Assembly: GCF_025457605.1 (NCBI RefSeq)
Contig: NZ_JAMZFY010000002.1
Span: 1 to 64,000, forward strand
DNA length: 64,000 nucleotides
Reading direction: 5' to 3'
Source: Haloarcula laminariae
Lineage (GTDB): Archaea; Halobacteriota; Halobacteria; Halobacteriales; Haloarculaceae
Shown here: positions 1-64,000 of the stretch, in pieces
How positions within the stretch are numbered: the first letter of the stretch is position 1
Layout: every line of letters begins with the position of its first letter
Notes under the pieces: model-generated
The model's database searches: none
Told to the model about the DNA's origin: nothing
What the model saw: the letters and a program-made list of their open reading frames with translations, nothing else
Translations under genes and position numbers: made by a program

Positions 1-941
<941 letters not shown>

Positions 942-1216
942 GTCTCCCGGCACAAGGCCGGGGGGTTAGGCGGGTCACACTCCAGATGGAGTGTGGTCGC
1001 TATCGAAGGGTGTTCGAGGACACTCGCCGACCGAGTGTCACCGAACTATCAGGGCTCACATCAGATCCCATCTTGACGGCGGACCGCAGGGGTGGAATCC
1101 TCATTTCTTCGGACCTGCATATTGTCCCGAAGCCATCTTAAAGGCTTCGAGTTCCGATGGCGACCCGGTGTCGCCGCAGTGTGTGGCCGGGTTTTGTCGG
1201 CCCCGGCCAGGCCTCG
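942..1216 (-). other. 16S precursor leader (external transcribed spacer)
   Basis: This stretch lies between the most proximal rRNA promoter and the mature 16S 5' end, and is about 275 nt on the minus strand. It contains short inverted repeats, for example around 978-998 (CACTCC ... GGAGTG) and 1010-1042, as expected for the 5' arm of the 16S processing stem. The matching 3' arm is outside the window, so the bulge-helix-bulge site cannot be placed. A TTTAAG box near 1136-1148 could be a fourth, weaker promoter but lacks the downstream GCGAA motif of the other three. Confidence 0.7.
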
Positions 1217-1252
1217 TTCGCGTTCAACCCGAATACCCTGTTACACTTAAGG
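1216..1252 (-). promoter_or_regulatory. rRNA operon promoter, proximal copy
   Basis: On the minus strand a CTTAAGTGTAA TATA-type box (about 1241-1251) is followed roughly 25 nt downstream by a GCGAACG start-site motif (1216-1222). The same box-to-start geometry recurs in two upstream copies, which supports a real promoter. This copy lies closest to the 16S gene. Confidence 0.8.
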
Positions 1253-1292
1253 GCATCGGAGTTGGGTCGCGTCGAACCGCACGACGTGAGCG

Positions 1293-1331
1293 ACCTTCGC
1301 GTTCCATCCGAACACCCTGTTACACTTAAGG
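1293..1331 (-). promoter_or_regulatory. rRNA operon promoter, middle copy
   Basis: Minus strand: the box CTTAAGTGTAACAGGGTGTT (1311-1330) is followed by GAACGCGAAGG near 1293-1303. It is almost identical to the proximal copy about 80 bp downstream, including the CAGGGT after the TATA box, so the promoter unit itself appears to have been duplicated. Confidence 0.8.
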
Positions 1332-1378
1332 GCGTCGGTTGGTACGAGGCCCGACCGGGGAAGTGTCGTCCCCGACCT

Positions 1379-1416
1379 CCTTCGCATCAGAGTCGATGGG
1401 AGTGTCACACTTAACC
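1379..1416 (-). promoter_or_regulatory. rRNA operon promoter, distal copy
   Basis: Minus strand: GGTTAAGTGTGACACT (about 1402-1415) is followed by GATGCGAAGG at 1379-1388. The spacing matches the other two copies, but the sequence between box and start is more diverged. Confidence 0.72.
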
Positions 1417-1630
1417 TCGTCGGACCGAGGCCGCTTCGGCAGGCGATTACACGGGGTAGTGACTCTCATGGGGTGGACAGTCACATCGAACATGAGACGC
1501 GGGCGACGAGCTGGTGGCAAGTCCGCATATGCGTGGGTCGTGCGTGTGCGCGTTCACGCGCGCCCGAAGAGTAGGAACTGTGTGGCGGAGCAACCGGCCG
1601 GGTCGTCGGCAAAAAGTGCGTGCTGGGGAA

Positions 1631-1939
1631 CTAGATGTCGTCGAGGTGCTCGACGCCCTCTTTCGAGACGTTCCCTTTCGTGATGTCGCCCGGCATCCAG
1701 TCCGGTTTGTCGTCGGGCGCTGTTTCTACCCAGGCCCACGCCTCGTAGATGTGGACCTTGTGGGTGCCTTTCTCCCGGAGCCGAATCTCCTCCGGGTCGG
1801 CTGCGTCCTCGCTGTCGGCCGGGTCGAGACGCCGGGCGGCCTTCAACGCAGCCTGCCGGGGTGTCCCGCCTGAGAAGACGCTCGATTCGTCACCATCCTC
1901 ACGGAGCGCAAAGTTGCGCTTGTCGCTGTCGCGTGCCAT
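1631..1939 (-). CDS. MC1-type non-histone chromosomal protein
   Basis: This 102-residue, DNA-binding chromosomal protein belongs to the MC1 family, small monomers that bend and compact archaeal DNA. The family is recognisable from the NFALREDGDE start of the fold, the PRQAALKAARR segment, and IRLREKGTHKVHIYEAW followed by PDWMP near the C-terminus. Unlike methanogen MC1 it is acid-rich, as expected for a halophile. The ATG at 1937-1939 has a GGAG Shine-Dalgarno-like element about 9 nt upstream and a strong TATA box further up. It stands between the rRNA promoters and a divergent AbrB-like gene. Confidence 0.9.
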   Translation of the reverse strand: MARDSDKRNFALREDGDESSVFSGGTPRQAALKAARRLDPADSEDAADPEEIRLREKGTHKVHIYEAWAWVETAPDDKPDWMPGDITKGNVSKEGVEHLDDI

Positions 1940-1978
1940 GGTTTTCTCCGCTCCATGTCAACCCAAAACATGGCACAA

Positions 1979-1990
1979 CATAAATATACC
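1979..1990 (-). promoter_or_regulatory. TATA box of the MC1 gene
   Basis: On the minus strand the run GGTATATTTATG lies about 45 nt upstream of the MC1 start codon. It would give a leader of roughly 20 nt that includes the GGAG element. The intervening sequence holds an inverted CCATG ... CATGG pair (about 1953-1972) that could be an operator, though this is not established. Confidence 0.7.
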
Positions 1991-2018
1991 CCCCGAATCG
2001 GGCTCCCTGCCGGGGTAC

Positions 2019-2028
2019 GTTTATATAG
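2019..2028 (+). promoter_or_regulatory. Unassigned TATA box on the plus strand
   Basis: GTTTATATAG on the plus strand is a good haloarchaeal TATA box, but it is 130 nt upstream of the next plus-strand start codon, which has its own closer box. It may drive a longer transcript of the AbrB-like gene or a small non-coding RNA. No open reading frame starts right after it. Confidence 0.45.
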
Positions 2029-2116
2029 TGGAAGCCGAGCGCGACCGTATCCGGCCACGATTCGGGGAAAATCGCCGCCCCGACGCGCGGCCGCAATCGG
2101 CCCGCCGCACGGTAGA

Positions 2117-2127
2117 CTTAAGTGTAT
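2117..2127 (+). promoter_or_regulatory. TATA box of the AbrB-like gene, resembling the rRNA promoter box
   Basis: CTTAAGTGTAT is placed for a start of transcription about 10 nt before the ATG at 2159. The core TTAAGTGTA is identical to the box of the rRNA promoters on the other strand about 1 kb away. This suggests, but does not show, shared basal factors (TBP/TFB) preference or shared growth-rate control. Confidence 0.65.
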
Positions 2128-2158
2128 CCTACGGCGATGCACGGAATAGGATAGCGCG

Positions 2159-2356
2159 ATGGTGCGAAAGAAGAAGCTCAGCCCGAGTGGCGCCAAAGAT
2201 GAGAACGGCGAGTACCACAACGTACATATCAACATCCACGAAGACGAACTCGCCGTCGCCGGCATGGAGATCGGCGACGAGGTGTTCGTTCGGGTTCGTG
2301 ATAACAAGATCATTATTCAAAAGGCCGACCCCGAAGAGGTCGAACACGATTTCTGA
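2159..2356 (+). CDS. Small AbrB/SpoVT-like domain protein
   Basis: This 65-residue protein has a basic start (VRKKKLSP). It continues into a swapped-hairpin-like pattern, with IHEDELAVAGMEIGDEVFVRVRDNKIIIQKA resembling the AbrB/MazE beta-strand order (strand, 'GxxvGDeV' turn, strand, 'i.I.'). Such proteins are DNA-binding regulators or antitoxin-like, but no toxin gene is adjacent. It is 51 bp upstream of pyrD on the same strand and could be co-transcribed with it. The function is inferred from fold similarity only. Confidence 0.65.
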   Translation: MVRKKKLSPSGAKDENGEYHNVHINIHEDELAVAGMEIGDEVFVRVRDNKIIIQKADPEEVEHDF

Positions 2357-2369
2357 CGTGCCGTCGCCA

Positions 2370-2391
2370 ACCCCCGGCAATCGTCGGGGGT
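2370..2391 (+). other. Hairpin between the AbrB-like gene and pyrD
   Basis: A perfect 7-bp stem (ACCCCCG / CGGGGGT) with an 8-nt loop sits in the 51-bp spacer. No T-run follows, so it is not an obvious terminator. It might attenuate or stabilise the transcript. Confidence 0.35.
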
Positions 2392-2407
2392 CGGTTCGAA
2401 CGCCCCA

Positions 2408-3460
2408 ATGAGACTCTACGACATCGCCAAACCGGTTCTGTTCTCGCTCCCGGCCGAAACGGCACACGGTGCCGTTCACAGCCTATTGAAGACAGCACAG
2501 GGCACCCCGATAGCGACTGCGATGGCCCGGCGCTACACCGTCGGCGACGACCGGCTCGCCGTCTCCGCGTTCGGCCGGGAGTTCGACAATCCCGTCGGCG
2601 TCGCCGCGGGCTTCGACAAGAACGCGACGATACCGAACGCCCTGGCGTCGATGGGCTTTGGCTTCGCCGAGGTCGGCGGCGTCACGGCCGAGCCACAGGC
2701 CGGCAACGCCCGCCCGCGGATGTTCCGTCTGCGAGAGGACGGCGGCCTCATCAACCGCATGGGGCTGAACAACGAGGGCGCGGCGACCGTCGGTGAACGG
2801 CTGGCGGCGACCGATGCCCCGTTCCCGCTGGGGGTCAACATCGCCAAGAGCGAACACGTCGGTACCGACGCGGCGCCGGCGGACTACCGGGAGACGTACG
2901 AACGGGTCGCCGAGGGCGGCGACTTCTTCGTCGTCAACGTCTCCTGTCCCAACTCACAGGGGTTCGAGGAGCTCCAGAACCGGGCGGCGATGACGGCCAT
3001 CTTCGAGGAGCTTCAGGACGCGGGCGCCAGCCCCCTCCTCGTGAAGCTCTCGCCGGACCTCCCCGACCCCGCGGTCGAGGACACGCTGGAGCTGGTGACC
3101 GAACTCGACCTCGACGGCGTCGTCGCCACAAACACGACGACCGAACGCCCCGAAGGGCTGCGCTCGCCCAACGCGAGCGAGACGGGCGGGCTCTCGGGCG
3201 CGCCGATCGAAGACAGAGCGACGCGAATGGTCCGCTTCGTCGCCGAGCGCGTCGACGTGCCCGTCGTCGGCGTCGGCGGGGTCGCCTCGGCCGAGGGCGC
3301 CTACCGGAAAATCCGCGCTGGCGCGTCGCTCGTCCAGCTCTACACCGGGCTGGTCTACGAGGGGCCGTCGCTGGCCCGCGATATCAACGAGGGGCTGGTG
3401 GACTTGCTGGACCGGGACGGCTTCGACAGCGTCGAAGACGCCGTCGGTGCGGACCTCTAG
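2408..3460 (+). CDS. pyrD: Dihydroorotate dehydrogenase (class 2, quinone-linked type)
   Basis: This 350-residue flavoenzyme oxidises dihydroorotate to orotate in pyrimidine synthesis, passing electrons to membrane quinone. Class 2 features are an N-terminal extension (residues 1-40) for membrane contact, the GFDKNATIPNALASMGFGF and NRMGLNNEG blocks, and the C-terminal FMN phosphate site (VPVVGVGGVASAEGAYRKI, then GASLVQLYTG). The catalytic-base segment reads VNVSCPNSQG. The residue at position 180 is Cys, where bacterial class 2 enzymes have Ser and class 1 enzymes have Cys. The stop codon overlaps the convergent downstream gene by 4 bp (CTAG). Confidence 0.95.
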   Translation: MRLYDIAKPVLFSLPAETAHGAVHSLLKTAQGTPIATAMARRYTVGDDRLAVSAFGREFDNPVGVAAGFDKNATIPNALASMGFGFAEVGGVTAEPQAGNARPRMFRLREDGGLINRMGLNNEGAATVGERLAATDAPFPLGVNIAKSEHVGTDAAPADYRETYERVAEGGDFFVVNVSCPNSQGFEELQNRAAMTAIFEELQDAGASPLLVKLSPDLPDPAVEDTLELVTELDLDGVVATNTTTERPEGLRSPNASETGGLSGAPIEDRATRMVRFVAERVDVPVVGVGGVASAEGAYRKIRAGASLVQLYTGLVYEGPSLARDINEGLVDLLDRDGFDSVEDAVGADL

Positions 3461-3669
3461 CGACACTCCGCTATCGGAATCGCGGCCTGGATGTCGGCCG
3501 ACAGCCACGCCGTCCGGCTGTCGCCCGTACCCGGCACGATGGTGAGCACCGAGGGCGCGTCGGGGTCGTCGACGACCCAGTCGAGGGCGAACCACGGATA
3601 GGTCTCACAGGCCGGGTTGCCGTAGCGGTCCGGGTCGCCGCAGTCGGAGTGTCGCTCGGAGGCAGTCAT
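3457..3669 (-). CDS. Small haloarchaeal hypothetical protein (DUF7511-like)
   Basis: This 70-residue protein starts MTASERHSDC and ends AWLSADIQAAIPIAECR. The middle (WFALDWVVDDPDAPSVLTIV) looks like a compact beta-rich domain without a membrane segment. I believe it belongs to a short haloarchaeal family of unknown function (DUF7511), though the name is from memory. The ATG at 3669 was chosen over an upstream in-frame start because the upstream part is not protein-like. It is convergent with pyrD and shares the palindromic CTAG that encodes both stop codons. Confidence 0.7.
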   Translation of the reverse strand: MTASERHSDCGDPDRYGNPACETYPWFALDWVVDDPDAPSVLTIVPGTGDSRTAWLSADIQAAIPIAECR

Positions 3670-3763
3670 TGTCCCTCTGTGTGCTAGTACGTGGCAATAA
3701 CGCAAAAGCGCCCTGTAACGGGGCGGTAATCGGGTTACCGGACGGTTACGCCGGTCGACCGGA

Positions 3764-3828
3764 CTCGCGTCACTCCAGCGCGCCGAGTCGGAACTCGAAG
3801 GCAGCTACCGGTAGCTCTAGGTCGTGCT
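3764..3828 (-). repeat. Duplicated copy of the pheT 3' end
   Basis: This 65-bp stretch matches 3922-3986, the last codons and stop of pheT, at 62 of 65 positions. Read on the minus strand it still encodes the last residues (HDLELPVAAFEF, then RLGALE) and a TGA stop. The differences are two synonymous changes and one Asp-to-Gly change. Both copies are centred on the perfect palindrome AGCTACCGGTAGCT (3803-3816 and 3961-3974). The copies flank a 93-bp insert that contains a dispersed element. Confidence 0.85.
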
Positions 3829-3830
3829 GC

Positions 3831-3902
3831 TACCACCTTTTTCAGCGTCGGGTGGTCTCGCTGTACTCGACCACCACTCCTCGAAAAACGTGGGCGAAAA
3901 AG
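3831..3902 (+). repeat. Dispersed palindromic element, copy A
   Basis: This element has defined ends, TACCACCTTTTTC on the left and AAAAACGTGGGCGAAAAAG on the right, around a GTCGGGT and a variable inverted repeat (GTGGTC ... GACCAC). The same plan occurs at 59386-59468 directly after a tRNA gene. CTTTTTC and GAAAAAG are complementary, and T-runs arise on either strand, so it could act as a bidirectional terminator between the convergent pheT and the upstream genes. Confidence 0.65.
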
Positions 3903-3927
3903 CGCTCACTCCATCAAGTCGCTCGCG

Positions 3928-5784
3928 TCACTCTAGCGCGTCGAGTCGGAACTCGAAGGCAGCTACCGGTAGCTCCAGGTCGTGCTCGACGAGCACCTTC
4001 GGATGCACCTCGCCGATGACGCCGACCGTCTCGCCGTCCAGGACGACGTCGGCGGCCCGACCGCCGATGAACGTCGGATGCTCCGTCGCGGGCGTTTCGA
4101 GGTCCTTGTCGAAGGCCTCGGCGATGGCCTGCAGGCGGGCCTTGGCGTCCTCGTAGGAGGCGTCAGTGCGGGCGAGGGCGCCGGCGACGGTCCGGTGCTC
4201 GGCCACGCCGGTGTTGTGGCTGTCGTCCAGCCCGGCGGCGAGCCCGATTTCCGCGATGTCCTGGGGGTAGCGCCGGTGGGTGTTGTTCTCCAGGACCATC
4301 ATGAGCGACGGGAGTGCCCACGTGCGGAGGATGGTGTAGTCCTCGCTGTAGGGCTCTTGGATGGTGACCGGGTCCGCGAGGCCGACGAGCGAGTCGTCGG
4401 CGTCCGCCGTTCCGGGGTCGGGGAGGTTCATCCGACCGTAGTTCTCCGCCTCGTTGGTCATGTGGAAGTTCAGCAGGTCCTCGAAGCCGAGTCCCACGAG
4501 GGTATCGCGGGCGGCGTCCTCCAGGACGGAGCGGTCGTGGCGGCCGCCGACGGTCGAGACGTCCGGATAGGTCGGTTCGAGGCTGTTGAACCCGAGCGCG
4601 CGCCCGATGTCGTCGACGATGTCGAGGGGGTGGATGATGTCGACCCGGTAGGGCGGAATCTCGACCTCGAAGGCGACGCCGTCGTCGGTCACGACCCGCG
4701 TGGCGTCCAGTCCGGCGCGTTCCGTGTAGTCGATTATCCGCTCCGGCTCCAGGTCGACGCCGAGCAGCGACTCGATGCGGTCCTGCGTGACCGTCTTCGT
4801 CCGGGTCCCGAAGTCCGGGCGCGACAGCGTCCGGCCGGCGTACTCGCCGGGCGCGTCGTCGGCGTACTCGACGTTGACGCGCTCGACGGTCCCGCCGCGG
4901 GCCTCCAGCGCGTAACAGACGATGTTGCACATGTGGTCGATGGTCCACTGGTCGGTCCCGGTCATCTCGATGAGGAGGTCGCGGGAGTCCTCGCTGACCT
5001 CGGTCCGGCGGCCGTTGATGACCGGCGGGAACGAGAACAGCCCGATAGCGTCGTAGATGGCTGGGACGCGGTCGAAGTCGGCGACGAGGTCGCCGTAGGT
5101 CTGGCCGGTGTCGTGGCCCTCGATGACCTCGGCCGGCGTCATCTCGGCGTCGCTGTCGAGCGGGACGAAAGTGGCCTCGTCGGGGTCGGCGCTGGTGTAG
5201 GTAATCGCGTTGCCCCCGACCGGTTCGACGGCGGCGTCGCCGACCATCTCGTCCTGGGGCTCCTCGCTGGCTTCGGTCGGGTCCTGCCCGCCGGTCAGGT
5301 CCAGGCTGCTCGATTCCCCGTCGGACGGCCGGAGGTCGGTCCCCTTCAGCATCGTGAGGTCGTGGACCCCGATGGCGCCTTTCGCGCGCTTGCGGCCCAT
5401 CGTCGCGTGGAGCTTCTCCTGCAGTTGAATCAGGGACTCCAGAGCGCCGTCGGAGAGGTCCAGCCCGCGGACGACGGCGCCGGTGACGTAGGGTCGTTCC
5501 GGCGGCTGGTCCTCGACCTCGATGGTCCACTCGGCGCTGTTCGTGTTCGGGACGTAGACGCCGCGGTCGTCGCCGTAGTGGTATCGCAGCGAGCGGGCGA
5601 CGCCCTCGACGGAGAGGCGGTCCAATCTGTCGGGGGCGAACTCCAGCTGGAACTCGTCGTCCTCGGTCCAGCCCTCGAACTCCAGGCCGAGGTCGAACAG
5701 GTCCGATTTGAGTTCGTCGTCGTCCTTCTCGTCGTGGCCGGTCAGATAGCGAAGCTCGTCGGGGTCGACGTCGACGACTGGCAT
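3928..5784 (-). CDS. pheT: Phenylalanyl-tRNA synthetase beta subunit
   Basis: This 618-residue subunit of the (alpha-beta)2 synthetase carries the editing and tRNA-binding parts. It begins MPVVDVDPDELRYLTG, as archaeal PheT does. It has a B3/B4-like editing region in the first half and the B5 region around IHPLDIVDDIGRALGFN, and ends with a catalytic-like domain (LPVAAFEFRLDALE). Residues 150-200 form an acidic low-complexity insertion (SSSLDLTGGQDPTEASEEPQ) not needed by the fold. Its ATG overlaps the pheS stop by one base (TGATG), so the two are translationally coupled. Its 3' end is duplicated downstream. Confidence 0.96.
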   Translation of the reverse strand: MPVVDVDPDELRYLTGHDEKDDDELKSDLFDLGLEFEGWTEDDEFQLEFAPDRLDRLSVEGVARSLRYHYGDDRGVYVPNTNSAEWTIEVEDQPPERPYVTGAVVRGLDLSDGALESLIQLQEKLHATMGRKRAKGAIGVHDLTMLKGTDLRPSDGESSSLDLTGGQDPTEASEEPQDEMVGDAAVEPVGGNAITYTSADPDEATFVPLDSDAEMTPAEVIEGHDTGQTYGDLVADFDRVPAIYDAIGLFSFPPVINGRRTEVSEDSRDLLIEMTGTDQWTIDHMCNIVCYALEARGGTVERVNVEYADDAPGEYAGRTLSRPDFGTRTKTVTQDRIESLLGVDLEPERIIDYTERAGLDATRVVTDDGVAFEVEIPPYRVDIIHPLDIVDDIGRALGFNSLEPTYPDVSTVGGRHDRSVLEDAARDTLVGLGFEDLLNFHMTNEAENYGRMNLPDPGTADADDSLVGLADPVTIQEPYSEDYTILRTWALPSLMMVLENNTHRRYPQDIAEIGLAAGLDDSHNTGVAEHRTVAGALARTDASYEDAKARLQAIAEAFDKDLETPATEHPTFIGGRAADVVLDGETVGVIGEVHPKVLVEHDLELPVAAFEFRLDALE

Positions 5785-7295
5785 CAGTGAAGCACCTCCG
5801 TGGTCCGCAGCAGTTCAAGGTCACACAGCGTCCCGTGGACGTCCCGGATGTCCTCGAAGCCGTACATCAGCATGAGCAGGCGCTCCAGCGAGAGGCCCCA
5901 CGCCATCACGTCACAGTCGACGCCCAGCGGCGAGAGCACCTCCTCGCGGAAGATGCCCGAGTTGCCGACCTCGACGACCTCGCCGGTCTCGGGGTGGGTA
6001 CCGAACAGTTCGAAGCTCGGCTCCGTGTAGGGGTTGTAGTGGGGCTTGAACTCCAGGTCGGTGATGCCGAACTGCTCGTAGAACTCGGTGAAGGTGCCCA
6101 TCAGGTCACGCACGGAGAGGTCCTCGGCCATCACCCACCCCTCTATCTGGAAGAACTCGAGCAGGTGCGTCGGGTCGAGCGTGTCGTTGCGGTAGACCTT
6201 CTCGACGCTGAAAAAGCGCTGGGGCGGTTCGAGTTCCCCTATCTCCTCGCCCGAGAGGTACCGCATCGACAGCGACGTGGTGTGGCCCCGCAGGTCCAGC
6301 CCGCGAGCCACCTCTTCCTCCCACGGCGAGTGGTACCCCTCGCCGTCGGGCCCGACGCCCTCTCTGTGGGCCGAGCGAACACGGTCGACGAGGTCGTCGG
6401 GCAGGTCCCGTATCTCGTCGGGCTGTTCGAGGGCGAACTGGTCCCAGTGGGTTCGCGCGGGGTGGTCCTGGGGCATGAACAGGCAGTCGTTGATCCAGAA
6501 CTGGGCGTCGACGTGGGGGCCGTCCATCTCCTGGAAGCCCATGCCCACGAGGGTGTCCTTGACGCGGTTGGCGGTCTGGCGCAGGATGTGTTCCTTGCCG
6601 TGGCTCACGTCCTCGGCGTCCGCCTCGACGTTGTACTCGGTGAACTCCACGTCCTCCCACTCGCCGCTGGTGAGCAGTTCGGCGGTGAGCTGGTCGACGG
6701 TCTCGGCGGCCTCGACGCCGCCCATCAGCGCGGTGACGCCGTCGTCGGTGAGCTGGACCGAGCGGACGGTCTCCTCGCGGACCGAGAGCAGGCCGCGCCG
6801 TTCGAGCTGGTCGAGCGCGTCGGCGTCGGCCTCGTCGAGGCGGTCGTCGGCGACGGCTTCGAGCGCGTACATCTCGGCGTCGGACCCGGTGTCGGCGTCG
6901 GGGTCCGCGGTTATCTCGCCGCTGTCTATCTCGCCGTACCCCTTGCGGGCGTAGTTCGCCAGTGCCACGTCGACGGCCCCGCCCTCGAGTCCCGAGGCGC
7001 CGATAACCTGCCCCATGGCGACCGGGCCCTCGTCGGCGCCCGCGTCGATTGCGGCCTCGTAGAGGTCCTGTTCGGGGAGGCTCTCGAAGACGTACTGGGT
7101 GCCTTCGTCGGTCAGCGTGTAGTGTTCGAGGGTCTCCTCGGTGACGGACACCAGGCCGTCGTCTTCGAGTTCGAACGCGGCCCGCGTGGCCGTCTCCGGT
7201 TTGAGGTCGGCCGCCTCGGCCACCTCGTCGATGCGACTGGGTGTGTCAGCGTCGGCGGCGTGTAACACGCCGACCTGTGCCTGTGGTCGTTTCAT
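5784..7295 (-). CDS. pheS: Phenylalanyl-tRNA synthetase alpha subunit
   Basis: This 503-residue catalytic subunit charges tRNA-Phe with phenylalanine. The N-terminal 150 residues are winged-helix-like modules typical of archaeal/eukaryotic PheS (EVAEAADLKPETATRAAFEL). The class II core follows, with motif 2 around KVYRNDTLDPTHLLEFFQIE and motif 3 at AWGLSLERLLMLMYG. It is the first gene of a two-gene operon with pheT. An AT-richer GGTTATC box about 25 nt upstream suits a short leader. Confidence 0.97.
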   Translation of the reverse strand: MKRPQAQVGVLHAADADTPSRIDEVAEAADLKPETATRAAFELEDDGLVSVTEETLEHYTLTDEGTQYVFESLPEQDLYEAAIDAGADEGPVAMGQVIGASGLEGGAVDVALANYARKGYGEIDSGEITADPDADTGSDAEMYALEAVADDRLDEADADALDQLERRGLLSVREETVRSVQLTDDGVTALMGGVEAAETVDQLTAELLTSGEWEDVEFTEYNVEADAEDVSHGKEHILRQTANRVKDTLVGMGFQEMDGPHVDAQFWINDCLFMPQDHPARTHWDQFALEQPDEIRDLPDDLVDRVRSAHREGVGPDGEGYHSPWEEEVARGLDLRGHTTSLSMRYLSGEEIGELEPPQRFFSVEKVYRNDTLDPTHLLEFFQIEGWVMAEDLSVRDLMGTFTEFYEQFGITDLEFKPHYNPYTEPSFELFGTHPETGEVVEVGNSGIFREEVLSPLGVDCDVMAWGLSLERLLMLMYGFEDIRDVHGTLCDLELLRTTEVLH

Positions 7296-7728
7296 AGAGA
7301 TGTCTCGGTCGTTGTGGTGATAACCGCGGGTCGCTCAGTTAACGGTTCTCACTTGCTGTGAGGGGCGCCCCTCGCACCGGGCGATTTCGTCCGGGTCACG
7401 CCGGCCCCGAGTCCGCCGCCCGTCAGGCCGCGAAGAAAAATCCGAACCCCGGACTGCGCGGCGGCTGGACGGCGACACTGGCAGCGTGGGATTCGGGTGC
7501 CAGGTGCGACCGATTGTCGTGCGGTAGAAAAAGGATTGCGGAAGCGCACGCGCCATCGGGGTCGGAATCGTCCCAGTGGCTGAGCGAAGGCGGGCGACGT
7601 GAGCACGCGAGCCCCAGAGTTCGGCCCGCCAGGGGGTTCCGGCTGTTCGGAGTCCCCGGTGTCTGACTGAACACGACCGGGCTAGTGTCCGAGTAGATTT
7701 AATACGCGAAAAGCGGTATGGAACGCAG
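7296..7728. other. Gene-free stretch between divergent pheS and lipoprotein genes
   Basis: This 433-bp stretch has no credible gene on either strand. Its right end has the plus-strand TATA box TTTAATACG (about 7698-7706) for the lipoprotein gene, and its left end holds the pheS promoter. In the middle, 7578-7646 resembles the right half of the palindromic element at 11327-11425. No tRNA or other structured RNA was recognised. Confidence 0.6.
7578..7646 (+). repeat. Partial copy of a dispersed palindromic repeat
   Basis: The order of blocks GGCTGAGCGA ... GTGAGCAC ... GCCCCAGAGTTC ... CCAGGGGGTTCCGGCTGT follows that of the element right half at 11327-11425 (GGCTGAACGA ... GTAAGCAC ... GCCCCGAGTTC ... 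CCGGGGCTTTCTGGCTGT), with a deletion in the middle. It is clearly related by order and spacing, but identity is only moderate. Confidence 0.5.
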
Positions 7729-9363
7729 ATGCAGAAGTACAGCCGCCGAGGCCTGCTTTCGACGGCGGCCGCCGGCACGGCAGCGCTGTCGGGGTGTAGC
7801 TCCATGTTCGACCGCAGCGGGACGAGCGCCGAGCGCGGAACCGATACTCCACAACCGGAGTTGAACACCGAAGCGACCGTCCAAGCGACAGCCGTCGCGA
7901 GGGAGGGGGACAACCGCGGCCGAGTGACGGTCAACGTCCTCGTCGAGAACCCGAACGACAGTCGCGTCGAGTTCAGCCCGAACATCCGTATCGGCGACAC
8001 CGACGTGACGGGACTGCGGCCGGTGTCGGCCGGCGACGGGACTGACGATATGCGAGTGGCCCCGGACCAGCAGCGTCGGTTCCAAGCGACGGAGACGGTG
8101 TCGGCCGACGACCACGCGGTCACACTCGACGGCGAAGAAGTGACCACGGTCGCGCTGCACCCCGACGACACGACGTACATGGAAGGGAACCCCGGACGGA
8201 CGGGTCCGACGCTCCCGAACAACGGTATCGGCGTCGAACCGGAGCTTGTGACACAGTTCTCACTGCAGAGCCCGGCCGGTATTGACCAGTCCGGAAGCGG
8301 AACGGCGCAGCTCCAGGCGGTGAGCGAGAACCGGCTCTACGTCCGAGTCCGGTGGGACACGCCGAACGGCGAGCGAAGCTCCATCGCCGCGCTGGACCGG
8401 TGGACCGGGGCCGAGCAGTGGCAGCAAGTGCTCTCGAAACCCAGCGAGGTCGCCGTCATCGGCGACACCGAGTACGTTTTCGACGGCGGGACGCTGCGGG
8501 CGCAGAGGGCCGACGGGACGGTGCGCTGGGAGAACGATGTCGCACCGTTCGAGTACGAGAGCCAGATTGACGAGACGGCAACGTACATGGTGCCGACCGA
8601 CGGGGCGTTGTTTGTCGGGACCGAGGAGGGCGTCAAGGAGGTGGACCCGGACTCCGGAGACGTACAGCGTACGCTGCCCGGATCGTTCGCGGCGGTCGGC
8701 GAGGACGGCCTGTTCACCTACGGCGGACAGGTCCCACTGGCGAAATTCCCCCTCGAAGGCGGGACCGAACCGGAGTGGGTCGCCCGGCCATCGACGGGGA
8801 CCGGAACGGGCGATACTGGAGCCGTCGCGAACGGTACCGTGTTCGTGAGCTCACCAGCCGGCTACGAAAACGCAGACGACGCGCGCATCGAGCTGTTCGC
8901 CTACGACGCGGCGACCGGCGAGGAGCAGTGGTCCGTCGTCGCGAGCCGCACGAGACAGGTAGGCGGCTTCTCCGCACTGCCCGGCCTCAGCGACCTCCGA
9001 GTCGCCGATGGCGCGGTGTTTTTCCGGTCGAACCGGGGGCTCAGCTTCGTCGACGTTGCCTCGGGAGAGCTAACCGAAGCCGGAATCCCTGAGACGCTCG
9101 GGGCCGGAGAGGTCGTGGCCAGTCGGAGACTGACCTACGGGTTCGCGAACCAGGGAAGCCTCGACATCGCCTCGCCGGCCGGGACACTGCTGACGCCGGC
9201 CTCCGCCGACGAGCCCAGGCCGTACCGCTCGGTCCCGGTCCCGGAGCAATCGGACCTCGACATCCGCGGCGGGTCGGCGCTGTACGGGCACGGCGTGCTG
9301 TATCTCGTCTCGAACGGCTACGTCTACGGGTACAGCGGGACGGAACAGCCCCGGATGCAATAG
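7729..9363 (+). CDS. Tat-exported lipoprotein with PQQ-like beta-propeller
   Basis: This 544-residue surface lipoprotein starts with a twin-arginine signal and lipobox (SRRGLLSTAAAGTAALSGC), so it is exported folded and anchored at the Cys near residue 24. Residues 40-140 resemble an immunoglobulin-like stability domain. From about 150 on, repeated Ala/Trp-rich blades (AALDRWTGAEQWQ, TVRWENDV, AYDAATGEEQWS) mark a PQQ-binding-like beta-propeller. No cofactor-binding enzyme residues can be assigned, and many haloarchaeal members are structural or of unknown role. A TATA box lies about 25 nt upstream of the start. It is convergent with trpS. Confidence 0.85.
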   Translation: MQKYSRRGLLSTAAAGTAALSGCSSMFDRSGTSAERGTDTPQPELNTEATVQATAVAREGDNRGRVTVNVLVENPNDSRVEFSPNIRIGDTDVTGLRPVSAGDGTDDMRVAPDQQRRFQATETVSADDHAVTLDGEEVTTVALHPDDTTYMEGNPGRTGPTLPNNGIGVEPELVTQFSLQSPAGIDQSGSGTAQLQAVSENRLYVRVRWDTPNGERSSIAALDRWTGAEQWQQVLSKPSEVAVIGDTEYVFDGGTLRAQRADGTVRWENDVAPFEYESQIDETATYMVPTDGALFVGTEEGVKEVDPDSGDVQRTLPGSFAAVGEDGLFTYGGQVPLAKFPLEGGTEPEWVARPSTGTGTGDTGAVANGTVFVSSPAGYENADDARIELFAYDAATGEEQWSVVASRTRQVGGFSALPGLSDLRVADGAVFFRSNRGLSFVDVASGELTEAGIPETLGAGEVVASRRLTYGFANQGSLDIASPAGTLLTPASADEPRPYRSVPVPEQSDLDIRGGSALYGHGVLYLVSNGYVYGYSGTEQPRMQ

Positions 9364-9371
9364 CCCCTCGC

Positions 9372-10997
9372 TTACGCCCGCTTCCGGTCCGAATCGAGGT
9401 CGATATCCAGTTCGTCGAGTTTCTCCTCCCACTCGTCGCGTTTCTCCTGGTGCTCTTCGAGGAAGGCTTCCATCAGTTCGGCCGCCTGCTCCTTGCACCC
9501 GCCACAGAGGCGCTCGCCGCCGACACACTCCTCGTAGACCTCCTCGGCGAACTCGTCGTCGTCGCCCGACAACAGGTAGGCGTACAGTTCGTAGACGGGG
9601 CACTCGTCGGCCTTCCCGCCCTTCTCGCGCTGTTCCTCGGCGGTGGTCCGGCCGCCGGTGGTGGCGGATTTCACCTTGTCGTACCCGTCCTCGGGGTCGT
9701 CGAGCAGGGAGATGTGCGAGGCCGGAATCGAGGAGGACATCTTCCCGCCGGTGAGGCCGGTCATGAAGCGGTGGTAAATCGACGACGGCGGCAGGAAGCC
9801 GTAGCCGCCGGTGTCGAGTTCGACCTCGCGGGCGAGTTCGTCCGCATCGGCGCGGTCCAGCTCGAAGGCGTCGACGTGTTCGTCGTAGACGCGCTTCTCG
9901 CCGGGAACGGCCTCGATGAGCGCCTCGAAGGCCTCGTCGGTGGCGTTGCGGTCGAAGATGCGGGTCCGCGGTCGAAGCGGCTCCTTGCCGGCGTTGTCGA
10001 GCTTCTTCGCGACCGACTCGCGGGCGTCGGCGGGGGCCGGTTCCCGCTCGCGCAGGTAGTCGGCGGCCTCGACACAGCGGGGCGTCTCCGGGTCCTCGGC
10101 GTACTCCTCGCGGGCGTCGTAGGCCTGCCGGAGCAGCGTCCGCTCGACGGCGTCGGCCTCGAAACTGGCGAACGCTTCGGTGACGCCGAAATAGCGCATC
10201 CGCGCCGCGAGGTCACGGGCGAGCCGCATGTGGGGGTCCTGGTCCGGGCCAACCGGGATGACGGTCGGTTTCGGCTCGTCCAGTTGCGGGTAGAGGATGT
10301 CGGCCATCTGCGTGACGACCGACTGCATGTGCGAGACGTCGGTCTCGCCGTCGAAGTCGTAGATGGCCTGTAGCTCCGAGAAGTTCGTCTCGGCGCCCAG
10401 TTCGAAGGCGAGGTCCTGCAACTGTCGGTTGTCGGACTGGCGATAGAGCTCGCCCTCCTCTGGGTCGAAGCCCAGCGCGAGCAGGGAGAGGACGTAGCTG
10501 CGAGCGTGTTCGTCGATTTCCGACCACGAGAGCTCGCGGGCGGCGTGGGCCTCCAGGTCGGCGATGAGCGCGTAGGCGTCGGCGCCCTGTTGCTGGTGCC
10601 AGATTATCTCGTCGAACACCATCTTGTGGCCGATGTGGGGGTCGCCGGTGGGCATGAAGCCCGACAGCGAGGCGAAGGGGTCGTCGTTGCGCATGGCCTC
10701 GGCGACCGGCGAGTAGTCCCGGTGGCCGAAGATGACGCCCCGGCGCATCAGGTAGTGGGGGTTCGGGACCTCCGGGAGGACGTCGTCGAACTCCTCGATA
10801 CCGAACTGCTCAAACAGCTTGCGGTAGTCCTCGACGGTGGAAGAGCCCCACGGGTCGAGCACCGCTTCGTCGGCGCCGGCGGCGTCGGTACCCCCGTCGG
10901 TCACGGGGGTCGGCTCGGACTCCCGCCACGCCGCTCCCGACTGGCGGCGGTCCTCGTCGGGCGATGCATCGTCGTGGTGGGAGTCGCGGTCTGTCAT
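9372..10997 (-). CDS. trpS: Tryptophanyl-tRNA synthetase
   Basis: This class I synthetase charges tRNA-Trp. The HIGH-type motif is PTGDPHIGH and the KMSKS-type motif is TGGKMSSSIPAS, both in a Rossmann-fold core. The first 50 residues are an acidic, low-complexity extension. Near the C-terminus four Cys (ECPVYELY ... CVGGERLCGGC) may bind metal, as in archaeal TrpRS. The ATG at 10997 was preferred to a GTG four codons upstream because a TATA-like GTACTAACA lies about 30 nt before it, giving a leaderless message. 541 residues. Confidence 0.96.
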   Translation of the reverse strand: MTDRDSHHDDASPDEDRRQSGAAWRESEPTPVTDGGTDAAGADEAVLDPWGSSTVEDYRKLFEQFGIEEFDDVLPEVPNPHYLMRRGVIFGHRDYSPVAEAMRNDDPFASLSGFMPTGDPHIGHKMVFDEIIWHQQQGADAYALIADLEAHAARELSWSEIDEHARSYVLSLLALGFDPEEGELYRQSDNRQLQDLAFELGAETNFSELQAIYDFDGETDVSHMQSVVTQMADILYPQLDEPKPTVIPVGPDQDPHMRLARDLAARMRYFGVTEAFASFEADAVERTLLRQAYDAREEYAEDPETPRCVEAADYLREREPAPADARESVAKKLDNAGKEPLRPRTRIFDRNATDEAFEALIEAVPGEKRVYDEHVDAFELDRADADELAREVELDTGGYGFLPPSSIYHRFMTGLTGGKMSSSIPASHISLLDDPEDGYDKVKSATTGGRTTAEEQREKGGKADECPVYELYAYLLSGDDDEFAEEVYEECVGGERLCGGCKEQAAELMEAFLEEHQEKRDEWEEKLDELDIDLDSDRKRA

Positions 10998-11466
10998 AGT
11001 GATAGACACGGACAGGCCGTGTTAGTACACCCTTGGCTCCGGTCGGCGCAAAAAGGGTTCGCTTCTAGCGTTCTGTGTTGGCTTGAATCGGACAGCGATT
11101 GGTTACAGCCAGAAAGCCCCGCTAGCAACCGCAACCACGACCGGCACGGTTGACCTGAACAGCCAGAAAGCCCCCGACCGCTCGATGGCTGCGACTCGCT
11201 GCGGTCCTTGCTCACTGCGTTCGCTGTGGTCCTTACGTCGTCTCGCTCATCGAGCGGTCGGCCCCTTTCAGTCCCTCCCGTAGCTGGTTAGGCAAATAGC
11301 GCTGGGCGGGACTGAAAGGGGCGGCTGGCTGAACGACGGCGGACGATGTAAGCACCGGAACGAGCGAAGCGAGTGAGGAGCGCAACGAGGCCCCGAGTTC
11401 AGCCAGCCGGGGCTTTCTGGCTGTCAAGAGAGCAGGCAAAAACGTGAGTCGACGCTGCTTCGACAG
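10998..11466. other. Gene-free repeat-rich stretch between trpS and endA
   Basis: This stretch of about 470 bp has no credible coding sequence. It holds the trpS promoter at its left end and a mosaic of nested inverted repeats (11106-11425, described separately). Reading frames through it are short and lack haloarchaeal codon bias. Confidence 0.7.
11106..11425. repeat. Nested palindromic (MITE-like) element
   Basis: The outer arms are CAGCCAGAAAGCCCC at 11106-11120 and again at 11160-11174, with the exact reverse complement at 11410-11424. Inside are two further perfect inverted pairs: CGACCGCTCGATG (11175-11187) with its complement at 11248-11260, and CCCCTTTCAGTCCC (11262-11275) with its complement at 11308-11321. 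No transposase or open reading frame is present. Related partial copies lie at 7578-7646 and 38583-38632. Confidence 0.8.
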
Positions 11467-12462
11467 CTAGGGCGTCAGCCGTTCGACCTGCACCCACTCG
11501 ACACCGTCGCCGACCAGGGCGAACACCATCGTCTTCCGGACGCCGTGGGCCAGCCGAACGTCCAGGGCGAGGTCGCGCGGTTCGAAGGCGTGGCTCGCGG
11601 GCAGGACCCGGACGAGCAGTTCGGAGTGGCCCAGGTCCTCGACCGACTCGACGTCGGCGTAGGTCCGGAAGTCGGCGCCGAACTTGAACCCCGTCTTGGG
11701 GACGACGCCCGCGTCCCGCAACGCGGCGTACACCCGCAGCCGGCGGTCGAACCGGTCGCCCTCGACGTCGCGGCCCCGTTCCACGACAGCGGTTTCGCCG
11801 CCGTCGACCGTCAGCGTCCCCTCGCGAGCCAGGTACGCCGCCTCCACGAGCGAGAGCTGAACGGCGTCCTCGTCCAGCTGCTGCCCGTAGAACGCCTGCT
11901 GATACAGCGCTTCGGGCGGCTCCCAGCACAGCACCCGCTCTGACAGCAGGGTCCCGTGGACCTCGGGTACCTCGGCCGCGCTGGTGCCCTCGACAGTCCG
12001 ACGGCTGGTGTCCAGATACGTCAGTTCGCTCTCCTCGTCGACGACGGCCAGCACGCAGTCGCCCAGCGACGCCGCGGGCACGTCGTCGCGCTCGCCGACG
12101 ACGGTGACGCGGTAGGCGACTTCGTCGTCCCACGGTCCCTTGCCGCGGGGGTAGACCACGAAGTCCGCGCCGGCGGGGTCGTCGACCCATCCTTCGCGGG
12201 CGGGCGTGAGATAGAACCCACGGTCCCGGAGGTCCTTGTAGACCAGAAACTCCATCGCCGAGACGGCCCCGGAGGCGAGGAGTTCGTCGACAGCCATCCC
12301 GTCGACGGCGTCGATGTCGCCGCGGTAACAGAGATGTGCGGCCTCCACCGGCGCCAGGTCGAGGTCGCCGTTGCGAGCGTGGCCGTAACCGCGCGAGTCG
12401 TAGAACCGCTCGCGGGCGCGGGACCCGGCCCTGACGACGTCGCCGTCTAGCGTGAGTTGCAT
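11467..12462 (-). CDS. endA: tRNA-splicing endonuclease
   Basis: This 331-residue enzyme cuts pre-tRNA introns at bulge-helix-bulge sites. It has two fused EndA-like halves, the long form known in haloarchaea. The C-terminal half carries the recognisable catalytic region: Tyr in DFRTYADV, His in LGHSELLVRV and Lys in HGVRKTMVFAL. The N-terminal half has related but degenerate sequence (DFVVYPRGKGPWDDEVAYRV). The ATG at 12462 (MQLTLDGDVV) starts the conserved region; an upstream extension is arginine-rich and not protein-like. It lies 53 bp after the NucS-like gene on the same strand and may share its transcript. Confidence 0.93.
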   Translation of the reverse strand: MQLTLDGDVVRAGSRARERFYDSRGYGHARNGDLDLAPVEAAHLCYRGDIDAVDGMAVDELLASGAVSAMEFLVYKDLRDRGFYLTPAREGWVDDPAGADFVVYPRGKGPWDDEVAYRVTVVGERDDVPAASLGDCVLAVVDEESELTYLDTSRRTVEGTSAAEVPEVHGTLLSERVLCWEPPEALYQQAFYGQQLDEDAVQLSLVEAAYLAREGTLTVDGGETAVVERGRDVEGDRFDRRLRVYAALRDAGVVPKTGFKFGADFRTYADVESVEDLGHSELLVRVLPASHAFEPRDLALDVRLAHGVRKTMVFALVGDGVEWVQVERLTP

Positions 12463-12515
12463 ACCCGTGAGTGGTCGGCGCGGGGTGAAATCCCCTGCGG
12501 GTCGACGACGGCGGG

Positions 12516-13238
12516 CTAGCCGCTGTGCTCGCAGCCGCTGTCCAGACAGCGCCGGCCGCCGCTCGTCTCGAAGGTCGGCAGGCCACACGGACAGCGGTCG
12601 ACGACGACGCCGGACGGCACCGCGTAGCCGGTGTCGCAGTCGGGGTAGTGCTCGCAGCCGGCGATGAGGCCGCCCCGCCGCAGAATCCGGAGGTCACCGC
12701 CGCAGTGCTTGCAGGTCCACTCGCGGTCGAAAAGCGCCGTGACCCGGTCGTCGAGGGACTCACACGTTCGGTCGATGCAACACTCGATGGCCGCGCCGCG
12801 CTCGACCCGCATCGTGGGGAGCCCGCAAGCGTCACACCGGCCCCCGGTGACGGTCGCGTCGGTCGGCAGGCCGTAGCGTGTCTCACAGCCGGTACAGGTG
12901 ACCTCGCCCTGCGCACGCACGAGCGTCCCCGGACAGTCCCGGCAGTCGCCGACCGGGACGCCGGCCTGCGAGGCCGGAAACCGGGCGCTTCCGTGTTCCT
13001 CGTGGGCGACGACTCGGAGGAACTGGTCGCCGTCGCGGGCGGTGACGGTGCCGTCCTCGACGGCGACGCTCTCGGCCCTGGTGAGCCACGCGACGGGCTG
13101 GTACCCCCCGGCGTCGTGGACCAGAACGGTGTTGTCGGGCTTGACGACGACCAGCACGTCGCCCCGTTGCTCGCGCTCGCGGGACCCCTCGAAGACAGTC
13201 GTACACTCACCGGCCATCACGCGCGTTCCGTCGTGCAT
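12516..13238 (-). CDS. NucS N-terminal-like protein with four-Cys zinc modules
   Basis: This 240-residue protein has two parts. Residues 1-90 (VFEGSREREQRGDVLVVVKP, then VLVHDAGGYQPVAWL) resemble the N-terminal dimerisation/DNA-binding domain of NucS/EndoMS. The rest carries at least four CxxC-type pairs (CRDCPGTLVRAQGEVTCTGC, CDACGLPT, CKHCGGDL, CPCGLPT) like topoisomerase I C-terminal zinc ribbons. The NucS nuclease domain is absent, so it is probably a nucleic-acid-binding rather than cleaving protein. A TTCAAATACC box about 28 nt upstream supports the ATG at 13238 and a leaderless message. Confidence 0.75.
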   Translation of the reverse strand: MHDGTRVMAGECTTVFEGSREREQRGDVLVVVKPDNTVLVHDAGGYQPVAWLTRAESVAVEDGTVTARDGDQFLRVVAHEEHGSARFPASQAGVPVGDCRDCPGTLVRAQGEVTCTGCETRYGLPTDATVTGGRCDACGLPTMRVERGAAIECCIDRTCESLDDRVTALFDREWTCKHCGGDLRILRRGGLIAGCEHYPDCDTGYAVPSGVVVDRCPCGLPTFETSGGRRCLDSGCEHSG

Positions 13239-13470
13239 GGGCCGGGGTGGTCGCGTGCTGGTATTTGAACGTTCCCACGCGGGGGTCGAACTTGGTAGAT
13301 AGGAATGATGTCTGAGAACGCGGCACACAGGGATATAACAGCCGCTCGTCAGTCTGACGTTATACAGAATGAGAATCGGAAATTCCGCCGTTATTAGCGT
13401 TATGGCCGTTGGTTATCAACAGAGAGAATCCAACGATAAGGGTTAAGTTACGAATTATGCGACCGTTGGT

Positions 13471-16400
13471 ATGGACCTGAAGATAAAGCTAATAGTTTTA
13501 CTTCTTACAATTTCGCTGGTCCCGCTGACCGCGGTTGGTCTGTTATCGGCCAACAGTATGGGCCAGCTGAACCAGGAAGCACAGACCCAGAGCGGCAACT
13601 ACCTTCGTGGGGCGATGACCGACCAGCTGAACAACAGCGTCGAAGCACGACAGGAGGGGATTCAGAACCAGATAAACCAACGGAAAGTCGACGTCCGGTC
13701 GCTCTCTGACTCCTCGACGATGAACAACTACCAGGCCGCACAGGACGGCGAGATGGAACTCGTCCAGGAGTCGAGTCAGCGCCAGCTCGGGTACATGTCG
13801 CTCCAGATGCGAACGAGCATCGACAACGCGATGCAGACGGTGCTGGAAAACCAGTACAACGGGCGGGACTGGGATGAGCTCTCACCGTCCGAGCAGGAGG
13901 ATGTCAAACGGGAAGTCGAGTCGATGATCGGCGGCACGGCCGGGGACCGGACGAACTCGGCCGGGACGATGTACGACTCGTTCCAGCCCGGCTACATGGG
14001 TGACACCGGGTACGCGTACATCACCGACAGCGACTCCAACGTCGTCGTCCACCACAGCCTCGACGACGGGCACAACCTCGTCGAGGACAGCGGCGGGACG
14101 CTGGTCGTCTTCGAGGACATCGAGTCCGAAGTCGAGTCCAACCAGGCGATCCGCAACGGCGAGGAGTGGGGCATCGCCGAGTACGAGTGGGAGGACACGA
14201 CCCAGGAGGGCAACCCCGAGATGACGAAGTTCATCGCCTACACCTACTACGAGCCCTTCGACTGGGTCATCGCGCCGAGCGTCTACTACTACGAGCTCCA
14301 ACAGACCGCCGTCGACGACACCAGAGGCGAGATGGCGGATGCCTTCGAGCGGTACCTCCTGACGCGGTCGGTCACCGTCGGTGACGAGGAACACCTGGCG
14401 TACGAACACATCACGTTTGCGGGGCCGAACGGGGACGAAATCCTCCACGCCGACCGGTCGGGCCAGGACGTGACGACCGGCTCGGACAGCTCACAGTCCT
14501 ACGCCGATGCGGACTGGTTCACCGGCGCCGAATCCGGCAGCGAGGGCGAGGCGTACTTCGGCGAGGTCCGGACCGCGGACGGTCACGAGACGCAGTACGT
14601 CTCGACGCCGGTCTACAGGAACGGGGAGTTCCGGGGCGTCGTCGCGGCCCAGTTCAACTACTCGCTCATCACCGAGACGACGAACCGCGTGACGGTCGGG
14701 GAGAGCGGCTACCTCTACATCCTCAACGACCGCGGCGAGATAGTCAGCCACCCGGACCGGACCGAAATCGAACAGCGGACGAACGCCGCGGAGGGCGAGT
14801 ACGGCACCGAACTCGGGACGATTGCACAGAACCGGATGGTCGCCGGTGAGTCGGGGATGACGACCCACACGAAACAGGTCGAGGGCGAGGGCAACGCCAC
14901 GCGATACGTCGGCTTCGCGCCGCTCGAACTCGGCGACAAGCAGTTCACGCTCGTCGCCACCGTCCCCAAACAGGACATCGACGAACCGATTGCGGCGCTG
15001 GGCGCGACCCTCCAGAGTACGACGGACTCGGCACAGACCCTCGTCCTCGGGCTGTTCGTCCTGGCGGCCATCGTGGTCTCCGTGACGGGATACGGGGCGG
15101 CCAGGTACATCTCGAAGCCCATCGAACAGGTCCGCGACCGGGCGATGGCGCTGTCGCAGGGGCAGTTCGACGAGACGGACGACATCTCGACCGGCGACGA
15201 CGAGATCGGCGAGATGGTGACGGCCTTCGAGGAGATGCAGGCGAACCTGAACAGGCAGGTCGAACAGATAGAGTCCGTCAGCGACTCGCTCAGCGACGGG
15301 CATCTCGACGACGAGATAGCGACCGACATGCCCGGGAAGTTCGGCGAGATCATGGAAGGGCTCGAAGACGGGATGAGCCAGCTGGGCGCGAGCTTCGCCG
15401 AGATCAGCCAAGCGAGCCGGAACATCGGCGCCGGGGAGCTGGACCAGGAGCTCGACACCGACCTGCCCGGCGACTACGGTGAAATCATGCGCGAGCTCAA
15501 CGCCGGCCTCACGCAGCTCTCGGAGAGCTTCGAACAGCTCCGGGCCGTGAGTGCGGAGCTTCGGGAGGGACGCCTCGAGCAGGAGCTCGACACCGACCTG
15601 CCCGGGGCCTACGGCGATGTCCTCGCGAATATCGACGAAGGGCTCGACGCGGTCGACGAGAGCATCGCGCAGGTCCAGTCGATCGCACAGGAAGTGAGCG
15701 AGGCGAGCACCGAGGTCGCCACGAGCACGACCGAAATCGAGGAGGCGAGCCAGGAGGTCGCCCGGTCGGTCCAGGAGATATCGAGCGGGGCCGACACCCA
15801 GTCCGACAACCTCCAGGAGGTCGCCGGCGAGATGAACGACATGTCGGCGACCATCGAGGAGATAGCCTCCTCGTCGGTCGACGTGGCCGACACGGCCCAG
15901 GAAGCGGCCGAGCGAGCGCAGATGGGGAGCGAACAGGCCGCCGAGGCGTCCGCCGAAATCAAGGAGATCGAACACGGGGCCGACGGCGCGGTCGACCGGG
16001 TCTCGGACCTCCAGACGGAGATGGCGGAAATCAGCGAAATCGTCGCGATGATCACCGACATCGCGGAGCAGACGAACATGCTGGCGCTGAACGCCTCCAT
16101 CGAGGCCGCACGAGCGGGCGAGGCGGGCGAGGGCTTCGCCGTCGTCGCCGACGAGATCAAGTCCCTCGCGGCGGAAGCCGGCGAGGCAAGCGAGGAGGTC
16201 GAGGCGCTCATCACCGAGGTCCAGGACTCGACGGACGAGACGGTCGATGACATCGAGGACATGCGCGACCAGGTCGAGAGCGGCGTCAGGACCACCGAAA
16301 ACGCCATCGACCTGTTCGACGAGATCACCGAGGTCGTCCAGGAGGCCGAGCGCGGCGTCACGGAGATAAGCGACGCCACGGACGACCAGGCGGCCACCAC

Positions 16401-16662
16401 CGAGGAGGTCGTGGCGATGGTCGACGAGGTCAGCAGCGTCAGCGAGGAGACGGCCGCCGAGGCGAGCAACGTCTCGGCCGCCTCCGAGGAGCAGTCCAGT
16501 TCGCTCACCAGCGTCTCCGAGAACGTCCGGTCGGTCGCCGGCCTCGCGGACGACCTGGAGGAACTGGTCGACGAGTTCGAGGTCAGCGACGGCACGGACC
16601 GCACGGGCGGGCCGGAGTCGCTCGACGCGGACGGCACTGAGCCGGCCGCCGGGGACGACTGA
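13471..16662 (+). CDS. Methyl-accepting chemotaxis transducer with large extracellular sensor
   Basis: This 1063-residue membrane receptor would signal to CheA. TM1 is near residues 6-26 and TM2 near 522-546, enclosing a very large outside region. That region has two Cache-like segments, one with GYAYITDSDSNVVVHH (about 178-193) and one with SGYLYILNDRGEIVSHP (about 412-428). After TM2 come a HAMP domain and three HAMP-like repeats sharing a (D/E)xATDMPG/DTDLPG plus 'YGEIM' pattern. The coiled-coil MCP signalling domain follows, with the hairpin tip EQTNMLALNASIEAARAGE. A GGTTAAGTTAC box about 25 nt upstream makes the message leaderless. The ligand is unknown. Confidence 0.95.
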   Translation: MDLKIKLIVLLLTISLVPLTAVGLLSANSMGQLNQEAQTQSGNYLRGAMTDQLNNSVEARQEGIQNQINQRKVDVRSLSDSSTMNNYQAAQDGEMELVQESSQRQLGYMSLQMRTSIDNAMQTVLENQYNGRDWDELSPSEQEDVKREVESMIGGTAGDRTNSAGTMYDSFQPGYMGDTGYAYITDSDSNVVVHHSLDDGHNLVEDSGGTLVVFEDIESEVESNQAIRNGEEWGIAEYEWEDTTQEGNPEMTKFIAYTYYEPFDWVIAPSVYYYELQQTAVDDTRGEMADAFERYLLTRSVTVGDEEHLAYEHITFAGPNGDEILHADRSGQDVTTGSDSSQSYADADWFTGAESGSEGEAYFGEVRTADGHETQYVSTPVYRNGEFRGVVAAQFNYSLITETTNRVTVGESGYLYILNDRGEIVSHPDRTEIEQRTNAAEGEYGTELGTIAQNRMVAGESGMTTHTKQVEGEGNATRYVGFAPLELGDKQFTLVATVPKQDIDEPIAALGATLQSTTDSAQTLVLGLFVLAAIVVSVTGYGAARYISKPIEQVRDRAMALSQGQFDETDDISTGDDEIGEMVTAFEEMQANLNRQVEQIESVSDSLSDGHLDDEIATDMPGKFGEIMEGLEDGMSQLGASFAEISQASRNIGAGELDQELDTDLPGDYGEIMRELNAGLTQLSESFEQLRAVSAELREGRLEQELDTDLPGAYGDVLANIDEGLDAVDESIAQVQSIAQEVSEASTEVATSTTEIEEASQEVARSVQEISSGADTQSDNLQEVAGEMNDMSATIEEIASSSVDVADTAQEAAERAQMGSEQAAEASAEIKEIEHGADGAVDRVSDLQTEMAEISEIVAMITDIAEQTNMLALNASIEAARAGEAGEGFAVVADEIKSLAAEAGEASEEVEALITEVQDSTDETVDDIEDMRDQVESGVRTTENAIDLFDEITEVVQEAERGVTEISDATDDQAATTEEVVAMVDEVSSVSEETAAEASNVSAASEEQSSSLTSVSENVRSVAGLADDLEELVDEFEVSDGTDRTGGPESLDADGTEPAAGDD

Positions 16663-16797
16663 ACGGTCGCCCCCGTCGGTCACCGCCCGGCGAAAGCGGC
16701 GCTACGTTTTACCGGACCCGACACTCACCGCGAGCGCTGTCCCGGACGAGCGGCGCAAACACAACAGGCAAACCCCTCGGACGAGTGAAGGCAGACA

Positions 16798-17448
16798 ATG
16801 AGCGACGCGCCGACTGCAATCTGTTTCGACATGGACGGCGTCCTCGTCCAGTCCGAGGACCACTGGGCCCGCATCCAGCGCGAGCACATCCTCCCGACCG
16901 TCGCGCCCGACGACGACATCCCGCTGTCGGCCATCACCGGCCGGGACTACACCGAGGTGTATCCGGACCTCGCCGCCGAGTACGAGATGGCGGTCGACCG
17001 CGAGGAGTACGAACGGCTCTTTGCGGAGGCCGGCAGGGAGATATACGGCGAACACGCCACGATGCTTGCCGGCGTCGACGACCTGCTCGCGGACCTCCGG
17101 GCCGCGGGGATACCGCTTGCGCTGACGACCTCGGCGCCGTGGGACTGGATAGACGTCATCGAGGAGCGGTTCGGGCTGTTGCATCACTTCGACGCCGCCG
17201 TCAGCGCACAGGACGTCGACGGCCCGGGCAAGCCGGAACCGGACATCTACGAGCGCGGGGCGGAGGAGTTGGGCGTTGCCCCGGCCGACTGCTGGGCCGT
17301 AGAGGACTCCCACGCGGGCGCCACGGCCGCGGTGGCCGCCGGCATGACGACGGTCGGCTTCCGCGGCGACGGCGCGGAGACGGATCTCTCGATGGTCCAT
17401 CACGTGGCGGGCGACGCCGCGGAGCTACGCGAGATTCTGCTCGGGTAG
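16798..17448 (+). CDS. HAD-superfamily phosphatase (beta-phosphoglucomutase-like)
   Basis: This 216-residue hydrolase has all four HAD motifs: FDMDGVLV (nucleophile Asp near residue 11), the LTTSAP Thr/Ser motif, the Lys in GPGKPEPD, and the acidic VEDSHAG motif. A helical cap sits between motifs I and II, as in the subfamily acting on sugar phosphates or phosphoglycolate. The substrate cannot be read from sequence. It stands alone 135 bp after the transducer gene. Confidence 0.9.
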   Translation: MSDAPTAICFDMDGVLVQSEDHWARIQREHILPTVAPDDDIPLSAITGRDYTEVYPDLAAEYEMAVDREEYERLFAEAGREIYGEHATMLAGVDDLLADLRAAGIPLALTTSAPWDWIDVIEERFGLLHHFDAAVSAQDVDGPGKPEPDIYERGAEELGVAPADCWAVEDSHAGATAAVAAGMTTVGFRGDGAETDLSMVHHVAGDAAELREILLG

Positions 17449-17487
17449 GTCAGAGGGAGTCGAAATCCTGCGGTGCCCGAGGGGGAG

Positions 17488-17736
17488 TCAGGCATCCGCA
17501 CGATAACCCCGGCCCACAATGAGACCGAGGACGTTAGCGAAGAACACACTGGTTAACAGGAGGAGGAGCGTCCGTCCGCCCAGGCCGCTCACGAACAGTG
17601 CGGGATACGCCAGGGGCGCTACGACGGCGGTCCAGAAGCCGACGAACTGGACTGACCGAGCGGCTAGGGTCCGGGCGTCGGCACGTCCACTGGGGAGTGC
17701 ATTGGTCGGTGACCGAAAGGGCGAAGCACTGGACAT
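17488..17736 (-). CDS. Small two-helix membrane protein
   Basis: This 82-residue protein has a polar N-terminus (about 35 residues) and two hydrophobic helices (SVQFVGFWTAVVAPLAYPAL and TLLLLLTSVFFANVLGLIVG). The ATG at 17736 was chosen over an in-frame GTG five codons upstream because GGAGG sits 5-6 nt before it. That is an explicit Shine-Dalgarno site, uncommon in this window. A GTTTATATGG box (about 17775-17784) lies upstream. The function is unknown. Confidence 0.7.
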   Translation of the reverse strand: MSSASPFRSPTNALPSGRADARTLAARSVQFVGFWTAVVAPLAYPALFVSGLGGRTLLLLLTSVFFANVLGLIVGRGYRADA

Positions 17737-17828
17737 TGGGTTCCTCCTCACGCGAGTGTATGCCCCATACCCCCATATAAACGAGAGACGGTTGCGGTCA
17801 ATTCGCGCGGATACGTTTCGTTTGATTG

Positions 17829-17901
17829 ATTTTATCCGGTTTTACCGGCGTCGATGCTGTCCATTTAGACCCCCTCAGACAGCGGCATAAATTTTATCCG
17901 G
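17829..17901. repeat. Short direct repeat ATTTTATCCGG in an AT-richer gap
   Basis: The 11-mer occurs at 17829-17839 and 17891-17901, in a gap clearly poorer in GC than the rest of the window. Read on the minus strand it gives CCGGATAAAAT, which resembles a TATA box. A ten-codon open frame (MDSIDAGKTG, start 17864) with GAGGGGG before it follows the upstream copy. Confidence 0.4.
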
Positions 17902-17961
17902 CTGTTAGAGTTCGTTATCTGACTCAAGGTGAGGAGCCGGGCGACACCGGCAGTCCGGGCC

Positions 17962-20355
17962 TCACTCGACCCTGACCGTCCGCGAGGAGGTGACCGGGTC
18001 GAGGGGCTGGTTCGGGAACGCCACTTCGACGGTGAAGGTCAGCTCGTCGGCGTCGGCGCCGAAGACGCCCACCGGGAGCGTCGTCTGGCCGAGGTAGGCG
18101 GGTTTGGCCGTCATCTCGCGGCCGTTGACGGTGACGCGCAGTCCCGCCCGGGCGCCGCCGCCGTTGTTCGCGACGGTCACCTCCCGCATGTCGTGGTCGC
18201 CGGCCGCGATTGTCTCGGGGAACTCGCCCCAGTCGATGACGACGACGGGGAGGTCCCGGGCGTTCGAGACGACCTGCTCGGCGACGCCCTCGGAGAGCCC
18301 GGCCGAGACGAGCCCCGAGACGCCGGCCCGGACGATATCGCCCGGGGTCGAGAGCCCCGCGGCGGCGAGTTTGCCGGCTCGCCCGGAACCCACGCCGTCG
18401 ATGGCCGTCAGCCCGACCGCGTCGTCGCTGACGCCGTGTTCGACGCGGGCCTCGACCCGGCAGGCCAGGTTGGCGAAGCGACCGGGCGCGAGGTTGTCGA
18501 GGAACTCCCGCAGCGCGGCCAGCAGGCGCAGGGCGTTCTGCCGGATGACCCAGGCGTCGCTCTTGAGCTCCGTCGGGGTCGTGCCGGTCATCCCCGAGCG
18601 AAGTATCGCGAGCACCTTCCGCTGGCCGGCGTCGAGTTCGTCGGGCGCCTCGCCGACCACCGCGTTCACGGCGTCCTGCTCGTCCGAGCGGGCGCTGACG
18701 CTGTCGAACTCGGTCGCGCCCGCGACCGTCGCGAGGAGGTCGTCGGCGTCTATCGAGTCGTCCCCCTCGCCGGCCGCGGCCTCGCAGCGCTCGGCGAGGT
18801 CGGCAAAGCGGCGGGCCGTGTCCAGCCGGAGGTAGAACTTCGAGGCCAACTGCCCGAGCCGGGTCGCCTCGATGCGGAGGCCGTCCCGTTCGACGAACCC
18901 CCACCCGACCAGCTCCGAGAGCGTGTTCGACACCCGCTCGCGGAGGTCGCTGCCGGCGTCGTAGGCGTCGGGCGAGGACTTCGCGCGGGCGTAGTAGAAC
19001 GTCGTCTCCAGCCAGCTCATCACGTCGTCGATGTCCCGTATCGTACCCAGCGCGATCTCCGCGTTCAGATGCGCGTCGAGCTCGCCCGCCAGCCGGGACT
19101 CTATCTCCTTGCCGTCCCGGAGCAGGCGGCGGTACTTGTCGGCGTCTGAGCGGTCACAGACCACCCAGGCGTAGCCCATGTCGTCGTAGCCCGGCCGGCC
19201 CGCCCGCCCGAGCATCTGGAGCACGTCGAGCGGGCTCATGTCGACCTCGCCCTCCAGGGGGTCGTGGAGCTTCGTGTCCCGGATGACGACACAGCGGGCG
19301 GGGAGGTTCACGCCCCACGCCAGCGTCGAGGTCGAGAAGAGCAGCTGAATCTTCCCCTCCTTGAACCACTGCTCGACGCGGTTCTTGTCCTCGCGGGAGA
19401 GGCCGGCGTGGTGAAAGCCCACGCCGTCGAGGACGGACTGGCGCAGGGTGTCGTTGCTCAAGTCGGCGGCGTCGTTGTGGAAGTCGTAGTCCCCGCGGGC
19501 GCCCATCGGGATGTCCCGCTCGGTGAGTTCGTCGCGGGCCTTCTTGGCGGCCTGGACCGTGTCCTGCCGGGAGGAGACGAAGACGAGCGACTGGCCCTCG
19601 TCGCGGATGTGTGGCTCGGCTAAATCGAGCGCCCGGTAGAGCCGCCGGTACTTGTCGGCGAAGGCGTTCTCGCCGTGGGTGTAGGTCTTCACGTCGGCGT
19701 TCAGCGGCACGGGCCGGTAGTCCTCGCCGAAGGCGAAGGTGGTCTCCTCGGGGGCGTCGAGCCAGTCGGCCACGTCATCGATGTTGGGCATCGTCGCCGA
19801 CAGCGCGACGACGCGGGGGTCACAGAGCCGCCGCAGCCGCGAGACCGTCACTTCCAGCACCGCCCCGCGGCGGTCCGAGTCCAGCAGGTGGACCTCGTCG
19901 ATGACACAGCAGTCCACGTCCGTGATGAACGAGTAGCGCGCGGTCTCGTGTTTCCGGGTGGCCGAGTCGGCCTTCTCCGGGGTCATCACGAGGATGTCGG
20001 CCCGCTCGGCCCGGCGGGGGGAGAGGTCGCGTTCGCCGGTGACGACGTAGACCGAGTAGCCCAGGTCCTCGAAGCGCTCCCACTCGCTCTCTTTCTCGTT
20101 GGTGAGCGCGCGCAGCGGCGCGAGAAAGAGCGCCGTCCCGCCCGCCTGCAGGGTCTTGCAGATGGCCAGTTCCGCCAGCGCGGTCTTGCCACTCGCCGTG
20201 GGCGCGCTGACGACGACGTTGTCCTCGCGGTTCAGCAGAGCCGGGAGCGTCTCCGACTGCATCTCGTTGAACCGCTCGAAGGGGAAGGCGTCGGCGAGGT
20301 CCGGGAGGACCTCCGTGACCGCCACCGTCGGCTCGCTGTCGGCTCGGCTTGGCAC
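17962..20355 (-). CDS. Ski2-family DNA helicase (Hel308-like)
   Basis: This 797-residue superfamily 2 helicase has motif Q region FNEMQSETLPALL, Walker A APTASGKT, DEVH box VIDEVHLL, SATMPN, and motif VI QMLGRAGRPGYD. After the RecA domains come a winged helix, a ratchet-like helical domain, and a helix-hairpin-helix (IDGVGSGRAGKLAAAGLSTP). A beta-rich C-terminal domain (EVTVANNGGGARAGLRV) resembles Sec63/FN3-type ends. It probably remodels stalled forks or aids recombination. The GTG at 20355 is preferred (a second GTG lies at 20325). A longer frame would overlap the divergent zinc-ribbon gene. Confidence 0.9.
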   Translation of the reverse strand: MPSRADSEPTVAVTEVLPDLADAFPFERFNEMQSETLPALLNREDNVVVSAPTASGKTALAELAICKTLQAGGTALFLAPLRALTNEKESEWERFEDLGYSVYVVTGERDLSPRRAERADILVMTPEKADSATRKHETARYSFITDVDCCVIDEVHLLDSDRRGAVLEVTVSRLRRLCDPRVVALSATMPNIDDVADWLDAPEETTFAFGEDYRPVPLNADVKTYTHGENAFADKYRRLYRALDLAEPHIRDEGQSLVFVSSRQDTVQAAKKARDELTERDIPMGARGDYDFHNDAADLSNDTLRQSVLDGVGFHHAGLSREDKNRVEQWFKEGKIQLLFSTSTLAWGVNLPARCVVIRDTKLHDPLEGEVDMSPLDVLQMLGRAGRPGYDDMGYAWVVCDRSDADKYRRLLRDGKEIESRLAGELDAHLNAEIALGTIRDIDDVMSWLETTFYYARAKSSPDAYDAGSDLRERVSNTLSELVGWGFVERDGLRIEATRLGQLASKFYLRLDTARRFADLAERCEAAAGEGDDSIDADDLLATVAGATEFDSVSARSDEQDAVNAVVGEAPDELDAGQRKVLAILRSGMTGTTPTELKSDAWVIRQNALRLLAALREFLDNLAPGRFANLACRVEARVEHGVSDDAVGLTAIDGVGSGRAGKLAAAGLSTPGDIVRAGVSGLVSAGLSEGVAEQVVSNARDLPVVVIDWGEFPETIAAGDHDMREVTVANNGGGARAGLRVTVNGREMTAKPAYLGQTTLPVGVFGADADELTFTVEVAFPNQPLDPVTSSRTVRVE

Positions 20356-20500
20356 GTGGAATGGGCGTCGCCGTGACGGCAAAGGCGTTTCTATCACCGG
20401 GCTCCGGCACCAGCCGAAACGACGGCGCGCTGTCGTGCGGGGCTTGCACTCGCCGGCCGCGGTGTCACAACTCGCGGGCCCGATAGCCGGAGTGGAACCA

Positions 20501-20644
20501 ATGTCAGACCAGAACACCGCGGACGCGGAGGCGAACTACGAGTGCGACGACTGCGGGAACGCGTTCCACGCGAACAGGAACGACTCGCCGCCGTTTACCT
20601 GTCCGAACTGCAAGTCGGACAACGCGAGCCCGCTGAACGGCTGA
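20501..20644 (+). CDS. Very small zinc-ribbon protein
   Basis: This 47-residue protein has two CxxC knuckles (YECDDCGNAF and FTCPNCKSDN) separated by 17 residues, which is a complete rubredoxin-like zinc ribbon. The acidic N-terminal ten residues are typical for a halophile. It diverges from the helicase gene and precedes lipA by 55 bp. The role is unknown; protein or RNA binding is the usual guess for the type. Confidence 0.75.
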   Translation: MSDQNTADAEANYECDDCGNAFHANRNDSPPFTCPNCKSDNASPLNG

Positions 20645-20699
20645 CCGTCACAGCGGGCGAACCCAACGGCTTTTGCGGGCACAGTCCAACGCTGGGGTA

Positions 20700-21605
20700 A
20701 TGAGTCGCGCGCGCAAGCCCGACTGGCTCAAGACCCGACCGCCGTCGGGCGAGCGGTTCAGCGACATCAAGCAGTCGCTCCGCGAACGCGACCTCCACAC
20801 GGTCTGTGAGGAGGCCAACTGCCCGAACCTGGGCGAGTGCTGGTCGGGAGCCGCGGGCGACGGGGACGCGGCCGACGGCGGCCCGGGGACGGCGACGTTC
20901 ATGTTGCTTGGCGACCGCTGCTCGCGGGGGTGTAACTTCTGTGATGTCGAGACCGGCGGGATGGAGCCGCCGGACCCGGACGAGCCCACACAGGTCGCCG
21001 ACGCCGTCGCCGACATCGGCCTGGACTACGTCGTCCTCACGTCGGTCGACCGCGACGACCTCCCCGACCAGGGGGCGGGCCACTTCGCCGAGACCATCCG
21101 GGAGATAAAACGGCGTGACCCGTCGGTTCTCGTCGAGTGTCTCATCCCGGATTTCCGTGGCGAACCCGACCTCGTGCGAGAGATAATCAACGCCGGCCCG
21201 GACGTGCTGGCCCACAACATCGAGACCGTCGACCGGCTCCAGTGGCCGGTGCGTGACCGCCGGGCGGGCTACGAGCAGTCGCTGTCGGTGCTGCGACAGG
21301 CGAGCCGCGAGAGCGACGTCTTCACCAAGACCAGTCTGATGTTGGGCGTCGGCGAGTACGCCCACGAGGTGTACCAGACCCTCTCCGACCTGCGCCAGGT
21401 CGGGACCGACATCGTCACCTTCGGCCAGTATCTCCAGCCCTCCCGCTCCCATCTGGAAGTCGCGGAGTACGTCCACCCCGACGTCTTCGACACCTGGCAA
21501 CGCGTCGCAGAGGACGAGTTCGACTTCCGCTACTGTGCCTCGGGCCCGATGGTCCGGTCGTCGTACCGGGCCGGCGAGCTGTTCGTGGAGAGCGAGCTCG
21601 CGTAG
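20700..21605 (+). CDS. lipA: Lipoyl synthase
   Basis: This 301-residue radical SAM enzyme inserts two sulfurs into octanoyl groups to make lipoyl cofactor. The auxiliary cluster motif is CEEANCPNLGEC and the SAM cluster motif is CSRGCNFC (CxxxCxxC). The C-terminal part ends FDFRYCASGPMVRSSYRAGE, with the conserved RSSY motif that ligates the auxiliary cluster. The downstream gene carries a lipoyl domain, so a lipoyl substrate is encoded next door. The ATG at 20700 begins the conserved KPDWLKTRPPSG. Confidence 0.96.
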   Translation: MSRARKPDWLKTRPPSGERFSDIKQSLRERDLHTVCEEANCPNLGECWSGAAGDGDAADGGPGTATFMLLGDRCSRGCNFCDVETGGMEPPDPDEPTQVADAVADIGLDYVVLTSVDRDDLPDQGAGHFAETIREIKRRDPSVLVECLIPDFRGEPDLVREIINAGPDVLAHNIETVDRLQWPVRDRRAGYEQSLSVLRQASRESDVFTKTSLMLGVGEYAHEVYQTLSDLRQVGTDIVTFGQYLQPSRSHLEVAEYVHPDVFDTWQRVAEDEFDFRYCASGPMVRSSYRAGELFVESELA

Positions 21606-21705
21606 CGAGCCCGGAGCGGACGGCGACCGCGAGGGCGTCCCGCGGGCTGGTACCCGAGACCGCCCGCATCAAAGACGGTATCACCGGGGCCGTCGATTTC
21701 TAGGC

Positions 21706-23394
21706 ATGTTCGAGTTCGAGTTGCCCGACCTCGGCGATGGGGTCGCCGAGGGAGAGGTGCTGTCCTGGCACGTCGCGGTCGGCGACAGCGTCGAGGAGGA
21801 CCAGGTGCTCGCGGACGTCGAGACCGACAAGGCCGTCGTCGACGTGTCCGCGCCGGTCGGCGGCGTCGTTCGGGAGCGCCACGCCGACGTGGGCGAGGTC
21901 GTCGCCACCGGCCAGCTGCTGGTCACCATCGATGACGAAGCCAGCGGGGACGCACCCGACAGCGAGCCGGCGGCCGAGAGCGGTAGTTCGCCCGCCACCG
22001 ACCGCGTCTTCGCCCCGCCGAGCGTCCGCCGGCTCGCCCGCGAGACGGGCGTCGACATCACCGCCGTCGAAGGGTCGGGACCGAGCGGTCGCATCACTGA
22101 GGCCGACGTGGCGGCGGCCGCCGACGACGGCCCCACAGCGGAGAGCGACGACGAGGACGACAGCGGGCCGACCTCTGTGGTCTCGAAAGTGAGTGACGAC
22201 GAGGACGACAGCGGCCCGACCTCCGTGGTCTCGAAAGTTGACGACGACGAGGAGGACAGTAGCCCGACCGCTGTAATCTCGAAGGTGAGCGACGACGAGG
22301 ACGACACCACTACCGTCGTCGTCGACACTCGGGACGACGCCGACGAGCCGGCGGTCAAGTCCGCCGTCAGGCGGGTGTCCCCCGAGCCGATGGCCGAACG
22401 GCGGGACCACACGCTGGCGACGCCGACCACCCGTCGGCTCGCCCGCGAGCTGGGCGTCGACATCGACGCGGTGCCGACCGACGAGACGCGCGACGGCGAG
22501 CCCTACGTCGACGCCGCGGCGGTTCGGGCCGTGGCGGAGGGGCGAAACGCCCCGGCGGCGAGCGGCGCCGAGTCGGGTTCGGGCGAGGAAGCCGCGGGCG
22601 AGGGGCTCGAAATCGCGGACGGTGACGTACGTGAGGTCGCCGAGCGGGTGGTCTCGGCGCTGCGGGAGACGGCCGACGACATCGGGACGCCCGTCGAGGT
22701 GAGCGACGGGGACCGGCGGGATCCCTACCGCGGAGCCCGCCGGACCGCCGGCGAGCGGATGGCCCGCTCCCGGCGCGAGGTCCCCCACGCGACCCACCAC
22801 GACAAGGTCGCCGTCCCCGGACTGGTCGAGGCCCGCGAGCGGCTCCAGCCGCTGGCCGAGAAACGGGGCGTCGACCTCACCAGTACGCCGCTCGTGCTGA
22901 AATGCGTCGCCGCCGCGCTGGACGACCACCCGGTTCTCGCGACGCAGCTGGACGCCGAGCGCGGGGAGATAGTCTACCGGAGCGACCGCGATATCGGCGT
23001 GGCGACGGCGACCGACGACGGGCTCGTCGTCCCCGTCGTCGAGGACGTCGACGCGAAGGGGCTGCTGGAACTGGCCGACGAGGTGAGCGGCCTCGCCGAG
23101 CGGGCCCGCGACATCGACAGCCAGGCGACGCGGGGCGGCGTCTTCACCGTGCGGAACTTCGGCGCCATCGGCGGGGAGTACGTCGACCCCGTCATCAACG
23201 TCCCCGAGACGGCGATTCTGGGCGTGGGGGCGCTGACGGAGCGACCGATTGCCGAGGACGGGACCGTGGCGGCAAAGCCGACGCTGACGCTGTCGCTCGC
23301 CGTCGACAGCCGGGTCGTCACCGGCACCGACGCGGCCCAGTTCGTCGACACGCTGAAGTCGTACCTGGCGGACCCGACGCGGCTACTGGCGTAG
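21706..23394 (+). CDS. E2-type dihydrolipoamide acyltransferase with degenerate catalytic motif
   Basis: This 562-residue E2-like protein has an N-terminal lipoyl domain (VETDKAVVDVSAP, Lys lipoylation site), a subunit-binding domain (about 103-140, PSVRRLARETGV), and an acidic linker with four near repeats (DDEDDSGPTSVVSKV, about 148-208). A second subunit-binding-like segment follows (about 239-275), and then the acyltransferase fold from about 342. In the fold FTVRNFGAIGGEYVDPVIN is intact. The motif that should read DHRVVDG reads DSRVVTG (residues 534-540), so the catalytic His and Asp are Ser and Thr. No E1 or E3 gene is adjacent. It may be an inactive scaffold or lipoyl carrier. It lies 100 bp after lipA. 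Confidence 0.85.
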   Translation: MFEFELPDLGDGVAEGEVLSWHVAVGDSVEEDQVLADVETDKAVVDVSAPVGGVVRERHADVGEVVATGQLLVTIDDEASGDAPDSEPAAESGSSPATDRVFAPPSVRRLARETGVDITAVEGSGPSGRITEADVAAAADDGPTAESDDEDDSGPTSVVSKVSDDEDDSGPTSVVSKVDDDEEDSSPTAVISKVSDDEDDTTTVVVDTRDDADEPAVKSAVRRVSPEPMAERRDHTLATPTTRRLARELGVDIDAVPTDETRDGEPYVDAAAVRAVAEGRNAPAASGAESGSGEEAAGEGLEIADGDVREVAERVVSALRETADDIGTPVEVSDGDRRDPYRGARRTAGERMARSRREVPHATHHDKVAVPGLVEARERLQPLAEKRGVDLTSTPLVLKCVAAALDDHPVLATQLDAERGEIVYRSDRDIGVATATDDGLVVPVVEDVDAKGLLELADEVSGLAERARDIDSQATRGGVFTVRNFGAIGGEYVDPVINVPETAILGVGALTERPIAEDGTVAAKPTLTLSLAVDSRVVTGTDAAQFVDTLKSYLADPTRLLA

Positions 23395-23447
23395 CCCGCC
23401 GGGGCGCGAACGGTTCGTTTATGCCGGCCCCACGCCACCGCTGATAC

Positions 23448-24425
23448 ATGAGTGAGGCCGACGCCGAGTCGCGGGCGGGACGGGAGGAAGTGTGGATAGA
23501 GAAGTACCGCCCACAGTCCCTCGCCGACGTGCAGGGTCACGAGGACATCGTCGGGCGCCTGCAGAGCTACGTCGACCGCAACGACCTGAGCCACTTCCTG
23601 TTCAGCGGGCCGGCGGGGACGGGAAAGACCACCTGCGCCGCGGCCATCGCCCGCGAGCTGTACGGCGAGGACTGGCGCGACAACTTCCTGGAGCTGAACG
23701 CCTCAGACGAGCGGGGTATCGACGTGGTCCGGGACCGCATCAAGAACTTCGCCCGGACGAGCTTCGGCGGCCACGAGTACCGCATCATCTTCCTCGACGA
23801 GGCCGACGCCCTCACGAGCGACGCCCAGTCGGCGCTGCGCCGGACGATGGAGCAGTTCTCGAACAACGTCCGGTTCATCCTCTCGTGTAACTACTCCAGT
23901 CAGATTATCGACCCCATCCAGTCGCGGTGTTCGGTCTTTCGCTTCTCGCCGCTGAGCGACGAGGCGGTCGAGGCGGAGATACGCCACATCGCGAGCGAGG
24001 AGGACATCGAGCTGACCGACGACGGGCTGGACGCGCTGGTGTACGCCGCCGGGGGCGACATGCGCAAGGCGATCAACGGGCTGCAGGCGGCCTCGGTCAG
24101 CGGCGACGTGGTCGACGAGGCGGCGGTGTACGCCATCACCTCGACCGCGCGACCCGAGGAGATACACGGGATGGTCCAGTCGGCGCTGGACGGGGACTTC
24201 ACGGCGGCGCGGGCGACGCTGGACCGGCTGTTGACCGAGGAGGGTATCGCCGGCGGCGACATCATCGACCAGCTCCACCGCTCCATCTGGGAGTTCGAAG
24301 TCGAGGACCGGGCGGCGGTCCGCATCCTCGAACGGGTGGGCGAAACCGACTATCGAATCACGCAGGGCGCAAACGAGCGCGTGCAGCTGGAAGCGATGCT
24401 GGCCTCGCTGGCCAACCCCGAGTAG
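23448..24425 (+). CDS. rfcS: Replication factor C small subunit
   Basis: This 325-residue AAA+ clamp-loader subunit loads PCNA at primer ends. Motifs in order are the RFC-specific [13 protein letters not shown], Walker [14 protein letters not shown], Walker B FLDEADAL, sensor 1 FILSCNY and the SRC motif [10 protein letters not shown]. The C-terminal helical collar domain is complete. It starts 53 bp after the E2-like gene. Haloarchaea usually have other small-subunit paralogues; none is seen here. Confidence 0.97.
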
Positions 24426-24515
24426 GGCGCAGTGGCCCTCACGGCCCGTTTTCACCGCCGATAATTGCTCACGCAAGTTTATACCCGAGTGACCGGCTAG
24501 CTATCAGTAAGTGAA

Positions 24516-25145
24516 ATGTATCGGTTGAAAGACCACGCAGCCGACGACCGCGGGCAGGTCGGTATCGGCACCCTCATCGTGTTCATCGCGATGGTGCTCG
24601 TCGCCGCTATCGCGGCCGGTGTCCTCATCAACACGGCCGGGTTCCTGCAGAGTTCGAGCGAAGCGACCGGGCAAGGTGCGTCCGATGCGACCTCGAACCG
24701 CCTCCAGGTAGTCAGCGCGACGGGGAGCGACCTCGACAACGATGCCGTCGGTATCGTCGACATCCTCGTAAAACGCGGCCCGGGCGCGGGCAACGTCGAC
24801 CTCTCGACGATGACGATACAATGGATCGGTCCGAGCGGCTCGTTCTACCAGCTGGCCGGGACCCAGTCCGGCAACCCCGACGGCTACTTCGCGATAGAGG
24901 CAGTACAGGATACCGACGGCTCCCTTCCGGTACTGAACGACCAGGAAGACCGTCTCCGAATCCGGTTGGAGCTGGGCGAGAACGACGGGGAGACCATCCT
25001 CGGTGACGACAAGTACAAGTTCGGCAACGAGCTAGGGGAAGGGGAAAGCGCGACAGTCCGCATCACGACTTCCTCCGGCTCGCAGACGACGGAGGAGATA
25101 CTCGTGCCAAAGACCATCTCCGGCACCTCGGCGGTACAGCTGTAG
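24516..25145 (+). CDS. Archaellin (archaeal flagellin)
   Basis: This 209-residue filament protein has a class III signal: a short charged leader (KDHAADDRG), then the hydrophobic N-terminal helix [20 protein letters not shown] that forms the filament core. The leader would be cut by prepilin peptidase PibD/FlaK after the Gly. The rest is acidic, Gly/Ser-rich and beta-like ([19 protein letters not shown]). A GTTTATACC box (about 24477-24485) gives a short leader. None of the other archaellum motor genes is in this window, so it is a solitary archaellin. Confidence 0.9.
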
Positions 25146-25268
25146 TCGCCCGCTGTCGGGGGTTTGCGGCCAGTTACCGGGACGGGCGGCGCTCCCGTCC
25201 GGGCGCTGTGAGAAGCTGCATGACCCCTTCGGAACTGTTTTACCCGCTGCTGGGCCAACACTACGCCA

Positions 25269-28055
25269 ATGAGCGACCTCGACGAGGCCTACCAACTCGA
25301 CTACTTCGACGAGGCGGGATTCACCCGCCAGGAGTGTGGCGAGTGTGGCGATATGTTCTGGTCGCGGGCCGACCGCGACACCTGTGGCGAGCCCCCGTGT
25401 GCCGAGTACGACTTCATCGACAACCCCGGGTTCGACGAGGAGTACGCCCTCGGGGAGATGCGTGAGGCGTTCCTCTCGTTCTTCGAGGGGCGCGACCACA
25501 CGCGGGTCGACCCGTACCCGGTCGCGGCCAACCGGTGGCGCGACGACGTCTTGCTGACGCAGGCCTCGATATACGACTTCCAGCCGCTCGTGACCAGCGG
25601 GACGACGCCCCCGCCCGCGAACCCGCTGTGTATCTCCCAGCCCTGCATCCGGATGCAGGACATCGACAACGTCGGGAAGACGGGCCGGCACACGATGGCC
25701 TTCGAGATGATGGCCCACCACGCCTTCAACGCGAAGGAGGACATCGAGGACCCCGAGGAGTACGCCTACCAGGGCGAGGTGTACTGGAAGGACGAGACCG
25801 TCCAGTACTGCGTCGAGCTGTTCGAGGAGCTGGGCGCCGACGTCGACGAGCTCACCCTCATTGAGGACCCGTGGGTCGGCGGCGGCAACGCCGGCCCCGC
25901 CTTCGAGGTCATCTACCAGGGCGCCGAGCTGGCGACGCTCGTCTTCATGTCCCTCGAACAGGACCCCGACGGCGAGTACGAGATGAAGGACGGCAACCGC
26001 TACTCGGAGATGGACACCTACATCGTCGACACGGGCTACGGGCTCGAACGGTGGACCTGGGTCTCCCAGGGCACCCCGACGGTGTACGAGGCGGTCTACC
26101 CCGAGATGATATCCTTCCTGAAGGACAACGCCGGCATCGAGCTGTCGGACGAAGAGGCCACAATCGTCCACAACGCGGCCAAGCTGGCGGGCCGGATGGA
26201 CATCGACGAGGCCGAGGACATCGAGGCCGAGCGCGACACCATCGCCGAGCAGGTCGGCGTCGACGTCGCGGAGCTGCGCGAGCTCGTCGGCCCCCTGGAA
26301 GAGATTTACGCCATCGCCGACCACTCCCGCACGCTGGCGTACATGCTCGGGGACGGCATCGTCCCCTCGAACGTCGGGACGGGCTATCTCGCGCGGATGG
26401 TCCTCCGGCGCACGAAGCGGCTGGTCGACAGCGTCGGCGTGGACGCCCCGCTGGACGAGCTCGTCGACATGCAGGCCGACCGGCTGGGCTACGAGAACCG
26501 CGACACGGTCCGGGACATCGTCCGCACCGAGGTCGAGAAGTACCGCGAGACCCTCGACAGGGGCGGCCGGCGAGTGCGCCAGCTGGCCGACGACTACGCC
26601 GAGCGCGGCGAGCCCATCCCGACCGCGGAGCTGGTCGAGCTGTACGACTCACACGGCATCCAGCCGGACATGGTCGAGGAGATAGCGGCCGAGCGCGGGG
26701 TCGACGTCGACGTTCCGGACGACTTCTACGCCGTCGTCGCCGACCGCCACGGCGGGGAGACGGCCGGAGAGGGGGAGGGCGAGGGAACGCCCTACGCCGA
26801 CCGGCTGGCCGAGTTGCCCGACACCGACCGGCTCTACTACGAGGACCAACAGCGCATGGAGTTCGAGGCCGTCGTCCTCGAAGTGTTCGACCGCGACGAC
26901 GACCGCTACGACGTCGTGCTCGACCAGACGATGTTCTACCCGGAGGGCGGTGGCCAGCCGCCGGACCACGGCCACCTCACGACCGACGACAACACCGTCG
27001 AGGTCGAAGACGTACAGCGGTACGACGGCGTCATCCTCCACACCGTCGACGGCGACCCAGGCAAGGGCGAGTTCGTCCGCGGCCAGGTCGACGCCACCCG
27101 CCGCAAGCGGCTGATGCAACACCACACGGCGACCCACATCGTCGTCCACGCCGCCCGGCAGGTGCTGGGCGAGCACGTCCGCCAGGCCGGCGCCCAGAAG
27201 GGCGTCGACTCCGCCCGCATCGACGTGCGCCACTACGACTCCGTCTCCCGCGAGCAGGTCAAGGAGATAGAGTCCACGGCGAACGACCTCGTCCAGGACA
27301 ACGTCACCGTGACCCAGCAGTGGCCCGACCGCAACGAGGCCGAGGCCAAACACGGCTTCGACCTCTATCAGGGCGGTATCCCGGCCGGCGAGCAGATTCG
27401 CCTCATCCAGGTCGGAGAGGACATCCAGGCCTGTGGCGGCACCCACGTCGCCCGGACCGGCGACATCGGGACCATCAAGCTACTGGGAACGGAGCGGATT
27501 CAGGACGGGGTCATCCGGCTGACCTTCGCCGCGGGCGACGCGGCAATCGAGGCCACCCACCGCACGGAGGACGCCCTCTACGAGACCGCCGACACCTTCG
27601 ACGTGGCGCCCCCCGAAGTGCCCGACACCGCGGCCCGTTTCTTCGACGAGTGGAAGGCCCGGGGCAAGGAGATAGAGGAGCTGAAAGAACAGCTGGCGGA
27701 GGCGCGCGCCTCCGGCGGCGGCGACTCCGAGGAGGTCGACGTGGCCGACACGACGGCGGTCGTCCAGCGCATCGACGCCGACATGGACGAACTGCGCGCC
27801 CAGGCCAACGCCGTCGTCGAGCAGGGCCGGATAGCCGTGCTGGGCTCGGGCGCCGACGGCGCCCAGTTCGTCGTCGCGGTCCCCGAGGGCGTCGAGGTCG
27901 ACGCCGGCGAAGTAGTGGGCGAGCTCGCAGGTCGGGTCGGCGGCGGCGGCGGCGGCCCCGCCGACTTCGCCCAGGGCGGCGGCCCCGACGGCGGGAAACT
28001 CGACGACGCCTTGGACGACGCCGAGGACATCCTCCACTCGGTCGCGAACGTCTAA
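25269..28055 (+). CDS. alaS: Alanyl-tRNA synthetase
   Basis: This 928-residue class II enzyme charges tRNA-Ala and edits Ser/Gly mischarging. It begins with the archaeal extension containing Cys pairs ([20 protein letters not shown]). The catalytic region includes [16 protein letters not shown] and HTMAFEMM. The editing domain has the HxxxH motif [12 protein letters not shown] and the C-terminal [13 protein letters not shown] zinc residues. A DHHA1-like Gly-rich C-terminus ends [18 protein letters not shown]. Its TAA overlaps the stop of the convergent antiporter by 4 bp (CTAA). Confidence 0.97.
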
Positions 28056-29941
28056 TCTCCTCGTAACACTCGTCTCGCGGACTGCATCGCCGTGTTTGTC
28101 TCACAGACCAGCGTCAGGTGGTCCCCACGCGAGACGACGAACTCGCCGTCGGGCACCCGGTCCTCCCCGCCGGCGCTGACCATCGCCACGAGACAGCCGT
28201 CGGGCAGCGAGTCGGTGAGCGCGTCGACGGACCGGTCGGCCAGCGACTCGTTTCGCAACTCGACTTCCAGCACGTCGCCGGTCTTGCCGGCGTCGGCCAG
28301 CCAGTGGGACAGCGCCGGCCGTTCGATGGCGTCGTCGATGGCGTCGGCGACGGCGAAGCCGGCCGAGATGGTCTCGACGTCCAGGTCCGCGAAGGCCTCG
28401 ACGTTGTCCGGGTTGTTGGCCCGCGCGACGACGGTGTCGACGTCGAACCGGGTGGTCGCGAGCTGGGCGACAAGCAGGTTCACGTCGTCGTCCGCGGTCG
28501 CGGCGACGACGACCCCCGCGCGGCCCGCATCGGCCGATTCGAGCGTGCTGGCGTCGGTCGCGTCCCCGTTGACGACGCGATACCCCTCGTTGCGGGCGCG
28601 CTCGACGGCGTCGGTGTCGGTGTCGACGAGGGTTACCTCCTCGCCGCGCGCCTCGAAGCGGTCGGCCAGTTCCGTGCCGACGCGACCGGCGCCGACGACG
28701 AGCGTCTGTGTAGGCAAGATGTCCAGCCCCTGTGCGATGTGACGGGCCAGCCCGCCTTGAAAGATGACGGTCGCGAAGATGACGAGAAACACCGTCCCCA
28801 CGAGGACGGTCGCGGCGCGGGGGTTCGTCGGCCGCAGCTCGATGGCAAAGAGGGTCGCGACCGACGCCGGGATGATGCCGCGGGGCCCCATCACGCCGAC
28901 GAACACCCGCTCGCGCGCGCTCATCGACCCGCCGATAGTCGAGAGGGCGACGCCGAGGGGCCGGATGACGGCGATGACGACGACCACGACGGCGACACCG
29001 CCTAGCCCGAGCGCCCGGAGGTCCGAAAAGGAGAGCAGCGCGGCCAGCACGACGAAGACGAAAGAGAGGACGAAGACGGTGATGCCGCCCTTGAACTCCG
29101 CGACGTCGGACTCGTGGGGGATGTCGGCGTTGCCCAGCACGACGCCGGCGACGGCCGCGGCCGCGATACCGGCTTCCGAGAGGAGGCTACTGCCCACGGC
29201 GTAGGCGACCAGCGCGGCCGTCAGCACGACCAGTCGGGCGTTCTGTGTGGCGTTGTCCTGCGAGAGCGAGACGTACCGGGGGAGCAGGGCGACGGCCCCG
29301 CCGACGAGGACGCCGACGAGGACGCCGACCAGCAGGCGCGCGAGGAACGCCTCGACGACGACCAGCGGCGAGGCGGTCTCGGCGACGACGAACTCGAAGG
29401 TCGCGACGGCGAGGACGGCCGCGACGACGTCGTTGATGATACCCTCGGTCTCCAGCGCGGCCGCGACCCGCTCGCGGACCGGGACGACGCTCATGATGGG
29501 CGTGATGACCGTCGGCCCGGTCGCCACCAGCAGCGACCCGACGAGGACCGCGACCGGCCACGAGGTGGCGAAGACGAACCGGACGGCGAGGGCCGTCCCG
29601 ACCAACGAGACGAGCGCGCCGACGGTGACCAGCCCCAGCGCCTCGCGGGAGGCCTCCCGGACCCGCTCGACGGTGAGGTGGAAGGCCCCCTCGAAGACGA
29701 TGATACCGACGCTGAGCCCGACGATGGCCTGCAGTCCGGCCTGTCCGAACTGGGCCGGGTCGACGAGCCCGAGCCCCTGCGGGCCGACCAGAACCCCGGC
29801 CACGAGCAGGAACGCCACGCTGGGGACCTGGAGGCGGTCGGCGAGCAGCTGGGCGGCGACACCGATGCCGGCGACGGCGACGACGGCGCCGATGAGTGAC
29901 GTTGCCCCGGACACGCCCGGGGGTTGGCGAGCCGTCCCCAT
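28052..29941 (-). CDS. Cation/proton antiporter with C-terminal RCK domains
   Basis: This 629-residue membrane protein has about 12 hydrophobic helices in residues 15-400 with the NhaP/CPA1-type pattern ([20 protein letters not shown], then [15 protein letters not shown]). The cytoplasmic TrkA-N nucleotide-binding domain ([20 protein letters not shown], about 410-540) and a TrkA-C domain follow. It probably exchanges Na+ or K+ for H+ under nucleotide control, which fits a halophile. The ion cannot be read from sequence. It is convergent with alaS. Confidence 0.9.
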
Positions 29942-29992
29942 AGACGTGTGGCTTCGAAACAGTGACCCGGGGCGCGGGCGAACGGGCGGATA

Positions 29993-30760
29993 ATGCCTGC
30001 CGCATCCAACGGTGGCGCCTCACTGCACTACGAGACGACGGGCGAGGGACCCACCGTGGTCTTCGTCGGCGACGCCGGCTACGGCGCGTGGCTGTGGGGG
30101 TGGCACCACGACGCCGTCGCGGGCCCCTACGAGGCGCTGGTGTGGGACCTCCGGGGGACCGGCGAGTCGGACGCTGTCGGACCGTACGACGTGGACACCT
30201 TCGCCGCCGACCTCGAAGCCGTCCTCGCCGACCACGGCGTCCGGAACGCCCACCTCGTCGGCGCGGGGCTGGGCGGGATGGTCGCCCTGCAGTACGCCCA
30301 CGAGTACGGCCGCGCGCGCACGCTGACGCTGTACAACACCGGGGCGTCGGGCGACGCCGTCGACGCCGACGCGCTGGAGCGACTCTCGCTTGACGCCGGC
30401 CCGGAGCAGTCGCTCGCGGGGGCGTTCTCCCCCGCGTTCCGCGAGAACGCGGCCGACCTCGTCGCGGACGTCACCGACTGGCGGCGCGAGGAGGACGCGA
30501 CCGGCGACGCCTTCGCCGGCCAGGCCGCGGCGATGACCGGCTTCGAACCCCCGCCGCTGTACGAGGTGACCCTGCCGACGGAGGTGTACTACGGCGTCGA
30601 CGACCCCGTCGTGCCCGGCGACGGCGCCGAGTCGCTGGCGCGGGACCTGCCCCGCGGAACCGCGACGGCCGTCGAGGGGCGTCACCTGTCGTTCGTCGAG
30701 CACGCGACCGCCGTCACCGACCGCCTGGTCGCGTTCCTGGACGACCACGCCGCCGACTGA
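29993..30760 (+). CDS. Alpha/beta-hydrolase-fold protein lacking the nucleophile serine
   Basis: This 255-residue protein has the complete alpha/beta-hydrolase fold. The oxyanion region is FVGDAGYGAWLWGWHHD, the acid is in YYGVDDPVVPGD, and the His is in EGRHLSFVEHA. The nucleophile elbow (normally GxSxG) reads GAGLGG at residues 90-95, with Gly92 in place of Ser. The family normally hydrolyses esters or similar bonds. Here the function may be non-catalytic, or another residue may serve. It is divergent from the antiporter gene 51 bp away. Confidence 0.85.
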   Translation: MPAASNGGASLHYETTGEGPTVVFVGDAGYGAWLWGWHHDAVAGPYEALVWDLRGTGESDAVGPYDVDTFAADLEAVLADHGVRNAHLVGAGLGGMVALQYAHEYGRARTLTLYNTGASGDAVDADALERLSLDAGPEQSLAGAFSPAFRENAADLVADVTDWRREEDATGDAFAGQAAAMTGFEPPPLYEVTLPTEVYYGVDDPVVPGDGAESLARDLPRGTATAVEGRHLSFVEHATAVTDRLVAFLDDHAAD

Positions 30761-30834
30761 GCGGCGTCACCGACAGCGGCAGCGATAGCCGCCGATACGT
30801 GGGCTTTTAGTCGTCGAACCGCTGTCAATCGGTA

Positions 30835-31548
30835 ATGAGTCTGCGTATCGCTCTGCTGAACGCGGCCCACGACGGCTCGGACAACCGTCGGAACTTCCGA
30901 CGGGAGCTCGACGCCGACCTCGTGGAGTTCGACGTCACCGAGCGCGAGCTACCCGGCAGTTTCGCGTTCGACGCGTGTCTCGTCACCGGCTCGCGGGCCT
31001 CGGTCTACTGGGACGAGCCCTGGATCGCCGACCTCGAAGGCTGGGTCAGCGAGGCAATCGACGAGGGTATCCCGTTTCTCGGGGTGTGTTTCGGCCACCA
31101 GCTGCTCGCCCACGCGCTGGGCGGGACCGTCGAGGCGATGGACGACTACGAAATCGGCTACCGGACCGTCACACACGACGGAGCGAACCCGCTGCTCGAC
31201 GGCGTCGACGAGGAGTTCACCGTCTTCACCACCCACTCGGACCACGTCGCCGAGCTGCCGCCCGGCGCGACCCAGTTCGCCGAGAACGACTACGGCGTCC
31301 ACGGCTTCCGCCACGGCGACGTCTTCGCCGTGCAGTTCCACCCCGAGTACGACCCCACGACCGCCGAGGACGTCGCCTCGGGCAAGGACCTCCCCGACGA
31401 GCGCATAGAGCGCGTCCTCGACGGCATCACCGAGACGAACTACCGGGCGGCCTGCGAGGCCAAGCGGCTGTTCGACAACTTCACCGACTACGCCCGCGAC
31501 CAGCGCGTCGCCGGCGGCGCGGGCGAGCAGGTCGCGAGCGACGACTGA
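30835..31548 (+). CDS. Class I glutamine amidotransferase-like protein
   Basis: This 237-residue protein resembles the GMP-synthase-type amidotransferase domain. The nucleophile Cys sits in LGVCFGHQLLAHALGG, and the His/Glu pair in QFHPEYDP. It is a stand-alone domain with no synthetase partner next to it. The first residues (LRIALLNAAHDGSDNRRNFR) are typical of haloarchaeal members annotated as 'GMP synthase-like'. The amide acceptor is unknown. Confidence 0.9.
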   Translation: MSLRIALLNAAHDGSDNRRNFRRELDADLVEFDVTERELPGSFAFDACLVTGSRASVYWDEPWIADLEGWVSEAIDEGIPFLGVCFGHQLLAHALGGTVEAMDDYEIGYRTVTHDGANPLLDGVDEEFTVFTTHSDHVAELPPGATQFAENDYGVHGFRHGDVFAVQFHPEYDPTTAEDVASGKDLPDERIERVLDGITETNYRAACEAKRLFDNFTDYARDQRVAGGAGEQVASDD

Positions 31549-31588
31549 TACCGCCGGTCGCCTCCGGCGAGCTTCTCGCGGTGCGGGA

Positions 31589-32095
31589 TTACGCCACGCC
31601 GGCACGGCCGGCGGTGAAGCCGAAACGGGTCAGTAGCGCCTGTTGTGCGACCAGGACGCCGACGGCCAGCACGATAATCGCACCCTCCAGCGGCGCGGCG
31701 AGGATACCCAGCCCGACGATGAGCGTCGTCGCACAGGCCGGGGCGTGGCCGGTGTCGGTGAGGGCCATCCCGGCCGTGGTGAGCACGACGGCGACGACGC
31801 CGCTCGCCGCGAGTCGGAGGCCGGCCATCGAGCCGGGACCGGTCGAGGCGGTGACGACAGCGCCGCCGGCGATGGCGTGATAGGCGATGAGCCCGGCGAC
31901 GACGCCGACGGCGTGCCCGCCCAGCACCCGCCGAGCCGCCGATGCCCGGGCCGACGGCCGCGTGGCGAAGAGATACGCCGTGGGGCCCAGACTCGGGAAC
32001 AGGAAGGGGAGCCCGGTGAGCCAGACGACCCCGCCAAGCACCACGAGCAGGGCGCCGGCGTAGCTCGCCTCTCGGAACCAGGGACCGTCGAACAC
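31589..32095 (-). CDS. HPP-family membrane protein
   Basis: This 168-residue protein has four to five hydrophobic helices. The HPP-type signature region reads FPSLGPTAYLFATRPSA, and a second conserved stretch is TGHAPACATTLIVGLGILA. Bacterial and plant relatives have been linked to nitrite transport, but I would not transfer that function here. It is convergent with the amidotransferase gene. Confidence 0.8.
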   Translation of the reverse strand: MFDGPWFREASYAGALLVVLGGVVWLTGLPFLFPSLGPTAYLFATRPSARASAARRVLGGHAVGVVAGLIAYHAIAGGAVVTASTGPGSMAGLRLAASGVVAVVLTTAGMALTDTGHAPACATTLIVGLGILAAPLEGAIIVLAVGVLVAQQALLTRFGFTAGRAGVA

Positions 32096-32206
32096 TGTGG
32101 CCGAACGTTCCCGTCACCGGGCAAAACAGTACCGTTCGGTACCGGTCAGTTCGAGTGTGCGAGAACAGAGGTGTGGGCCGTGTAGACAGCGAGTCCGACG
32201 GAAGCC

Positions 32207-32371
32207 TTACTCCCGCCGGTCGATATCGAGTTCGTCCTCGAGGTCGTCGAGCCAGTCGGCGTCTTCGAGCTCGGCCATCTGCTCGCGGAAGTGCGTCTTG
32301 CAGACGCCGACCTTGATCCCGTCGCTGTCGACGGCGATGTCCGCGTCGCGGTCGCAGTAGTGACACTGCAT
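32207..32371 (-). CDS. Very small Cys/His protein (DUF6757-like)
   Basis: This 54-residue protein begins MQCHYCDRDADIAVDSDG and continues KVGVCKTHFREQM. The Cys-x-x-Cys and Cys-x-x-His pairs could bind one zinc ion. The rest is acidic and probably helical (ELEDADWLDDLEDELDIDRR). I recall a haloarchaeal family of this kind (DUF6757). It is tandem with the upstream PHP gene (69 bp apart). Confidence 0.75.
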   Translation of the reverse strand: MQCHYCDRDADIAVDSDGIKVGVCKTHFREQMAELEDADWLDDLEDELDIDRRE

Positions 32372-32440
32372 ACGTGAGGGTTGGACCCGCGGGGCATTGA
32401 ACCCTCGGTTTCCGTCTGCCAGCCGTCAGACGGAACGCGG

Positions 32441-33220
32441 TCAGTCCCGGGCGATGGCCTCCCGAACCCGGGCCCACGCGGCCCCGTCGAGACCCGCCAC
32501 CCCCAGCCGGTCGTCGTGGGCGTCACTCCCGCCGGTCGGGAGCAGGTCGTGGCGCTCGATTGAGGCGTCGAGGCGGTCGGTGTCGACGGGGTGGTCGTAG
32601 GGGTACCACCGTTCGACGGCGTCCAGGTCCCCACAGCGAGCCAGCGCGGCGTCGGTGTCGCGGTACCGGAACGGGTGGGCCAGCCCGACCAGCCCGCAGG
32701 CGTCGGCGAGCAGCTCGCGGCCACGCTCGAAGTCGGGGACCGCCCGCGGGACGTAACAGGGGCAGTCGTCGCCGATGAGGTCGTCGAACACCCCCTGGAC
32801 GCTGTACTCGGAGACCTCGGCGACGGCACGGGCGATGTGGGGCCGGCCCAACCCGGCGCGGGGTTCGACCGGCAGCGACCGGTCCAGGCGGTCCTCGACG
32901 CAGCCGATGATAGCCCGGCCCCGTTCCCGGCGGTCCCGCTGGATGCGGGCACACTCGGCGCGGAGGGCGTCGGTCGGCTCGACGCCGTAGCCCAGCAGGT
33001 CGAGCCGCTGTTCGCCCGCGTCGACGCGCAGCTCGATACCGTGGACGACCGTCACGCCGTCGCGGGTCGTCACCGGGCCGTCGAGGGCGGGCTGGAGCCG
33101 GTCGTGGTCGGTGACCGCGACCGCCTCGACCCCGGCGTCGGCGGCCGCGGCCGGGAGCGCATCGAGCGTGAGCGAGCCGTCAGAGCGCGTCGTGTGTACG
33201 TGGAGGTCCGCGGCGACCAT
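32441..33220 (-). CDS. PHP-domain metal-dependent phosphoesterase
   Basis: This 259-residue hydrolase has the PHP motifs in order: DLHVHTTRSDG, VTDHDRL, VHGIELRV, GLAHPFRYRD and GGSDAHDDR. These His and Asp residues form a trinuclear metal site. Relatives include bacterial 3',5'-nucleotide phosphatases and histidinol phosphatase. The substrate here is open. The ATG at 33220 was chosen because the region upstream is not conserved-looking. Confidence 0.9.
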   Translation of the reverse strand: MVAADLHVHTTRSDGSLTLDALPAAAADAGVEAVAVTDHDRLQPALDGPVTTRDGVTVVHGIELRVDAGEQRLDLLGYGVEPTDALRAECARIQRDRRERGRAIIGCVEDRLDRSLPVEPRAGLGRPHIARAVAEVSEYSVQGVFDDLIGDDCPCYVPRAVPDFERGRELLADACGLVGLAHPFRYRDTDAALARCGDLDAVERWYPYDHPVDTDRLDASIERHDLLPTGGSDAHDDRLGVAGLDGAAWARVREAIARD

Positions 33221-33351
33221 ATGGCCACACGGACGCCCAGCGGCAAGCCAGTTGCTCCCCGACCGTGCCACGCCGACCCAATTAATGCCATTACGGAATA
33301 TTATCATTAAAGACCATGAGGTTTATGTCCCCCGAGTCTCTCCCCTGTGGT

Positions 33352-33639
33352 ATGACGATGCTAACAGACGCGGCGGAGGCGTTCGACGCACACCAGTACC
33401 CGATGACCACGGAGGAACTCATCGAGGCCGACGGCGACATCACCCTGGAACTACCGAACGGGACCGAGAAGCTGGCCGACGCGCTCTCGCGGTCGGCCCC
33501 GGAGACGTTCGAGACGGCGGAAGACGCGCGACTGGCCGCCTACAACGGCGTCTCTGGCAAGGCTATCGGCCGGAAGGGGTACTCGGACCGGGACCCGGTC
33601 TGCATGGGCGAGGACGGCCCGGAAGAAGTCTCGTTCTGA
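33352..33639 (+). CDS. Small haloarchaeal protein, DUF5789-like
   Basis: This 95-residue acidic protein has a central PMTTEELIEADGDITLELPN and a C-terminus GVSGKAIGRKGYSDRDP followed by GPEEVSF. This matches what I know of the DUF5789 family, which has no known function. A GGTTTATGTCC box at 33320-33330 lies about 25 nt upstream of the ATG at 33352, arguing for this start and a leaderless message. Confidence 0.8.
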   Translation: MTMLTDAAEAFDAHQYPMTTEELIEADGDITLELPNGTEKLADALSRSAPETFETAEDARLAAYNGVSGKAIGRKGYSDRDPVCMGEDGPEEVSF

Positions 33640-33693
33640 GCGGCGGCGGCCCCAGCTACACTTTTTTCGGCGACGACGACCGACCAGCCTCGC

Positions 33694-33930
33694 CTAGAGC
33701 CCGTAGTCGTCGTCCATCTGGGCGGGGTCTTGCTGTTCGGCCGTGGTCTGGCCGAACATCTCGTCGTCGACCGGCGACTCCGACTCGTCGGTGGTGACGT
33801 TGTACGCCGAGATACCGCGTTTCAGCAGGTCCTCGACGGCCTGGTCGCGGTTGAGGAACTCCCCCTGTTCGACGAGGCGCTGGATGTCGGAGTCGACCTG
33901 GTCCGGCAGTGACAGTTTGATTCGGCTCAT
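33694..33930 (-). CDS. Ribbon-helix-helix DNA-binding regulator
   Basis: In this 78-residue protein the first 45 residues form a typical RHH unit: strand RIKLSLPDQV, helix DSDIQRLVEQGEF, turn LNRDQAVEDLLKRGI. The tail is acidic and disordered (ESPVDDEMFGQTTAEQQDPA). The layout resembles the small CdrS/CdrL cell-division regulators of haloarchaea, but other CopG-like families look similar. A GTTATATACTC box about 25 nt upstream gives a leaderless transcript. Its target is unknown. Confidence 0.75.
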   Translation of the reverse strand: MSRIKLSLPDQVDSDIQRLVEQGEFLNRDQAVEDLLKRGISAYNVTTDESESPVDDEMFGQTTAEQQDPAQMDDDYGL

Positions 33931-34010
33931 ATAGCCCGGCTTATCTTGTCGAGTATATAACCCTGTTGCCGAAAGCGCTAGGAAGGGCGCGGGGCTCCAC
34001 TGAGGGGCGC

Positions 34011-34204
34011 GCTACTGCTCTCCGGCTCCCGAGGGTCGCCGTTCCGCCGAGGGCCGCTCCCGGTGGTCGCGCCCCTCGCTACTGCTCTCCGGCTCCTGAG
34101 AGTCGCCTTCGAGACGATTCACTATGCGAATCGTTTCGCTACCGCTCCACGGCTCCCAAGGGTCGCCGTTCCGCCGAGGGCCGCTCCCGTTGGTCGCGCC
34201 CCTC
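34011..34204. repeat. Three tandem 60-67 bp repeats abutting a gene end
   Basis: Units begin GCTACTGCTC at 34011, GCTACTGCTC at 34078 and GCTACCGCTC at 34138. The next GCTACCGCTC, at 34205, is the end of the adjacent gene including its stop codon. Units 1 and 3 are nearly identical over 67 bp. Unit 2 shares the first 28 bp but carries a different palindromic insert (ACGATTC ... GAATCGT). No gene is inside. Confidence 0.85.
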
Positions 34205-34205
34205 G

Positions 34206-34616
34206 CTACCGCTCGAGAAAGTCGGGTCTGTCGACCGGCTCGGTGCTGTCGACGTCCTGGCGGTCGAGCAGGTCGCCCGAGTCGAGCGCGCCGGGGAGGC
34301 TGTCCCGCCCGCTCGTCGGGACGTCGTCGGGGTCGACCGTCGTCACCTCGCCCTGGACCAGTTCGGCCCAGACGGCGTCGGCGTCGTCGGCGCCGGGGTC
34401 GGCGGCGGCCTTGGCCTCGTTGCGGCCCTCCTCGTAGGCGAGTTCGACCATGCTGCGGTGGTACGCCGACTCCATCTCGGCGTAGATGGCTTTCAGCGCC
34501 TCGCGGTTGTCCTCGCCCAGGCGCTCGGCGACGCCGATGGCGTAGGCCCGCGTCGTCGCTTCGTCCTTGTCCATCGACTCCCACCCGCTGTCGAACTCGC
34601 GCTCGTAGCGGCTCAT
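34206..34616 (-). CDS. Helical protein encoded in an operon with a KaiC-like ATPase
   Basis: In this 136-residue protein the first 70 residues are mainly helical (YAIGVAERLGEDNREALKAI, then EMESAYHRSMVELAYEEGRN). The rest is an acidic, likely disordered tail ending RPDFLER. I do not recognise a family. Its ATG overlaps the stop of the KaiC-like gene (ATGA), so it is translationally coupled and probably acts with that ATPase. Its last codons are echoed in the repeats downstream. Confidence 0.75.
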   Translation of the reverse strand: MSRYEREFDSGWESMDKDEATTRAYAIGVAERLGEDNREALKAIYAEMESAYHRSMVELAYEEGRNEAKAAADPGADDADAVWAELVQGEVTTVDPDDVPTSGRDSLPGALDSGDLLDRQDVDSTEPVDRPDFLER

Positions 34617-35299
34617 GACTCGATTTTCTCGTCGGCGTGGACCTGCAGGCCGCTGTCGGTGAAGGTTATCTTGCGGATGTCACAGTCGATGGCGGTGCCG
34701 CGCATCTTGATGACCTGGACGCCGCGGGTCATGCTTCCGCCGTCCAGGAAGTTGTGGAAGAAGATGACGCCGTGAGCGAGGTAGTGCTCGTCGCTGTACG
34801 AGGAGGGGTCGGTCATCTCCGAAATCAGAAGCGTCGTCGCGTCGGTCTGTTTCAGCGCCGAGAGAAAGCCCGTTATCTCGCTGTCGACGTCGTTCATGAA
34901 ATGCTGCAACAGCATCGTCGAGTCGATGACGACGCGCTGGATGTCGTTTTGCTCGATGTAGGCGACCAATCGGTTCGTCAGGCCGCCCTCGGTCCCGAAC
35001 TGGGTGATGGTCCGTTTGCCGCTCTCGGTGACGAGGTTGAGAAACTGGACGGCGTCGGACTGCATCGCCCGGTCGAAGCCGAAGTCGTAGCCGGCCATGT
35101 CCTGCATCAGCTCCTCTTTGGTCTCGTGCATCGTCACGTAGAGACAGGTCTCGCCCTCCTTGGCGCCCTGTGTCATGAACTGCGAACAGAAGGTGGTCTT
35201 CCCGCTTCCCGGCGGGCCGCTGACGACGTAGAGACGGTCGGGGAGCAACCCCCCCTCGACGAGGTCGTCGAATCCGGGGACACCGGTGGAGAGTCGCAT
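34613..35299 (-). CDS. KaiC-like RecA-superfamily ATPase
   Basis: This 228-residue single-domain ATPase is of the RAD55/KaiC type. It starts STGVPGFDDLVEGGLLPDRL and has Walker A SGPPGSGKTTFCSQF. A Walker B-like strand, RVVIDSTMLLQHF, follows. The family includes ArlH, GvpD and the archaeal 'HTR-like' signalling proteins, and typically acts as a nucleotide-dependent switch. The ATG at 35299 is preferred, with an ACATATGCC box about 25 nt upstream. It is the first gene of a two-gene operon. Confidence 0.85.
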   Translation of the reverse strand: MRLSTGVPGFDDLVEGGLLPDRLYVVSGPPGSGKTTFCSQFMTQGAKEGETCLYVTMHETKEELMQDMAGYDFGFDRAMQSDAVQFLNLVTESGKRTITQFGTEGGLTNRLVAYIEQNDIQRVVIDSTMLLQHFMNDVDSEITGFLSALKQTDATTLLISEMTDPSSYSDEHYLAHGVIFFHNFLDGGSMTRGVQVIKMRGTAIDCDIRKITFTDSGLQVHADEKIES

Positions 35300-35374
35300 A
35301 TCACCAGCGTGCGCGCGTCGTGGCATATGTCTTCGTGTTCTGTTTTCACCGGTGATAACTCTCCCGGCCCGAAT

Positions 35375-36091
35375 TCAATCGCTGATTCGGGCGGCGGCCC
35401 CGGGCGCCTCGTCAGCGAGTTCCAGCAGCGTCGCCGTCCCGTCGGCGTCGAAGCGCATCGGGCGACGCCACCACGGCCCCTTCCCCGAGTCCGAGGAGCG
35501 CTCCGTGACCAGCCAGTTGGCCTCCGTCCCCCCGGACGGGGCCGACAGCGGGACGACCGTCTCGTAGAGACGCGACTCCGTGGGGTCGCCCAGCAACAGC
35601 ACCCGGGCGTCGAACTCGGCCCGTTTGACGTGGGCGTTCGAGTCGAAGACGGCCCGCTCGTCGGCCGGGAGGTCGCGGTACGCCTCGCCGGTGACGGGGT
35701 CCCGGGCGAGCCGGAAGTGGCCGACGACGTGGGCGCCCCACCGGGGCGGGGCCCACGCCGGCGACTCGCCGGTCGTCGAGAGCGTCGCGTAGAAAAACAG
35801 GTAGTCGCCGGCCGACAGCTCCGAGAGCGGGCCGGCCTTGACGCCGTGTCCGTCGCCGTAGGTGTAGCGCTCGCCGCCGACTTCGGGGAACTCCGGGTCG
35901 AAGTGGACGGGGCGGTCGGCAACGTCGCTCACGTCCGTCTCCAGGTCGAGGTCGGCGTAGGTCGGCACCGGTGTGGCGGTGGGCTCGGCCTCGGGGATGG
36001 GGATGTACTCGAAGGAACCGTCGGGAAAGAGGGGGCCGCGAAAACCGGGTTCGTTGGTGTTGGCGCCGACGTTGATGGCGATGGCCCGCAT
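35375..36091 (-). CDS. Nmad3-like (nucleotide modification associated domain) protein
   Basis: This 238-residue soluble protein opens AIAINVGANTNEPGFRGPLF, then DGSFEYIPIPE. The later KAGPLSELSAGDYLFFYATL and WGAHVVGHFRLARD match my recollection of the Nmad3 family. That family was proposed from genome context to help make modified nucleotides, but its enzymology is unproven. No modification or restriction partner is adjacent. Family assignment is moderate, function open. Confidence 0.65.
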   Translation of the reverse strand: MRAIAINVGANTNEPGFRGPLFPDGSFEYIPIPEAEPTATPVPTYADLDLETDVSDVADRPVHFDPEFPEVGGERYTYGDGHGVKAGPLSELSAGDYLFFYATLSTTGESPAWAPPRWGAHVVGHFRLARDPVTGEAYRDLPADERAVFDSNAHVKRAEFDARVLLLGDPTESRLYETVVPLSAPSGGTEANWLVTERSSDSGKGPWWRRPMRFDADGTATLLELADEAPGAAARISD

Positions 36092-36121
36092 GGTCGGCAG
36101 TTGCGGTCGTCGACCAAAGGG

Positions 36122-36370
36122 CTACCGGAGCGACTCGGCGCAGGCGCCACAGTACCGAATCATGCTGTGGGACTCGTTGACGGCGCCACAGTGCCCGCAG
36201 ACGACGGTCTCGGTCGCCTCGGCGGCGACCCGCCGGCCGCCGTCGGCCCGCGTGACGCGCCTCTCGGTCGGCTGTGGGGACGCCGTCCGGTCGCTGAAGT
36301 GCCGGTAGAGCAGCACCTGCAACAGCCCGAACCCGAGGACGTACGCCGCGAGCCACACCCAGGGTTGCAT
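36122..36370 (-). CDS. Membrane-anchored zinc ribbon (DUF7577-like)
   Basis: This 82-residue protein has one N-terminal membrane helix (WVWLAAYVLGFGLLQVLLY), a polar linker and a C-terminal zinc ribbon (VVCGHCGAVNESHSMIRYCG). The gene at 59555-59800 has the same plan. The role is unknown. Confidence 0.75.
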   Translation of the reverse strand: MQPWVWLAAYVLGFGLLQVLLYRHFSDRTASPQPTERRVTRADGGRRVAAEATETVVCGHCGAVNESHSMIRYCGACAESLR

Positions 36371-36504
36371 AGCCGTATCTGGACGGGAGAGCTACTTCGG
36401 TATTCCCCGCCAGTTTTCAGAAATGATAGCAGTCGGGTCCAGTCGCCTGCGACGGCCTCGGACGCCCGGCTGTGACACGCCGGCGGGACGAACGGGCGGG
36501 AGCC

Positions 36505-37407
36505 TCAGCGGTCCGGCGGCGCGAGGTCCCGTTGGAACTCGTCGAAGACGGTGATGTCCTCGGGAATCTCGACGTCGAGCTCCCGGTCGGCGCGGCGGTC
36601 GACGTTGGCGTCTTCGAGCGGTTCGGCGACCGACTCCCACCCGTCCTTGATAGCGATGGACTTGGCGGGCGTCCCGGCCGCGATGTGGTGGGCCGGGATG
36701 TCCGCGCCGGCGACGGATTTCGCCGCGAGGATAGCGTTCTCGCCCACCCTGACGCCCGCGCGGACCATCGAGTCGTAGGTCAGGCGGACGTCGTCCTCGA
36801 TTATCGTGTGGTAGTTGTCGACGTGTGTCTGGTCGACCGCGTCGTGGTCGTGACTGTAGATGTGGGTGTCGTCGGAGATGGAGACGCGGTCGCCGATGGT
36901 GAGCTTGCCGCGGTCGTCTAAGTGGACGTCGTCGTGGACGACGACGTTGTCGCCGACCTCGATGTTGTGACCGTAGGTGACGGAGATGTTCTTGAAAAAG
37001 CGGCAGTTCTCGCCACAGGACTCGAAGAGGTGGTCGGCGAGCATCCGGCGAAAGCGCAGCGCGAACTCGACGTTGTCGGCCATCGGCGTCGCGTCGAACT
37101 GTCGCCAGAGCCACTGGAGGTGTTTGGAGCGTTTGAACCGCTCCTCGTCTTTCTCAGCGTAGTACTCGCTCTCCAGGGTCGTGTTACAGGGGTCATAGCC
37201 CTGGAGTCGGACCCGCTCGGCGGGCGAGACGTCCCCGCCGGACTGCCAGCGTTCGTAGGCCTCGCGGTCGCCGTGGAGGTCGACGAGCACGTCCGTGACC
37301 ACGTCGCAGGTGTCTTCCTCGCCCGAAAGCCGCTCGTCGACCTCGTCGATGAAGGCCCGGAGCCCCTCCTCGGCGACCGGCGGCAACGACACGTGGCGCT
37401 TCGTCAT
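36505..37407 (-). CDS. Left-handed beta-helix acyltransferase (maltose acetyltransferase-like)
   Basis: This 300-residue protein has a helical N-terminal half carrying the cap region (MADNVEFALRFRRMLADHLF). Hexapeptide repeats follow (NIEVGDNVVVHDDVHLDDRG, KLTIGDRVSISDDTHIYSHD), with the catalytic-type His in THIYSHDH. It ends near VAGADIPAHHIAAGTPAKSI, the usual closing segment. It probably acetylates a sugar or similar hydroxyl compound using acetyl-CoA. The 110-residue N-terminal extension is long for this family. Confidence 0.88.
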   Translation of the reverse strand: MTKRHVSLPPVAEEGLRAFIDEVDERLSGEEDTCDVVTDVLVDLHGDREAYERWQSGGDVSPAERVRLQGYDPCNTTLESEYYAEKDEERFKRSKHLQWLWRQFDATPMADNVEFALRFRRMLADHLFESCGENCRFFKNISVTYGHNIEVGDNVVVHDDVHLDDRGKLTIGDRVSISDDTHIYSHDHDAVDQTHVDNYHTIIEDDVRLTYDSMVRAGVRVGENAILAAKSVAGADIPAHHIAAGTPAKSIAIKDGWESVAEPLEDANVDRRADRELDVEIPEDITVFDEFQRDLAPPDR

Positions 37408-37561
37408 GTCACAAGCCTGGCCGCGAGGGCAGATAGTGGTTTCCGTTACGTGTTCACCAGCGGGTAACGTGCGTGTAACCGCCCCGCTGACTGCGGGTTA
37501 TCGGCCACGGACCGGGCTGGCTGAGCCGATGATATAAACCGCCGCCGGTCGAGACACCGGT

Positions 37562-38572
37562 ATGCGCAGGTCCGACCCCGTATCGGCGGTACGTGGCTAT
37601 CTCGTCAACCCCGGCGAGAGGCGGCTCCGTGCCCCGTGGCGAATCGGTCTCTGGATTCTGTTGGCCGGCTTCGGTTCGGTTGTGCTCACGCTGCTCTTTG
37701 CCGCCGTCCCCGCGCCCACCGGAGAGACCGGCGTCGTGGCGGCGCTGTACGCGCTGACCGAACTCGGCTGGGGGTTCCTCGCGATGGGCACTGCCGGCCT
37801 GGGGGTCGGCTATCTGCTGGACCGCCGGACGCTGGCCGACTTCGGGCTGGGGCTGGACGGACAGTGGTGGCGTGACGCCGCCTTCGGTGTTGCGCTGGGG
37901 CTCGGGCTCCCGACAGTCGTGCTGGCCGGCCAGGTCGCCGTCGGCTGGACCGCCGTCACGAGCGTGCTCCCCGCGACGACGGGCGGGACCTTCGGCCTCG
38001 CCTCGACGGGCGCCGTCACCGGGCTCGCGCTCCTGATACCCTTCTTCGTCGTCCAGGCTAGCGTCGAGGAGATACTCGTCCGCGGCTACCTCCTGACGAA
38101 CCTCGCGGAGGGGGCGGCCGGCGCAATCGGCAAGACGGCCTCGACCGCCGCCGCCACGGTCCTGACCGGCGCGCTCTTTGGCGTCCTCCACTGGACCAAC
38201 CCCAGCGCGACGCTGCTGTCGGTGACGAACATCACGCTCTACGGGTTCTTGCTCGGGGCCTGCTACGTCCTCACCGGCCGACTGGGCATCGCCTGTGGCT
38301 TCCACGTCGCCTGGAACTACGGGCTCTCGCTGTGGGACTTCCCCGTCAGCGGGCTCGACACCGGCGTCGCCCTCGTCGGCACCGAGGCCACCGGTCCCGA
38401 ACTGGTGACAGGGGGGTCGTTCGGCCCCGAGGGCGGCCTCGTCGCGCTCCCCCTGCTCGCCGTCGGGGCGGGCGCTATCTACTGGTGGGTCCGACGGGAG
38501 TACGGCCGCGTCGAGGTGCTGGACAGCATCGCCGTCCCCGACCTCCGGATTACGACACGTGGCGGGGAATGA
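37562..38572 (+). CDS. CPBP-family intramembrane glutamic endopeptidase (first copy)
   Basis: This 336-residue membrane protein has about eight hydrophobic helices. The active-site motifs are EEILVRGYLLTNL (Glu-Glu-x3-Arg), ALFGVLHW (Phe-x3-His) and GFHVAWNYG (His-x3-Asn). Relatives cleave prenylated or other membrane substrates and also serve in immunity or transport. A GATATAAACC box about 25 nt upstream gives a leaderless mRNA. A paralogue lies at 51917-52867. Confidence 0.9.
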   Translation: MRRSDPVSAVRGYLVNPGERRLRAPWRIGLWILLAGFGSVVLTLLFAAVPAPTGETGVVAALYALTELGWGFLAMGTAGLGVGYLLDRRTLADFGLGLDGQWWRDAAFGVALGLGLPTVVLAGQVAVGWTAVTSVLPATTGGTFGLASTGAVTGLALLIPFFVVQASVEEILVRGYLLTNLAEGAAGAIGKTASTAAATVLTGALFGVLHWTNPSATLLSVTNITLYGFLLGACYVLTGRLGIACGFHVAWNYGLSLWDFPVSGLDTGVALVGTEATGPELVTGGSFGPEGGLVALPLLAVGAGAIYWWVRREYGRVEVLDSIAVPDLRITTRGGE

Positions 38573-38582
38573 GAGCACGTAG

Positions 38583-38632
38583 CCGGCTGAACGACCGACG
38601 CGAGCGGGACTGAACGGGGGCTTTCTGACGGT
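38583..38632 (+). repeat. Fragment of the dispersed palindromic repeat
   Basis: GGCTGAACGAC, then GGGACTGAACGGGGGCTTTCTG follows the order of blocks in 11308-11421 with internal deletion. It lies directly after the CPBP gene, as the other copies lie next to gene ends. Confidence 0.5.
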
Positions 38633-38712
38633 ACTGAGGCACAGTATCGGTGGTCGCTACGTCTGCGACAGGAACCAAGAGCGATAAGTGTGGACCGCCC
38701 TAACACGGCCCC

Positions 38713-39765
38713 ATGAAGTACGATACGCTCGGGAACACGGGAATCGAAGTCTCGGAAGTGGGCTTCGGTGCCTGGGTCGTCGGCACGGACTGGTGGGGCG
38801 ACCGCACGGAAGACCAGGCCATAGAGATGCTCCAGCACGCCGTCGACCGGGACGTCACGTTCTTCGACACCGGCGACGTCTACGGCCACGGCGACAGCGA
38901 GGAGCTCGTCGGCGAGGCCCTCGCGGAGGTGCGGGACGAAGTGACCGTCTCGACGAAGGTCGGCTACGACTTCTACAACAACCCGCAGGCGGGCCACGGC
39001 GAACTGCCGAAGAAGGTCACGCCCGAGTGGATTCGCACCTCGCTGGACCGCTCGCTCGACAGGCTCGACATGGACCACGTCGAGCTGCTGATGCTCCACA
39101 ACGCCAACGTCGACGAGGTCACGCCGGACGTGCTGGAGACGCTCGACGAACTGCGCGAGGAGGGCAAGGTCGAGGCCATCGGCTGGGCGCTCGGACCGTC
39201 CATCGGCTGGCTGGCCGACGGCGACGCCGCCGTGGCAAACGAGTTCGACGCGCTCCAGACCGTCTTCAACCTCTTTGAGCAGACCCCCGGCCAGCACTTC
39301 ATCGACACCATCCGCGAGCAGGGCGCGGACACGTCGGTGCTGGCCCGGGTGCCCCACTCCTCGGGGCTGTTGAACGAGCAGGTCACCCCCGACACCGAGT
39401 TAGAGGAGGGCGACCACCGCGGCCACCGGCCCACCGAGTGGTACGAGACCGGCTGGGAGAAGTTGGAGACGCTTCGCTTCCTCGAACGCGACGGCGAGCG
39501 GACGATGGGCCAGGCCGCCATCCAGTGGCTGCTCGCCCACGACGAGGTGGCCTCCGTCACCCCCACCTTCCGCACGAACGCCGACATCGACGAGTGGGCC
39601 GGCGCGCCCGACACCCCGCCGCTGTCGGACGAGGAGTACGACCGCGTCCAGGAGCTCCACGCCGACAACTTCGGTATCGACCGCGACGACGGGATGGACG
39701 CGCTGCGGTCCTCGGTCGGCGGCGACGACCTGGAAGGGACCGGCATGAAGTCGGCGGGCGACTGA
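38713..39765 (+). CDS. Aldo/keto reductase
   Basis: This 350-residue NAD(P)H-dependent oxidoreductase has the (beta/alpha)8 fold. Catalytic tetrad residues are visible: Asp and Tyr in FFDTGDVYGHGDSEE, Lys in VSTKVGYDF, and His in VELLMLHNAN. It starts YDTLGNTGIEVSEVGFGAW, as most of the family. A GATAAGTGTGG box about 25 nt upstream makes it leaderless. The carbonyl substrate is unknown. Its C-terminus (DDLEGTGMKSAGD) is acidic. Confidence 0.93.
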   Translation: MKYDTLGNTGIEVSEVGFGAWVVGTDWWGDRTEDQAIEMLQHAVDRDVTFFDTGDVYGHGDSEELVGEALAEVRDEVTVSTKVGYDFYNNPQAGHGELPKKVTPEWIRTSLDRSLDRLDMDHVELLMLHNANVDEVTPDVLETLDELREEGKVEAIGWALGPSIGWLADGDAAVANEFDALQTVFNLFEQTPGQHFIDTIREQGADTSVLARVPHSSGLLNEQVTPDTELEEGDHRGHRPTEWYETGWEKLETLRFLERDGERTMGQAAIQWLLAHDEVASVTPTFRTNADIDEWAGAPDTPPLSDEEYDRVQELHADNFGIDRDDGMDALRSSVGGDDLEGTGMKSAGD

Positions 39766-39850
39766 GACCCGGGCCCGCCGAATCTGCAGTCGACAATCTA
39801 CCCCTCGACAGCCGGTCGAATCAGTTCGCTGTCGTGTGGTTTTCGGTCAC

Positions 39851-39864
39851 AACCCCCTCGTTTC
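39851..39864 (-). other. ORB-like box, left arm
   Basis: On the minus strand, GAAACGAGGGGGTT is identical to the right arm at 39968-39981. The sequence resembles haloarchaeal origin recognition boxes, whose GAAAC half-palindrome is followed by a G-string. The C/G-string points away from the other arm. Confidence 0.45.
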
Positions 39865-39908
39865 GACAGGAGATGTATCGCCGTCGGGCGGTTTGTTCCC
39901 ATCCGGAC

Positions 39909-39923
39909 CACTTTCACTCCGGT
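39909..39923. repeat. CACTTTCACTCCGGT motif between the ORB-like boxes
   Basis: This 15-mer recurs at 57319-57333 upstream of ilvA. Here it is embedded in a CGGACC ... GGTCCG inverted repeat (39904-39926). The meaning is unknown; a protein-binding site is one possibility. Confidence 0.5.
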
Positions 39924-39967
39924 CCGTCAGACGCCCGAAAGACGCCGGACGGCGCCGGGTTCCACGT

Positions 39968-39981
39968 GAAACGAGGGGGTT
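39968..39981 (+). other. ORB-like box, right arm
   Basis: TTCCACGTGAAACGAGGGGG (39960-39979) fits the plan of a haloarchaeal ORB (TTCCA, centre, GAAAC, then a G-string) better than the left arm. With the left arm it forms an inverted pair about 100 bp apart, in a 298-bp gene-free gap beside radA. No AT-rich unwinding element or orc1/cdc6 gene is present in the window. Confidence 0.5.
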
Positions 39982-40063
39982 CGGGGCGTGGGGACACGAC
40001 TCACATCAGCGACCACGGCGCTGTCGCTCACCGGCGACGCAAAACGGAAAAAGACCGTCGGCG

Positions 40064-41113
40064 CTACTCGTTTTTCAGCCCGGCGCCCTCGACGCGCATG
40101 ACGCCCTCGCCGTCGGGGAGGTTCGGCGCGTCGACGAGCTTGACGATGCGCTTGTTCCCCTTGGACTTGCGGAGGTAGATGCGGAACGTGGAGGTGTGCC
40201 CGAGGATGTTCCCACCGATGGGCTGGGTCGGGTCGCCGAAGAAGGAGTCGGGGTTCGACGCGACCTGGTTGGTGACGACCACCGCGGTGTTGTTGAGGTC
40301 GCCCACGCGCATCAGGTCGTGGAGGTGCTTGTTGAGCTTCTGCTGGCGGTCGGCGAGCTGGCCGCGGCCGACGTACTCGGCCCGGAAGTGCGCGGTCAGG
40401 GAGTCGACCGCGAGCAGGCGGACCGGGAACTCGTCGTCCTGGCTCTCGCTGGCGATCTCCTGGGCCTTCTCGGCGAGGAGAATCTGGTGGTTGGAGTTGA
40501 ACGCCTTCGCGACGTGAATCTTGTCCAGCACCGACTCGACGAGGTCTGCCATCAGGTCGTCGTCGGTCGCGTCGGCGGCCTCGTCCTCACCGACGATACC
40601 GTGGAGCCGCATCGTGTCCTCGATCACGTCGTCGTCCTGGCCTTCGACCATCTGCTCGATACGTTCGGGGCGGAACGTGTCCTCCGAGTCGACGAAGATG
40701 GCGCTGCCTTCCAGCCCGCCGTGTTCGGCGGGCAGCTGGACGTTGACCGCGAGCTGGTGGGTCACCTGTGACTTCCCCGCGCCGAACTCGCCGTACACCT
40801 CGGTGATGGACTGGGTCTCGACGCCGCCGCCCAGTAGCTCGTCGACCTCGTCGACGCCCCAGGAGAGCTTGCCGATCTGCTCCCGGCGTTCGAGCACCGC
40901 GGCGCCCGTCTCGAACCCGCCGATGTCGGCGGCCTCGCGGGCGGCGCTGATGATGTCGGAGGCGGAGGACTCGCCGATGTCGGCGGTGTTCGACAGCTCG
41001 CTCGGGGAGGCGACGGCGATCCCCTGATAGGAGTCGAATCCGTTGTCTTTGAGCTTCTCCGCTGTCGCGGGCCCCACACCCGGCAGGTCTTCGAGGTCTG
41101 CTGCTTCGGACAT
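40064..41113 (-). CDS. radA: RadA recombinase
   Basis: This 349-residue archaeal RecA/Rad51 homologue forms filaments on single-stranded DNA and promotes strand exchange. The N-terminal helix-hairpin-helix is [20 protein letters not shown]. Walker A is [12 protein letters not shown], Walker B is [13 protein letters not shown], and the L2-flanking region is [20 protein letters not shown]. There is no intein. A GTTTATATCC box lies upstream (about 41135-41144). Confidence 0.98.
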
Positions 41114-41215
41114 GGATGTGGGTTGCGCCCGATGGGATATAAACCCCCGTTAACAGTGTGGTGAAAGTGAAACTGGGAGACGGCAGTCGGATGAGCGGGA
41201 CGCGTATCGGGAGAT

Positions 41216-41344
41216 TTAGAAGGGAAGGGGGCGGCGGCGTGTCCCGGAGCCGATGTCGGTCAGGGCAACGACGCCCGCAAAGCGCCAGCCAATCGGGACG
41301 GCGCCGGCCGAGCGCAGGTGGTCGTAGACAGCGGGGTCCGACAT
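41216..41344 (-). CDS. Short open frame downstream of pspAB
   Basis: This would-be 42-residue peptide (MSDPAVYDHLRSAGAVPIGW, then RFAGVVALTDIGSG) starts 1 bp after the pspAB stop on the same strand. The codons have the GC-rich third positions typical of genes here, and the start is placed as in a coupled operon. I know no family. It could be a real small protein or the remnant of a longer one. Confidence 0.4.
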   Translation of the reverse strand: MSDPAVYDHLRSAGAVPIGWRFAGVVALTDIGSGTRRRPLPF

Positions 41345-41345
41345 C

Positions 41346-41963
41346 TCACTCCCAGGGGTGGTCGCCCGCGCGGTCGGGCCACAGCGGGTACCAGTAGGCC
41401 TTGTCGCCCTCGACGCTCAGCTCGCCGTCGAACTTGCTCTCCAGTTTGAACTCCGCCGCCTGGTCGCGCTCGTGGTCCGTGTCGGGGTCGGGCGCGAACG
41501 GGTAGAACGCCCCCCGTCGGAAGGAGTACACCCAGTAGGCGGGGTCGCCCGTGCGCTCGTCTTCGAACGCGAAAAGCGCCGCCAGCAGCCGCGAGCCGTA
41601 CCGGCGCTCGATGAGCGTGTCGGCGGCGAAGTGAATCGACGTGACGAGGTCGTCGAAGTCCTCGTCGTGGAGGACGACCCAGCGGTAGCCGTGGCTGTCG
41701 CCGGTGAACTCGGCCTCCGTGCCGGTCTCGGCCTCCCCGGCGTCGAGGATAGCCTCGACCTCGTCGGTCGCGTCCTGGAAGTCCTCGCTGTCGACGTCGC
41801 CGAAACACAGCGCCGCGTCGCCGGTCGGAGCGTAGCCCAGTTCGGCTTCCATGGTGACGTGGGCCGTCGACATCCCGAAAAGGTCGTCGGGGTCCGCGTC
41901 CCGGGTCGCGTCGGCCTCCGCGCGCATCCCGAGGACGCTCTTGAGTCCGGAAAGCAGTCCCAT
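41346..41963 (-). CDS. pspAB: PspA-associated protein PspAB
   Basis: This 205-residue soluble protein begins MGLLSGLKSVLGMRAEADAT and has DVDSEDFQDATDEVEAIL, then a segment ending RAGDHPWE. This matches what I know of the haloarchaeal PspAB family, often next to htpX, as here. It is thought to work with membrane stress proteins. No PspA gene is in the window. It follows htpX on the same strand with a gap of about 92 bp. Confidence 0.75.
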   Translation of the reverse strand: MGLLSGLKSVLGMRAEADATRDADPDDLFGMSTAHVTMEAELGYAPTGDAALCFGDVDSEDFQDATDEVEAILDAGEAETGTEAEFTGDSHGYRWVVLHDEDFDDLVTSIHFAADTLIERRYGSRLLAALFAFEDERTGDPAYWVYSFRRGAFYPFAPDPDTDHERDQAAEFKLESKFDGELSVEGDKAYWYPLWPDRAGDHPWE

Positions 41964-42055
41964 ACCGACACGTTGGGCGCGAGCGGTAAGGCGATTGCCG
42001 TTCCGGCGACAGTGTGATAGCGAGCGAGTGGCGCCCGACCCCGCCGCGAACGCGG

Positions 42056-42931
42056 CTACAGCTCCCGCTCCAGGTCGCGCAGCCGTTCGATGCGCTTCTC
42101 CGTGGACGGGTGCGTCGAGAACAGCCGCCCGATGAAGCCCGAGCGGATGGGGATGATGAAGAAGGCGTTCATTTCGGACTGGCCCCGCAGGTCGTCCTCG
42201 GGAACCTTCTCCATCCCGCTGTCGATCTTCATCAGCGCGGTCGCCAGCGCCGCGGGCCGACCCGTAATCGAGGCCCCGCCGCGGTCGGCGGCGAACTCCC
42301 GGTAACGCGAGAGCGCCCGGATGAGCAGGAAGGAGATGACCCACACCACGAGCGAGAGGAGGATAGCGACGAACACCGGCGCCTGTTGCTGGCCGCCGCG
42401 ATTTCGCCCCCCGGTAAAGAGCCACCCCCAGCGGACCACGAGGAAGGCGATGGTCGAGAGGAAGGAGGCGATGGTCATCACCATCACGTCCCGGTTCTTG
42501 ATGTGAGCGAGCTCGTGGGCCAGCACGCCCTCCAGTTCCTCGTCGTCGAGTAGCTCCATGATGCCCGTCGTCACGGCGACGGCGGCGTTGTCCTGGGAGC
42601 GCCCCGTCGCGAAGGCGTTCGGCGCCCGGGAGTCGGCGACGGCGATTTTCGGTTTCGGGAGGTCGGCCTGCTGGGCCAGCCGTTCGACTGTCCGGTGTAG
42701 CTCGGGGTACTCGTCGGGGTCGACCTCGCGGGCGCCCATCGAGTACAGCGCCAGGTTGTCGCTGAAGAGGAACTGCGCGCCCATGAACAGCCCCATCACG
42801 ATGACGATGGGGAGCAGACGGTCGCCGAAGTACAGCGTGAGGACGCCCAGAAAGACGATGTACAGCCCGAACAGGAGGAACATCGTCAGGGCCATCCGCC
42901 CGCGGAGCCCCCAGTCGGTTTGCCACTGCAT
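42056..42931 (-). CDS. htpX: Membrane zinc protease HtpX
   Basis: This 291-residue M48 metalloprotease has two N-terminal helices (MALTMFLLFGLYIVFLGVLT and a second). The HEXXH site is in GVLAHELAHIKNRDV, and two later helices follow. A third ligand Glu lies in RYREFAADRGG. It degrades damaged membrane proteins at the membrane. It heads a group with pspAB, fitting envelope stress control. Confidence 0.95.
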   Translation of the reverse strand: MQWQTDWGLRGRMALTMFLLFGLYIVFLGVLTLYFGDRLLPIVIVMGLFMGAQFLFSDNLALYSMGAREVDPDEYPELHRTVERLAQQADLPKPKIAVADSRAPNAFATGRSQDNAAVAVTTGIMELLDDEELEGVLAHELAHIKNRDVMVMTIASFLSTIAFLVVRWGWLFTGGRNRGGQQQAPVFVAILLSLVVWVISFLLIRALSRYREFAADRGGASITGRPAALATALMKIDSGMEKVPEDDLRGQSEMNAFFIIPIRSGFIGRLFSTHPSTEKRIERLRDLEREL

Positions 42932-43118
42932 ATCGGGAACTAGGTGACCGAGACGCTAAAACCCCGGTATCGTGCTCGCATGGGACACTCCTGTGGCGCC
43001 GTCAGGGATAGGTGCGTATTACGACGCTGACCAGTCATGGCCGAGAGCGCTGCTGTCGCCGATTTCGAAGCGACTATACGGTCCTGCTAGTAGAATCAGG
43101 CGGAGAGACGAAGAAATA

Positions 43119-43379
43119 ATGTCAACAGAGCGAACTAACCAAGTGGACGTACTCGTCAGGATGGCCCGCGAGTTCCCCGTCCGCACCGGTATCTTTACCA
43201 TCGGCCTGCCGCTGTTTGCGCTCCTCCAGTTGGTCAACGGCATCGTCTACGGCGGTTCGCTGCCCATGATTGGCCTCTTCGCGGCGTCGCTAATCGCGTT
43301 TTCAGTACAGCTTACTGGCTATCACGTGGCCTCGTATCGGCGGGCGGAGCTCTCACAGCGGTGGGCGAACGCGGAATAG
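43119..43379 (+). CDS. Small two-helix membrane protein
   Basis: In this 86-residue protein a short polar start is followed by hydrophobic stretches GIFTIGLPLFALLQLVNGIV and PMIGLFAASLIAFSVQLTGY, then a basic tail (SYRRAELSQRWANAE). The ATG at 43119 is preferred; an upstream in-frame start would add 49 residues of doubtful sequence. I recognise no family. Confidence 0.6.
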   Translation: MSTERTNQVDVLVRMAREFPVRTGIFTIGLPLFALLQLVNGIVYGGSLPMIGLFAASLIAFSVQLTGYHVASYRRAELSQRWANAE

Positions 43380-43403
43380 CGCGGTCCCGTTCGACCGACG
43401 CTC

Positions 43404-43850
43404 TCAGCTGACCGTTCTGCGTTCCGCGGCTTCCTGGCGGTCCGCGCGGGCCTCGTACGCGCTGTAGCTACCGAGGCCGAACGCCAGGAGACCGACGACG
43501 ATGTCGTTCCAGAACGCCAGGTCGTTGGTCGTCTCGGTCAGGCCCGCCTGGGCGCCGAGTACGAACGGCGCGATGACGAGCCACAGCCCCAACAGCGCGG
43601 CGACCGACGCGGCGCCGATGCTGCCGAGCTCCTTGTTCGACCGCCGATAGTAGTTGTACGCACCGACGGCGAGCAGGAGAGCGCCGACGCCGATGTCGTT
43701 CCAGAACTGCGAGACGACGATGTCGAACAGGACTGCCTGGAGTATCATCCAGAGCCCGAGTAGCGCGATGACCGCGGATATGCCTTTGCCGCTCTCGTCC
43801 GGGTTCTCGACCCGGTCGTGCGTTCGCTCGTCAGTCGTATTGTTACTCAT
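43404..43850 (-). CDS. SPW-repeat membrane protein
   Basis: This 148-residue protein has four hydrophobic helices arranged as an internal duplication. The units FWNDIGVGALLLAVGAYNYY and FWNDIVVGLLAFGLGSYSAY are near copies, each preceded by a helix of the type LLGLWMILQAV or LLGLWLVIAPF. This is the SPW-repeat layout. The function is unknown. It is convergent with the preceding small membrane protein. Confidence 0.8.
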   Translation of the reverse strand: MSNNTTDERTHDRVENPDESGKGISAVIALLGLWMILQAVLFDIVVSQFWNDIGVGALLLAVGAYNYYRRSNKELGSIGAASVAALLGLWLVIAPFVLGAQAGLTETTNDLAFWNDIVVGLLAFGLGSYSAYEARADRQEAAERRTVS

Positions 43851-44091
43851 GGTTCGTTCCCGCTTTGACGAAAGATGTCAATGGAGATGAACTCGCTGCC
43901 TGCAGCTCCCGGCGGCGACGGAACGGACGCCGCCTGATTCGGTCGATAGCTGGGGGCCTATGCCGGGCGAGTCGAGGCATCCGCGCGACCGGACCGGCCC
44001 CGGGACAGCGTCCGCTGGGACGCACCTGCAGGCCGGGTCGGTCCCGAGTCAGAACGCAATACGTAACAGCCCGAGCGCGCTATAGCGACCA

Positions 44092-45213
44092 ATGAGTCGG
44101 TCCGGCGCCTTCTGTCCGAAGTGTGGCGACGAGTTCGAGCCACCCGAGGACCGCCCCGCGCTCCCGGGCGCACAGCGGGACTCCGAGCGAGTGCTGTGTG
44201 ACGCCTGTTACTTCGAGGAGTTCGACCTGGTCGACGCCCCCGAGACCATCGAGGTCCGGGTGTGCTCGCGGTGCGGGGCGGTCCACAAGGGGAACCGGTG
44301 GGTCGACGTGGGCGCGGAGGACTACACCGATATCGCCGTCGAGCAGGTCAGCGAGGCGCTCGGCGTCCACGTCGACGCCGAGGCCGTCGACTGGCAGGTC
44401 GCGCCCGAGCAGCTCGACCGCAACAACATCCGCATGCACACCGAGTTCTCGGGCGTGGTCCGGGGGACGCCAGTCCACGAGCAGGTGAGCGTCCCGGTGC
44501 GCATCTCCCGGCAGACCTGCAAGCGCTGCGGGAAGATAGCCGGCGGCTCCTTCGCCAGCGTCGTCCAGGTCCGGGCCGACGGGCGGGACCCGACCGACGA
44601 CGAGGTCGACCGGGCCAAGACCATCGCCGAGGAGTACATCGCCGAGCGGGAGGCCACCGGCGACCGCAACGCCTTCATCACCGAGACGAACGAGGTGGAC
44701 GACGGGCTGAACATGAAGATATCGACGAACCAGATGGGCCAGGGCATCGCCAAGCGAATCACGGCCCAGCTGGGCGGGGGGTACTCCGATTCGAAGCGCC
44801 TCATCAGCGAGGACGAGGACGGCCAGAAGCTCTACCGGATGACCTACGCCGTCCGACTGCCCCGCTATCGACAGGGGGAGATAATCGACCCCGAGGACGG
44901 CGACGGCCCCGTCCTGGTGCGGTCGGTCCAGGGGAACCTGAAAGGGGTGCGCCTGGCGACCGGCGAGGCCTACGAGGCCCGCTTCGAGGAGGGCGAGGCG
45001 CCCGACGCCCGCCGGCTGGGCTTTCGCGAGGACGGCCAGTCGACGACGCTGGTGGCCGTCGAGGACGCGAACGCCGTCCAGGTGTTAGACCCCGAGACCT
45101 TCGAGAGCGTCACCGTCCCGCGGCCGGCGTATATGGACACCGACGCCGACGAGGTGCCCGTCATCAAGAGCCACGCGGGGCTGCACGTACTGCCCGAGAG
45201 CGACGATGAGTGA
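44092..45213 (+). CDS. nmd3: NMD3-like ribosome export/assembly protein
   Basis: This 373-residue archaeal member of the NMD3 family is a large-subunit adaptor in eukaryotes. The N-terminus has zinc-binding Cys pairs (FCPKCGDEF, LCDAC, VCSRCGAVHKG, CKRCGKIAGG). Middle and C-terminal beta domains follow (VKPVRISRQ type, DPETFESVTVPRPAYM). Archaea lack nuclear export, so its role is probably in 50S maturation or quality control. The next gene starts inside its end (8-bp overlap), making an operon. Confidence 0.9.
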   Translation: MSRSGAFCPKCGDEFEPPEDRPALPGAQRDSERVLCDACYFEEFDLVDAPETIEVRVCSRCGAVHKGNRWVDVGAEDYTDIAVEQVSEALGVHVDAEAVDWQVAPEQLDRNNIRMHTEFSGVVRGTPVHEQVSVPVRISRQTCKRCGKIAGGSFASVVQVRADGRDPTDDEVDRAKTIAEEYIAEREATGDRNAFITETNEVDDGLNMKISTNQMGQGIAKRITAQLGGGYSDSKRLISEDEDGQKLYRMTYAVRLPRYRQGEIIDPEDGDGPVLVRSVQGNLKGVRLATGEAYEARFEEGEAPDARRLGFREDGQSTTLVAVEDANAVQVLDPETFESVTVPRPAYMDTDADEVPVIKSHAGLHVLPESDDE

Positions 45214-46285
45214 GGACGGAGCGGGGCCGGCGGAGACCCCCGACGCGGCGGCCGAAGACGAACTCGCGGACGCCCGGCACCTGGCCGTCGTCGTCGCCAA
45301 GCCGCGGGCCGAGTCAGTCATCGACGCACTCGAAGCGGAGGGGGTCTACGACGACAACCGCAGCGTCGAGTCGTGGGACAGCGACGGGGTCGCGGTTCCG
45401 GTGACCGCGCCGCCCGAGACCGTCGCGGTTCGCGAGGTCGTCCAGCAGGTCGGCGAGCAACGGCTGCGCGGCCTGGCCGACCACCTCCGCCAGCGGGGGT
45501 GGACCGAGGACGAACTCGACGCCGCGCCCGGCTCGTGGGCGGTCGTCGGCAGCGTCGTCCTCGTGGAGTTGGGCGACGCGCCCCGGCCCGGCGAGGTCGG
45601 CGAGGCGCTGCTGGCGCTGCACGGCGAGGCCGACACCGTGGTGGCCCGCAACGGCATCAGCGGCGCTCACCGCGAGCCCGACGTGACCGTCATCGCCGGC
45701 GAGGGCGACACGGAGACGGTACACACCGAACACGGCACCGAGTACGCCGTCGACCTCGCCGAGGTGATGTTCTCGCCGGGGAACAAGGCCGAGCGGGCGC
45801 GGATGGGAGAAGCCGTCAGCGATGGTGAGCGAGTGCTGGATATGTTCGCCGGTATCGGCTACTTCACGCTCCCTATGGCCCGGGCCGGCGCCGAGGTCAC
45901 CGCCGTCGAGCGCAATCCGACGGCGTTCCGGTATCTGGTCGAGAACGCGATGCGCAACGGCGTCGACGACCTGGTCCACCCCTACCGGGCGGACTGCCGG
46001 GAGGTGGTCGCGGCCGGCATCGACGGCGGCCCCGTCGACCGCGTGGTGATGGGGTACTACGAGGCCTGGGAGTACCTCGACAGCGCGCTCGACGCGCTCG
46101 CTCCCGGCGGCGTCCTCCACATGCACGAGGCGACCCCCGATAACCTCGTCTTCGAGCGACCCGTCGAGCGACTGGAGAGCGCGGCGGCCGACGCCGGGCG
46201 CTCGGTCGAGGTGCTCGACACGCGTCGCGTCAAGAGCCACAGCGAGGGCGTCGCCCACGTCGTCGTGGACGCGCGAGTCGACTAG
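45206..46285 (+). CDS. Trm5/Taw2-type tRNA G37-modifying enzyme
   Basis: This 359-residue protein has a Rossmann-fold SAM domain. Motif I is VLDMFAGIGYFTLPMARAGA, followed by VEAV-type acidic VTAVERNPTAFRYL. At the position where Trm5 methyltransferases have Asn-Leu-Pro, this protein has RVVMGYYEAWEYL, which looks more like Taw2/Tyw2. That enzyme transfers the aminocarboxypropyl group of SAM to form wyosine bases in tRNA-Phe. Confidence in the fold is high, in Taw2 versus Trm5 moderate. It is coupled to nmd3 upstream and convergent with cetZ (shared CTAG). Confidence 0.8.
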   Translation: MSEDGAGPAETPDAAAEDELADARHLAVVVAKPRAESVIDALEAEGVYDDNRSVESWDSDGVAVPVTAPPETVAVREVVQQVGEQRLRGLADHLRQRGWTEDELDAAPGSWAVVGSVVLVELGDAPRPGEVGEALLALHGEADTVVARNGISGAHREPDVTVIAGEGDTETVHTEHGTEYAVDLAEVMFSPGNKAERARMGEAVSDGERVLDMFAGIGYFTLPMARAGAEVTAVERNPTAFRYLVENAMRNGVDDLVHPYRADCREVVAAGIDGGPVDRVVMGYYEAWEYLDSALDALAPGGVLHMHEATPDNLVFERPVERLESAAADAGRSVEVLDTRRVKSHSEGVAHVVVDARVD

Positions 46286-47433
46286 AACAGCGGTTTCAGC
46301 TCGCCGTCGCCGCTCCACAGCAGGTCCGAGAGCCGGTCGTCGGCCACGTCGCTTATCTCGCGCATCGAGCGCTGGGTCTCGATGGCGACGGCCTGTAGCT
46401 CCTTGACCCGCGGGACGTCGCTCACCCCGGAGAGCAACACCGCCGCCGCCACCTCGTCGGCGTCGGGCACGGGGAAGTCACCGCCCCTGACCTCCATCGT
46501 CCCGGTGGCCTCCTCCAGCCAGGTCCGGGCCTTCTCGACGCCGTTTCTGGAGAGCATCTCCGGCGGGCCGGCGACGACCACCAGCGCGCGCTCGGCGCTG
46601 GTTATCTCACAGGGCAGCGTGAGCCGCCCCAGCGTGGCCTGGCGCACCAGCGCGAGGATTCGGGGCGTGGCGTCGCTGGTGTCGGGGCGGCCCTTGCCGC
46701 CGAAGAGCCCCCGTTTGCGCTCGATGGGCGAGCTGGCGTAGCCGAACGTCGAGACGCCGCCACAGCCCAGCGTGTTGATTATCTCGCTCGCGTCGACGAC
46801 CTGCTCGGGGACCGCCGAGCCGTCGGTCTCGCCGGCCGCAAAGAGGACCCCAAAGCGGCGGGCCAGGTCCTCGTTCGCCTTCGCGAAGCCGCCCGCGAGG
46901 CTGTCGCCCCCCGACGCCATCGTGTCGTTGTCGTAGACGACGAGGTTGTCGACCTCGCGGACGAACGTCTGGAACGAGCGCGCCGCGTTGAGGGTGTAGA
47001 TACCGCCCTCGTCCTTCCCGGGGAGCAGCCCGAGCCCGTACACCGGCTCCTCGTAGCGCCGGCGCAGCTCCTTCGCGAGGTACGGGGCGACGCCGGAGCC
47101 GGTCCCGCCGCCCAGCCCGGCGACCAGCAGGAACGCGTCTATCTCGTGAGTGGGCATCCCGGCGACGGCGTCCAGTACCACCTCGCTGTCGTCGGCCGCG
47201 ATTTCGGCCCCGAGTTCGTTGTCGGCGCCGACGCCGTGGCCCTTGACGCGGTCAGTCCCGATGAGCAGCCGGTTCGAGACCGGTATCCGGTCGAGGCCGA
47301 GCAGGTCGGCCTTGGCGGTGTTGACCGCGAGCGCGTCGACGACGATGTCGCTGTCCGTCCGGTCGGCGTACTCCAGGAACGCTTCTGTCACCTTGCCGCC
47401 GGCCTGTCCGACCCCGAGAAGTGCGAGACGCAT
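46282..47433 (-). CDS. cetZ: CetZ tubulin-family protein (CetZ1-like)
   Basis: This 383-residue GTP-binding cytoskeletal protein is of the haloarchaeal CetZ family, which controls cell shape and motility. It has LLGVGQAGGKVTEAF at the start and the tubulin signature VAGLGGGTGSGVAP. RVKGHGVGADNELGAEI and GGIYTLNAARSFQTFVREVD match the CetZ1 group as I recall it. The C-terminus ends GDGELKPLF, near the conserved tail of CetZ1. A second CetZ lies at 60288-61454. Confidence 0.92.
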   Translation of the reverse strand: MRLALLGVGQAGGKVTEAFLEYADRTDSDIVVDALAVNTAKADLLGLDRIPVSNRLLIGTDRVKGHGVGADNELGAEIAADDSEVVLDAVAGMPTHEIDAFLLVAGLGGGTGSGVAPYLAKELRRRYEEPVYGLGLLPGKDEGGIYTLNAARSFQTFVREVDNLVVYDNDTMASGGDSLAGGFAKANEDLARRFGVLFAAGETDGSAVPEQVVDASEIINTLGCGGVSTFGYASSPIERKRGLFGGKGRPDTSDATPRILALVRQATLGRLTLPCEITSAERALVVVAGPPEMLSRNGVEKARTWLEEATGTMEVRGGDFPVPDADEVAAAVLLSGVSDVPRVKELQAVAIETQRSMREISDVADDRLSDLLWSGDGELKPLF

Positions 47434-47545
47434 GTGGTGACTGTGCGGGAGTGTCGGCTTAACAGTATGGTCCCGGCGGTGGCGTCTCCGACCCCGAGTC
47501 GGCGGCGGTTTTTATCATCCCACGTGTGTAGCCGGGGCGTGGACG

Positions 47546-47681
47546 ATGATGTCACGCGTCAGGGGCTCTGAGCGCGGGCGCGCTCGCGGCGACGGCACTC
47601 GCAGTCGGCAGTGCATCACAGGGGGCCCAAGCGCCGCCGGACTACGGCAGCCGGCTCGACGGCGCCGACGACCGGGAGTGA
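47546..47681 (+). pseudogene. Small secreted-protein gene with apparent frameshift
   Basis: A start (MMSRVR) is followed in the next frame by ALSAGALAATALAVGSASQG, which looks like the rest of a signal peptide, and then a short tail ending LDGADDRE. The two frames would join if the GGGG at 47562-47565 were three Gs. A GTTTTTATCAT box (about 47508-47518) is well placed upstream. The alternative is that nothing is encoded here. Confidence 0.4.
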
Positions 47682-47725
47682 GTGGACCCCGTAACGCCTA
47701 ATTGGCTGTCCGGGAAAGTAGAGCT

Positions 47726-47812
47726 ATGGATAGACAGCAGATACTCGCCATCATTCTCGTCTTCCTGATGGTGGGGTCGTCGTTCATCTACGGCGCGGCC
47801 TTCCTCATCTAG
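47726..47812 (+). CDS. 28-residue membrane microprotein
   Basis: The peptide MDRQQILAIILVFLMVGSSF, then IYGAAFLI, is one hydrophobic helix with a polar start. I recall closely similar tiny proteins in other haloarchaea, though without a known function. An AT-richer GCCTAATTGG lies about 25 nt upstream. Its TAG overlaps the stop of the convergent helicase gene in CTAG. Confidence 0.6.
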   Translation: MDRQQILAIILVFLMVGSSFIYGAAFLI

Positions 47813-49533
47813 TCCCAGACGTCGGAGAGGGGGTGACTGCCGCTCGACCGCGACCCCGAGCGGCCGTGCCGGCTTCGGGCCGACTCCGAGATAGCCGACA
47901 GCGCCCGGTCGGGCGCGAAGTCGGGGAGGTCGGGCTCGGAACAGCGGTCGACCTGCTCGGCGAACCAGTCGGGCATGTCGGTTCGTGCGCGTTCGAAGAG
48001 GTCGAGCAGCGACGAGTCGGCCAGATAGGTCGCCCCGTAGTCGTCGGGCGCACGCACCACGCGACCGCAGGCCTGGATGACCGTCCGCAGCGCCGTCCGG
48101 TAGTACCAGCCCCACTGACCGTCCTCCAGCCGGCGCGCGACCCGCGAATCGCGGGTGTTGGGGTAGGGGGCCTTACAGAGCACCTGCCAGCGACACAGGT
48201 CCCCCTCCAGGTCCAGGGCCTCCTCCATCTTCACCGAGAGGAACAGGTCGGGGTTGTCGCTGCGCTTCCAGGCCGACAGCGCCGCGTCGCGGTCGGCCTT
48301 GTCGTGGCTCCGGACGCGGGGGCCGACCCCGAAGTCAGTCAGCAGTTCGTCGAGCCGCTCCTGAATCGCATACGAGTGACAGTGGACCAGCCCCTTCTCG
48401 TCGGCGTGGCGAGCCATCGCCCGGACGATGGCCCGGGCGACCTGCGGTAACGTGTCGTCGCGGTGTTCGTAGGTCATCTTCCCCTGCGTGATGTCGTACA
48501 GCGGCCGGTTCTCGACCGGGAAGGTGTGACCGACCTCCACGAGCGCCACGTCGGCGGGGTCCAGCCCGACGTTCCGGCAGAAGGCGTCCTTGTTCAAGAT
48601 TGTGGCCGACAGCAGCGCAAAGCGGTTGCCGCGGTCCCAGACGGTGTGTTTGAGGTACTTCTCGGGGTTCATCGGCTTCACCGTCACGGGGGCGCCCTCG
48701 TCGCCGTTCTGGTCGACGACCCAGGTGGTCGCGCTCTCGGGGTCCCGGTAGTCCTCCTGGAACCACGAGAGGTCGCTGCGGAGCTTGTTCAGCGAGTCGC
48801 GCTCGGCCACCTCGTCTGGCGTGAGTTCGGCGTTGCCCCGCAGCTCCTTGACCCGGCGCTCGGTGACGTGCTCGATGCGCTCGGCGAACCTGACGGCCTC
48901 GTCCAGCCCGTCCAGGTCGGGGACGTCGAGCTCGTCCCAGAACGGAATGGTCGAGGGCGAGAGCTCGATGGTGGCGTACATCTCCGCCCACTCCCCGAGC
49001 CCGTGGGCCTCGTCGACGACGACCACGTCCCGCTTGCCGAAGACGTCGCTGCCGGCGGTCTGCATGAAATAGGCCAGCGTCATCGCGGCGATGCGGCGGT
49101 TCGAGGCGATGGCCCTGTCGGAGAAGTACGGACAGCGGTGTTTGACCTGGCAGTCGAACTCCCGCTCGCGGACACAGGGGGCCTGGTCGACCGGCGTGTC
49201 CGTCTCGCCGGGGAGGATGCAGTCGTAGTTGTTCTTCCCGCGGATGACACAGAGGTCCTCCAGCAGCGCGTCCTCGGCCACGTCGTCGAGCTGTGAGACC
49301 TGCGGCGTGGTGTAGTAGGCGTCGACGACCTGCTCCGGCGCGGCCTCGCCGGCGGTGCGGGCCGCGCCCGCGATGGCCCTGGCGAGCAGGGACTTGCCGC
49401 TCCCGGTCGGCGCCCGAACGAGCACTACGTCCTTGCCGCCCTCGAAGGCCGCGCGGATGTCCGCAAGCGCCTGCTTTTGGTTGCCCCGATGGCTCGGGGC
49501 CGGGAACTCGTCTGGAATCCGCGCGGGGTACAC
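47809..49533 (-). CDS. XPD/Rad3-type DNA helicase with iron-sulfur domain
   Basis: This 574-residue superfamily 2 helicase has Walker A APTGSGKSLLARA, the DEAH box VVVDEAHGLGEW, LLSATILNK, and a terminal motif RTVIQACGRVVRAPDD. Four Cys (CVIRGKNNYDC, CVREREFDC, CPYF) between motifs Ia and II mark a 4Fe-4S cluster as in XPD. It unwinds DNA 5' to 3' in repair in relatives. The GTG at 49533 (YPARIPDEFPAP) is preferred to longer frames, whose N-termini are basic and not protein-like. Confidence 0.9.
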   Translation of the reverse strand: MYPARIPDEFPAPSHRGNQKQALADIRAAFEGGKDVVLVRAPTGSGKSLLARAIAGAARTAGEAAPEQVVDAYYTTPQVSQLDDVAEDALLEDLCVIRGKNNYDCILPGETDTPVDQAPCVREREFDCQVKHRCPYFSDRAIASNRRIAAMTLAYFMQTAGSDVFGKRDVVVVDEAHGLGEWAEMYATIELSPSTIPFWDELDVPDLDGLDEAVRFAERIEHVTERRVKELRGNAELTPDEVAERDSLNKLRSDLSWFQEDYRDPESATTWVVDQNGDEGAPVTVKPMNPEKYLKHTVWDRGNRFALLSATILNKDAFCRNVGLDPADVALVEVGHTFPVENRPLYDITQGKMTYEHRDDTLPQVARAIVRAMARHADEKGLVHCHSYAIQERLDELLTDFGVGPRVRSHDKADRDAALSAWKRSDNPDLFLSVKMEEALDLEGDLCRWQVLCKAPYPNTRDSRVARRLEDGQWGWYYRTALRTVIQACGRVVRAPDDYGATYLADSSLLDLFERARTDMPDWFAEQVDRCSEPDLPDFAPDRALSAISESARSRHGRSGSRSSGSHPLSDVWD

Positions 49534-49696
49534 GAGAGAAGGCAACGGGCGGGCGGGCCTAAACCTTTCCAGTCGGTGCGTCCGCGAGCGTAGTGACACC
49601 CGCCTCGACTGCCGTGGTCCGTGGTCACACGCACTCGTTCGTGATAGCGCGACTCTCAGTAGCCTTATACATCCAGCGGCTGTACAGTTGTTTGTA

Positions 49697-49891
49697 ATGG
49701 CAAACGGTAAGGTTGATTTCTTCAACGACACAGGCGGCTACGGTTTCATTTCGACTGAGGACGCGGACGAGGACGTTTTCTTCCACATGGAGGACGTTGG
49801 CGGTCCGGACCTCGAAGAAGGCGAGGAGATAGAATTCGACATCGAACAGGCCGACAAGGGCCCCCGCGCGACGAACGTCGTCCGCAACTAA
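49697..49891 (+). CDS. cspA: Cold-shock domain protein
   Basis: This 64-residue single CSD binds single-stranded nucleic acid. RNP1-type GGYGFIS and RNP2-type DVFFHMED are intact, following the NGKVDFFND opening. It is more acidic than bacterial CspA. A CCTTATACAT box about 25 nt before the ATG makes the message leaderless. A hairpin with a TTCG loop follows the stop codon. Confidence 0.95.
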   Translation: MANGKVDFFNDTGGYGFISTEDADEDVFFHMEDVGGPDLEEGEEIEFDIEQADKGPRATNVVRN

Positions 49892-49902
49892 TTCGGATTT
49901 CC

Positions 49903-49942
49903 GGTCGCTTCGGCGACCACATCTGATACTTTGTTTTATCGA
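49903..49942 (+). terminator. Hairpin with TTCG loop and T-rich tract after cspA
   Basis: GGTCGC-TTCG-GCGACC (49903-49918) is followed by an AT/T-rich stretch (ATACTTTGTTTTATCG). A UUCG loop is an exceptionally stable RNA tetraloop. This fits termination or 3'-end protection of the cspA message. Haloarchaeal termination normally needs only the T-tract, so the hairpin may serve stability. Confidence 0.55.
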
Positions 49943-50142
49943 CGCTCACCGCCGAGCGGAGAGCTCGCTCGGCGCGACACGTCGCCAGAGCGTCGGACGA
50001 GCGTCCGCGGGACCCGACCGAATAACCGCCGGTTCGGTCCCCGCGACCGGCCCTCTGTCCCCGTCTACAGCGGTCCCCCAACCGCTGTGGCACACGCTTC
50101 GGGCATAGTATTAATTAGTTGACAGCTCGTAGCGGCCTAGCG

Positions 50143-50442
50143 ATGGCAGACACGACCACTCACGAGACGGAGCTGACCAGAGCCGAGACGGCGGAGTTCC
50201 TCCGGTCTATCGCCGACGAACTGGACGCCGGCAGGGACCGCATCCGGGTCGCGGTCGGCAACAAACGCGTCCAGCTCTCGCCGCCCGAACGCATCGCGGC
50301 CGAGGCGACGGTGACCGAGCGCTCCCGCCGGCTCCGGAAGGACGTCGAGGAGCTCGACCTCCACTTCAGGTGGACGCCGACGAAGGCGACCGCCGAGGCG
50401 GCCGCGGACGGCGGAGCACGGGGGGACACCGGACCGGAGTGA
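50143..50442 (+). CDS. Amphi-Trp domain protein
   Basis: This 99-residue protein has TRAETAEFLRSIADELDAGR, then KRVQLSPPERIAAEATV, and ends with LDLHFRWTP, which is the amphi-Trp layout (helix, strand, Trp-containing end). The function is not known. A TATTAATTAG box about 25 nt upstream of the ATG supports this start. Its TGA overlaps the next start (TGATG). Confidence 0.8.
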   Translation: MADTTTHETELTRAETAEFLRSIADELDAGRDRIRVAVGNKRVQLSPPERIAAEATVTERSRRLRKDVEELDLHFRWTPTKATAEAAADGGARGDTGPE

Positions 50443-50849
50443 TGACGGGGACGCTTGCCGGGCCGGCGTTGCAGGCGGGCGTCGAGACGCCGGCCGTCGT
50501 CAGCGGCGTCTTCGTCTTCCTCGTGAGCCTCGTCGTCGGCGCCGTGGCGATAACTATCGGGGCACAGGTGTTCATCGACCGGGACACCGGGTTCCGCCGG
50601 GCGGCTATCACCGCTCTGCTCGGGGCGCTCGTCTACGCACTCGTGGGCGTGTTCTTCGGCTGGATTCCGCTGCTGGGGCCGCTGCTGATGCTACTCGCCT
50701 GGGTCGGCGTCATCAACTGGCAGTACCCCGGCGGCTGGGGGACGGCGCTGGGCATCGGCTTCGTGGCCTGGCTCGTCGCACTCCTGCTCCTCTACGGGCT
50801 CGGGCTCCTGGGCATCGCGACCGACGCGTTCGGGATTCCGGGGGTGTAG
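50442..50849 (+). CDS. Four-helix membrane protein coupled to the amphi-Trp gene
   Basis: This 135-residue protein has hydrophobic stretches VVSGVFVFLVSLVVGAVAIT, AITALLGALVYALVGVFF, LLGPLLMLLAWVGVI and GFVAWLVALLLLYGLGLLGI. The start overlaps the previous stop, so the two are translated together. I recognise no family. Confidence 0.7.
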   Translation: MTGTLAGPALQAGVETPAVVSGVFVFLVSLVVGAVAITIGAQVFIDRDTGFRRAAITALLGALVYALVGVFFGWIPLLGPLLMLLAWVGVINWQYPGGWGTALGIGFVAWLVALLLLYGLGLLGIATDAFGIPGV

Positions 50850-50854
50850 GCCGG

Positions 50855-51151
50855 TCACGCCCGCAAGAGCGCGTACAGCACGGCGGCGAGGCCGGCGACG
50901 GTCACGAGCCCGCGAACGAGCAGGACGAGTCCGGCCCCGACGCCCGACCACGTCGCGAGCACCACGGCGAGGAAGACGCCGGCAGTCAGGAGGCCGATTC
51001 CGACGGCGAGCGCGCGCATCTTGTGTGCGCCGTTGCGCCGGTAGCCGCGGTAGGCCAGCGCCGCGACGAACAGCCCGACGACAGCCGTCAGGGCCCCCGA
51101 GGCCCACACGACGGCGTCCGGGCCGACCGCAGCGGACGGGAGCGCAGTCAT
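50855..51151 (-). CDS. DUF7521-like membrane protein, second of pair
   Basis: This 98-residue protein has three hydrophobic helices with a short basic motif between the first two (YRGYRRNGAHKM). It resembles the gene upstream, which has VRGYRRGPGHRG at the same place. Together with the ArsR-like gene it forms a three-gene operon. Start and stop overlap its neighbour (ATGA). Confidence 0.75.
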   Translation of the reverse strand: MTALPSAAVGPDAVVWASGALTAVVGLFVAALAYRGYRRNGAHKMRALAVGIGLLTAGVFLAVVLATWSGVGAGLVLLVRGLVTVAGLAAVLYALLRA

Positions 51152-51474
51152 CGAGTCCCCTCCATGTACACCGACCAGAGGATGAGCCCGAGACCGGCGA
51201 GTTCACAGCCGCTCACCAGCAGCGAGCGGCCGACGGCCCCGACGCCGGTGAGCGTCGGGAGCGCGATTCGGAGGCTCTCCGGGACCGTGGTCAACAGGAG
51301 CAGGCCGACCGCGAGCACCAGCGTCCCCCGGTGACCCGGCCCGCGGCGGTAGCCGCGGACGAGCACCGTCGCGACAGCGAGCGAGAGGAGCAGCGAAAGC
51401 GCCGAGAGCGCGAGCACCGCGACCGCTATCGACGGCTCGGCGCCGACGGCCCGGAGCTGCAAGAGCGACGACAT
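51148..51474 (-). CDS. DUF7521-like membrane protein, first of pair
   Basis: This 108-residue paralogue of the following gene has three hydrophobic helices with VRGYRRGPGHRG between the first and second. It starts one base after the ArsR-like stop. The pairing of such membrane proteins with an ArsR-type regulator is, to my knowledge, recurrent in haloarchaea, but the process is unknown. Confidence 0.75.
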   Translation of the reverse strand: MSSLLQLRAVGAEPSIAVAVLALSALSLLLSLAVATVLVRGYRRGPGHRGTLVLAVGLLLLTTVPESLRIALPTLTGVGAVGRSLLVSGCELAGLGLILWSVYMEGTR

Positions 51475-51475
51475 C

Positions 51476-51817
51476 TCAGGACAGCCCCTCGAACAGGTCG
51501 GTAAATCGGTCGGCCGGGTCGGTGCCGGAGCGGGTCACGGCCACCTCGTAGCTCCCGTCGGCGAAGGTGACGGTCACGTCCTCGACGGTCGCGACGTAGC
51601 GCTTGTAGTGGTGGCCGTCGGGGTCTAGGGCCTGCTCCTCGGCCACGAGGTCGGCCGCCTGGAGTCGGTCGAGCCGGCGGTACGCGGTCGGGTCTGAAAT
51701 CCCACAGGCCGTACAGAGTTCGGAGACGGACATCGGTTCGGTGGTGAGTTCGGCGAGGATGGCCCGCGCGTACTCGTCGTCGAGTAGGGCCAGGAGTTCG
51801 TCGTCGCCGTCCTCCAT
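51476..51817 (-). CDS. ArsR-like winged-helix regulator
   Basis: In this 113-residue protein, YARAILAELTTEPMSVSELC, then SDPTAYRRLDRLQAADLVAE, is a wHTH. The C-terminal half is beta-rich (TVEDVTVTFADGSYEVAV). There are no obvious metal-binding Cys pairs beyond one CTACG. It is the first gene of the operon with two DUF7521-like membrane proteins, which it presumably controls, perhaps as sensor and effector. Confidence 0.85.
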   Translation of the reverse strand: MEDGDDELLALLDDEYARAILAELTTEPMSVSELCTACGISDPTAYRRLDRLQAADLVAEEQALDPDGHHYKRYVATVEDVTVTFADGSYEVAVTRSGTDPADRFTDLFEGLS

Positions 51818-51916
51818 ATCTCACCCAGCCCGGCGGCAGCCATAAAACGGTCCCGCCGGCTTCCGGGCCGGAAGCCGTCCGGCCGGTAGTTTACCCGTAC
51901 CGCGCCTCCACCGACC

Positions 51917-52867
51917 ATGTCCTCCACGACGCTCGGACGGCTCAGGCGCGGCGGTCGGTGTCTCGTCTGGCCGTTCTGGAACCGCGAACAGGGGCGACTC
52001 CGGGCGCCCCTTCGCGCGGTGTTGCCCCTCGTCGCGACCTTCCTTGCGCTGGCCGCCCTCCAGCCGGCCCTCAGGGCGTGGTTCGACCACCCCGTCGTCG
52101 AGGCGGTCGAGACAGGCGTGCTCGCTGTCGTCCTCGCAGCGGCGGTCCTCGCCAGCGCCCGGCTGTTGGACCGCCGACCGGTCGCCAGCTACGGGCTGGC
52201 GCTGGACCGGCGGTGGTGGCGGTCGGCGGCCGTCGGCGCCGGGTTCGCGACGGCGGTCAACGCCGTGACGCTGGTCGTCGCGCTGGCGGCCGGGTGGGCG
52301 ACCGTCACCGGGTTCGTCGGCGGGGCCGGCGGGCTTCCGTTCCCGGTCGCGATAGTCGTCGTGTTCGGCTACGTCGCCGTCGCGGCCGCCTGGGAGGAGT
52401 TCGTCTTCCGGGGCGCGATGCTGAAGAACCTCGTCGAAGGGGCCGACGGCTACCTGCCTCGATGGGCGGCCGTCGGCGTCGGTGTGGCGGGCAGTACCGC
52501 CGTCTTCGCCGCCCTCCACGGCGGGAAGGTCACCGACCCCACCCAGTACGGCTACTACCTGCTGGCCGGTACCGTCTTCGGCGGCGTCTACGCCCTCACC
52601 GGCGACCTCGCCCTCCCGATAGGCTTTCACGCGGGCTACAACTTCAGCATGAGCGCGGTGTTCGGGCTCGGTGTCTCACAGCGGACGCCGGAGCTCCTGG
52701 TGGTCGACATCGGCGGCCAGACGTTCTGGCTCGGCGAGACCGGCGCCCTCCACGTCGTCTCCGCGGCGCTTGGCGGCCTGTTGTTACTCGCGTACGTCCG
52801 CCGGCGGGACGGGCAGCTGTACCTCGCCGACAGCGTGACCCGATGGACGCCGAGCGGGGGCCGGTGA
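51917..52867 (+). CDS. CPBP-family intramembrane protease (second copy)
   Basis: This 316-residue membrane protein has the same motifs as the first copy: AWEEFVFRGAMLKNL, FAALHGGK and GFHAGYNFS. Similar flanking sequences (PFWNREQGRLRAPLR, as in NPGERRLRAPWR of the first copy) show that they are paralogues. The ATG at 51917 was taken. Substrates are unknown. Confidence 0.9.
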   Translation: MSSTTLGRLRRGGRCLVWPFWNREQGRLRAPLRAVLPLVATFLALAALQPALRAWFDHPVVEAVETGVLAVVLAAAVLASARLLDRRPVASYGLALDRRWWRSAAVGAGFATAVNAVTLVVALAAGWATVTGFVGGAGGLPFPVAIVVVFGYVAVAAAWEEFVFRGAMLKNLVEGADGYLPRWAAVGVGVAGSTAVFAALHGGKVTDPTQYGYYLLAGTVFGGVYALTGDLALPIGFHAGYNFSMSAVFGLGVSQRTPELLVVDIGGQTFWLGETGALHVVSAALGGLLLLAYVRRRDGQLYLADSVTRWTPSGGR

Positions 52868-52871
52868 GCCG

Positions 52872-53087
52872 TCAGGTGCGGTCGTCCAGCGCCGCCACGT
52901 CCGCCTCGGTCACCTCGCGGTCGTCGGGCAGCCGCTCGATACATCGGTAACACAGGAAGTGTTCGGTGCCGTCGCCCAGCTCAAGCACGATGCCCTCCGT
53001 CGGGCGGCTCTCCTGGGTCCAGATGTTGGCGATACCCCCCGCTATCGAGACGGACTCGCCGCAGCCGTCACAGGGCTGGGAGGCCAT
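52872..53087 (-). CDS. Small zinc-binding protein
   Basis: This 71-residue protein has CDGCGESV near the start and FLCYRCIERLPDDREV in the middle, forming one CxxC...CxxC ribbon around a beta segment (GIVLELGDGTEHF). I recall this as a haloarchaeal family (DUF7561-like). It is convergent with the protease gene (4 bp between stops) and divergent from the NAD-binding gene. Confidence 0.7.
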   Translation of the reverse strand: MASQPCDGCGESVSIAGGIANIWTQESRPTEGIVLELGDGTEHFLCYRCIERLPDDREVTEADVAALDDRT

Positions 53088-53169
53088 ACCGACGGTACCG
53101 GCGACGGACGGAAGGCGTTTGTGCCCGGAGGGGGAGCATTTTAACCCCTTGCCGCTCTGTAACCGTGAC

Positions 53170-54099
53170 ATGCGCGTTCTCGTGACCGGGGCGACGGGGT
53201 TCGTCGGCAGCCATCTCGTGCCCGCCCTCCGCGCCGCCGGCCACGATGTCACCGTTCTCGTCCGAGACCCCGACGGCTACGACCCGCCGTCGGGGGTCAC
53301 CGTCGCCGCCGGTGACTTGCTGGACCCGGGGAGCTTCGAGCACGCGCTCGCCGACGCCGACGCCGCGTACTACCTGGTCCACTCGATGCGGGCCGGCAGC
53401 GACTACGCCGAGCGGGACCGCCGGGCGGCGCGGAACTTCCGAGCGGCCGCCGACGCTGCCGGCGTCGACCGGGTCGTCTATCTCGGCGCGCTGGGCGAGG
53501 ACGACGAGCTACAGTCGCGACACCTCCGCTCCCGGCGGGAGGTCGAGGGTATCCTCGGCGCCGGCGCGTTCGAGCTGACGACGCTCCGGGCGGCCGTCGT
53601 CATCGGTACCGGGAGCGCGAGTTTCCGCCTCATCCGGGGGCTTGCCGAACAGCTACCGGTGATGTTCACCCCGCGGTGGGTCCGCACGGAGTGTCAGCCC
53701 ATCGCCGTCGAGGACGTAATCGAGTATCTCGTGGGCGTGCTGGCAGTCCCCGACACCGCCGGGGAGACCTACGAGATAGGCGGCCCGGAGGTCATAACCT
53801 ACGCCGATATCCTCCGCCGGACGGGCCGGGTCGTCAGAGACAGCGAGCCGGCCGTCGTCCCGATTCCGATACTGAGCCCGCGGCTCTCGGCCCGCGCCAT
53901 CGGGCTGGTGACCGACGTGCCCTCGACGGTCGCTCGGCCGCTCATCCACGGGCTGAAGACGCCCGTCGTCGCCCGGGACGACAGCATCCACGACGCGGTC
54001 CCGGTGGAGCTGACCCCGTTCGATACCGCCGTCGAGCGGGCGCTTTCGGGGACCCGCCAGCGGGTACACCCGGTCGCGGTGGAGGGCCCCGGTCAGTGA
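53170..54099 (+). CDS. Atypical short-chain dehydrogenase (NAD(P)-binding)
   Basis: This 309-residue protein opens MRVLVTGATGFVGSHLVPAL, the glycine-rich dinucleotide loop. AAYYLVHSMRAGSDYAERDR and VVYLGALGEDDEL follow, as in the NmrA/TMR-like atypical SDRs. The canonical catalytic Tyr-x3-Lys is not evident. A CATTTTAACC box about 25 nt before the ATG supports the start. It overlaps the next gene by 4 bp (GTGA). Confidence 0.85.
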   Translation: MRVLVTGATGFVGSHLVPALRAAGHDVTVLVRDPDGYDPPSGVTVAAGDLLDPGSFEHALADADAAYYLVHSMRAGSDYAERDRRAARNFRAAADAAGVDRVVYLGALGEDDELQSRHLRSRREVEGILGAGAFELTTLRAAVVIGTGSASFRLIRGLAEQLPVMFTPRWVRTECQPIAVEDVIEYLVGVLAVPDTAGETYEIGGPEVITYADILRRTGRVVRDSEPAVVPIPILSPRLSARAIGLVTDVPSTVARPLIHGLKTPVVARDDSIHDAVPVELTPFDTAVERALSGTRQRVHPVAVEGPGQ

Positions 54100-54827
54100 G
54101 CGACGAGAACCCCCGACCCGACTACGGCGAGACGTGGGTGTACGAGAGCATCGTCGGCGCGTTGCCGGGCATCCGGTTGCCCACGTGGGCGGCGCTTGCC
54201 ATCCAGCTCGTCGTCTTCGAGGTCGCCGTCGTCGCCCTCTCGTGGTACTACGACACGTGGAACGTCGCCATCGTAGCGACGGCAGTCATCTTCGTCGCCA
54301 CCGTCGGCAGCGTCGAGATGCTCCGCATCAGCACGCTCGTCCGGCGCATCGACGTGCCCCCGACCTACCGGGCGCTGCTCTTCTCCTCAAACATGGAAGT
54401 GGTGCTGTCGGTCCTCGCCTACATCGCCCTGCTGACCCACCTCTTCGTCTTCGACCCGCAGACAGCGCAGTCGCCGCTGTTGACCGCGCTCTTCGGTCCG
54501 GACCCGCCGGTGCTCGTCGTGTATCTCATGTTGCTCATCCTCTGGGACATCTGCTACCGCATCGGCACCGGCTGGTGGGCCAGCGTCACCGGCCTCTGGC
54601 GGTCCTTCCGGTTCCAGTTCGACCCCGAGACGGCCCGGGTGTTCCAGCGAGCGGACATCGAGACGTGGGGCTTTGGCGTCCTCCAGCTCGTGCTCGTCCC
54701 GTTCGTGTTGAACCAGCGCGTGCTGCTCGCGGCCCTGCTCGCGCACGTGGCCGCCGTCACGGTCGTCACCGCCGTCTCCGTGACGCTGTTACAGGTCAGG
54801 TCCGGAAGCGGCCTCACTCGGAGTTGA
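54096..54827 (+). CDS. Multi-helix membrane protein
   Basis: This 243-residue protein has about six hydrophobic helices (TWAALAIQLVVFEVAVVALS, VLSVLAYIALLTHLFVF, LVVYLMLLILWDICYRIG and others). The GTG at 54096 overlaps the preceding SDR stop, so the two are coupled. I recall it as a haloarchaeal DUF (7530-like) but cannot confirm. Its end overlaps the convergent DUF5786-like gene by 14 bp. Confidence 0.75.
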   Translation: MSDENPRPDYGETWVYESIVGALPGIRLPTWAALAIQLVVFEVAVVALSWYYDTWNVAIVATAVIFVATVGSVEMLRISTLVRRIDVPPTYRALLFSSNMEVVLSVLAYIALLTHLFVFDPQTAQSPLLTALFGPDPPVLVVYLMLLILWDICYRIGTGWWASVTGLWRSFRFQFDPETARVFQRADIETWGFGVLQLVLVPFVLNQRVLLAALLAHVAAVTVVTAVSVTLLQVRSGSGLTRS

Positions 54828-54987
54828 TCTGCTTGAACTGGTCGAGCAGCTCCTCCGTGGACTCGCCGCCCTCGTAGTCGACTGTCCCGTGATACGCGGT
54901 CCGGTCGTCGTCTTCCGACATATCGACCTCGTTGTTCTTGCGCTCACGGCGCTCGTGTTCGTCGTCGTCATACGCTCCCATAGACAT
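54814..54987 (-). CDS. Small acidic protein, DUF5786-like
   Basis: The 57-residue sequence is MSMGAYDDDEHERRERKNNE, then VDMSEDDDRTAYHGTVDYEG, ending ELLDQFKQINSE. It is strongly charged with a compact C-terminal half. It matches my recollection of DUF5786. Two starts are possible (54987 or 54981). The upstream palindrome at 55015-55027 may be its control site. Confidence 0.7.
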   Translation of the reverse strand: MSMGAYDDDEHERRERKNNEVDMSEDDDRTAYHGTVDYEGGESTEELLDQFKQINSE

Positions 54988-55014
54988 AGGCTACCACACC
55001 TTACGTAGCGTGGT

Positions 55015-55027
55015 ATTGATTATCAAT
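55015..55027. promoter_or_regulatory. Perfect palindrome ATTGATTATCAAT
   Basis: This 13-bp palindrome sits 28 nt upstream of the DUF5786-like start. A further inverted pair (TACCAC ... GTGGTA, about 54992-55015) adjoins it. Such short AT-rich dyads are typical operators, but no regulator can be named. Confidence 0.45.
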
Positions 55028-55190
55028 GTAACGGGGAAGGTTTTTAACTCAGTACCGTCCGCCGGCGGCGACAGTGCCGGTCGCGGGACGGGATACTCGG
55101 CCGAACACACCGCGAGGTCGACCAATCCGCCGGCGAGCGACGCGACTGGGTGTCGTCCGGAGACATCGGACCACAGGGCGAGAAGCGGAG

Positions 55191-55448
55191 CTACAGCACG
55201 AACTGTCCGACGAGGCCGAGAAAACCGAGCAGGACGCCGACGCCCCCCAACACGCGTCCGCGGCTCCCCCGTGCCAGCGGCGCGAAACTGCCGGCCGTCC
55301 CCAGCGCGAGGCCCACGAGCAGCCCGCCGCCGACGTACTGGAGGAGTGACGGCGGGGACAGCAATGTATCGACGAGGAACACCGGTGTAATCGCCAGGAA
55401 CAGCCCGACCAAGCCGTAGCCGATCGCGGCCACCCACTTGCTACCCAT
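55191..55448 (-). CDS. Small three-helix membrane protein
   Basis: This 85-residue protein has hydrophobic stretches WVAAIGYGLVGLFLAITPVF, LLQYVGGGLLVGLALGTAG and VGVLLGFLGLVGQFVL, with a basic RGSRGR turn. The ATG at 55448 is taken because upstream residues are arginine-rich. No family is recognised. Confidence 0.65.
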   Translation of the reverse strand: MGSKWVAAIGYGLVGLFLAITPVFLVDTLLSPPSLLQYVGGGLLVGLALGTAGSFAPLARGSRGRVLGGVGVLLGFLGLVGQFVL

Positions 55449-55545
55449 GCGGGGGAGTATGCCAATCCGTCGAGAAAACGTTTGTCCTCGGCACCTACCC
55501 GACAATTGGAGAAGCGTGTCCCCGCGGACGTGGGCGGAGACGCGG

Positions 55546-57189
55546 TCAAGTGCGGTGCTGGTAGAAGCTCTGGAAGCGTTTCACGCCGGCGTCGGTCCCG
55601 GCGATGACGAGGCTGTCGCCGGACTGGACGCGCACGTCCGGCCCGAGGTCGGTCAGCACCGTCCCGTTGCGTTCGACGGCGACCACGGTACAGCCGGTGC
55701 GCGAGCGGACATCCGCCGCGCCGAGCGTCCGCCCCGCGAGGTCGCCGGCGTCGGTACGGACTATCTCGACCTGCTGGTCCATCGAGATGACATCCTCGTC
55801 TTCGAGGATAGTCGAGGCGAGCATCCGGCCGCTGACGGTCGCCAGCGAGAGGATGTAGTCCGCGCCGGCCCGGTACATCTTGGTGACGTTCTGGGTCTCC
55901 TCGGCGCGGGCGATGACCTCGACCTCCGGGTTCAGGTCGCGGACGACGAGCGTGGCGAACTCCGCATCGGTGTCCTTCGACAGCGCGAGGATGACCGTGC
56001 GGGCGGTCTCGACGCCGGCGGCCCGCAGGTCAGCCGGTTCGGTGGCGTCGCCGACGACGTCGACGCCGTCCGCCTCGACCTGGTCGAGGACCGTGTAGGG
56101 GACGTTCGCCGCCGACAGGTTGTCCGCGATGGTCTGTCCGACCTCGCCGTAGCCGACGATGACCGTCTCGCCGCGGCGAAAGCCCCGGACGCTGGAGAGA
56201 GTCCGGGATTTCAGCCGTTCGAGCTGGCGGGCGGTCCCGGCGGCGAGCAACACCGTCGAACCGTCCAGTTCGGCGTCGGGCGATGGCGGGCTGACGAACT
56301 GGCCGCGGAACCACGCGCCGATGACGTTGACCCCCGTCTCCTCGCGGATGCCGCTCTCGGCGAGCGTGGTCCCGACGAGGTCGCTCCCGCGGTGGACGGG
56401 GAGCTCGGCGATGTCGAAGTCCTCGCCGACCTCGATGGAGTCGCCGAGCGTCGTCGAGACGCCAGTCGTCACCTTGCTGGCGAGGCTCTCGCCCAGCAGC
56501 CGGCGCGGCGAGAGAACCGCGTCGGCGCCCGCGAGGTCGTGGTACCGGGCGCGGTCGGGCTCCTCGACGACGCTCACCGTCCGGACGCCCTCGTCGACCT
56601 CCCGCGCCGTGAGGACGATGCTGGTGTTGACCTGGTCGGAGGCGTCGGCGACCAGCGCCCGCGCGTCGGTGAGCCGGGCCCGCTCCAGCGCCTCGACGGA
56701 CTGGGGGTCGGCGTGGACGACGTGATAGCCCGCCTCGTAGAGGTCGTCGGCGCGGTCGCCGTCAGGTTCGACGACGATGTAGTCGACGTCCCACGACTCC
56801 AGTTCGGTGACGAGTGTCTCGCCGCGGGGCGTGAAGTGACAGATAACGACGTGGTCCGCGAGGTCGCGCTCGACGGTGGTCGGGGCGTTCGTCTCGATGG
56901 CCTCCTCGAACAGCGGAAAGAGCAACACCGGCAGGGCGAGGAAGATGAGGACGACACCCGTGATGTCCATCACGATGACCAGCAGGCGCATCCCCGTACT
57001 CGACCACGGGGCGTCCGAGCCATACCCGGTAGTCGTGAACGTCTCGACGACGACCTGTAGCGAGTGGAGGAACTCGCGGGGGTCGCCCTCGAAGGCTGAC
57101 ATTCCGTAGTCGTAGGCCAGCGCGTAGCCCAGAATCACACCGACGAGTCCGACGAGATAAATCAGCGTCCGCCGCTGCCACGTATCCAT
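55546..57189 (-). CDS. Potassium-channel-like protein with two RCK (TrkA-N/TrkA-C) modules
   Basis: This 547-residue protein has two membrane helices (about 8-26 and 68-95) around a pore loop whose filter reads TTTGYG (52-57). Two tandem RCK units follow, with TrkA-N near HVVICHFTPRGETL and again at VIVGYGEVGQTIADNLSA. TrkA-C follows each (ELPVHRGSDLVGTTLAESGI and VRTDAGDLAGRTLG). The plan matches calcium- or nucleotide-gated K+ channels such as MthK, with the RCK ring encoded as a tandem. In the first RCK the glycine-rich loop is altered. Confidence 0.9.
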   Translation of the reverse strand: MDTWQRRTLIYLVGLVGVILGYALAYDYGMSAFEGDPREFLHSLQVVVETFTTTGYGSDAPWSSTGMRLLVIVMDITGVVLIFLALPVLLFPLFEEAIETNAPTTVERDLADHVVICHFTPRGETLVTELESWDVDYIVVEPDGDRADDLYEAGYHVVHADPQSVEALERARLTDARALVADASDQVNTSIVLTAREVDEGVRTVSVVEEPDRARYHDLAGADAVLSPRRLLGESLASKVTTGVSTTLGDSIEVGEDFDIAELPVHRGSDLVGTTLAESGIREETGVNVIGAWFRGQFVSPPSPDAELDGSTVLLAAGTARQLERLKSRTLSSVRGFRRGETVIVGYGEVGQTIADNLSAANVPYTVLDQVEADGVDVVGDATEPADLRAAGVETARTVILALSKDTDAEFATLVVRDLNPEVEVIARAEETQNVTKMYRAGADYILSLATVSGRMLASTILEDEDVISMDQQVEIVRTDAGDLAGRTLGAADVRSRTGCTVVAVERNGTVLTDLGPDVRVQSGDSLVIAGTDAGVKRFQSFYQHRT

Positions 57190-57274
57190 CTATCCCCTAC
57201 GTTGTCGAGACCCCCTAAAACAGTTCTGCCAGTCGGCGAGCCGGTCGGCTGCCTATATATACAGCCGTCCTGAC

Positions 57275-57333
57275 ACCGGAGTGATATTTGCCCGGAGAGG
57301 CTCCTAGTCCCGCGGTTACACTTTCACTCCGGT
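57275..57333. promoter_or_regulatory. Inverted repeat upstream of ilvA
   Basis: ACCGGAGTGA at 57275-57284 is the exact reverse complement of TCACTCCGGT at 57324-57333. The right arm belongs to the 15-mer CACTTTCACTCCGGT also found at 39909-39923. Two TATA-like boxes lie nearby (57340-57348 and about 57413-57420), the latter positioned for the ilvA start. This may be an operator for ilvA or for the divergent channel gene. Confidence 0.45.
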
Positions 57334-57445
57334 TCGGCTGGGTTTAAGTAGCGTCGGCCGTTCCGTCTATCTGCAGTCACACGCTCTCCCTATCCGTTTT
57401 CGCCGGTCCCAACAGTATAACACGCCACGGCCAGTAGCCGGTGCC

Positions 57446-58657
57446 ATGCTCTCGTTCGAGGACGTGCAGGCGGCACGCGACCGGGTCGCCGAGACGACCC
57501 GACAGACACCGCTCGAGTACTCACACACATTTTCGGCGATGACCGGCGCCGAGGTCCACCTGAAGCTCGAACTGTTCCAGCGCACCGGCTCGTTCAAGCT
57601 CCGGGGCGCGACCAACCGCATCGCGACGCTCTCCGAGGCCGAGCGCGAGAACGGCGTCGTCACGGCCAGCGCGGGCAACCACGCCCAGGGGGTCGCGCTG
57701 GCGGCCACCCGCATTGGCGTCGACTCGACCATCGTGATGCCCGAACACGCCCCCATCTCGAAGGTGAAAGCCACCCGGAGCTACGAGGGGAACGTGGTGT
57801 TGTCGGGCGAGGACTACGACGAGGCCGCCGAGCGCGCCCACGAGATAGAGCGCGAGGAGGGGCGGACCTACGTCCACGCCTTCGACGACGACTACGTGAT
57901 GGCCGGCCAGGGGACAATCGGGCTGGAGATATACGACGAACTCCCCGAGGTCGACACCGTCGTGGTCCCTATCGGCGGCGGCGGCCTCATCAGCGGCATC
58001 GCCACGGCGCTGGACGGACTGGACCCCTCGGTTCGCGTCGTCGGCGTCCAGGCCGAAGGGGCCTCAAGCGTCGCCGAGTCCCTGGAGAAGGGCCACCGCA
58101 TCGAGCGCGACAGCGTCGAGACCATCGCCGACGGCATCGCCACTCGCACCGTGGGCGAACACACTTTCGAAGTGATTCAGGAGCGCGTCGACGAGGTGGT
58201 GACCGTGACGGACTCGGAGATAGCGGTGGCCCTGACCACCCTGCTGGAGCGGTCGAAGACGCTCGCGGAGGGCGCCGGCGCCGTCGCCCTGGCCGCCGTC
58301 ACCGAGGAGAAGTTCGACTACGCCGACGATGAGGTCATCGTCCCGGCGCTGTGTGGCGGCAACATCGACCTGAACACGCTGACGAACGTCATCGTCCGCG
58401 GGCTGGTCGAGACCGGCCGTTATCTCCGGGTCAAAACGGTGCTGAAGGACCGCCCCGGCGCGCTGGAGGAACTCGTGGGCGTCCTCTCCGACCAGCAGGT
58501 CAACATCTACGCCATCGAGCACGACCGCACCAACCGCGACGTGGCGATGAACGACGCAGAGGTGGAACTGGACCTCGAAACCCGGGGGCCAGACCACGTC
58601 GACGAGCTACTGGCCGCGCTCCGCGAGCACGGCTACCCCGTCGAGGTGCTGGTCTGA
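57446..58657 (+). CDS. ilvA: Threonine ammonia-lyase
   Basis: This 403-residue PLP enzyme deaminates threonine to 2-oxobutanoate, the first step to isoleucine. The PLP lysine is in GSFKLRGATNR, and the phosphate-binding glycines are in PIGGGGLISGIATAL. The C-terminal 75 residues form an ACT domain (LVGVLSDQQVNIYAIEHDRT) for feedback by isoleucine or valine. A CAGTATAACAC box lies about 25 nt upstream. The next gene encodes RidA, which clears the reactive enamine this enzyme releases. Confidence 0.96.
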   Translation: MLSFEDVQAARDRVAETTRQTPLEYSHTFSAMTGAEVHLKLELFQRTGSFKLRGATNRIATLSEAERENGVVTASAGNHAQGVALAATRIGVDSTIVMPEHAPISKVKATRSYEGNVVLSGEDYDEAAERAHEIEREEGRTYVHAFDDDYVMAGQGTIGLEIYDELPEVDTVVVPIGGGGLISGIATALDGLDPSVRVVGVQAEGASSVAESLEKGHRIERDSVETIADGIATRTVGEHTFEVIQERVDEVVTVTDSEIAVALTTLLERSKTLAEGAGAVALAAVTEEKFDYADDEVIVPALCGGNIDLNTLTNVIVRGLVETGRYLRVKTVLKDRPGALEELVGVLSDQQVNIYAIEHDRTNRDVAMNDAEVELDLETRGPDHVDELLAALREHGYPVEVLV

Positions 58658-58694
58658 CGGCGCTTTTTTACCGCTCGGACGCCCGCCCACTGGT

Positions 58695-59072
58695 ATGAAG
58701 GATATCGTCCACACCGACGACGCGCCGGCCGCCGTCGGCGCGTACAGCCAGGCGACCGCGACCGACGACCTCGTCTTCACCGCCGGCCAGATTCCGCTCA
58801 CCCCCGACGGAGACTTGCTGGACGACGCACCGGTCGCCGAGCAGACCGAACAGGCACTCGAAAACGTTGCGGCCGTCCTCGAGGAGGCCGGCGCGGGGAT
58901 GGACGACGTGCTGAAGGTCACGGTCTTCCTCGACGACATCGACGACTTCGACGCGATGAACGACACCTACGCCGGCTTCTTCGACGAGGCCCCGCCCGCC
59001 CGCTCGGCCGTCGGCGTCGACGCGCTTCCGAAGGGCGTCGCGGTCGAAATCGAGGCCGTCGCCGTCCGCTGA
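58695..59072 (+). CDS. ridA: RidA-family enamine/imine deaminase
   Basis: This 125-residue protein starts HTDDAPAAVGAYSQATATDD and has VFTAGQIPL, then PARSAVGVDALPKGVAVEIE. The catalytic Arg is in PARSA. The family speeds hydrolysis of 2-aminoacrylate and related enamines made by PLP enzymes such as IlvA. Its position 37 bp after ilvA fits this exactly. Confidence 0.95.
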   Translation: MKDIVHTDDAPAAVGAYSQATATDDLVFTAGQIPLTPDGDLLDDAPVAEQTEQALENVAAVLEEAGAGMDDVLKVTVFLDDIDDFDAMNDTYAGFFDEAPPARSAVGVDALPKGVAVEIEAVAVR

Positions 59073-59275
59073 TGCGCTCCCGAGCCAAGAACAGCCTGCT
59101 GTGGGGCGTCGTCGGCGCGCTGGCCTTCCTCGTGCTCCTGCAGGGGTACGAGCTGGTCGCCGGCCAGCGGGTGACCGTCGCCGCGAAAGCCGGCGTCGCC
59201 GTCGCCGTGCTGGTCGGTGCCACGGCGCTCAGCTACGCCGCCCGCGGCCGCCTGCTCGGAAACGAAAGTCCTTAA
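59072..59275 (+). CDS. Small two-helix membrane protein (DUF7981-like)
   Basis: This 67-residue protein has two hydrophobic helices (LLWGVVGALAFLVLLQGYEL and AGVAVAVLVGATALSYAA) ending in a basic cap (RGRLLGN). Its ATG shares a base with the ridA stop (TGATG), suggesting a three-gene operon. The promoter box of the tRNA gene overlaps its last codons. Confidence 0.7.
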   Translation: MRSRAKNSLLWGVVGALAFLVLLQGYELVAGQRVTVAAKAGVAVAVLVGATALSYAARGRLLGNESP

Positions 59276-59303
59276 CCGGACGCCCTCCCACTCTCGGCTG
59301 CGA

Positions 59304-59385
59304 GCCAGGATGGCCGAACGGTAAGGCGCACGCCTGGAAAGCGTGTTCCCTTTCGGGATTCTGGGTTCAAATCCCAGTCCTGGCG
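59304..59385 (+). tRNA. tRNA-Ser (anticodon GGA)
   Basis: The acceptor arms GCCAGGA and TCCTGGC pair with G as discriminator. The anticodon stem CACGC/GCGTG holds the loop CTGGAAA, giving the GGA anticodon. The long variable arm (TTCCCTTTCGGGATT) marks a class II tRNA, and the T loop GGGTTCAAATCCC is normal. CCA is not encoded. A GTCCTTAACC promoter box lies about 25 nt upstream. The element at 59386 begins directly after it. Confidence 0.97.
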
Positions 59386-59468
59386 TACCACCTTTTTCCC
59401 GGTCGGGTTTCCTCGCGAGCCTCCGGCTCGCTGCGGGAACCCTCCCGGCAAAAACGTGGGCGAAAAAG
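59386..59468 (+). repeat. Dispersed palindromic element, copy B
   Basis: It shares TACCACCTTTTTC, GTCGGGT and AAAAACGTGGGCGAAAAAG with copy A at 3831-3902. The middle is an imperfect inverted repeat (GGGTTTCC ... GGGAACCC, centred on CGAGCC/GGCTCG). It starts at the first base after the tRNA. The T-run would terminate the tRNA transcript. Confidence 0.65.
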
Positions 59469-59469
59469 G

Positions 59470-59496
59470 CCGGAAGCGCGCGCCGCGCGCTTCCGG
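59470..59496. repeat. Perfect 13-bp hairpin after copy B
   Basis: The stem CCGGAAGCGCGCG (59470-59482) pairs with CGCGCGCTTCCGG (59484-59496) with a single-base centre. It is a strong structural block that may insulate the convergent DUF7577-like gene and tRNA. Confidence 0.75.
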
Positions 59497-59554
59497 TGAA
59501 ACGGCTCGCTTCGCTCGCCGTATGCTACCGTACAGCAATATCTGGGATGGGAAG

Positions 59555-59800
59555 CTACAGCGCTCGCGAGCATTCGGCACAGTACGTGTAGTCCGTCTCG
59601 TTCTCCGTGCCGCAGTGCTGGCAGCGCACACCGGCAACTTCGCTGCTGTGTGCGTCCTCTACCGGTGGGTCAGGTCCGCCCCGCCGCAGTCGCTCACGGC
59701 CCTCTATCGCGATGTCGCGCAGCACCGGCACCGCCGCCGCGAGCGCGACCAGCGCCATCACGGTCGCGGTGAGAACGTACAGTTCGCCGGCCGTGACCAT
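59555..59800 (-). CDS. Membrane-anchored zinc ribbon (second DUF7577-like)
   Basis: This 81-residue protein has an N-terminal helix (LYVLTATVMALVALAAAVPV), a linker and a zinc ribbon (GVRCQHCGTENETDYTYCAE, ending ECSRAL). It has the same plan as 36122-36370. It is the last gene on this strand before the repeats that follow the tRNA. Confidence 0.75.
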   Translation of the reverse strand: MVTAGELYVLTATVMALVALAAAVPVLRDIAIEGRERLRRGGPDPPVEDAHSSEVAGVRCQHCGTENETDYTYCAECSRAL

Positions 59801-59839
59801 GTCGGGAGTTCGGTCGCCAGCGGGGTAGCTCCTCGGTCG

Positions 59840-60214
59840 CTACAGCCCGCGGTAGAGCTCCAGCGTGTACCCCTCGGGGTCCTCGACGAAGGCGGCGTAG
59901 GCGCCCGCGGGCTCGATTTCGGTGGGCTCCAGCACCGCCGCACCGCCGGCGTCGAGGGCGGTCTGGAACGTCTCCTCGACGTCCTCGACGGTGAAGGCGA
60001 CGTGGTCGGTGTCGGCCCGCGAGGGCGCGATAGGCGTGGTTCGGTCGGGGTCGTAGCGCAACTGGAGGGCGCCGTCGCCGCCGGGTCTGTCGACGTAGAC
60101 GTTCTCGACGCCCGAGAGCGTGAACCGGTGGGTCTCCTCGAAGCCGAGTTCGCGGTAGAACGCCAGCGCGCGGTCGAGGTCGGAGACGCAGATAGCGACG
60201 TGTGCCAGGTCCAT
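59840..60214 (-). CDS. VOC/glyoxalase-fold protein
   Basis: This 124-residue protein has two beta-alpha-beta-beta-beta modules: MDLAHVAICVSDLDRALAFY with RFTLSGVENVYV, and DHVAFTVEDVEETF with FVEDPEGYTLELYRG. His5 and Glu near LELY are candidate metal ligands, as in glyoxalase I. Substrate uncertain. The ATG at 60214 begins the fold. Confidence 0.9.
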   Translation of the reverse strand: MDLAHVAICVSDLDRALAFYRELGFEETHRFTLSGVENVYVDRPGGDGALQLRYDPDRTTPIAPSRADTDHVAFTVEDVEETFQTALDAGGAAVLEPTEIEPAGAYAAFVEDPEGYTLELYRGL

Positions 60215-60287
60215 AGCGACCGTTGGGTTCGGCCGCGGAAAGACTGTACCGGTTCGGGCACTCACCGGGAGTCGGCCGTCGCGGGCG

Positions 60288-61454
60288 TCAGATGGGGTCG
60301 AGTTCGTCGTTCTCGTCGGTGACCAGTTCCGCGACCTCGTCGTCCCGGGCGGACGCCTCGGCCTCGATTCGGTCCTGGGCGTCGACGGCGCGCTCCTGGA
60401 GCGTGTCGACGCGGGGCACGTCGGTCACGTTCGAGAGCAACACGGCCACCGAGAGCCGGTCGGCGTCCTCCCGGGGGTCGTCGCCGGCCAGCACCTCCAC
60501 GCTGTCGGTCTGGGATTCGAGCCACTGGCGGGCGTGCTGGAGCCCCTTGCGAGAGAGCTCCTCGGGCGGCCCCGAGACGACGGCGAGGGAGCGCTCGGCC
60601 GACTCGACGTCGGCGGGACAGGTCAGCCGGGCGTTGACGGCCCGCCGGACGAGCCCGTGGACCTTCTGGGCGTAGTCGGTGTCGGCGTGGCCGTTGGTGC
60701 GGAACTGGTCGAGCAGGCCGGATTTGGTCTCCCGGTCGAGGTCCGCGCTCGCGTAGGCGATGGTGCTCACGCCGTCGGTCGACAGCGTCCGGTTGATGTC
60801 GCTCGCGTCCATCGCGGTCTCGGAGACCGTCGAGTCGTCGAGCGCCCCCGCGCCCAGCAGCGTCGTCACCCGCCGGGCCAACTCGGTGTTGGCGTGGTCG
60901 TAGCCGCTCTGGAGCGTCTCGCCGGCCTGTCGCCAGGCGTCGTTGTCGAAGAGGACGAGGCTGTCGGTGGCGTCGGTGAAGGACTGCAGCGAGCGGGCGG
61001 CGTTCAGCGACGCGCGCCCGCCCTCGTCCGCGCTGGGGAGGACCCCCAGGCCGTACACCGGTTCGGCGTACATCTCCCGGAGATGTCGGCTGACGACCGG
61101 CGCGCCGCCGGAGCCGGTGCCCCCGCCCAGCCCGGCGACGACGAGGAAGGCGTCGATTTCATACACCGGGACGTCGTCCAGCGCGCGGTCTATCTCCCCG
61201 AGGTCCCTGCGGGCCACCTCGGCGCCCAGCTCGGGGTTGGCCCCGACGCCGCGGCCCTTCACTCGCTCGTGTGTCTGCCCGATGAGCAACCGCCGGTCCT
61301 CGGGGACGTGGTCCGGTTTGGCCAGGTCTATCTCCGCGGAATTGACCGCGAGAACGTCCTTGCACAGCGACCGCCCGGTGTCGGCCTCGAACTCCAGCAT
61401 GGCGTCGGCTATCTTTCCCCCGGCGTTCCCGAACCCGATGACGGCGACGTGCAT
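60288..61454 (-). CDS. CetZ tubulin-family protein, second paralogue
   Basis: In this 388-residue CetZ the nucleotide loops are VIGFGNAGGKIADAML and VVAGLGGGTGSGGAPVVSRH. It differs from the copy at 46282 in several conserved spots, such as GRASLNAARSLQSFTDATDS in place of GGIYTLNAARSFQTFVREVD. The C-terminus reads TDENDELDPI, so it keeps an acidic tail ending. CetZ paralogues divide roles in shape, motility and other functions, and this copy cannot be assigned one. Confidence 0.9.
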   Translation of the reverse strand: MHVAVIGFGNAGGKIADAMLEFEADTGRSLCKDVLAVNSAEIDLAKPDHVPEDRRLLIGQTHERVKGRGVGANPELGAEVARRDLGEIDRALDDVPVYEIDAFLVVAGLGGGTGSGGAPVVSRHLREMYAEPVYGLGVLPSADEGGRASLNAARSLQSFTDATDSLVLFDNDAWRQAGETLQSGYDHANTELARRVTTLLGAGALDDSTVSETAMDASDINRTLSTDGVSTIAYASADLDRETKSGLLDQFRTNGHADTDYAQKVHGLVRRAVNARLTCPADVESAERSLAVVSGPPEELSRKGLQHARQWLESQTDSVEVLAGDDPREDADRLSVAVLLSNVTDVPRVDTLQERAVDAQDRIEAEASARDDEVAELVTDENDELDPI

Positions 61455-61553
61455 ACACCGGGGTCCGTCGGTCCGTCTGTTAGCTATACCCCGGTTACCG
61501 GCTCCGGTAGCCGGTACGCTGAGCTTACTGTCCCGCCGGTGGCGGCCCGGAGG

Positions 61554-62630
61554 CTACTGCACCTGTGCGACGGCGCGGGCCTCGTTCAGCATCGTCGGCA
61601 CCTCGACGGCTTCACCGGTCTCGCTGCTCTCGATGGCGGCGAAGACGATGGCCATCGAACGCAGGGTCGACGCCACGTCGGTCGGCATCGGCTCGCCGCC
61701 GCCGAGCCAGTCGCAGAACTGCTCGATGAGCCAAGCGTTGGTCCAGGTCGGCCGCTCGACGGGCGGGACGTGTTCGCCGTCGTCCCGGCCGGCGCTCTCC
61801 CCGGCCCGGTCGTCGTCGCGGCCGAACCGCTCGACCTCGCGGTTGTCCAGAATGACTGTCTCGTCGGCGCACTCGGCTCGGAACTGCTCGTGGCCCCAGC
61901 CGTTGAGCGTGGTCGCGTTGGCGTAGCTGCCCTCGTAGTGGGCGCGGGTGCCGTCGGCGAAGGTAAGCGTCACCAACCCCGTGCAGTCGCCCCGGTAGTC
62001 CGCCCCATCCGGGACCCAGGTGTCGGCGTACACCCGCTCGCAGGGGGCGTCGACGAGCGAGGCGAGCATGTCGAGGTGATGGACGGCGCCGTCGAGGAGG
62101 AGCATGTCCTCCATCTCGTGGACGTACGGCGAGTAGTGGCCCCGCTCGCGGACGTTCCCGGTAAAGCGGGCCGTCAGATAGTCCACGGGACTGGCCGCCT
62201 CGACGGCCCGCCGGAACGTCGTCTTGTCCTGGTCGAACCGGTGGGTCATCGTCAGCCCCATCTTCGCGCCGGCTTGTTCGACCGCTCTGGCGATGCGTAC
62301 GGAGCCCGCCAGAGTGTCGGCGATGGGCTTCTCCGAGAGGATGTCCAGGCCGTGGGCAAGCGCCGTCTCGACGACCGGTTCGTGGGCCGCCGGCGGCGTG
62401 ACGACCGAACAGAAGTCGGCGTCGCGCTCGGTCAGCGCCGTATCGAGGTCGGTGTAACAGCGGTCCGGTGACAGTCCGAGTTCGGTCCGGGCCAGTTCGT
62501 GTCGCCCCGGGTCGGTGTCGACCGCGGCGACGACCTCGAGTCGGCCCGCCTCGACGTTCGGGGGAATCGCCTCGGTGAGCCAGGTCCGCCCCTGCCCGCC
62601 GAGCCCGACGTGAACCATCCGATAAGTCAT
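61554..62630 (-). CDS. Gfo/Idh/MocA-family oxidoreductase
   Basis: This 358-residue NAD(P)-dependent sugar or inositol dehydrogenase-like protein has an N-terminal Rossmann fold (HVGLGGQGRTWLTEAI, with the acidic AAVDTDPGR). The catalytic EKPIADTLAG (Lys) follows. The C-terminal beta-sheet domain has GAVHHLDMLASLVDAP. A CTTTAAGCTTCC box lies about 25 nt upstream of the ATG. The substrate is unknown. Confidence 0.88.
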   Translation of the reverse strand: MTYRMVHVGLGGQGRTWLTEAIPPNVEAGRLEVVAAVDTDPGRHELARTELGLSPDRCYTDLDTALTERDADFCSVVTPPAAHEPVVETALAHGLDILSEKPIADTLAGSVRIARAVEQAGAKMGLTMTHRFDQDKTTFRRAVEAASPVDYLTARFTGNVRERGHYSPYVHEMEDMLLLDGAVHHLDMLASLVDAPCERVYADTWVPDGADYRGDCTGLVTLTFADGTRAHYEGSYANATTLNGWGHEQFRAECADETVILDNREVERFGRDDDRAGESAGRDDGEHVPPVERPTWTNAWLIEQFCDWLGGGEPMPTDVASTLRSMAIVFAAIESSETGEAVEVPTMLNEARAVAQVQ

Positions 62631-62811
62631 GCCTATCGATGCGTCCGGAAGCTTAAAGCTCGCACTATTGGCTTTTTGTCATGCATTACTGTTCCGGCAG
62701 CGCGCGCTCTCTCGCCCGTTCGCGGCCGCGCTACTGGCGAGTGGCGGCGCCCATATCGCCGTTTCACTCCGAGGTCGCTCGGTCGCGCGCGACGGCTCGC
62801 GGGTCGCCGCG

Positions 62812-63729
62812 CTACTCGGGGAACTGGACGTGGCGCTCCATTCCGTCCTCGGCGACGACGACCTCGCCGTCGAAGACCTCGCGCGCTTCGGCGCCGAGCT
62901 TGTCGGCCTGGCCGGCGTAGCGCGTGGAGATGTGGGTCAGCGCGAGCGTCCGGACGCCGGCGTCGCGGGCCACTTCGGCGGCCTCCTTCGCGGTCGAGTG
63001 GGCCGTCGCCTCGGCGCGCTCTCTCCGGTCCTCGGCGAAGGTGGCGTCGTGGACGAGCAGGTCCGCGCCCTCGCTCTCCGCGACGACGTTGTTCGTCGGG
63101 AGGGTGTCGCCGGTGTAGACCATGGTGCGGCCGGGGCGGGGCGGCCCGACGACCTCCTCGGGTTCGACGGTCCGGCCGTCGTGTTCGATGGCCTCGCCGC
63201 GGTGGAGCTTCGAGTACTTCGGTCCCGGCGGGATGCCCAGTTCCTCCTCGGCCCTCTCCCGGTCGAACTCGCCCTTGCGGTCGTCCTCGGCGAGAACGTA
63301 GCCGACCGACGCACAGCGGTGCTCGGTCGCGATGGCCCGGACCTCGTACTCGGGCCGGTCCAGGACGGTGTCGCCGGCGGAGACCTCGTTGATACGGACC
63401 GGATAGGAGGGGGTCGTCCCGTTGGCCTCGATGAGCTGTTTGACGTTGCCCCGAGTGCCCGCCGGCGTGTGAATAGCCACGGGCCGCTCGCGGTCGTTGA
63501 AGTCGAACGTCTGTAGCAGGCCCGGAATCCCGAGGACGTGGTCGCCGTGCAGATGCGTCACGAACAGGTGGTCGACGGCGAACCCGGTCCCGTAGTGCAT
63601 CATCTGGCGCTGGGTGCCCTCGCCGCAGTCGAAGAGGAGGTAGTCGCCGTCGCGATTACAGAAGATACCGCTGGTGTTGCGCTGGGTCGTCGGGATGGCC
63701 CCGCTCGTCCCGAGAAACGTCACTCGCAT
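62812..63729 (-). CDS. rnz: Ribonuclease Z (tRNA 3'-processing)
   Basis: This 305-residue metallo-beta-lactamase-fold endonuclease cuts the 3' trailer of precursor tRNAs. It starts RVTFLGTSGAIPTTQRNTSG, with the zinc-site motif VTHLHGDHVLGIPGLLQT. DATFAEDR and LTHISTRYAG follow, and the RNase Z exosite region is intact between them. It acts on transcripts such as the tRNA-Ser gene 3.4 kb away, which lacks an encoded CCA. Confidence 0.96.
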   Translation of the reverse strand: MRVTFLGTSGAIPTTQRNTSGIFCNRDGDYLLFDCGEGTQRQMMHYGTGFAVDHLFVTHLHGDHVLGIPGLLQTFDFNDRERPVAIHTPAGTRGNVKQLIEANGTTPSYPVRINEVSAGDTVLDRPEYEVRAIATEHRCASVGYVLAEDDRKGEFDRERAEEELGIPPGPKYSKLHRGEAIEHDGRTVEPEEVVGPPRPGRTMVYTGDTLPTNNVVAESEGADLLVHDATFAEDRRERAEATAHSTAKEAAEVARDAGVRTLALTHISTRYAGQADKLGAEAREVFDGEVVVAEDGMERHVQFPE

Positions 63730-63897
63730 ACTGTCCGTTGTCGGCCGCCGCCGCCTAAACGCGTGTCGAAAGTCGGCCGACCGCGCTCGGACGGTCGACG
63801 TTGGAGAGTGGTTACTCGTCGGTTGGCTACGGCTTCTGTTCTAAACGGTCGGCTTAGTTTATGAATCCGCCTTCTGTCCCCTCGTTTGCATTACAAG

Positions 63898-64000
63898 ATG
63901 AAACGGAACACGATACTCGCCGCCGTCGCCGTCGCGGTCGTGACAGCGGCCCTCACGGCACAGGCCGGCGCCGTAGCCGGTCCGGTAGCACAGCAGGAGA
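63898..64000 (+). CDS. Secreted or membrane protein, N-terminus only
   Basis: The fragment begins KRNTILAAVAVAVVTAALTA and continues QAGAVAGPVAQQE, a Sec-type signal peptide with an Ala-x-Ala end. The window stops after 34 codons. A TTAGTTTATGAATC box (about 63854-63867) lies upstream. Confidence 0.7.
   Translation, partial: MKRNTILAAVAVAVVTAALTAQAGAVAGPVAQQE

Follow-up and report, generated by a model that had tools for sequence, protein, structure and literature searches.

The best described comparators for the protein analysed here are the dihydrolipoamide acyltransferases (E2) of E. coli and a non-catalytic E2 homologue of eukaryotes. In E. coli E2p, the reactive sulphur is surrounded by Ser551, His603 and Asp607 (PMC8421416), and in E. 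coli E2o the single replacement of the active-site His, Asp or Thr by alanine leaves 2.1%, 9.5% and 45% of complex activity, respectively, with combined loss estimated by multiplying the single-residue effects (PMC5986005). The E2o histidine mutants can nevertheless be partly active, with H375W retaining 59% and H375G about 13% of complex activity (PMC5986005). Eukaryotic pyruvate dehydrogenase complexes also contain E3BP (protein X), a non-catalytic E2-like protein with lipoyl and E3-binding domains (PMC9681731), which works in complex with an active E2 and E1. Haloarchaea oxidise pyruvate and 2-oxoglutarate with ferredoxin-linked enzymes, and for most of the lipoyl-dependent complexes no substrate is known (PMC8305020).

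Here, we analysed a 64,000-nt stretch of Haloarcula laminariae (GCF_025457605.1, contig NZ_JAMZFY010000002.1, positions 1-64,000 of the forward strand; hereafter the window), a haloarchaeon whose genus also includes Haloarcula rara, Haloarcula pellucida, and relatives. The window encodes an E2 that occupies the orthologous position of the lipA-linked 2-oxoacid dehydrogenase E2 of Haloarcula and its relatives and shares their domain order (lipoyl, E3-binding, acidic linker, second partial E3-binding, and catalytic). It differs from them in three respects: E1alpha and E1beta are missing from the window, the active-site His, Asp, and Thr are replaced, and the substitution rate is raised. Taken together, these observations indicate that the window E2 is probably an orphan of an E1 deletion, inactive and losing constraint. 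The features of the locus are as follows, all on the forward strand.

20673-21605, forward: lipA, lipoyl synthase, 310 aa, intact (NCBIfam TIGR00510, 369.8 bits against a cut-off of 310.25)
21606-21652, forward: spacer, the left edge of the deletion, where E1alpha and E1beta codons 1-311 are missing
21653-21703, forward: deletion scar, the last 16 codons of E1beta, PETARIKDGITGAVDF, and its stop codon (nucleotide alignment)
21706-23394, forward: orphan E2, a dihydrolipoamide acyltransferase homologue of 562 aa with its catalytic residues lost (Pfam/NCBIfam, PDB relatives, alignment, rate tests)
21712-21930, forward: lipoyl domain, aa 3-75, with the lipoyl Lys42 retained (Biotin_lipoyl, PF00364)
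22006-22110, forward: first peripheral subunit (E3)-binding domain, aa 101-135 (PF02817, 60.2 bits)
22146-22306, forward: three acidic linker repeats at 48-nt spacing (direct repeats; similar ones in relatives, such as L014)
22414-22476, forward: second E3-binding domain, partial (PF02817, 27 bits)
22711-23391, forward: E2 catalytic (CAT-like) domain, aa 336-561 (2-oxoacid_dh, PF00198, 224.5 bits)
23152-23154, forward: Thr483 replaced by Arg (CGG), a third active-site residue, opposite the catalytic His (Thr invariant in 32 orthologues)
23305-23325, forward: DSRVVTG in place of DHRV(I/V)DG, residues 534-540 (translation and orthologue alignment)

Each of the tandem linker repeats codes for an acidic unit with an S(V/I)(V/I)SKV-like motif at its end, and relatives carry similar repeats between both E3-binding domains. 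A promoter scan with a bacterial consensus gave no match, which says nothing here as the host is an archaeon.

The comparison of gene order points to the event that separated E2 from its partners. Relatives have the order lipA, E1alpha, E1beta, and E2, followed in the nearest relatives by rfcS, whereas in the window E2 begins 100 bp after lipA with neither E1 gene in between. The tail of E1beta remains before E2 (21653-21703), so a deletion has removed all of E1alpha together with about 95% of E1beta. The nucleotide alignment to Haloarcula rara (L014) begins exactly at 21653 and continues into E2, and the tail, which is present in syntenic relatives, keeps their position and register relative to the E2 start. 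The spacer to its left (21606-21652) gave no convincing alignment to relatives, which carry E1alpha and E1beta at that place. The preceding LipA is 84-91% identical to LipA of genus members, with a normal branch dN/dS, and the idea that the deletion had cut lipA was rejected, since its short C-terminus (FVESELA) is like that of LipA in G021 and G025. A preliminary description of this DNA had remarked that E2 has no E1 or E3 beside it, which is borne out, and that it follows lipA, which is true and yet not telling because the adjacency derives from the ancestral gene order.

The active-site replacements were examined against two sets of sequences. All 32 aligned orthologues, 28 of which belong to the same genus, carry DHRV(I/V)DG, and in the wider family a further 26 of 26 readable E2s have DHR followed by VI, VV, II, or TI and then DG. 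A single genome shows the altered motif. The change of His535 to Ser (CAC to AGC) and that of Asp539 to Thr (GAC to ACC) each take two base changes, and DSRVVTG is therefore neither alignment noise nor a sequencing slip. PDHX likewise has Ser where E2 has His. The third position, Thr483, matches Ser551 of E. coli E2p and Thr323 of E2o by its spacing from the catalytic His, which at 52 residues equals that between Ser551 and His603 in E2p (PMC8421416). The two residues flanking the lost His, D534 and R536, are both retained.

These results bear on several statements of the preliminary description. Its reading of DSRVVTG in place of DHRVVDG holds in the translation and against the intact motif of the orthologues, although its start had been set one codon early, at Val533. 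It had further reported both catalytic positions as altered, which is correct for His535 and Asp539 and is now extended by Thr483. Its assertion that the motif carries the His of all active E2s is too strong, since replacement of this residue by Trp or Gly is partly tolerated in E. coli E2o. Judging from the E. coli E2o mutants and the E. coli E2p structures, the window E2 has almost certainly lost acyl transfer to CoA, and automatic annotation, which is likely to call it an acetyltransferase, would almost certainly be wrong. By descent, the protein is a member of the E2 family. It retains in sequence a lipoyl domain with its lysine (Lys42, within TDKA), a peripheral subunit-binding domain, and a CAT-like domain, and two features of an active E2 are missing: the catalytic His and Asp of DHRxxDG with an opposing Ser/Thr (here Ser535, Thr539, and Arg483) and a cognate E1 in the genome.

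Loss of constraint was evident well beyond these three residues. The window E2 deviates at 14 of the 164 columns invariant in the 32 orthologues, against 0-2 deviations in 14 relatives, each tested by leave-out. The changed columns fall in the catalytic domain (10 of 94) and the lipoyl domain (4 of 39), and none of the 30 invariant columns of the two E3-binding domains together is affected (0 of 15 in the first). Similarly, the folded domains contain 36 lineage-specific replacements in the window E2 versus 2-7 in five relatives, and a separate count for the lipoyl domain gives 12 versus 0-2 in relatives. The preliminary description had called the surrounding fold and the lipoyl lysine intact; Lys42 is indeed retained, and the lipoyl domain, with its changed invariants, cannot be called intact. 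At the level of identity, the window E2 is 73-76% identical to its best full-length relatives, and in a second comparison it shares 75-78% with relatives that share 81-86% among themselves, while the values for LipA, AlaS, and RfcS are normal.

This pattern was also seen with branch codon models written for this analysis, which are simple models on a small tree of six taxa and then of seven taxa with two topologies. Whole-gene omega was 0.19 on the window E2 branch versus 0.08 elsewhere (p = 1.7e-4), and catalytic-domain omega was 0.20 versus 0.054-0.057 (p = 1.7e-4, six taxa), a rise that was the same on seven taxa under both topologies and persisted when the motif was left out (p ~0.001). 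The neighbours behaved normally, with no omega rise on the window branch for LipA, RfcS, or AlaS on six taxa, nor for AlaS and RfcS on seven. By simple arithmetic, an increase from 0.055 to 0.20 is what would result if about 15% of the branch were free of constraint. The lipoyl-domain omega gave p = 0.02 on the six-taxon tree and was not significant on seven taxa, for which reason the count of changed invariant residues was used for this domain instead.

A search of the whole window genome, which is 99.5% complete, found no E1_dh (PF00676) or Transketolase_C (PF02780) domain, while both control searches were positive in Haloferax volcanii and E1_dh was matched in 28 of 32 genus members. The window E2 is the single real PF00198 protein of the genome. 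A candidate second E2 on contig 1 (weak PF00198, 25.5 bits) was rejected as spurious, as it lies inside the reading frame of a UPF1/DNA2-like helicase. The genome does encode an intact gcvT-gcvH-gcvP1-gcvP2 cluster (L087), two LplA/LipB-type (lipoate ligase-type) proteins, and a dihydrolipoamide dehydrogenase (L086, 6028-7440, reverse strand; G000:C2, ~390 kb) that lies far from E2. In many other genus members, a dihydrolipoamide dehydrogenase gene sits closely behind E2. From the gene content, the simplest view is that lipA, the ligases, and E3 work for the glycine cleavage protein GcvH. Because this cluster gives lipoyl synthesis a client, the retention of lipA needs no assembly-factor role of E2.

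A sequence of events consistent with these findings would start from an ancestor with the haloarchaeal operon lipA-E1alpha-E1beta-E2, the genes of a 2-oxoacid dehydrogenase complex. As the scar shows, a deletion then took E1alpha and all of E1beta except its last 16 codons and brought lipA against E2. With no E1 to load acyl groups on the lipoyl arm, E2 would have been left without a reaction to catalyse, and the relaxation of selection on it would have led to the raised nonsynonymous rate and to the many changes at invariant positions, with His535, Asp539, and Thr483 around the reactive sulphur among the residues lost. That the frame is still open may reflect the high GC content of the gene and a loss that was probably recent relative to the branch. 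Under this account, the motif would be altered because the partner E1 was lost, so that an apparent oddity of the active site would be explained by an event that is itself readable from the DNA, and the locus would represent a natural example of a multienzyme complex being dismantled.

The preliminary description had suggested instead that the protein may have changed its role, to lipoyl carrier, scaffold, or assembly factor, and had named an intact motif in relatives at this locus as the observation that would count against it. The relatives do carry the intact motif there, together with an intact E1alpha/E1beta pair, and the E1 deletion scar and a lineage-wide loss of constraint that includes the lipoyl domain likewise speak against the proposal. 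A broader version would hold that a pseudoenzyme has been retained as a lipoyl carrier, as an E3 scaffold acting through the E3-binding domains, or as a source or store of lipoyl groups for GcvH, with the fold and Lys42 under selection and the active site free to change. We consider this unlikely, though it is the most serious competitor and draws on several observations. Lys42 and both E3-binding domains are retained, lipoylation genes and an E3 exist in the genome, and inactive, E3-binding E2 homologues are known in eukaryotes (E3BP; PMC9681731). The 562-aa frame has no stop and no frameshift, and branch omega is below 1 (p ~1e-9, whole gene), a value averaged over a branch that spans the deletion and so mixes its earlier and later parts. 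The changes at invariant columns are also denser near the DHR motif (4 of 10 in residues 530-542 versus 6 of 84 elsewhere; Fisher p = 0.010, for a region picked after the fact), and at 5 of the 14 changed invariant positions the replacement takes two base changes, a pattern not expected of uniform drift.

Against such a role, the part that a carrier would depend on, the lipoyl domain, is one of the most altered in the protein, the trait is absent from all relatives, and the rate excess of the catalytic domain extends beyond the active site. The open frame was rejected as proof of function, since only 0.46% of random mutations in this GC-rich gene create a stop, and the chance of the frame staying open after ~80 neutral substitutions is 69% (counting stops only, with frameshifts left out). 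It is weak evidence both for this reason and because the branch includes the time before the deletion. The positive evidence for a residual pseudoenzyme role amounts to little more than the open frame, the branch dN/dS below 1, and the clustering of changes near the active site. For the same reasons of open frame and omega below 1, we do not file the window E2 as a finished pseudogene, although a branch average may hide a neutral last part. Overall, the locus looks like the ordinary decay of a partnerless gene rather than a new kind of lipoyl protein.

A more specific variant, in which the protein stands alone and serves glycine cleavage as a lipoyl carrier or E3 scaffold, making it an archaeal counterpart of E3BP born of complex loss, appears doubtful. 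Human PDHX is among the PDB sequence matches of the window E2 (6h60), the E2-like fold with its catalytic residues lost is recognisable in the sequence, and E3 binding is predicted from the presence of the E3-binding domain. In contrast to E3BP, which has an active E2 and E1 as partners, the window E2 resides in a genome with no other E2 and no E1, and because an active partner complex is missing, it is not an E3BP. Far less plausible is an E2 that still works, though less well, and receives acyl groups from an E1 that is unlinked or unrecognised or from some other donor. The tolerance of E. coli E2o for some His replacements (H375W, H375G; PMC5986005) and the retained D534 and R536 are compatible with it, but the genome contains neither an E1alpha nor a Transketolase_C domain, and His, Asp, and Thr, each of which matters on its own in the E2o alanine mutants, are all replaced. 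An assembly or sequencing artefact, whether E1 genes collapsed or dropped in assembly or a chimeric junction, is highly improbable even in a draft of 9 contigs, as the junction lies inside a 1.1-Mb contig with the E1beta tail in correct register with E2, and the lost-constraint signature of E2 is independent and could not be produced by collapse.

A partial parallel to the decaying orphan is provided by Haloarcula sp. LUM.49 (G028; L084/L085), a metagenome-assembled genome that is 71% complete. Its orphan E2 resembles that of the window in that E1beta is cut, no E1 match was found in the 71%-complete assembly, and invariant positions show excess changes (8 of 94 in the catalytic domain). It differs in keeping the last 94 aa of E1beta, behind a transporter cluster as the upstream neighbour, in having an intact DHRVLDG, and in showing no significant rise of omega on its branch. 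As the breakpoints differ, the two E1 losses are separate or nested events, between which the tree does not decide.

In a wider survey of 146 genomes of the family, eight genomes at least 90% complete had no E1, and a full E2 was present only in the window genome; one other of these eight gave a weak stand-alone domain match. Two complete genomes of the genus (G006 and G014) are without E1, full E2, GcvH, LipA, and LplA/LipB, and seem to have dropped the entire lipoyl cofactor system. Since E1-less genomes are mostly without a full E2, the loss of these complexes appears to be tolerated and usually complete, which makes an orphan E2 caught midway rare in a family where E1 and E2 are otherwise lost together. 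The locus in this way supports the dispensability of these complexes in haloarchaea, where oxidation is ferredoxin-linked (PMC8305020).

Two further observations were made among the relatives. Stand-alone E2-type catalytic-domain proteins that lack a lipoyl domain and carry DHD(I/V)VDG (Asp for the motif Arg) are encoded at L127 (G014:C2:122500-128500, ~2340-3135, forward strand) and L128 (G021:C2:301500-307500, ~2719-3500, reverse strand), with similar weak matches in G012, G017, and G020; G014 has such a domain despite being without E1, LipA, GcvH, and lipoate ligase. The rfcS gene of several relatives carries an insertion of ~1.3-3.5 kb near codon 120-123 that is intein-like by position (L003, 8256-11633; L066, 10482-11785; L005, 9912-11215; L085, 1832-5283), and the window rfcS (23448-24425) is uninterrupted.
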